In this document: piece after piece, positions 1 through 22,131 of the stretch
Position numbering within the stretch: the stretch's first letter is position 1
Layout of the letters: each line of letters starts with the position of its first letter
Assembly (NCBI GenBank): GCA_017510305.1
Contig: JAFWNO010000039.1
Coordinates: forward strand, 1-22,131
Direction: 5' to 3'
DNA from: Candidatus Saccharimonadota bacterium
GTDB taxonomy: Bacteria > Patescibacteriota > Saccharimonadia > Saccharimonadales > Saccharimonadaceae
Length of the DNA: 22,131 nucleotides
The notes under the pieces: generated by a model
Databases searched by the model: none
What the model was told of the DNA's origin: nothing
What the model saw: the letters and a program-made list of their open reading frames with translations, nothing else
Translations under genes and position numbers: made by a program

Positions 1-1
1 G

Positions 2-889
2 GAGCTTTTGAATAGCATGAAGGGGAAGGATGGTGATGGAGAAATGACGAAGGAAGTGGCGACAGCACTCTTGACGGGGATAGTGGCAGAGACGGATAGA
101 TTTTCCAATGATAAGACTACGCCAGAAACGATGAATGTGGCGAGCGAGTTAATGAAGGCGGGAGCGGACCAGAAATTGATTGCGGATAATATTGAGCTTG
201 GTGGGAAAAAGAAGGCGGAGGAGCCTGCGCCGGAGATAAAACCTGAGCCGGTGATGGAAGTGAAGCATGAGGAGACAGTAGAGATGCCTGAGCCGGAGCA
301 GACGGAGGAGCAGAAAACTGCGACAGAGCAATTGGAGCAGATGATACAAGCGCCGTCTGAGGAAGAAACGGCTATGGAGCAATTGCGCCAAGTAGCAAAT
401 GATGTGGAATTACCGAAGTTCGAGCCTGGACAGAATCCGGCGGAAGTGATAGCGCCAGAGATGACGGAGAAGGAGGCGAATAATATTCCAGAGATGAATT
501 TTGGGGGTGGTGAGGTAAAAGTAGAACCGACGAGCGAGAAGAAGGAAGAGCAGCCGATAACAACTGGGGATGTGGTGAATATTGTACCGCCGAGTGAGCA
601 GCCAAAGGATGAGGCGGAGTTGCCACCAGTGGCGGAGGAGGCAGAACCGAAAGATGAGATGCCAGTAACAAAGTTGGAAGATATAGATAAAGAGATTGAA
701 CTACCACCACCGCCGGTGCCACCGGTGCCGCCAGAGCCAACGGCTGAAGCGGGTGGTGAGCCGGAGTTGCCAAAGATTGAGATTAAGGAAGATGCAACTT
801 TGACGGAAGAAACGCCTGCTGAGGCGTCTGATTCAGGTGATAGTGAAAGCCTTGTAGATCCATCGGCTTTTAAGATACCTGGCATGTGA
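2..889 (+). CDS. DHH-family phosphoesterase (NrnA-like), C-terminal part with long acidic Glu/Pro tail; 5' end outside window
   Basis: The reading frame is open to the left edge, so the gene starts upstream; the TTG at 8 and ATG at 17 are probably internal codons. The first 60 or so residues (EVATALLTGIVAETDRFSN, then a TTPET stretch and AGADQKLIADNI) resemble the part of NrnA/DHH phosphoesterases that follows the DHH catalytic domain. Known NrnA enzymes degrade short oligoribonucleotides or pAp. The next 220 or so residues are low complexity, rich in Glu and Pro with a PPPPVPPVPPEP run, and look disordered; I see no DHHA1 substrate-binding domain in them. The order nrnA-truB-rpsO-pnp that follows is common in bacteria and supports the call. 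The TGA stop is followed at once by the truB promoter. The catalytic part is not visible, so nuclease activity is inferred. Confidence 0.66.
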   Translation, partial: ELLNSMKGKDGDGEMTKEVATALLTGIVAETDRFSNDKTTPETMNVASELMKAGADQKLIADNIELGGKKKAEEPAPEIKPEPVMEVKHEETVEMPEPEQTEEQKTATEQLEQMIQAPSEEETAMEQLRQVANDVELPKFEPGQNPAEVIAPEMTEKEANNIPEMNFGGGEVKVEPTSEKKEEQPITTGDVVNIVPPSEQPKDEAELPPVAEEAEPKDEMPVTKLEDIDKEIELPPPPVPPVPPEPTAEAGGEPELPKIEIKEDATLTEETPAEASDSGDSESLVDPSAFKIPGM

Positions 890-895
890 TATAAT
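885..895 (+). promoter_or_regulatory. truB extended -10 promoter
   Basis: TGTGATATAAT, with the -10 hexamer at 890-895 and an extended TG motif. Only a weak -35 (TTTTAA near 868) is visible. The truB ATG at 904 lies 8 bases after the -10, so transcription should begin at or within about two bases of the start codon. No Shine-Dalgarno is present. The element overlaps the stop codon of the upstream gene. Confidence 0.6.
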
Positions 896-903
896 TATCA
901 CAG

Positions 904-1656
904 ATGAATAATGATGAGATTTTGCTAGTTGATAAGCCGGCGGGGATGAGCTCTTTTGGGGTGGTGGCGAGAGTGAGAAGGAGGCTTTCTGAAGAGGCTG
1001 GACATAAAGTGAAGGTGGGGCATACGGGAACACTTGATCCGTTTGCGACTGGGCTTTTGATTTTGCTTACTGGGAAGGGAACAAAGAGGGCGAATGAATT
1101 TTTGAAACTTGATAAGGAATACGAGGCGACCATTTGTTTAGGAAAAGTTTCTAGTACAGGGGATATCGAAGGCGACATTTCCGACTATCCTTTTTCGGGT
1201 CGCGTTCGCGCCGCCCGCCGTTGCGGGGGCGCGCCGCTTGAGCCTCGCTTCGCTCGCGCGTCCCAAGGGGCGAACGGTCGTAACCTGCGCACACCCCGAA
1301 GAAAGGATGTCGAAAATGTCCTAGCTTCATTCGTTGGGGAAATTTTCCAACAAGTGCCGAGTTATTCGGCTGTAAAGATAAATGGGCAGAGGGCATATAA
1401 GCTTGCGAGGGCGGGGAAGGAAGTGGAGATGCCGGTTAGGAAAGTAACTATATACAATATAGAGATTTTAGACTATAAGTGGCCGGAGTTGAAGATAAGA
1501 TGTGAGGTGTCGAGCGGAACATATATTCGGGCGCTAGGGCAAGATATAGGGGAAAGGCTAGGTGTGGGGGGATATTTGACTCAGCTTAGAAGGACTAAAG
1601 TTGGAGAATATAGAGTGAAGGATGCCGAGCGGCGCCTAGATTTTATTTTTACTTGA
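904..1656 (+). CDS. truB: tRNA pseudouridine(55) synthase TruB with an Arg-rich in-frame insert
   Basis: TruB converts U55 of the tRNA T-loop to pseudouridine. Seen directly: KPAGMSS at residues 11-17, the catalytic motif GTLDPFATG with Asp45, YSAVKINGQRAYKLAR near 150-165, and GTYIRALGQDIG near the C-terminus. The protein has 250 residues and ends soon after the catalytic fold, so the usual C-terminal PUA domain seems absent. Between GDISDYPF and KDVENVLASF there are about 35 extra Arg/Ala/Gly-rich residues encoded by a GC-rich palindromic segment (1174-1320); relatives have only a few residues there. Whether the insert is tolerated in the folded enzyme is not known. The start ATG is chosen because it sits just after the -10 and fits the family N-terminus. 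The stop is TGA. Confidence 0.95.
   Translation: MNNDEILLVDKPAGMSSFGVVARVRRRLSEEAGHKVKVGHTGTLDPFATGLLILLTGKGTKRANEFLKLDKEYEATICLGKVSSTGDIEGDISDYPFSGRVRAARRCGGAPLEPRFARASQGANGRNLRTPRRKDVENVLASFVGEIFQQVPSYSAVKINGQRAYKLARAGKEVEMPVRKVTIYNIEILDYKWPELKIRCEVSSGTYIRALGQDIGERLGVGGYLTQLRRTKVGEYRVKDAERRLDFIFT
1174..1320 (+). repeat. GC-rich palindromic element inserted in frame in truB
   Basis: The ends at 1174-1200 and 1293-1320 are imperfect inverted repeats: both arms, read inward, contain GACATTT, CGAC, ATCC and TTCGGG. Inside is a second hairpin: GCGCC 1208-1212 and CCCGC 1214-1218 pair with GCGGG 1223-1227 and GGCGC 1228-1232 around a CGTT loop. The segment is far more GC-rich than the rest of the gene. 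It spans 147 bp, a multiple of three, without stop codons in the truB frame. This resembles in form, though not demonstrably in sequence, the palindromic elements that insert in frame in Rickettsia genes. The exact insertion ends are uncertain. Confidence 0.6.
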
Positions 1657-1681
1657 AACTTTTTCCCATCTGTGCTATAAT
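1653..1681 (+). promoter_or_regulatory. rpsO promoter, leaderless type
   Basis: TTGAAA (1653-1658), a 17-bp spacer, then TGTGC and TATAAT (1676-1681). The rpsO ATG at 1691 is 9 bases after the -10, near the expected first transcribed base. The -35 overlaps the TGA stop of truB. There is no Shine-Dalgarno before the ATG. Confidence 0.75.
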
Positions 1682-1690
1682 TACAACAAT

Positions 1691-1957
1691 ATGATTACAA
1701 AAGAGAAGAAAAGCGAGGCTATTGCTAAGATAGCCCGGAGTAAGAATGATGTCGGCTCGCCTGAAGTACAGGTTTCTATCTTGACTGAGAGAATCAAGGA
1801 AGTTACCGAGCACATCAAGAATAATAAGCATGATTTTATGGCTCGTCGCGGTTTGATGCAGATGGTTGGCCAGAGAAAAAAGCTTCTTAAGTATCTTGAG
1901 CGGACAGATTTTGACCTATACAAGAAAACCGTTTCTGATTTAGGTTTAAGAAAATAA
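1691..1957 (+). CDS. rpsO: 30S ribosomal protein S15
   Basis: The 88-residue product matches S15 over its full usual length (about 89). Recognisable stretches are GSPEVQVSILTERI near residues 22-35, HIKNNKHDF near 41-49 and RGLMQMVGQRKKLLKYL near 54-70, the conserved helices that bind 16S rRNA helix 22. S15 is a primary assembly protein of the small-subunit platform. The gene has its own promoter, apparently leaderless, and ends in a strong intrinsic terminator at 1969-1998. In many bacteria rpsO precedes pnp directly. Here an unrelated reverse-strand gene lies between them. Confidence 0.97.
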   Translation: MITKEKKSEAIAKIARSKNDVGSPEVQVSILTERIKEVTEHIKNNKHDFMARRGLMQMVGQRKKLLKYLERTDFDLYKKTVSDLGLRK

Positions 1958-1968
1958 GGTAAAAAAAG

Positions 1969-1998
1969 ACCCCGTTTCTGGAAGGAAGCGGGGTTTTT
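1969..1998. terminator. Bidirectional intrinsic terminator between rpsO and the 2027-2473 gene
   Basis: ACCCCG (1969-1974) pairs with CGGGGT (1989-1994), and the stem extends inward with TTTC/GGAA pairs. A T-run follows on the + strand (1994-1998), and an A-run (1961-1967) gives a T-run on the - strand. It therefore suits both rpsO and the convergent gene. Confidence 0.85.
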
Positions 1999-2026
1999 GT
2001 TGTCAATGTAGAGAGTATAAGATATT

Positions 2027-2473
2027 TTACTGGTACCTGCTGGCAGCAGCGGATCTGCTAAAGCGCGCTAAATTTCGTGCGTATTTTGGCAAAACACGGG
2101 GCCTAGGGCTTGAAATGTCGACATTTTCTACTTCGTACTGTTTTATCAGATTCTGAGAAAATTTCTCGATTGACAGGCCCTGATTAAGATAATTTTCGAG
2201 ATGCTTTTTAAAATCATCCACAAATTGCTGGGTGATTTTATCATCGACGATGCTGCCACCAAAGAATTCGATGGTAATCTTGTCTTTGAGGTGCATCTTG
2301 GTGATAACTGTGGGTGCAACTCGATATTTTTCGTCGTTAAGATAAGCCTTCCGGATGGGAAGAAAAATCTTAGTGATGACGTAATCGGTAAGTTCCTGAT
2401 CTTTCTTTAAGTTTGTAATGGTTACCGTGCTGAGATGCTCAGCGTGTGTTATGTCTATATGATTAAAATCCAT
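2027..2473 (-). CDS. Hypothetical protein, 148 aa, function unknown
   Basis: I do not recognise this family. The start is placed at the ATG at 2473 because a strong Shine-Dalgarno (AGGGAGG) precedes it with normal spacing; a longer frame to 2521 has no ribosome site. The product looks soluble, with alternating beta-like and helical stretches (VITKMHLKDKITIEFFGG, then a charged helix FVDDFKKHLENYLN), a basic Arg/Ser/Ala-rich C-terminus, and no signal peptide or membrane segment. It lies on the reverse strand between rpsO and pnp, with its own good promoter divergent from that of pnp and a shared terminator with rpsO. It is therefore an independent unit inserted into a usually conserved gene pair. 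Confidence 0.75.
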   Translation of the reverse strand: MDFNHIDITHAEHLSTVTITNLKKDQELTDYVITKIFLPIRKAYLNDEKYRVAPTVITKMHLKDKITIEFFGGSIVDDKITQQFVDDFKKHLENYLNQGLSIEKFSQNLIKQYEVENVDISSPRPRVLPKYARNLARFSRSAAASRYQ

Positions 2474-2540
2474 ATAATCCCTCCCTTTGGATTTATGTTC
2501 ATTTGCAACTATACTCTCCACATTTGTTGGTAATGTTCAT

Positions 2541-2588
2541 AGTAGTAAACTACTCTTTAATTGTATCATAAACGGCAAGAAATGACAA
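2541..2588 (-). promoter_or_regulatory. Promoter of the 148-aa gene with a palindrome at the transcription start
   Basis: On the reverse strand: TTGTCA (2588-2583), a 17-bp spacer ending in TGA, then TACAAT (2565-2560). The expected start is near 2553. It coincides with an inverted repeat AGTAGT-AA-ACTACT at 2541-2554, which could be an operator or a 5'-terminal mRNA stem-loop. The -35 abuts the divergent pnp promoter. Confidence 0.6.
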
Positions 2589-2590
2589 TG

Positions 2591-2601
2591 TGTGGTATAA
2601 T
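2591..2601 (+). promoter_or_regulatory. pnp extended -10 promoter
   Basis: TGTGGTATAAT, with the -10 at 2596-2601 and an extended TGG. No convincing -35. The expected start is near 2608, giving a leader of about 109 bases before pnp. Confidence 0.6.
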
Positions 2602-2607
2602 GGATAT

Positions 2608-2716
2608 AGGACATTAAATAGAAGGAAAACGGCAGATATGTAAGCTGAAATTCCGATGATATCGGGCGGATTTAAGCTTAGATACTTGTTGTTTTCCTTT
2701 AGAAAGGTATATTTTT
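2608..2716 (+). promoter_or_regulatory. Folded 5' leader of pnp
   Basis: Three stacked stems can form: AAGGAAAAC 2622-2630 with GTTTTCCTT 2691-2699; AAGCTGAAAT 2642-2651 with ATTTAAGCTT 2670-2679 (one G-U); and CCGAT 2653-2657 with ATCGG 2661-2665. The site AAAGG (2703-2707) precedes the ATG by 9 bases. A start-stop ATGTAA sits at 2638-2643 and may be chance. Long leader hairpins cut by RNase III, with PNPase autocontrol, are known for enterobacterial pnp. A similar role here is inference. Confidence 0.6.
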
Positions 2717-4987
2717 ATGGATATTATAAATCCAAATGGTAAAAAGATGGTAAAAGTCTCTACAGAACTTTGCGGGAGAGAACTATCTTTAGAGGTAAAT
2801 AGAGTAGGTTTTCGCTCTACTTCTACGGTAGTGGTGCAGTATGGTGATACGGTAGTGCTAGGCGTGGCACAGGTGAGCGATAGGCCAGTAGAGCAGGACT
2901 TTTTCCCACTGTCGATTGATTACGAAGAAAAGTTTTATGCAGCGGGGAAGATTTCTGGCTCGAAGTTTATTAAGAGAGAGGGTAAGCCAGCAGACGAGGC
3001 AATCTTAGTTGGGCGCTTGATTGATAGGCCGATTCGTCCGCTATTTCCAAAGGGTTATCGCCAAGAGGTACAGGTAATTACAACTGTTTTGTCGATGGAT
3101 CCAAATTTCCGGCCAGATGTGGTGGCGATGATTGCAGCATCTTCGGCGCTGATGAATGCTGGTGTGCCATTTGATGGGCCGGTAGCGGGGCTAAGAATTG
3201 GCAGAGTAAATGGTGAATTTAAGGCATTTTTGACTCCTGAAGAAAGGGAAGCATCCGATTTGGACTTAGTTGTAGCAGTGAAAGATGAGAAGGTGGTGAT
3301 GGTGGAAGCTGGTGCGAAAGAAGTGCCAGAGGCAGTGATTATTGATGCGATGCGCTGGGCAGTGGAACAGGCACAGCCAGCTTTGAAATTACAGAGAGAG
3401 CTACGCGAGAAACTAGATGTAGAAGAAAAGGAATATGAGCTACTTCTGCCAGATGAGGATATCCAGAAAGAGGTGGATGCTTGGACTGCGCCACATTTTG
3501 CCGGCGGGAAAGTGCGTGGCAATGTGATAGAGAGGCATAAGATTTTGGAAGAATTAGAAGAGAAGTTCCACGCGGAGATGCTGGAGCTTCATGCGATTTC
3601 CGAGACGGAGGAGAATTCTAAGTTGGCTAAGGGTGGACTAAAGGAAATTGCTGAAAATGACCATATTACAGTAGAGCAAGCAGAGGAAAGAATTGTTTCT
3701 GAAAAGGAAGCATATTATGAGGAAATTTTGAAGAAGGAATATGCAAATGCCTTTGAACTATCTGTGCATCACGAAGTGCGTCGAGCGATTGTAGAGGAAG
3801 GTGTGCGCCCAGATGGTAGAAAATTGACAGAGGTGAGGCCGCTATCTTCACAAGTAGGAATTTTGCCAAGAGTGCACGGATCCTCGCTGTTTACACGCGG
3901 TTTAACGCAAGCAATGAATATCGTGACATTGGCGCCGCTATCCTTTGCGCAAATTGTAGATACGATGGAGGTGACGGATGGTAAGCGCCGCTATATGCAT
4001 CATTATAATGCGCCAAGCTGGACGGTGGGTGAATGCGGTAGGCTTGGCTCGCCGGGGCGCCGCGAGATTGGACACGGGTATTTGGCAGAGAGAGCACTGC
4101 TGCCGGTGCTACCTTCTGAGGAAGAATTCCCATATGCGATTCGTTCGGTGACAGAAATTATGTCCCAAAATGGCTCTACATCAATGGCGGCGACCTGTTC
4201 ATCTTGTATGGCATTGATGGATGCAGGTGTGCCTCTTAAGCGGCCAGTATCTGGCGTAGCGATGGGGCTGATGATGGATGTAGAGAAGGGTAAGGATATT
4301 ACGCCGGCAGATATTGATAAGGCTTATACTTTGACGGATTTGATGGATGCGGAAGATTTTGCTGGTGATATGGACTTTAAGGTGACCGGTACAACAGAAG
4401 GCGTGACGGCTCTTCAGATGGATATGAAAGTGCATGGCTTGCCGGTAGATATCCTAGAGAAGGCCATTAAACAATCTCACGAGGGAAGAATGCATATTTT
4501 GGCACATATGCTGTCGGTAATTCCGGAGCCGAGGGAGAAATTGTCTGATAATGCACCGCAGATTGAGAAAATAAAGATTGATCCAAAGAAGATTGGTACG
4601 ATTATTGGCAAGGGTGGCGAGACAATTAATGCGATTACTACAGAGACTGGTGCCGGTGTGGATGTAGATGATAGTGGACTTGTAACAGTATCTGGGCCGA
4701 ATGCGGAAGTGATTGCGAAGGCTGTGGAATGGATTAAATCTTTGGTGGAAGAGCCAGAAGTAGGGAAGATTTATACTGGTAAAGTAGTAAGTATTAAGGA
4801 TTTTGGGGCGTTTGTGAATATCTTGCCGGGGATTGATGGAATGCTACATATTTCGCAGATTGCGGATAAACGGATAGATAAGGTGACGGACGTGCTATCT
4901 GAGGGGGATACTGTGAGAGTGAAGCTGACGGCGATTGATGATAGGGGGAAGTTGAGTTTGTCGATGAAGGGGGTGGCGCAGAAGTAG
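2717..4987 (+). CDS. pnp: Polyribonucleotide nucleotidyltransferase (PNPase)
   Basis: PNPase degrades RNA 3' to 5' by phosphorolysis and can add tails. The 756-residue product has the complete family layout: first RNase PH domain near 15-150 (FFPLSIDYEEKFYAAGKI, then RLIDRPIRPLFP), a helical linker, the second catalytic RNase PH domain from about 345 (RPDGRKLTEVRPLSS, GSPGRREIGHG, FPYAIRSVTEIMSQNGS, AEDFAGDMDFKVTGT with the metal-binding Asp residues), a KH domain near 615-680 with IIGKGG, and an S1 domain near 683-752 (GKVVSIKDFGAFV, GMLHISQIA). Nothing is missing. It is a single-gene unit with a folded leader and a strong terminator. With RNase Y at 15194 it supplies core mRNA decay. Confidence 0.98.
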   Translation: MDIINPNGKKMVKVSTELCGRELSLEVNRVGFRSTSTVVVQYGDTVVLGVAQVSDRPVEQDFFPLSIDYEEKFYAAGKISGSKFIKREGKPADEAILVGRLIDRPIRPLFPKGYRQEVQVITTVLSMDPNFRPDVVAMIAASSALMNAGVPFDGPVAGLRIGRVNGEFKAFLTPEEREASDLDLVVAVKDEKVVMVEAGAKEVPEAVIIDAMRWAVEQAQPALKLQRELREKLDVEEKEYELLLPDEDIQKEVDAWTAPHFAGGKVRGNVIERHKILEELEEKFHAEMLELHAISETEENSKLAKGGLKEIAENDHITVEQAEERIVSEKEAYYEEILKKEYANAFELSVHHEVRRAIVEEGVRPDGRKLTEVRPLSSQVGILPRVHGSSLFTRGLTQAMNIVTLAPLSFAQIVDTMEVTDGKRRYMHHYNAPSWTVGECGRLGSPGRREIGHGYLAERALLPVLPSEEEFPYAIRSVTEIMSQNGSTSMAATCSSCMALMDAGVPLKRPVSGVAMGLMMDVEKGKDITPADIDKAYTLTDLMDAEDFAGDMDFKVTGTTEGVTALQMDMKVHGLPVDILEKAIKQSHEGRMHILAHMLSVIPEPREKLSDNAPQIEKIKIDPKKIGTIIGKGGETINAITTETGAGVDVDDSGLVTVSGPNAEVIAKAVEWIKSLVEEPEVGKIYTGKVVSIKDFGAFVNILPGIDGMLHISQIADKRIDKVTDVLSEGDTVRVKLTAIDDRGKLSLSMKGVAQK

Positions 4988-5005
4988 ATTTCTGAATGCC
5001 ATGAT

Positions 5006-5036
5006 AAAAACACCTACTTTAAAGTAGGTGTTTTTT
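5006..5036. terminator. Bidirectional intrinsic terminator between pnp and the DUF2207 gene
   Basis: A perfect 10-bp inverted repeat, CACCTACTTT (5011-5020) and AAAGTAGGTG (5021-5030), is flanked by AAAAA on the left and TTTTTT on the right. It serves pnp on the + strand and the reverse-strand gene ending at 5054. Confidence 0.9.
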
Positions 5037-5053
5037 GTAATTATTTGTAGAGG

Positions 5054-6865
5054 TTACCAGCCACCGCCGCCGCCCCCACCGCCTCCGCCGCCGGAGAAAC
5101 CGCCACCACCAGAGCCGGAGGAGGAACTGCTAGAAGACATTGTAGCTAGGGAAGAACTCATAGAGCTGATGGCGGAAGTGAAATCGCGAGTATTGAACAT
5201 AGTTGTGCCGATATACCAAGATGGGGTGAGTCTTGGATTTTCATCGTAATAGACTTGAAGCTGTTTGAGCCAGCTTTTTTCCATACCAAAGAGAGAGGCA
5301 TAGGGAAGTAATCTTTCGTATAATTTGACTCGACCTTCGGTGTCTTTTGGAGCACCATCGGTGGATTGATTAAATGTGAGACGATCCTTTTCGGCGAGGC
5401 CGATATATTCTTTGAGGCCGGCGGCGTAATTGGAAGCGTCGAGACCGGTGCGAGTATATTTAGAGTATTTTGTAATTTGCTTGATGAGGAATAGACTGGT
5501 GATAAGAGTGGCTATGGCAATGATTGGTGTGGCAGCCCAAAAGATATCTTCGCCAATGAGGGTAGCATAATTATAATCAAGTAGAGTAATTAGGCCGTAG
5601 AAGCCACCGATGAGGGCAATGACATATAAAACAAGGAAGAAAGTTGGCAGGCCAGAATGAGTTTTTTCAACGAATAAGCCTTTTTTGACGAGGGATGATT
5701 TGAGATTAATGGGAAAAGCCGTGATGAGGGAATGGCGAGTAGAAGAGTAGCTAGAGTATTTTTCAATTGGAATTTCTTCATCGATAGTAAATTGTTTTTT
5801 GCTGCCGGCGAAGATTTGGAGTGTCTGGAGCTGGTCTGATGTTAAATTGTTGGCATCTTTGATGCGGATGGACCATTTCTTTTTGTCGGTCTGGATAAGC
5901 TCGACTTTGTGGGAGACGGCAAGCTCTAGGAGATTTGCCACTTGGAGATTTCTGGTGCTGCCAAGATAAACAGTGCCAAGCTCGGCGGCAGTAAAGCCTT
6001 TTAGGGGGATGTATTGAGCAGGCGTGAGAAGATCTTTATAGTATCTTTTATCATTGCGAGCGTATTTATTGTAGGCGGTGACTAGGTAGGTGATGAGGGC
6101 GATGGAAATAACGGAGAGAATTGCGAGGATGATAAGAAGAAGATAGCTTTCGTGGTGGATGATAGTGAAGGTGCCGGCAGGGAATTTAACGGCCATGGTT
6201 AAGTTCTCGCTACTTTTAAGATTTTCTGTTTTGAAGGAGAGTCCATCGGAAATGTTGTTTATTTTACAACGTGATTGATTGTTGCTGCCGTGGCGGCCAA
6301 CATAGCACCATGTATTATCGGTGGAAGGAATCTTGATGTCGTTTGCAAAGTGGAGATTGGCGGTAAGGGAATTAAACTTCTGCGACCAGCCGGTGCCGTT
6401 GGTATCCCAATACAATTCTTGATAGCCATCAAATTCGGTGATGACATTTTCAAATTCGTATTCTAGGACATAGACTTGCTTGCCGTGGACATAGGAATTG
6501 GCATCGCCAACATAGACGATAAAAGAGCCATAGTTTGATTGATTTTCAATTTTGGCGACAGGCTCGGGCTGGCCGTTTCTAGTGACGGAAAGGTCTAGAT
6601 GAGTAGAGCTTTTCATGGTGAGATTTTTGCCGTTTTGATTGGTGTAAGGGATGACGCGAGTGATGCCGTGATTTTGATTGGTATCTGGAAAGACGGCGGT
6701 GAGAATTTCTTTGACTTTCATTTTGGATGAGCCATCTTCGGCTTTTGATAGATAATAATCAAATTGAGCGTCTTCAAAATAGAAATCGTTGGCGGTGGCG
6801 CTGGCAGGTAGGATGCCGATAATGCTAATAATAAGTGTAGTAAGGGCAACAAGAATTTTTCTCAT
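5054..6865 (-). CDS. DUF2207-type predicted membrane protein with Ser/Gly-rich tail
   Basis: The start chosen is ATG 6865, which gives MRKILVALTTLIIS and a signal peptide ending near ASA. It lies 6 bases after TATAAT; the frame continues upstream to 6988 but runs through the promoter. The 603-residue protein has a signal peptide, an exported beta-rich domain of about 230 residues (DFYFEDAQFDYYLSKAEDGS, ITRVIPYTNQNG), a membrane segment (LLLIILAILSVISIALITY), a cytoplasmic part, two more membrane segments (FFLVLYVIALIGGFYGLI, ATPIIAIATLITSLFLI) and a C-terminal Ser-run plus Gly-run ending in Trp. This layout is typical of DUF2207 (YciQ-like) proteins, whose function is unknown. The gene is monocistronic, divergent from ftsK and convergent with pnp. 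Confidence 0.85.
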   Translation of the reverse strand: MRKILVALTTLIISIIGILPASATANDFYFEDAQFDYYLSKAEDGSSKMKVKEILTAVFPDTNQNHGITRVIPYTNQNGKNLTMKSSTHLDLSVTRNGQPEPVAKIENQSNYGSFIVYVGDANSYVHGKQVYVLEYEFENVITEFDGYQELYWDTNGTGWSQKFNSLTANLHFANDIKIPSTDNTWCYVGRHGSNNQSRCKINNISDGLSFKTENLKSSENLTMAVKFPAGTFTIIHHESYLLLIILAILSVISIALITYLVTAYNKYARNDKRYYKDLLTPAQYIPLKGFTAAELGTVYLGSTRNLQVANLLELAVSHKVELIQTDKKKWSIRIKDANNLTSDQLQTLQIFAGSKKQFTIDEEIPIEKYSSYSSTRHSLITAFPINLKSSLVKKGLFVEKTHSGLPTFFLVLYVIALIGGFYGLITLLDYNYATLIGEDIFWAATPIIAIATLITSLFLIKQITKYSKYTRTGLDASNYAAGLKEYIGLAEKDRLTFNQSTDGAPKDTEGRVKLYERLLPYASLFGMEKSWLKQLQVYYDENPRLTPSWYIGTTMFNTRDFTSAISSMSSSLATMSSSSSSSGSGGGGFSGGGGGGGGGGGW

Positions 6866-6871
6866 AATTTT

Positions 6872-6880
6872 ATTATAGCA
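6872..6880 (-). promoter_or_regulatory. Leaderless promoter of the DUF2207 gene
   Basis: On the reverse strand TGCTATAAT, with the -10 at 6877-6872 and an extended TGC. The start codon at 6865 is 6 bases after the -10, so the mRNA should begin at or beside the ATG. A possible -35, TTGTCG (6902-6897), lies in the end of the adjacent inverted repeat, but its 19-bp spacer is long. Confidence 0.6.
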
Positions 6881-6888
6881 TATTAGAA

Positions 6889-7014
6889 GGAGCAAGCGAC
6901 AACGATTTACTTTGTGAACGCCTGCGTTTTCCAAAATGTAAAGACACAGGGTCTTGACATTTTGGAAAGCCTCCGGGATACTGTTCACAAAGTAAATGTT
7001 GACGCTTTCGCTCC
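6889..7014. repeat. Long inverted repeat between divergent DUF2207 and ftsK promoters
   Basis: The arms pair almost continuously. GGAGC 6889-6893 pairs with GCTCC 7010-7014, ATTTACTTTGTGAAC 6905-6919 with its perfect complement 6983-6997, TTTCCAAAATGT 6928-6939 with ACATTTTGGAAA 6957-6968, and AAGAC with GTCTT at the tip. The element lies entirely between the two -10 boxes, so neither gene's own transcript should contain it if both are leaderless. Its outer ends read TTGTCG on one strand and TTGACG on the other, facing outward as -35-like boxes. Confidence 0.8.
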
Positions 7015-7026
7015 AGATGATATAAT
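6999..7026 (+). promoter_or_regulatory. ftsK promoter, leaderless type
   Basis: TTGACG (6999-7004), a 16-bp spacer with TGATGA, then TATAAT (7021-7026). The ATG at 7033 is 6 bases after the -10. The -35 lies in the right end of the long inverted repeat. Confidence 0.75.
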
Positions 7027-7032
7027 ATATAT

Positions 7033-7419
7033 ATGGCGAAAAAGCGTAAAGCTACAAAACGGAAGTCGTCTGGGCGGGGAAGGTCGACGAAGGAGGTAGC
7101 GCCAGAGCACGAGCTGCCCGGTGGTTTTTGGCGGCAAGTAGTGGCAGTGCTGATGATTGTAGTAGCGATTATCGCAGTCTTGACTTGGTTTAAGGCGGGG
7201 GGAGATTTGTTAAATGGGATACATGAGGGGTTACTTAGCCTGATTGGCTATGCTACTTATGCGATTCCGATTTTGCTAGTATATCTGGCGGTGTCGATTT
7301 TTAGAAGTGACACTAATCAATTACCGGCGGTGGTGTGGTTTGCGTCACTTTTGATACTATTATGGCTGGCGGGAGCATTTGGAGTGCCAACGATTGGCGA
7401 GGCAAATCCGACTGGCTGA
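7033..7419 (+). CDS. ftsK: FtsK N-terminal membrane part, ended by an in-frame TGA
   Basis: This 128-residue frame has a basic N-terminus (MAKKRKATKRKSSGRGR) and three hydrophobic segments near residues 34-56, 68-92 and 97-118, matching the start of FtsK/SpoIIIE membrane domains. It ends at TGA 7417-7419 after NPTG. The frame then continues with no shift from codon 7420 into the rest of FtsK (VVGKVLND and so on). In relatives the loop before the fourth membrane helix often carries Gly-Gly, so the TGA may replace an ancestral GGA. It could be a true nonsense mutation, a read-through stop, a split into two proteins, or a sequence error. TGA works as a normal stop elsewhere in this window. Confidence 0.8.
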   Translation: MAKKRKATKRKSSGRGRSTKEVAPEHELPGGFWRQVVAVLMIVVAIIAVLTWFKAGGDLLNGIHEGLLSLIGYATYAIPILLVYLAVSIFRSDTNQLPAVVWFASLLILLWLAGAFGVPTIGEANPTG

Positions 7420-9282
7420 GTGGTAGGGAAAGTTTTGAACGATGCGATGACGAAGATTTTGGACAAGAGCGTGGTGATGCTGATATATGTGGTTTTGATA
7501 TTTATTACGGGGATATTTATATTGCAGGTGTCGCCGGCGGCGGTGTTTAAGGGGCTAGTAGGTATGTTTAAGGTAGGGAAGAAGGAGGAGGCGGAGAATG
7601 CGAAGGTGGCGCGTGAGGCGGCAGATGCAGAGCCGGTGAAGGGCGGAATGAAGAAGTTTAAGGTAAATCGTGGGGTGGAAGCGGAAGAGCCAGAGGGGAA
7701 GCCAATGAAGGTGCATAGGATGACACCAGCAAAGGCTGCGCCAGCGCCGGAGCCAACGGCTTTGATGGCGGTGAGTGATCCAAACTGGAAGATGCCGTCG
7801 CTTGATTTATTAGAGAAAAAGCAGAAGCCGGCGGACGCGGGGAATATTCAGCAAAATGCTTTGATAATCCAGTCTACTTTGGCGGAGTTTGGTATAGATG
7901 TAGAGATGGAAGGGGCAAATATTGGGCCAAAGGTGACGCAGTATACAATGAAACCGCCTTCTGGGGTGAATTTGTCAAAGATTGTGTCGCGCGATAAAGA
8001 GCTTGCGCTTAATTTGGCGGTAGATAAGATTCGTATTGAAGCGCCAATTCCTGGTACACGCTCAGTGGGTGTGGAATTACCAAATATTCGGCCGGCGGAC
8101 GTGAGGTTGCGCGGAGTGCTAGAGAGCGATGAGTGGAAAAATGCAACGGATGCGCTGACTTTTGCGGTGGGGAAGGACATTTCTGGTAAGGCAGTGGTGG
8201 CGAATCTGGCAAAGATGCCACATCTTCTGATTGCTGGTACGACTGGCTCTGGTAAGTCAGTGATGACGAACACTTTGATTTCATCGCTGTTATATCGTAA
8301 CTCGCCAAGTGATATGAAATTAATTATTGTAGATCCGAAGCAAGTGGAAATGGTACAGTATAATGATATTCCGCACCTTCTGACACCAATTATTAACTCT
8401 ACAGACAAGGCACTATCGGCGATGAATTGGGCGGTAAATGAGATGGAGCGGCGCTATACAGAGATGGCGAAGACAAAGGTACGTAATATTATTGATTATA
8501 ATAAGAAGATGGCAAATAAGCCGGTGGAAGTGGCAGATGCAGACGGCAATGAACAGAAGCAAGATGGGGGCAAGATGCCATATATTGTGATTATTATTGA
8601 TGAGATGGCGGACTTAATGATGATGGCAGGGAAAGATTTGGAAATGTTGATTGTGCGTATTGCGCAGAAGGGGCGCGCGGCAGGTATACATTTGGTGCTG
8701 GCAACGCAGCGTCCAGAAGTAAAAGTGATTACTGGTTTAATTAAGGCGAATATTCCTGGTAGGATTGCCTTTGCGGTAGGCTCGGCGATTGACTCTAGAA
8801 TTATGCTTGATATGACTGGTGCGGAGAAACTGCTTGGTAAAGGCGATATGCTGATGCTAACGACGGAAATGATGGGTAAGCCGCGCAGAATACAAGGTGC
8901 GTGGGCTTCGGATGAGGATGTAGATAATGTGACGAATTTCCTGCGCGAGCAAAGGCCGCCAGAATATAATGATGAAGTGATAGCACAACAAGTATCTATT
9001 AAGGGGATGGGGCCGACGGATGGTGGCTCGATTGGCGACCTTGGGCGAAAGTATGACCCGAATGATCCGTTGGTGCGGAAGGCGGTGGAAATTTCTCTTA
9101 AAAATGGTAAGTTTTCGACGGCTTCGCTTCAGACTTGGCTAGGGAAGGGGCATGGCTATGTGGCAGGGCTGGCGATTTGGTTTGAAGAAATTGGGGTGAT
9201 TGGGCCAAGTAATGGGAACAAGCCACGCGAGATATTGATTTCGTCTATGGAAGAATTTGATAATATTGTGGCCTCGTTATAA
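7420..9282 (+). CDS. ftsK: FtsK/SpoIIIE DNA translocase, motor part
   Basis: Continuous in frame with the preceding piece, from GTG 7420 (ATG 7447 is another possible start). Neither has a clear Shine-Dalgarno. Visible parts are one membrane helix (VVMLIYVVLIFITGIFIL), a short linker, the alpha/beta motor with Walker A GTTGSGKS at residues 273-280, Walker B IIIDEMADLMM near 391-401, RAAGIHLVLATQRPEV, and a C-terminal winged-helix gamma domain (VEISLKNGKFSTASLQTWL to the end) that reads orienting DNA sequences in known FtsK. The protein pumps DNA at the division septum to clear and resolve chromosome termini. The motor and gamma domain are intact, so selection seems to hold despite the stop upstream. 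Together the parts would make 749 codons. Confidence 0.93.
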   Translation: MVGKVLNDAMTKILDKSVVMLIYVVLIFITGIFILQVSPAAVFKGLVGMFKVGKKEEAENAKVAREAADAEPVKGGMKKFKVNRGVEAEEPEGKPMKVHRMTPAKAAPAPEPTALMAVSDPNWKMPSLDLLEKKQKPADAGNIQQNALIIQSTLAEFGIDVEMEGANIGPKVTQYTMKPPSGVNLSKIVSRDKELALNLAVDKIRIEAPIPGTRSVGVELPNIRPADVRLRGVLESDEWKNATDALTFAVGKDISGKAVVANLAKMPHLLIAGTTGSGKSVMTNTLISSLLYRNSPSDMKLIIVDPKQVEMVQYNDIPHLLTPIINSTDKALSAMNWAVNEMERRYTEMAKTKVRNIIDYNKKMANKPVEVADADGNEQKQDGGKMPYIVIIIDEMADLMMMAGKDLEMLIVRIAQKGRAAGIHLVLATQRPEVKVITGLIKANIPGRIAFAVGSAIDSRIMLDMTGAEKLLGKGDMLMLTTEMMGKPRRIQGAWASDEDVDNVTNFLREQRPPEYNDEVIAQQVSIKGMGPTDGGSIGDLGRKYDPNDPLVRKAVEISLKNGKFSTASLQTWLGKGHGYVAGLAIWFEEIGVIGPSNGNKPREILISSMEEFDNIVASL

Positions 9283-9287
9283 AAAGA

Positions 9288-9316
9288 TTGACTTTTTGTA
9301 ATAAAAGTGTTATAAT
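9288..9316 (+). promoter_or_regulatory. Promoter of the methyltransferase gene
   Basis: TTGACT (9288-9293), a 17-bp spacer, then TGT and TATAAT (9311-9316). This is the strongest consensus match in the window. The expected start is near 9323, giving a 42-base leader to the ATG at 9365. Confidence 0.8.
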
Positions 9317-9364
9317 GTAACTGTGGTAGTATATTTACAGTTTGGTAGTAATGGAGGTAACGAT

Positions 9365-10276
9365 ATGGATAATGTGGAAAGGATAATAAAGCATAGACTT
9401 AAAGTAATCAGTTGTAGCTATGATATCAAGGGGGTAGTGACTCAGGAATTGGATTGTGACACTATCGCGAAGTACTATAGAGCGTCTGATTTGTTTTATA
9501 GGTTGGTACACTCTAGACTTGGAAGGAGTATTCATATGGGATTATCTGATGATGGGAAATTTCATATGAAAGATTTTTTCAAGCAGGCTGAATATGTGGC
9601 GAGAAATTTTAGTGAGGATACGAGAAACGTATTGGAGATTGGTGCCGGTATGTGTATGAATACTGATTATTTAGCTAGAAAATATCCAGATATTGATTTT
9701 GTAGCGTTGGATCTACCAAATCGAAATTTTCTGAAAATGAAAGTGCCGAGAAATGTTATGTTAGTAGAAGGAGATTATAATAATTTGTCGGACTTTTATG
9801 GAAAATTTGATTTGATATATGCAGTGGAAACTTTAGCGCACACAGAGAATAAGTCCAGAGTAATACTAGAGCTATATAAGGCTCTTAAGAGTGGCGGCAA
9901 GTTAATAATATTTGACTATTATAATGTTTTGCCATTTAGGAAGATGAAAAAATATGAAAAATGCGCCTATGCTTTGACGATGTCCGCAATGAAAACACCA
10001 TATCGAGGACAGCAGATAGATAAGTTCGTAAAGGATTTGAAAGATGCTGGTTTTACTATGGTAAATGTAGAGAATCTAACAGAGAAGATTCGGCCAAGTG
10101 TGAAAAAGCTGGAACGGTGTGCAAAGATTTATTTTCAGAGGCCGGTTCTGAAGATACTGCAGAAACTCATTGTGGAGGATGCAACAATGAACGGAATTAC
10201 GGGATATTTGATGGATTTGGTCTTTGATGGAAAACGAATTGGGCAATATAATCGGATAGTGGCAGTGAAGTTATAA
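9365..10276 (+). CDS. SAM-dependent class I methyltransferase
   Basis: ATG 9365 is chosen because GGAGG (9353-9357) lies 7 bases upstream. A GTG in frame at 9323 coincides with the predicted transcription start and could give a leaderless longer form. The 303-residue protein has the SAM motif VLEIGAGMC at 89-97, the acidic end of strand 2 at FVALDLP (Asp116), DLIYAVETLAH, and LKSGGKLIIFDYY. The N-terminal YYRASDLFYRLVHSR and IHMG recall the sterol/tocopherol/cyclopropane-type small-molecule methyltransferases. The substrate cannot be told. The gene stands alone, with its own promoter and a terminator shared with rubrerythrin. Base use is AT-richer than in ftsK. Confidence 0.85.
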   Translation: MDNVERIIKHRLKVISCSYDIKGVVTQELDCDTIAKYYRASDLFYRLVHSRLGRSIHMGLSDDGKFHMKDFFKQAEYVARNFSEDTRNVLEIGAGMCMNTDYLARKYPDIDFVALDLPNRNFLKMKVPRNVMLVEGDYNNLSDFYGKFDLIYAVETLAHTENKSRVILELYKALKSGGKLIIFDYYNVLPFRKMKKYEKCAYALTMSAMKTPYRGQQIDKFVKDLKDAGFTMVNVENLTEKIRPSVKKLERCAKIYFQRPVLKILQKLIVEDATMNGITGYLMDLVFDGKRIGQYNRIVAVKL

Positions 10277-10293
10277 TGAAAATATACTACTGC

Positions 10294-10323
10294 AAAAAGC
10301 CCCGCGAAATGCGGGGCTAATTT
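10294..10323. terminator. Terminator between the methyltransferase gene and rubrerythrin
   Basis: AGCCCCGC (10298-10305), loop GAAAT, GCGGGGCT (10311-10318). The upstream A-run gives a good T-run on the - strand for rubrerythrin. The + strand tail (AATTTT) is weaker, so termination may be better in the reverse direction. Confidence 0.85.
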
Positions 10324-10347
10324 TATGGTTATGATTATTTGTCAAGA

Positions 10348-10887
10348 TTAGTAATTGACGGCGCGGACTTCGAAGAAGCTTTGTGGATGGGCACAGACTG
10401 GGCAGACTTCGGGGGCTTCTTCACCGGTGAAGAGATAACCGCAGTTGCGGCACTTCCAGACGGTGACTTTGTCGGATTTGAAGACGACGTCATCATCGAC
10501 ATTTTTGAGAAGTTTGGCGTAGCGATCTTCGTGAGTCTTTTCGATTTCGCCGACTTGTTCAAATTTTTCGGCGATTTCGTCGAAGCCTTCCTCGCGTGCG
10601 ATTTTAGCAAAACCTTTATACATTTCAGCATATTCGTATTCTTCGCCCTCGATGCCGAGCTTTAAGTTTTCTTTGGTGTCGCCAACGGCGCCATCATTAA
10701 GTAACTTATACCAGATTTTAGCATGTTCTTTTTCATTATCAGAGGTCTCGGTGAAGATTTCGGAGATTTGCTCGTAGCCATCTTTTTTGGCTTGCGAAGC
10801 GAAGAATTGGTATTTTACTCTTGCTTGGCACTCGCCTGCAAAAGCCGTTTTTAAATTCTCATAAGTTTTGCTGTTTTTAAAATCCAT
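10348..10887 (-). CDS. Rubrerythrin
   Basis: This 179-residue protein has the ferritin-like di-iron domain followed by a rubredoxin-like domain. Iron ligands are visible as Glu19 in AFAGECQAR, Glu52 and His55 in NEKEH, the EGEEYEYAEMY helix, and EIEKTHE near 114-120. The rubredoxin knuckles are Cys146/149 and Cys162/165 (CRNC, CPVC). Rubrerythrins reduce hydrogen peroxide with electrons from rubredoxin-type partners in anaerobes and microaerophiles. AAAGGA precedes the ATG by 4 bases. The likely promoter is far upstream in the palindrome at 11060-11086, leaving a folded leader of about 180 bases that contains a small ORF. This is the only clear oxidative-stress gene in the window. Confidence 0.96.
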   Translation of the reverse strand: MDFKNSKTYENLKTAFAGECQARVKYQFFASQAKKDGYEQISEIFTETSDNEKEHAKIWYKLLNDGAVGDTKENLKLGIEGEEYEYAEMYKGFAKIAREEGFDEIAEKFEQVGEIEKTHEDRYAKLLKNVDDDVVFKSDKVTVWKCRNCGYLFTGEEAPEVCPVCAHPQSFFEVRAVNY

Positions 10888-10922
10888 TTAATCCTTTCTG
10901 GAGCGGAGTCTAGTTTGCATGC

Positions 10923-11024
10923 TTACTTTTTAAAGTGACTTTCTTTTAAAAAATGTCATACGCTGGTGTAGCGTCAGGAATATGCATTTTTTAAAAGAAA
11001 ATCTGGAAACACTTTCAAAAGTAA
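10923..11024 (-). repeat. Long hairpin in the rubrerythrin leader
   Basis: TTACTTTTTAAAGTG (10923-10937) pairs with CACTTTCAAAAGTAA (11010-11024) with one mismatch. TTTCTTTTAAAAAATG (10940-10955) pairs perfectly with 10985-11000. The tip is ACGCT-GGTGT-AGCGT (10960-10974). An 8-9 base bulge lies on one side (11001-11009). The hairpin is almost exactly covered by the small ORF on the - strand. Confidence 0.75.
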
Positions 11025-11028
11025 TCAT
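10930..11028 (-). CDS. Small ORF (32 aa), possible leader peptide of rubrerythrin
   Basis: On the reverse strand an ATG at 11028 follows a perfect AGGAGG (11042-11037) with 8-base spacing and runs 32 codons to TAA at 10932-10930, about 40 bases before rubrerythrin. The peptide begins MITFESVSRFSF and is rich in Phe, Lys and Ser with one Cys. It is not hydrophobic enough for a typical small toxin. The ORF spans the leader hairpin, so ribosomes on it would open that structure. This suggests translation-coupled control, but expression is unproven and I know of no homologue. The Shine-Dalgarno is better than that of many genes here. Confidence 0.45.
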   Translation of the reverse strand: MITFESVSRFSFKKCIFLTLHQRMTFFKRKSL

Positions 11029-11059
11029 CCAAACTCCCTCCTCGTGCCCTACAAATATT

Positions 11060-11086
11060 AATGTGTTATAATCATTATAACACATT
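11060..11086. promoter_or_regulatory. Perfect 27-bp palindrome with back-to-back promoters for ruvB and rubrerythrin
   Basis: The 13-bp arms AATGTGTTATAAT (11060-11072) and ATTATAACACATT (11074-11086) are exact reverse complements around one C. Each arm holds an extended -10, TGTGTTATAAT: the + copy (11067-11072) faces ruvB and the - copy (11079-11074) faces rubrerythrin. No good -35 is visible on either side. The ruvB ATG starts at the next base, 11087, giving an untranslated leader of about 8 bases. A symmetric protein bound here would affect both genes. Confidence 0.75.
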
Positions 11087-12097
11087 ATGGGAATTGAAAG
11101 AGTAATAGATACGAGCCTAAATGAGGAGGATGCGGCGGAAAAGGCGGTAGAGATAAGCCTTAGGCCGATGAGTTTTGATGAGTATATTGGGCAGGAGAGC
11201 TTGAAAAGAAATTTGAAACTGGCGATAGATGCAGTGAAGAAGCGGGCGGATGGGGCAACGCTAGACCATGTGCTACTTTATGGGCCACCTGGGCTTGGCA
11301 AGACGACGATGGCGAATGTGATTGCGCACGAGATGGGGGCGAATTTGAAAGTAACAAGTGGGCCAGCGATTGAAAGGGCGGGAGACCTAGCGTCACTGCT
11401 GACGAATTTGCAGGAAGGGGATGTGCTGTTTATTGATGAGATTCACCGACTGCGTAGGGCGGTGGAGGAGATTTTATATTCGGCGATGGAAGATGCGGCG
11501 ATAGATATTACGATAGGGAAAGGGCCGGCGGCGCGGAGCGTGCGGCTAGATTTGCCACATTTTACTTTGATTGGCGCGACGACACGGACGGGTGCGCTAG
11601 CGGGGCCACTAAGAGATAGATTTGGCATTGTGCATAGATTGGAATATTATAAACTACCAGAGATTGGGCAAATTATTACGCGTACGGCGGGGATTTTGAA
11701 TACGGAGATAAAGCCGGAGGCGACGGAGCTTTTGGCGGAGAGGTCTAGGCTGACGCCGCGGATTGCGAATAGGTTGACAAAGCGCGTGCGGGATTATGCG
11801 GATGTAAACGGGGACGGGATTGTGGATAGAGTGACGGCAGAGAAAGCGTTAGAGCTTCTAGAGATTGATGAGATGGGACTGGACCCAGCGGATAGGAATA
11901 TGCTGAAATTGATACAGGATAATTATGGCGATAGGGCGGTAGGCTTGACGACAATTGCGGCACTGACTGGGGACGAGCCGAGTACAATTGAAGATTATCT
12001 GGAGCCATATCTTTTACAGATGGGGCTTCTAGAGCGGACTCCGCGAGGGAGAAGAATTACCGAGAAAGGGAAGCGCCATATTGCAAAAAATCAGTAA
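11087..12097 (+). CDS. ruvB: Holliday junction branch migration ATPase RuvB
   Basis: RuvB is the hexameric motor that, with RuvA, drives Holliday junction branch migration. The 336-residue product is of usual length and shows [12 protein letters not shown] near 26-37, Walker A GPPGLGKT at 66-73, Walker B FIDEIHR at 115-121, the GATTRTGAL sensor region with PLRDRFG near 165-181, and a C-terminal winged-helix domain ([34 protein letters not shown]). The start ATG directly follows the palindromic promoter, with no Shine-Dalgarno. ruvA and ruvC are not in the window. The stop lies only 6 bases before the -10 of the next gene. Confidence 0.98.
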
Positions 12098-12109
12098 GTG
12101 TGATATAAT
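12081..12109 (+). promoter_or_regulatory. Leaderless promoter of the PH-domain gene
   Basis: TTGCAA (12081-12086), a 17-bp spacer, then TGTGA and TATAAT (12104-12109). The ATG at 12116 is 6 bases after the -10. The -35 lies within the end of ruvB. Confidence 0.7.
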
Positions 12110-12115
12110 AGAAGT

Positions 12116-12724
12116 ATGAAGAAGGATTTGGTCAGACTCCGTCACGCCCGCAGTACGAAGGATTTTCCGGGTCTGAAACTAGAGTCTGATGAGTATGTAG
12201 AACTTGCGATTAAGAGGTCCCCAGTGGGACTGATTTTGATTTGGACGGGGGAGGCGATAAGTTTTTTGGTGATGGCGGTGCTTTTAACATTTATGATGCA
12301 CGGAGGGGATGGGAATATTGTAGGGACGCTGCCGGCGAGCGGAAAAGCATTTATGTATTTTGTGATTTATATCTTGATGGGGGCGATGTTAATAGCGGGA
12401 TTAATTGGTACGCATGTTCATAAAGGGAATACGCTTTACATTACAAATCATAGGGCAATACAAAATTCGGTGTATTCATTGATGGCAAAATCTACAAATG
12501 TGATAGAGCTATCGAAGATTGAAGATGTGTCGTTTAACCAGAAAGGTTTGTTTGAATATATATTTAAGTTGGGGACGATACGGATGGCGACGATTGGGGA
12601 TGAAACGACTTACACTTTTAAGCTGGTGGATACACCGACGGATGAATTGGAAGTAATCTCACATCTAATTCACATTGAGAAGAACCGTATAGGTAAGGGT
12701 AGAAATCAAGAAGAAGAAAACTAA
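12116..12724 (+). CDS. PH-domain-like (bPH2/YdbT type) membrane protein
   Basis: The 202-residue protein has two predicted membrane helices near residues 36-60 and 78-100, followed by a cytoplasmic beta-rich domain (GNTLYITNHRAIQNSVY, STNVIELSKIEDVSFNQKG, LGTIRMATIGDETTYTFKLVDTP). That order and the YITNHR motif match bacterial PH-like (bPH2) proteins, small membrane proteins of unknown precise role. The gene has its own leaderless promoter and ends at the long inverted repeat shared with the convergent pilin gene. Confidence 0.75.
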   Translation: MKKDLVRLRHARSTKDFPGLKLESDEYVELAIKRSPVGLILIWTGEAISFLVMAVLLTFMMHGGDGNIVGTLPASGKAFMYFVIYILMGAMLIAGLIGTHVHKGNTLYITNHRAIQNSVYSLMAKSTNVIELSKIEDVSFNQKGLFEYIFKLGTIRMATIGDETTYTFKLVDTPTDELEVISHLIHIEKNRIGKGRNQEEEN

Positions 12725-12739
12725 AAGCTAAAAAACTTA

Positions 12740-12930
12740 GTTTTCTAAACCCTAGTCACACCTTTGATTTCGACTTAAACTGATTGCCATTTTTACATTG
12801 TTCGTCGCTGTTAAAAGTTCCTTATGATTTGCTTCGCAAATGGGGAATTTTTAACAAGCTGAACATTGGTAAAAATGGCACATTTTAAATCTGGAAATGA
12901 AATCTAAGATGTGACTAGGGTTTAGAAAAC
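12740..12930. repeat. 191-bp near-continuous inverted repeat; full member of a dispersed repeat family
   Basis: The left arm (12740-12796) and right arm (12869-12930) match exactly over their outer 21 bp (outermost bases GTTTTCTAAACCCTAG) and inner 11 bp (GCCATTTTTAC), with a few differences between. The centre also pairs: GTTAAAAGTTCC 12810-12821 with GGAATTTTTAAC 12844-12855, and ATTTGC-TTC-GCAAAT at 12827-12841. The right arm recurs at 20534-20588. There is no ORF of note inside. It fills the gap between the convergent PH-domain and pilin genes and may act as a bidirectional terminator or be a miniature mobile element. Confidence 0.85.
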
Positions 12931-12945
12931 GCTATCTCTTTAACT

Positions 12946-13338
12946 TTATGATCTGTTTTTCTTGATGTAATCCTCTTCTTTTTCGAGGATGGCACGGAGG
13001 GTATATTCTTTGCATTTGCCATCTTCGCAGTTGGCTGGCTCGTAGTGGTAGGAGCAGCCTTCTTGGCCGAGATTGATGCCGAGTGGATCGGTGAAAAGAT
13101 TGGGATCGATGATGGTGAGATTTTTCTCAGAGATACTTTCTGGGTAATAGCCATTTTGAGCGTGGAAGCCTTCTTCTAATGCGTAGTACATGGCGTTGAT
13201 AGCGGTTTTACGATCGTCGTCGCGATCCATGGCGTCGACATTGGATTTTTGAAGGAAAAAGAGGATGACTAGAAGGGAAGCAAAAACTAATACGATGACT
13301 AATTCTAAAAGTGTAAAACCATAGCGCGACTTATTCAT
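12946..13338 (-). CDS. Type IV pilin-like (prepilin) protein
   Basis: The product begins MNKSRYG followed by FTLLELVIVLVFASLLVI, a class III prepilin signal. Cleavage would fall after Gly7, with Phe as first mature residue and the conserved Glu at mature position 5. The rest (130 residues in all) is a small globular domain with three Cys (GCSYHYEPANCEDGKC), typical of minor or major pilins and pseudopilins. Saccharibacteria commonly carry type IV pili that help host attachment and movement, but no assembly genes are present here. The ATG is 6 bases after a reverse-strand TATAAT, so it looks leaderless. Confidence 0.85.
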   Translation of the reverse strand: MNKSRYGFTLLELVIVLVFASLLVILFFLQKSNVDAMDRDDDRKTAINAMYYALEEGFHAQNGYYPESISEKNLTIIDPNLFTDPLGINLGQEGCSYHYEPANCEDGKCKEYTLRAILEKEEDYIKKNRS

Positions 13339-13344
13339 ACTTTT

Positions 13345-13369
13345 ATTATAGCATATTTAATTGTATAAT
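13345..13369. promoter_or_regulatory. Divergent leaderless promoters of the pilin gene and tsaE
   Basis: The reverse strand has TGC-TATAAT with the -10 at 13350-13345, and the pilin ATG at 13338 follows 6 bases later. The + strand has TATAAT at 13364-13369, and the tsaE ATG at 13377 follows 7 bases later. The two -10 boxes are 13 bp apart, so the promoters should compete for polymerase. Confidence 0.6.
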
Positions 13370-13376
13370 ATAATAA

Positions 13377-13796
13377 ATGAAAGAGAAACGAGTTAATTCT
13401 GAGGAAGGAATGTTGGAACTGGGCAAGAATATTGCTAAGAGCTTGACTGTTCCGGCAGTGATTGAGTTGGTTGGGGATGTGGGGGCAGGGAAGACTACGC
13501 TGACCCGAGGTATAGCGGAAGGGCTGGGGGTGAAGGAGCAGGTAACAAGTCCGAGTTTTACGATTTCGAAGGTGTATGAATTTCCAGGGGGATCTTTGGT
13601 GCATTATGATTTTTATCGATTAGGGGAGCCTGGGCTGATGATGGATGATTTGATGGAGAATATGGAGGATACTAGGACGGTTACGGTGGTGGAGTGGGCA
13701 GATTCGGTGGCTGATGTTTTGCCGGAAAAGCATAGGAGAATAGAGATTATTTTAAATGAAGATGGCTCGCGAACGATAAAGGAGATAGAAAAATGA
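13377..13796 (+). CDS. tsaE: tRNA threonylcarbamoyladenosine biosynthesis ATPase TsaE
   Basis: TsaE is the P-loop ATPase that works with TsaB and TsaD to make t6A at position 37 of ANN-decoding tRNAs. The 139-residue product shows Walker A GDVGAGKT at 33-40, the TSPSFTI switch segment near 57-63, HYDFYRL, and VEWADSV near the C-terminus, all typical. It has an apparently leaderless start and overlaps tsaB by 4 bases (ATGA), so the two should be translationally coupled. The stop is TGA. Confidence 0.95.
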   Translation: MKEKRVNSEEGMLELGKNIAKSLTVPAVIELVGDVGAGKTTLTRGIAEGLGVKEQVTSPSFTISKVYEFPGGSLVHYDFYRLGEPGLMMDDLMENMEDTRTVTVVEWADSVADVLPEKHRRIEIILNEDGSRTIKEIEK

Positions 13797-14125
13797 AACT
13801 ATATTTAGATACTTCGACTCCAGTTTGTGTCTTGAGATTGGATGATAAGGAATATACTTGGGAATCTGGAAAGGAATTGGCAGAGGGGCTGCATGATTTT
13901 ATTCGTAATAAATTGGCGGAAAATGGGGCAGATTGGGGAGATTTGACAGAGATTACTTTCTTTGCGGGGCCTGGATCTTTCACGGGGCTGAGGATTGGGG
14001 CGACGGTAGCAAATGCCTTGGCAGATCAGCTAGATATACCTTTATATACTCATAAGGGCGAGAAAGTGCCAGTGATAATTCCTGACTATGGCAGGCCGGC
14101 GAGAATTTCATCGCCTAGAAAGTAA
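13793..14125 (+). CDS. tsaB: TsaB-like t6A complex subunit, N-terminal lobe only
   Basis: The N-terminus MKLYLDTSTPVCVLRL and the motif FAGPGSFTGLRIGATVANALA are diagnostic of TsaB, the ASKHA-fold partner that dimerises with TsaD. Typical TsaB has about 200-230 residues; this one has 110 and ends soon after PLYTHKGEKVPVIIP, so the C-terminal lobe is missing. No continuation is visible downstream: the next gene's promoter begins at 14131. The retained lobe is the one that contacts TsaD in known structures, so a minimal functional subunit is possible; decay is the alternative. Coupling to tsaE supports the assignment. tsaD and tsaC are outside the window. Confidence 0.85.
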   Translation: MKLYLDTSTPVCVLRLDDKEYTWESGKELAEGLHDFIRNKLAENGADWGDLTEITFFAGPGSFTGLRIGATVANALADQLDIPLYTHKGEKVPVIIPDYGRPARISSPRK

Positions 14126-14129
14126 TAAA

Positions 14130-14140
14130 TGTGATATAAT
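14130..14140 (+). promoter_or_regulatory. Promoter of the 301-aa membrane protein gene
   Basis: TGTGATATAAT, with the -10 at 14135-14140 and an extended TGA. No clear -35. The expected start near 14147 gives a 25-base leader containing AAGAAGG (14154-14160), 11 bases before the ATG. Confidence 0.6.
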
Positions 14141-14171
14141 ATACTTAAGGTAAAAGAAGGCATCAAATTTT

Positions 14172-15077
14172 ATGGATCCAAAGAATAATATCTTTAATGG
14201 AATGAACAATAATTCGCCGCAGCCGGCACCGCAGCCGAGTCAGCAGCCGATGTCTAGCAATCAGCCGTTTTTTGGATTTAGCAGTGATTATGACGCGGAC
14301 ACTGGAGTGAATAGTGCAAATGCGATTCCACAGATGTCACAGAATCAGCCAGAGACTCAGGGGGTAATTACGCCGACGCAGCCGATTGTTCCGGCAAACC
14401 CAGATAAGTCGCCAAAGATGAAGAGGCAAAAGATGTCGAAGGCTCCGGTTTCGCCAGAGCAGACAATTAAGAAATTCACGATTCTTAGTATTATATTGGG
14501 TGTGGCGGCAGTAGTATGTCTATTTCTTGGGATATGGGGTCTGATTGATGCGATTAATACTCGGACAAAACTTGCTGATACAAATGCCGTGCTGAATGCG
14601 TACTCGGGAATTGTGAGTGAGATAGAGAATCAGACTGGCACGACGATTAATGTGGTGGAGGATTTGCCAGTGTATGTGCCGGCGAGTGACTATGTGTATA
14701 TTACGGGGTGGAATATTAAATTGAAGATTCCGGCGACGTTGACTTCGGTGTCGTATATTTTGAATCAGAATGCTGATTACCATTCTTATATTTGCTTTGC
14801 GGCAATGCAAGAAGGGGTGCAATATTTCCCAGCGTTTGCAGATATTAACCAAAACCGTGATGGGGTAGGGTGCCTATATCGTATCCCAGTAACGGATGGC
14901 GAAAAGGATAGCAATGGTAATTCTTATGGCCAGGTAGTATTGACAAATGGTGATTATAATTATTTCTATAAAGAGCCGGCTAAGTTATACTCTGGGTCTG
15001 AGGCGGATAAAGGATTGGAAACTACTGCTAGAGATCTTGTGAAGCAAATGATTACTGACAATATTTCTACATACTAG
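14172..15077 (+). CDS. Hypothetical single-pass membrane protein with Pro/Gln/Asn-rich N-terminus
   Basis: I cannot name this family. Residues 1-98 are low complexity and rich in Pro, Gln, Asn and Ser, with a basic patch (KMKRQKMSK). One membrane helix follows at 102-127 (FTILSIILGVAAVVCLFLGIW), then a short coiled segment and an outer domain of about 150 residues (YVYITGWNIKLKIPATL, YICFAAMQEGVQYFP, VGCLYRIPV) with two cysteines. With positive residues before the helix, the Pro-rich part should be inside the cell and the C-terminal domain outside. Saccharibacterial genomes encode many such proteins; a surface role is only inferred. It has its own promoter and ends before rny. Confidence 0.8.
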   Translation: MDPKNNIFNGMNNNSPQPAPQPSQQPMSSNQPFFGFSSDYDADTGVNSANAIPQMSQNQPETQGVITPTQPIVPANPDKSPKMKRQKMSKAPVSPEQTIKKFTILSIILGVAAVVCLFLGIWGLIDAINTRTKLADTNAVLNAYSGIVSEIENQTGTTINVVEDLPVYVPASDYVYITGWNIKLKIPATLTSVSYILNQNADYHSYICFAAMQEGVQYFPAFADINQNRDGVGCLYRIPVTDGEKDSNGNSYGQVVLTNGDYNYFYKEPAKLYSGSEADKGLETTARDLVKQMITDNISTY

Positions 15078-15083
15078 TAAAAA

Positions 15084-15094
15084 TGTGTTATACT
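15084..15094 (+). promoter_or_regulatory. rny promoter
   Basis: TGTGTTATACT, with the -10 at 15089-15094. The expected start is near 15101, giving a leader of about 93 bases. Confidence 0.5.
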
Positions 15095-15145
15095 TGAAGT
15101 GAGGGGATTTGTTATAAAATTAAATATTTGATATTTTGTTAACCC

Positions 15146-15169
15146 GCTATGTATTAGGAAGTACATAGC
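15146..15169 (+). promoter_or_regulatory. Stem-loop in the rny leader
   Basis: GCTATGTA (15146-15153) pairs perfectly with TACATAGC (15162-15169) around TTAGGAAG. It lies 24 bases before the start codon and just upstream of the ribosome site AGAAGGA. RNase Y autocontrol through its leader is conceivable but unsupported here. Confidence 0.55.
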
Positions 15170-15193
15170 ACCAAAAATCAGAAAGAAGGAAAT

Positions 15194-16711
15194 ATGGAAA
15201 TAGCCATAGCAGTTATCGCCGCCGTATTGGGGCTTGGCGTAGGTGCAGGAGGTGTTTTTGCATACAATAAAAAGAACGAAAACGGGGGTAAAAATAAAGC
15301 GGATGATTTGATTCGCAAGGCAAAGCATGAAGCTTCAGATATTGTACTGAAGGCAAAACAGGAAGCGGTTGACACTGCTGAGAAATCTAAAGAAGAAGAG
15401 GTGGAGCGCCGCAAGGAATGGAAGAGGACGGAGAATCGTTTGGCGGAGAGGGAAGTGGTGCTAGATGGGAAACTGGATCAGATTGAGAAGAAGCAAGAAA
15501 AATTAGTCAGGCAAGAGAAAGATATTGAGGGCTTAAAACAAGAAATACGTGATATTCGTGAGAAGCAACACGAAAAATTAGAGAAGATTGCAGGGCTATC
15601 TAAGGCAGATGCGCGTGACAAGTTGATGCAGATGACAGAGAATGATATTAAGAAGGATTTGGTTGGACTGGTAGTGAAAGAGCAGCAAGAAATTAAGCAC
15701 GATGTGGATGAGGCGGCGCAGGCGATTTTGATTACGGCGATGGAGAGGATGTCTTCTGAGGTGACGGCCGATAGGACGATTACGGCACTGAAGCTACCAG
15801 ATGATGATATGAAGGGCCGGATTATTGGTAAAGAGGGGCGGAATATTCAGGCTTTGCAGAGGGCGACGGGCGTAGATATCTTGGTAGATGATACACCTGG
15901 GATGGTGGTGTTGTCTAGCTTTGACCCGATTCGCCGGCAGGTGGCTCGCTATGCGCTAGAGAGGTTAATGAAAGATGGGCGGATTAATCCGGCTTCGATT
16001 GAATCGGCGGTAGCAAAGGCTGAGAAAGAGATTGACAAGGAAGTCCAGAGAGCGGGCGAAGATGCTGCTAGGGAAGTGGGGGTGGTAGGTATCCCACGCG
16101 AGATGCTACATCTTTTGGGCGAGCTAAAGTTTAGGACATCTTATGGGCAGAATGTGCTTTTGCACTCGGTGGAGATGGCACATATTGCTGGGATGATTGC
16201 AGAGGAAATTGGGGCAGATAAGCGTATTGCAAAGACTGCAACTTTGCTTCATGATATTGGTAAGGCAGTGACGCATAAGATTGAGGGTAAGCACGCAGAT
16301 ATTGGGGCGGAGCTTGCTAAGAAGTATGGCTTGCCAGAGCCAGTAGTGCATGCGATTGCGGCGCATCATGATGATATCGAGCCGACTACGCCAGAGGCGG
16401 TGATTGTGAAGATTTGTGACGCACTTTCAGCGGCAAGGCCCGGCGCTAGAAATATTTCAGCAGAGAACTTTGCTGAAAGAATGCGCGATCTTGAGAATAT
16501 CGCCACATCGTTCCCTGGAATTGATAAAGCCTATGCAATTTCGGCTGGTAGGGAGATAAGAGTGATTGTAGAGCCAAAACAGATTGATGATTTGACGGCA
16601 TTGAAATTGGCGCGTGATATCGCTAACAAGATAGAGGCAACGATGAGCTACCCGGGTGTGATTAAAGTGAATGTAATTCGCGAGACGCGTGCGATTGAAT
16701 ATGCCAAGTAA
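15194..16711 (+). CDS. rny: Ribonuclease Y
   Basis: RNase Y is a membrane-anchored endoribonuclease that starts mRNA decay in many bacteria lacking RNase E. The 505-residue product has the full layout: an N-terminal membrane helix (IAIAVIAAVLGLGVGAGGVFA), a long charged coiled coil to about residue 190, a KH domain near 205-265 (MKGRIIGKEGRNIQALQRATG), and an HD domain with His-Asp at 353-354 (LLHDIGKA) and the following HADIGAEL and AIAAHHDD. Length and motifs are normal. AAGGA lies 3 bases before the ATG. The CDF gene starts inside its last codons, so the two are probably co-transcribed. It complements the PNPase encoded earlier. Confidence 0.97.
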   Translation: MEIAIAVIAAVLGLGVGAGGVFAYNKKNENGGKNKADDLIRKAKHEASDIVLKAKQEAVDTAEKSKEEEVERRKEWKRTENRLAEREVVLDGKLDQIEKKQEKLVRQEKDIEGLKQEIRDIREKQHEKLEKIAGLSKADARDKLMQMTENDIKKDLVGLVVKEQQEIKHDVDEAAQAILITAMERMSSEVTADRTITALKLPDDDMKGRIIGKEGRNIQALQRATGVDILVDDTPGMVVLSSFDPIRRQVARYALERLMKDGRINPASIESAVAKAEKEIDKEVQRAGEDAAREVGVVGIPREMLHLLGELKFRTSYGQNVLLHSVEMAHIAGMIAEEIGADKRIAKTATLLHDIGKAVTHKIEGKHADIGAELAKKYGLPEPVVHAIAAHHDDIEPTTPEAVIVKICDALSAARPGARNISAENFAERMRDLENIATSFPGIDKAYAISAGREIRVIVEPKQIDDLTALKLARDIANKIEATMSYPGVIKVNVIRETRAIEYAK

Positions 16712-17816
16712 TAAACTTGCTTCTAGAGATAAGATAATCGTCCAGACGAGTATTGTCGGGGTGGTGGTGAATTTGTTGCTGGTAGGATTTAAGGGGGTGG
16801 TAGGGTTGATGGCTGGCTCGATTGCGATTATGGTGGATGCTGTCAATAACTTAACAGATGCGTTTTCTTCAATAGTGACAATTGTGGGGACGAAACTGTC
16901 GGTGAAGCCGGCAGACAAAGATCATCCATATGGCTATGGGAGAGTAGAATATTTTTCAGCAGTAGTAGTAGCGGCGATTATCCTGTATGCGGGTGTAATT
17001 GCGATTAAAGAATCGGTAGAGAAGATTATTAATCCAGCAGCGGAAGATTATACGGTCTTATCACTATTTATTATTGCGGTGGCGGTGTTGATAAAACTGG
17101 GGCTTGGATTTTATTATCAGAAGATAGGGAAGGAAGTGCACTCGGGGATTTTGATAGCCTCTAGTAAGGATGCGTTTTCTGATGTGTTGCTGTCTTTTGC
17201 AACTTTAGTATCGGCGGTGTGCTATTATATTTGGCATCTGGAGCTTGGCGGGTATCTGGGTGTGATAATTGGGGCGGTGATTATCAAGACGGCGGTGGAA
17301 ATCATGAAGGAGGGCATTAATTCAATTATTGGTGAGAGGGCCGACCCAGAACTTGCGGCGAAGCTAAGAAAGATGATTAATAAGTATCCAGAGGTGAAGG
17401 GAACGTATGATTTGTCAATACATAATTATGGGCCAAATACACATATTGCATCGGTGCATATTCAGGTGCCGCACGATATGACGGCGGCAGAGATACATGC
17501 GCTTTCGAGGCAGATTACTTTTGATGTGTATAAGAAATTTGGGATTGTGATTACGGTAGGGGTGTACGCGGCGAATCATACAAAATATGAGGGGATTCAG
17601 CGGGCGATAGGTAAATTTGTAGAGAAACACCCAGAAATAAAGCAGGTGCACGGATTCTTTGTAGATAAAGAGGCGAAGGAAGTATATTTTGATGTAGTGG
17701 TGGATTTTGCTTGCGAGGATACTAAAGGACTGCTTGGAAGTTTTAAGAGGGAACTAAAAAAAGCTTATCCAGAATATGCATTTAATATTATTTTAGATGC
17801 TGATATTTCTGACTAA
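16701..17816 (+). CDS. Cation diffusion facilitator family metal exporter, Mn/Fe-like motif
   Basis: ATG 16701 is preferred; it overlaps the end of rny by 11 bases. An upstream GTG at 16689 is possible, and neither has a Shine-Dalgarno, which suggests coupling. The 371-residue protein has the CDF membrane domain with SIAIMVDAVNNLTDAFSS (Asn49, Asp53), HPYGYGRVEYF, and SSKDAFSDVLLS in the fifth helix (Asp157, Asp161), then a cytoplasmic domain and a further C-terminal domain (HPEIKQVHGFFVDKEAKEVY). Zinc-type members usually have His-x3-Asp in helix 5; Asp-x3-Asp with Asn in helix 2 is the pattern reported for manganese exporters such as MntE. Mn or Fe export is therefore a reasonable inference. 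Confidence 0.9.
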   Translation: MPSNKLASRDKIIVQTSIVGVVVNLLLVGFKGVVGLMAGSIAIMVDAVNNLTDAFSSIVTIVGTKLSVKPADKDHPYGYGRVEYFSAVVVAAIILYAGVIAIKESVEKIINPAAEDYTVLSLFIIAVAVLIKLGLGFYYQKIGKEVHSGILIASSKDAFSDVLLSFATLVSAVCYYIWHLELGGYLGVIIGAVIIKTAVEIMKEGINSIIGERADPELAAKLRKMINKYPEVKGTYDLSIHNYGPNTHIASVHIQVPHDMTAAEIHALSRQITFDVYKKFGIVITVGVYAANHTKYEGIQRAIGKFVEKHPEIKQVHGFFVDKEAKEVYFDVVVDFACEDTKGLLGSFKRELKKAYPEYAFNIILDADISD

Positions 17817-17819
17817 GTA

Positions 17820-17828
17820 TGTTATAAT
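17820..17828 (+). promoter_or_regulatory. Promoter of the DUF308 gene
   Basis: TGTTATAAT, with the -10 at 17823-17828 and an extended TGT. It begins four bases after the end of the CDF gene. A leader of about 28 bases carries AAAAAGGAG, with GGAG at 17852-17855 and 7 bases to the ATG. Confidence 0.6.
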
Positions 17829-17862
17829 GTAGACATAAGCATATTAAAAAAGGAGTTATCAA

Positions 17863-18411
17863 ATGCGAACATTTGGTAGAGTGCTGACATTTATTTTGGG
17901 TGTGGGCACTATCATCGCAGGCATATATTGCCTGTTTACGCCAGAAGTATCAACGGTGCTTTTGGCATATATGGTCGGCATCGTAATGATTGTCGATGCA
18001 ATTATTAAATTTATCAGCTGGTTTGGCCTGAAGGAAGAGCTTGGTGGTGGCGATGCGATTTTGCTATTTTCTGCCATTATTTCTTTGATTCTAGGCGTGC
18101 TACTAGTAGCAGATGGCTTTGCTCAGTGGATGCTAGATGCGATTATTGTCTATGCAGCTGCAGCTTGGGTGATTGTATCTGGAATCCTCAGAATTGTACG
18201 CTCATTTAGATTGAAAGAATTAAAGGGCGGTAAGAATATAAAAGCTATTTCTAGGAATTGGTGGGTATTGCTTGTGTTTGGCATTGCACTAGTGGCATTA
18301 GGTATCTTTATGGTACTTAATCCAATGACGGTGGCGATTGCTATTGGTGTTTTGATTGCGATTGCGATTATCTTTGTGGGGGCGAACCTACTTACCTTCG
18401 CTCTAGTGTAA
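17863..18411 (+). CDS. DUF308 (HdeD-like) membrane protein
   Basis: The 182-residue protein is almost entirely hydrophobic, with about six membrane helices in paired repeats (FILGVGTIIAGIYCLF, LAYMVGIVMIVDAIIKF, LLFSAIISLILGVLLVADG, IIVYAAAAWVIVSGILRIV, LLVFGIALVALGIFMVL, AIGVLIAIAIIFVGANLL). This is the short-helix repeat pattern of DUF308/HdeD proteins. HdeD is linked to acid resistance in Escherichia coli, but most members have no known role. It has a good ribosome site and its own promoter. A long hairpin follows the stop codon directly. Confidence 0.85.
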   Translation: MRTFGRVLTFILGVGTIIAGIYCLFTPEVSTVLLAYMVGIVMIVDAIIKFISWFGLKEELGGGDAILLFSAIISLILGVLLVADGFAQWMLDAIIVYAAAAWVIVSGILRIVRSFRLKELKGGKNIKAISRNWWVLLVFGIALVALGIFMVLNPMTVAIAIGVLIAIAIIFVGANLLTFALV

Positions 18412-18513
18412 TTCTTGAAAAAATTACCAATCTTAGCGTTTTTCTTTGCTTGCTCTATCAGAAATAGCGCGGCGCAAGGAGAAAACGCCAACCTTGGTAA
18501 TTTTTTCTAAGAA
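18412..18513 (+). terminator. Long 3' hairpin after the DUF308 gene
   Basis: The left arm at 18412-18444 and right arm at 18481-18513 pair along most of their 33 bases, including AAAAAATTACCA with TGGTAATTTTTT and AGCGTTTT with AAAACGCC (one mismatch). The inside can also fold (TTGC/GCAA and CTAT-CAGAA-ATAG). It starts at the base after the stop codon. The T-run (18501-18506) lies inside the right arm instead of after it, so it is not a standard terminator. It could act as a terminator, an RNA-protecting 3' structure or a repeat element. Confidence 0.55.
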
Positions 18514-18536
18514 TTAATGTTTGGGTGATTTTTTTG

Positions 18537-18565
18537 TTGTAAAAATGGAAATGATTGTGTATAAT
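18537..18565 (+). promoter_or_regulatory. Promoter of the surface protein gene
   Basis: TTGTAA (18537-18542), a 17-bp spacer, then TATAAT (18560-18565). The expected first base is near 18572, exactly where the folded leader begins. Confidence 0.65.
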
Positions 18566-18571
18566 AGTAAG

Positions 18572-18781
18572 TGGATTACATTAGTATTAAAAAGCACAAT
18601 CGTTTTTTAGAACATTATTTATGATAAAACAGCAAAGCAAAAGTGTTGTCTCGGTGCCATAAGCCACAGAGGCTAATGCTCTTGCTTTGCAGGTTGTGTG
18701 ATGCTAATGTAATCCAACTTATGGCACCGCGACAGGACTTAAGTCACTGGTGCTGAATATAGGATAAGATAGGAGGCACAA
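18572..18781 (+). ncRNA. Structured 210-base leader with potential pseudoknot, upstream of the surface protein
   Basis: Pairings seen: A, GGATTACATTAG 18573-18584 with CTAATGTAATCC 18704-18715; D, GCAAAGCAAAAG 18632-18643 with CTCTTGCTTTGC 18679-18690 (one mismatch); a tip hairpin AGCC-ACAGA-GGCT 18662-18674; and B, TGTCTCGGTGCCATAAG 18647-18663 with CTTATGGCACCGCGACA 18718-18734 (16 of 17). B crosses A and D, so it is either a pseudoknot or a competing fold. A further alternative pairs GGCACC (18723-18728) with GGTGCT (18749-18754). A 13-codon ORF (18621-18662) without ribosome site ends inside B. AGGAGG (18771-18776) precedes the GTG start. I match it to no known riboswitch, tmRNA or RNase P RNA. 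Confidence 0.6.
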
Positions 18782-20506
18782 GTGCGCATTAGCCAAAATA
18801 CAATATTATATCTATTTAAGATTTATGCTACCTTTTCCGTAGCATTTTTGTTATCTTATGCTATTTCTGGAGTTGTTTCTCCTATTTCTAACTCCTCTGC
18901 AGTTACTTGTGTGAATGGTATGATATCTGGCACTGATGATGTCTGTAGTAATGATACCACCGATGTCAATGTATCCATCGAAGGCGCTTGGACTGTAGCC
19001 GTATCCTCTTCTGGTACTCTAAATGTAGATGTTACGCCAAAAGGCTCTGGTACTACATCTACTACTACCGATAATGTTAATATCTACACTAATACTCCAA
19101 ATGGTTATCAATTATATCTAAACTCTACAACTGGTAGTACTGATATTTATAATAATAGTGATACAGAACATGAAAGAAATCACTTCATAGCAACAACTGG
19201 CACTAAAGATTCTCCTATAACCTTATCTTCTAACTCATGGGGTTATAGTCTATCTTCTAACCCTACTACCTTCTCTAAAGTAGAAACAAGTTCTAGTGCA
19301 GTAGATGCTCTGATTAGTACTGGTTCTAAAACAAGTGGTAGTGGAGATAATCTAGGAGTTACCTATGGCTTCAAGGCAGATACTAAGCTCACACCTGGAA
19401 CATATACCACTAGTGTTACCTATACTGCTGTAGCGGAAGTACCGAGTTATACTATTTCTAGCGCATCTCCCAATACTTTCTATACAAATGATCAGACTAA
19501 TAAACAAGTCACTATAGTCACTACTACCCCAGCTACAGAATTAGGTTTAGGTGATATCACTGCAAGAGTAACAGACGGTACTAATACTATAAATCTAACT
19601 AACTGTACCGAAACTACAGTATTAGTAGACACAACAAGCTACAGGGCTGCCACCTGTACTTACCCAGGCACATTACCTATGGGCTACTACAATGTGGAAT
19701 TAACCAGTAGTTGGCATAGTGCTACCTATACCTTAACAAATGGCTTTAGAATTAAAGATTATAGGAATATGAGTAATATTACCTATATGCAAGATATGAA
19801 TAGTGATATATGTGAGAATAGTCCAGAAAGTACAACCACTGCAGATAATAGGGTTACTTTAAAAGATAGTAGAGACCAGAAACAGTATAAAATCAGTAAG
19901 TTGGCAGACGGCAACTGCTGGATGGTGCAAAACCTAGCCCTAGATGGCGGAAGGATTTTGCATTCTTATGATAGTAATGTAACACAAGATAGAGAATTAT
20001 CAGCAAATGTCCCTACTAACACCACTCCGTCTACAAGTGTATCTCAAATATATTCTGACGGAACGACTACCACAGATACTTATGGCTCATACTACGGAAA
20101 CCTCTACAACTGGGTCGCTGCTACCGCTACTCTAGGTACAGAATCTTCAGGCCTGCAAAATATCCAGGAAAGCGTATGTCCACTTGGCTGGCATCTGCCA
20201 GACGCTACAGGAGAAAATAGTTACTCCTCGCTCTACACTACGCTTGGTTATCCTATAAGTGGCGCATCAGTTACACAAATGAATGTTATGCAACAGGCAC
20301 CTTGGTGGTCTCCGTATGCTGGCTATCGCGATGCACATGGCAGAGTACGTACTGGTCTTTCGGCAAATGTATGGACCAGGACTCGTGTACCAAATGATAC
20401 TAGTCGGGCATATGCTAATAGTAGAGATACGCAGGTTATGCAAACTGTACAATGGTCAAACGGTATAGGTGTTAGTTTCCCCGTTCGCTGCGTCTTCGGC
20501 AATTAA
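18782..20506 (+). CDS. Large secreted surface protein with IPT/TIG-like and FISUMP C-terminal domains
   Basis: GTG 18782 is chosen because AGGAGG ends 5 bases upstream. The 574-residue protein has an N-terminal signal or anchor (LFKIYATFSVAFLLSYAISG), a Thr/Ser/Asn-rich beta region to about residue 215, an IPT/TIG-like domain near 223-325 (YTISSASPNTFYTNDQ), and from about 360 a FISUMP-type domain (KISKLADGNCWMVQNLAL, YGSYYGNLYNW, VCPLGWHLPD, and the end VSFPVRCVFGN). Such proteins are abundant on Saccharibacteria and are presumed to face the host or matrix. Codons favour CTA, ACT, TCT and ATA, and the gene is AT-richer and low in GCG compared with its neighbours, which hints at a different history or strong selection. 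It is led by a long folded RNA. Confidence 0.85.
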   Translation: MRISQNTILYLFKIYATFSVAFLLSYAISGVVSPISNSSAVTCVNGMISGTDDVCSNDTTDVNVSIEGAWTVAVSSSGTLNVDVTPKGSGTTSTTTDNVNIYTNTPNGYQLYLNSTTGSTDIYNNSDTEHERNHFIATTGTKDSPITLSSNSWGYSLSSNPTTFSKVETSSSAVDALISTGSKTSGSGDNLGVTYGFKADTKLTPGTYTTSVTYTAVAEVPSYTISSASPNTFYTNDQTNKQVTIVTTTPATELGLGDITARVTDGTNTINLTNCTETTVLVDTTSYRAATCTYPGTLPMGYYNVELTSSWHSATYTLTNGFRIKDYRNMSNITYMQDMNSDICENSPESTTTADNRVTLKDSRDQKQYKISKLADGNCWMVQNLALDGGRILHSYDSNVTQDRELSANVPTNTTPSTSVSQIYSDGTTTTDTYGSYYGNLYNWVAATATLGTESSGLQNIQESVCPLGWHLPDATGENSYSSLYTTLGYPISGASVTQMNVMQQAPWWSPYAGYRDAHGRVRTGLSANVWTRTRVPNDTSRAYANSRDTQVMQTVQWSNGIGVSFPVRCVFGN

Positions 20507-20533
20507 TCTGGAAAATTGTAAAACGGAACATTG

Positions 20534-20588
20534 CTAAACCCTAGCCACATCTTCGATTTCATTTCCAGACTTAAAATGTTATTTTTAC
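20534..20588. repeat. Second copy (single arm) of the 12740-12930 repeat family
   Basis: Read on the - strand, this matches the right arm 12869-12925 with only a few differences and a short gap: GTAAAAAT, ACATTTTAA, TCTGGAAATGAAATC, AAGATGTG and CTAGGGTTTAG are all kept in order. Only one arm is present, so it does not form the long hairpin. It again lies between two convergent genes. Its end supplies the TAA stop codon of recR (20587-20585). Confidence 0.85.
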
Positions 20589-21190
20589 AACTTTGTCCTA
20601 TTCTCCAGCGCCGCCGACAGCGTAATCTGGTCTGCATAGGATAAATCTACCCCCAGCGGCAAGCCTCGCGCCAGCCGCGTCACTTTAAGATTTGGCGCTT
20701 TATCATGCAGCATCTTTTGTAGGAGCAAGGCGGTAGACTCCCCCTCCACCGACGGATTCGTCGCAATAATAATCTCTTTCACGTCATCCTTATCAACGCG
20801 GTCTAATAATTCCTTAATATGTAACTGGTCTGGCGTAATGCCATCTATCGGCGAAATCGCCCCGCCCAGCACATGATAAGTCCCCGAGTATCCCCGCGTC
20901 TGTTCTATCGCATAAATATCCAGTGGTTCCTCCACCACCAAAATCGTAGATTTATCCCGCGCATCATCCGCATAAAGCGGCGACACCTCCTCAGAAGCAT
21001 CAATCAGGGCAAATGTCACTGGGCAAGATTTCACACCAGATTTCAACCTAGATAGCGCATCAGAAATCGCCGCAGACAACTTCTCGTCGCTCCGAAAAAG
21101 ATAGTAAGCATAACGCTCCGCCGTCCGTGGCCCCACACCCGGCAAAAGTCCCAACGCGTCTATCGCATCCTGTAGTGCCGACGGCAGCAT
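20585..21190 (-). CDS. recR: Recombination mediator RecR, without the zinc-finger cysteines
   Basis: RecR, with RecF or RecO, helps load RecA on gapped DNA. The 201-residue product is of usual length. It shows the helix-hairpin-helix (LGLLPGVGPRTAERYAYYL, 13-31), the Toprim domain (ILVVEEPLDIYAIEQT at 83-98, YHVLGGAISPIDGI, IIIATNPSVEGESTALLL) and the ending LPLGVDLSYADQITLSAAL. In most RecR proteins four cysteines (CxxC...CxxC) lie between these. Here the corresponding segment (KSCPVTFALIDASEEVSPLY) keeps only Cys56, the only cysteine in the protein, so zinc cannot be bound in the usual way. The ATG overlaps the ybaB stop by one base (TAATG). The stop codon comes from the repeat at 20534-20588. 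Confidence 0.95.
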   Translation of the reverse strand: MLPSALQDAIDALGLLPGVGPRTAERYAYYLFRSDEKLSAAISDALSRLKSGVKSCPVTFALIDASEEVSPLYADDARDKSTILVVEEPLDIYAIEQTRGYSGTYHVLGGAISPIDGITPDQLHIKELLDRVDKDDVKEIIIATNPSVEGESTALLLQKMLHDKAPNLKVTRLARGLPLGVDLSYADQITLSAALENRTKL

Positions 21191-21498
21191 TACATACCCA
21201 TATTGCCAAGTGCACCGCCGATGGCACCCATCATTGGCTTCATTTTGTCAGTAGCGATTTCTTGAGCCTTGGCATAGCCATCGCGGAAACAGTTTTCAAT
21301 CCAGCGCTCTAATTCATGAATATCGTCAAAATCAATCTTCTCTGGATCGAGAGTCACCTTCTTCACTTTTAATTCGCCGTTAATCTGCACGACAACTGCG
21401 CCATCGCCAGCTTCCACCTCAACGATTTCATTTTTTAACTCTTTTTGTGCTTTGCGAAGCTGATTAATCATCTTCATTTGGTCCATAGTGGCACCCAT
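21190..21498 (-). CDS. ybaB: YbaB/EbfC family nucleoid-associated protein
   Basis: The 102-residue protein matches YbaB/EbfC: an N-terminal helix (MDQMKMINQLRKAQKELKNE), a central sheet (DGAVVVQINGELKVKKVTLD) and a C-terminal helix with AKAQEIATDKMKPM. Family members form dimers that bind DNA and may affect gene expression or recombination. AAGGAG lies 8 bases before ATG 21498, although ATG 21486 would fit the family start equally well. It is coupled to recR, the usual arrangement in bacteria (commonly dnaX-ybaB-recR). Here dnaX is replaced by a membrane protein gene ending 5 bases upstream. Confidence 0.95.
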   Translation of the reverse strand: MGATMDQMKMINQLRKAQKELKNEIVEVEAGDGAVVVQINGELKVKKVTLDPEKIDFDDIHELERWIENCFRDGYAKAQEIATDKMKPMMGAIGGALGNMGM

Positions 21499-21503
21499 AT
21501 AAA

Positions 21504-22131
21504 TTACTCCTTACTCTTTACATTATATAAATATATTCTATCAGATTCTTCGGATTTTGGCGAGGTAATAATACGAGTTATTTTTAGATTACCAGCCTTT
21601 TCCCATTTGCCTAGGCTAGCGATCTGCCCAGACGCCGGCACAGTATTAGAAATAGTAATATTCCGTTTTCCCTCTAAAATCTTATAAAAATCGTACTCCA
21701 CAGTATTTTTAGGAATCAAAAGTGTCGTGCCATCCTCTACATGCTCAGACACAAGCTCCAAATCATTATTAAACTGCGTCGCCACCGCCGGATTATAGCG
21801 ATACCCAAAGATAAAATGCGACACATCCGAGAAAATCATCACCCCTAGCAAGATACTTAAGGGTACCAGCGCAAAAATCCGCGCATATGGATTCTCTGGG
21901 AAAATCCCATACCATTGCTCCAATATATACCGCGTGCCATGAGCAATTAAAATAGCCAGCGGCAAAATAATCAAAATCGCCGAGCTCGGCTCTAGCCCAG
22001 CCAGTAACACCGTAAAGACTATTAGACAGCTAGCAATAGAATTACGTGACGCAAAGAAGCCTCTCGCCGTAGAAATCAGCCCAGTAAAGGCCAGCGCCAA
22101 AAGTGGCAGGCCAATCAGCGGCGACAGGAAA
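21504..22131 (-). CDS. Polytopic membrane protein, C-terminal part, possible GT39-like glycosyltransferase; 5' end outside window
   Basis: The frame is open to the right edge; the TTG at 22100 is an internal leucine, preceded by in-frame hydrophobic codons. The visible 209 residues include at least three membrane helices (SCLIVFTVLLAGL, ILIILPLAILIAHGTRYIL, IFALVPLSILLGVMIF) and an outer C-terminal domain (TTLLIPKNTVEYDFYKIL). WYGIFPENPYAR after a helix is a motif I associate with family-39-like (PMT/ArnT-type) lipid-linked sugar transferases of Candidate Phyla Radiation bacteria. The catalytic N-terminus is not in the window, so the call is tentative. It ends 5 bases before ybaB and is likely in the same operon. 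Confidence 0.6.
   Translation of the reverse strand, partial: FLSPLIGLPLLALAFTGLISTARGFFASRNSIASCLIVFTVLLAGLEPSSAILIILPLAILIAHGTRYILEQWYGIFPENPYARIFALVPLSILLGVMIFSDVSHFIFGYRYNPAVATQFNNDLELVSEHVEDGTTLLIPKNTVEYDFYKILEGKRNITISNTVPASGQIASLGKWEKAGNLKITRIITSPKSEESDRIYLYNVKSKE

Follow-up and report, generated by a model that had tools for sequence, protein, structure and literature searches.

Leaders that fold into pseudoknots have been described in more than one setting: the SAM-II and preQ1 classes are translational riboswitches with pseudoknots, and the leaders of the S4-controlled alpha operon and of the S15-controlled rpsO gene are ribosomal-protein leader pseudoknots. Stabilising 5' stems, in turn, are known for abundant surface-protein mRNAs. 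For the Saccharibacteria (Patescibacteria), which are tiny bacteria living on other bacteria, little is known, to our knowledge, of how the proteins that meet their hosts are controlled. The DNA analysed here (22,131 nucleotides from a Candidatus Saccharimonadota bacterium, termed ‘the window’ throughout and meant at its full length) contains, immediately before a gene for a surface protein, a stretch that belongs to a large RNA-leader family of gut Saccharibacteria. It lies between promoter and gene, its relatives precede the same class of gene, and its helices covary, all of which are general marks of cis-regulatory RNA. The family is a real RNA family of a known kind, that of cis-regulatory leaders, and is unusual in both design and copy number. 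It was found neither in Rfam 15 nor in the searched literature on RNA regulation in Saccharibacteria and Patescibacteria, in which one article (PMC11665869) names riboswitches as possible tools.

The window leader follows a promoter-like site (TTGTAA-17-TATAAT, 18537..18565, on the forward strand like every window feature given below; 10 of 12 positions match), whose end at 18565 places the expected +1 at about 18572, the first base of the outer stem, A. Promoter-like sites are common by chance (two were found in the scanned stretch, against 1.4 expected), yet the same spacing between -10 box and stem A recurs in relatives. The 5' arm of A (18572..18589) pairs with its 3' arm, A' (18699..18716). 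In the window fold, A is continued inward by an extension, A2 (18594..18601 with 18692..18699, its last base overlapping the 18-bp version of A'), the equivalent of which covaries in relatives, and by a nested stem, D (18632..18640 with 18682..18690), which likewise covaries in relatives. D flanks and presents in its apical loop B5 (18641..18663, core 18647-18663), the 5' arm of a further helix, B; the 3' arm of this helix, B' (18718..18740, core 18718-18734), follows A' after one base, and B, with 16 of its 17 core pairs formed, crosses A. B' has a second possible partner, C (18747..18763), which starts 6 nt downstream of it (5-81 nt across the family, by script). Farther on lie the Shine-Dalgarno sequence AGGAGG (18771..18776) and the gene for a protein of 574 aa (18782..20506), and a predicted hairpin (18745..18754 with 18775..18784), whose 3' side takes in the GTG start codon as well as the last bases of the Shine-Dalgarno sequence, would close both once B5 captures B'. 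The protein has an N-terminal hydrophobic segment, judged by eye, and a C-terminal Fib_succ_major (FISUMP) domain that matches PF09603 with an E-value of 1.6e-6 and 29 bits, below the cut-off of 33.9.

An initial annotation of the window had proposed a structured leader beginning at the expected +1, a pseudoknot in which A is crossed by a long pairing, a third hairpin competing for the same strand, and a surface protein gene under its control. The arrangement just described agrees with it on each of these points: stem A starts at 18572 (the +1 itself being predicted from the promoter-like site), the crossing helix lies where it had been placed, the competing hairpin is that of B' (from 18718 on) with C, and the surface protein gene follows directly. 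As a whole the leader is far more stable than its composition would give (minimum free energy -71.4, against -47.0 +/- 4.4 in 200 dinucleotide shuffles, none of which was as good; z -5.6). Shuffle tests of single helices in the window gave p 0.14 for pairing in the D region and p 0.15 for pairing with C, and it is through the sequences of relatives, not by the window alone, that its D and C are established.

Several observations concern the surroundings of the leader. Between a DUF308 gene and the leader lies an imperfect inverted repeat of 26 nt (18417-18507; 88%, 39-nt loop) with a T6 run near its end, which resembles a long terminator. Over 19000-20500 the GC skew flips sign inside the surface gene, and recR/ybaB-type genes face this gene. 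A tRNA and tmRNA search of the window found none, and a phage collection gave no match to 18420-20506.

That the leader matches no known riboswitch class, as also supposed in the initial annotation, is upheld by the database searches. Rfam 15 returned no matches for the window at gathering thresholds, and a search at E<=5 of the window locus and five relatives returned five matches, all far below gathering, of which two, to mir-153 (22.7 of 54 bits) and rivX (17.6 of 100), overlap the leader of one relative (L002) and were taken as chance. The T-box family, RF00230, gave no match at gathering in the window, nor at E<=5 in the window locus and the five relatives.

With the window leader as a blastn query, 45 of 196 genomes matched at E<=0.1, and all but one were taken as chance; the exception, in genome G079, is a clear homologue. 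Its leader is shorter and keeps the -10 box, A, D and B with altered letters: relative to the window, A and B each differ by one wobble, to which come a single double change in A and two in B. Within the 58%-complete genome from which the window comes, the DNA of the window leader occurs once. Beyond this homologue, a script was applied that describes the architecture (crossing stems in the order A-B-A'-B', with B' at most 5 nt after A'), membership being judged by hand from the -10 box, the B core and the downstream gene. Run without the promoter over 1.10 Mb of fetched loci, some of them overlapping, it gave 33 hits versus 6 in shuffled sequence, and at a score of at least 64 it gave 15 versus 0; nine of these 15 rows, representing eight distinct leaders, were judged members, and in every one of the eight a -10-like box lies 4-6 nt before A, except in L058 (13 nt). 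Anchored at a -10 box and run at a score of at least 50 over 1.03 Mb around relatives of the protein (loci chiefly from named MAGs of Saccharibacteria, of ruminant-gut and further origins, plus a few from other bacteria), it gave 12 hits versus 0 in shuffles, seven of them judged members and five of those new. Since 6 of 15 and 5 of 12 high-scoring rows were non-members, the shuffles understate what real sequence yields.

The members found by architecture were selected for pairing, and their A and B are therefore not independent evidence, unlike D, C and the class of gene found downstream in genome G027. In that genome, scanned whole (39 pieces), the three best anchored hits were the only ones scoring at least 55 (none in shuffles), and all three precede surface-type proteins (507-603 aa long, each showing on inspection by eye a hydrophobic segment at the N-terminus), two of which carry a FISUMP domain according to a home-made profile. 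A member from RGIG5864 (L169), used as a DNA query, led to five more leaders in the window's own genome and to others in G197, which matches it at 100%. Altogether 73 copies were judged to be members (38, then 32 further, then L227, L258 and L265). They come from no more than 22 genome records, among which some named MAGs may coincide with others; the named ones are Saccharibacteria.

A census that made no use of pairing was based on the 15-mer CGGTGCCATTTTTGT, which comprises B' and the U-tract of one branch of the family, subfamily 2. It is present in 23 of 126 genomes of the genus (0 for the motif read backward), with 34 copies in G056, 41 in G064, 36 in G101 and 33 in G104, and the 34 copies of G056 lie in a single genome of 0.8 Mb. 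In an order-wide sample the motif occurred in 3 of 246 genomes (G056, G077 and the family-mate G207), and the control once. From the four genomes rich in copies 42 sites were fetched (31 of the 34 in G056, and 11 from the other three). Stem A was perfect over 14-21 bp, with a -10 box 3-6 nt upstream, at 41 of the 42, and measured 10 bp at the remaining site; in shuffles, A reached 11 bp or more in 9 of 210 cases and was joined by a -10 box in 1 of 210. B5 was found at all 42 sites (13-14 of 14 positions; the shuffle control covered A and the -10 box only), and a C-like copy of B5 lies downstream at 40. Of the 47 distinct sites among all those fetched, 44 show both A and the -10 box, the exceptions being L362 (10 bp), L264 (7 bp) and L292/L339. 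The 31 sites fetched from G056 carry 31 different A arms: the first 14 bases of each 5' arm match their own partner at 14.0 of 14 positions, as follows from choosing A as the longest perfect helix, versus a mean of 6.4 of 14 with the partners of other copies, and only 14 of 930 cross combinations reach 13.

At the 41 sites with a full A, the 3-6 nt between -10 box and stem place the first paired base no more than about 3 bases away from the expected +1. This is the position that a constitutive 5' stabiliser would occupy, in which the paired 5' end and the pseudoknot protect the mRNA from decay and nothing switches. Such a stabiliser predicts neither that C should be a copy of B5, nor that B' should be nearly frozen, nor that the Shine-Dalgarno sequence should be relieved in the manner described below, and we consider it quite improbable as an account of the family.

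The helices themselves are backed by comparison. In the first 17 leaders, measured against dinucleotide shuffles, the strands flanking B5 (D with A2) pair significantly in 15 (Fisher 1e-18), and pairing with C is significant in 10 (Fisher 1e-9); the window is outside both the 15 and the 10, and pairing of D and A2 played no part in the finding of the leaders. For subfamily 1, eight leaders were aligned, one of them (L169) found by pairing and the other seven by DNA similarity alone, with a structure taken partly from RNAalifold on the same alignment. In it, 22 of 57 pairs show double changes, a result that 0 of 500 shuffles equalled, and 95.8% of cells are paired over the 57 pairs, compared with 37-49% when the alignment is slid. 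By helix, double changes affect 12 of 18 pairs in A, 4 of 7 in A2 and 6 of 7 in D, and helix B is nearly invariant, 12 of its 16 pairs never varying. In subfamily 2 (11 leaders) A again has double changes in 12 of 18 pairs, and 94.7% of cells are paired in B and 95.8% in C; D, which MAFFT aligns poorly there, was left uncounted. B' is almost invariant in this subfamily, and B5 and C vary mainly through wobble steps that keep the pair. A nearly frozen strand beside wobble-changing partners fits a strand with two partners, and supports a real exchange between them.

Covariation in homologous leaders was the check that the initial annotation had set for its own structure, and its outcome is that A and D covary strongly in relatives, and that B shows compensation when the window is compared with G079 and, inside the two subfamilies, is mostly invariant or changed by wobbles. 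Helix B accordingly has little covariation of its own within subfamilies, a point that counts against the switch favoured below. These comparisons of sequence establish A, A2, D and B as helices of RNA, and B5 as well as C as a match to B'.

The same comparisons bear on the idea of an element acting as DNA, with inverted repeats that serve recombination or protein binding. For such an element one would expect long inverted repeats, as are present in this multi-copy and diversifying family of genes, but not the near-fixed spacing from the -10 box, the crossing of pairs that are nested with D, or the 31 different A arms of one genome. Stem A also contains conserved U.G pairs (one pair in 8 of 8 leaders of subfamily 1, another in 9 of 11 of subfamily 2), as expected of RNA and unlike a DNA palindrome. 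The leader is not likely to be a DNA palindrome, and the probability of a DNA-level element of any such kind appears very slight.

Two further regularities were observed in the leaders. C is, by eye, a near-copy of B5 in L169, L117, L133 and subfamily 2, as if the switch had arisen by duplication of B5. Between the 5' arm of A and B5 (18590-18640 in the window), 35 of 36 leaders contain a run of at least 4 U, which often lies within or close to a small hairpin; 300 shuffles averaged 22.9 such leaders, and none reached 35. Two leaders (L271 and L274), whose A and B were mis-assigned by the script, were left out of this count and of the U-tract count given below, and are correctly aligned in the set of eight.

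The sequences of A and D differ between subfamilies, and no pocket common to all of them was seen; across subfamilies only the B/C core and the U-rich stretch between A and B5 recur (by eye), subfamily 1 conserving other stretches too. These subfamily differences and the lack of a shared pocket make a small-molecule sensor less likely. Host contact, a ligand or temperature had been suggested in the initial annotation as what the leader could sense. For the trigger our guess is either a factor acting in trans or transcription and folding kinetics, and we favour either of these over an aptamer that binds a small molecule. CsrA was considered as a partner and rejected: PF02599 was found in 0 of 40 genomes of the genus (the 58%-complete genome of the window among them), and 3 of 14 control genomes were positive.

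The genes behind the leaders are of one class. Behind the 42 census sites 33 genes could be read (nine sites offered none), and 32 of the 33 are FISUMP-like according to the home-made profile; in a set sampled round FISUMP genes, 8 of 8 downstream proteins have a FISUMP match at E<=2e-4. As exceptions, the frame behind L239 ends after 87 codons (7155 on), and those behind L002 and L169 reach the contig end. Viewed from the genes, a separate set of pieces contains 34 FISUMP ORFs, of which 25 have 200 nt or more of sequence before them. Among these 25, full leaders precede three (L320, L336 and L337), two more are preceded by ‘headless’ leaders that have a promoter, B' and a C-like copy and lack A and B5 (L339 in G077, with B' at 2052-2066 of contig C1 on the minus strand; L329 in G103, at about 6636-6652), and no leader was seen before the other 20. 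The automatic detector had overlooked the stem A of L320 and the B' motif of L339, both of which were recovered on re-examination.

FISUMP genes were also viewed in their wider setting. PF09603 proteins are rare across the order, occurring in 9 of 148 sampled genomes (five of them of this genus), but some members of the genus encode many: G000 and G103 give 19 matches each. Close to the start codon, two paralogous surface genes of the window's own genome (L063, C20, about 3300-3309; L062, C15, about 40-49) contain runs of roughly ten G, resembling phase variation by slippage; L063, whose upstream region is visible, has a short leader with no structured switch.

Reverse transcriptases adjoin FISUMP genes at three loci (4836-5972 in L133, 3676-4812 in L122 and 1-693 in L160), and two of these FISUMP genes have a leader. 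The enzymes measure 379 aa where complete, with YVDD in L133; RVT_1 occurs in 25 of 40 genus genomes and was not found in the window's own, incomplete genome. About 380 aa is the size of reverse transcriptase that diversity-generating retroelements use. The placement of these enzymes suggests that such retroelements act on some of the leader-controlled receptors. As an explanation of the leader they were rejected, a reverse transcriptase lying beside only two leader genes in the scanned loci.

The account that we favour, with moderate confidence, is that the leader is a cis-acting two-state mRNA switch, in which B' pairs either with B5 (OFF) or with C (ON) and thereby alters access to the Shine-Dalgarno sequence. 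The transcript would begin at stem A, and A with its nested D would present B5 in an apical loop. In the first state B', just after A', would pair with B5 to form the pseudoknot, leaving C and its neighbours free to fold onto the Shine-Dalgarno and start region, and translation would be OFF; in the second, B' would pair with C, C would be occupied, and the start region would open (ON). The leaders thus probably switch surface proteins on and off, the direction and trigger of the exchange being, like the exchange itself, inferred. The headless leaders, which keep B' and a C-like copy in the absence of A and B5, count against this account; under it they would be always ON.

The proposed effect on the Shine-Dalgarno sequence is a prediction of fold models, in which the region from B' to the start was folded with B' captured or free and the cost of opening the Shine-Dalgarno sequence was compared. 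Eight of 38 leaders were left out (no start, or a start more than 110 nt after B'), and among the other 30, freeing B' lowered the predicted cost significantly in 18 (‘relief’), with 12 giving no significant relief and some the opposite sign (L336 -2.2, L283 -1.1). Divergent leaders showed relief at p<0.05 in 9 of 16 (median 3.0 kcal/mol, Fisher 1.7e-6). Subfamily 1 showed it in 7 of 7 (median 4.3 kcal/mol), a count that is not independent, as these are close paralogues, and that includes L274 with its B' mis-assigned; stem A of L320 was likewise mis-assigned in this test. In subfamily 2 it was seen in 2 of 7 and failed in 5 of 7 (median -0.6). An earlier and smaller set gave relief in 8 of 12 leaders, with 4 of 16 left out because their Shine-Dalgarno sequence lay more than 75 nt from B'. 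In subfamily 1, moreover, the CCTCC that lies between B' and C is the same in all leaders, and so is the GGAGG opposite it. For the window the model predicts a relief of 3.0 kcal/mol, with shuffles giving -0.2 (p 0.02). Its Shine-Dalgarno sequence is mostly closed in both modelled states (probability free 0.000 and 0.004), so that the relief would be partial, and its closing hairpin is no stabler than in shuffles (z 0.24).

A different output has to be weighed against the Shine-Dalgarno effect, namely transcription attenuation: helix B and the U-tract that follows B' would together make up an intrinsic terminator of pseudoknot form, read-through would be favoured by C or by the A/D hairpin, and any effect on the Shine-Dalgarno sequence would be secondary. 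The script detected a run of at least 4 T no farther than 9 nt from the B' core in 14 of 20 divergent leaders, 6 of 6 of subfamily 1 and 10 of 10 of subfamily 2, in total 30 of 36 leaders (the window being among the 36), against 7-9% of windows taken within the same leaders, and it is present even where B5 has little or no matching A-tract (L032, L002 and L115, for example). In several leaders, however, the U-tract, inspected by eye, does no more than pair with A-tracts in B5 and C; the window lacks a U-tract (GGCACCGCGACAGG); and the usual terminator pattern, searched with loops of 3-8 only, is absent from the window, where the loop of B measures 54 nt. With a U-tract in 30 of 36 leaders and none in the window, translation is the likelier output in the window and attenuation is a serious rival for the family, although as a general account we regard it as possible but unlikely. 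The two-state switch could also accommodate these tracts: in leaders that have one, formation of B may halt transcription as well, again giving OFF.

If the two-state switch is taken as the unit, the many copies invite a bolder reading, namely that they form an addressable set, with one B/C switch common to dozens of surface-receptor mRNAs in one tiny genome and an A stem of its own for each, genes being set ON or OFF separately by folding, by matching trans-RNA or by cell-to-cell chance. We hold this to be improbable; were it true, the surface could be varied with no change of DNA. In either case the family offers a testable handle on how Saccharibacteria control the proteins that meet their hosts, with one RNA design on receptor-like genes and up to 41 motif copies in a genome of 0.8-0.9 Mb. 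It is also an unusual natural experiment in RNA evolution, in which a nearly frozen strand with two partners stands beside stems that diverge from copy to copy.

Compared with the described systems, the leader resembles SAM-II and preQ1 in being a 5' leader with a pseudoknot that would compete with Shine-Dalgarno access, and departs from them in having no Rfam match in the window and five relatives, much longer helices, no pocket seen in all subfamilies, and dozens of copies in some genomes on a single class of gene. With the S4 alpha operon and S15 rpsO leaders it shares a leader pseudoknot that would control the start of translation, whereas the genes here encode surface proteins and a third strand, C, is present. 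Two mutually exclusive folds proposed near the start of a gene, together with a GGNACC-like core (by eye), resemble the T-box, which differs in that neither the window nor the five relatives match RF00230. Intrinsic-terminator attenuators are approached in the 30 of 36 members in which a GC-rich helix is immediately followed by a U-tract, but the terminator helix would here be a long-range pseudoknot, and the window has no such tract. Finally, the paired 5' end on a surface-protein mRNA is a feature held in common with the stabilising leaders of S-layer and outer-membrane proteins, from which this family is set apart by its switch strand, C, and by a different stem for each gene.
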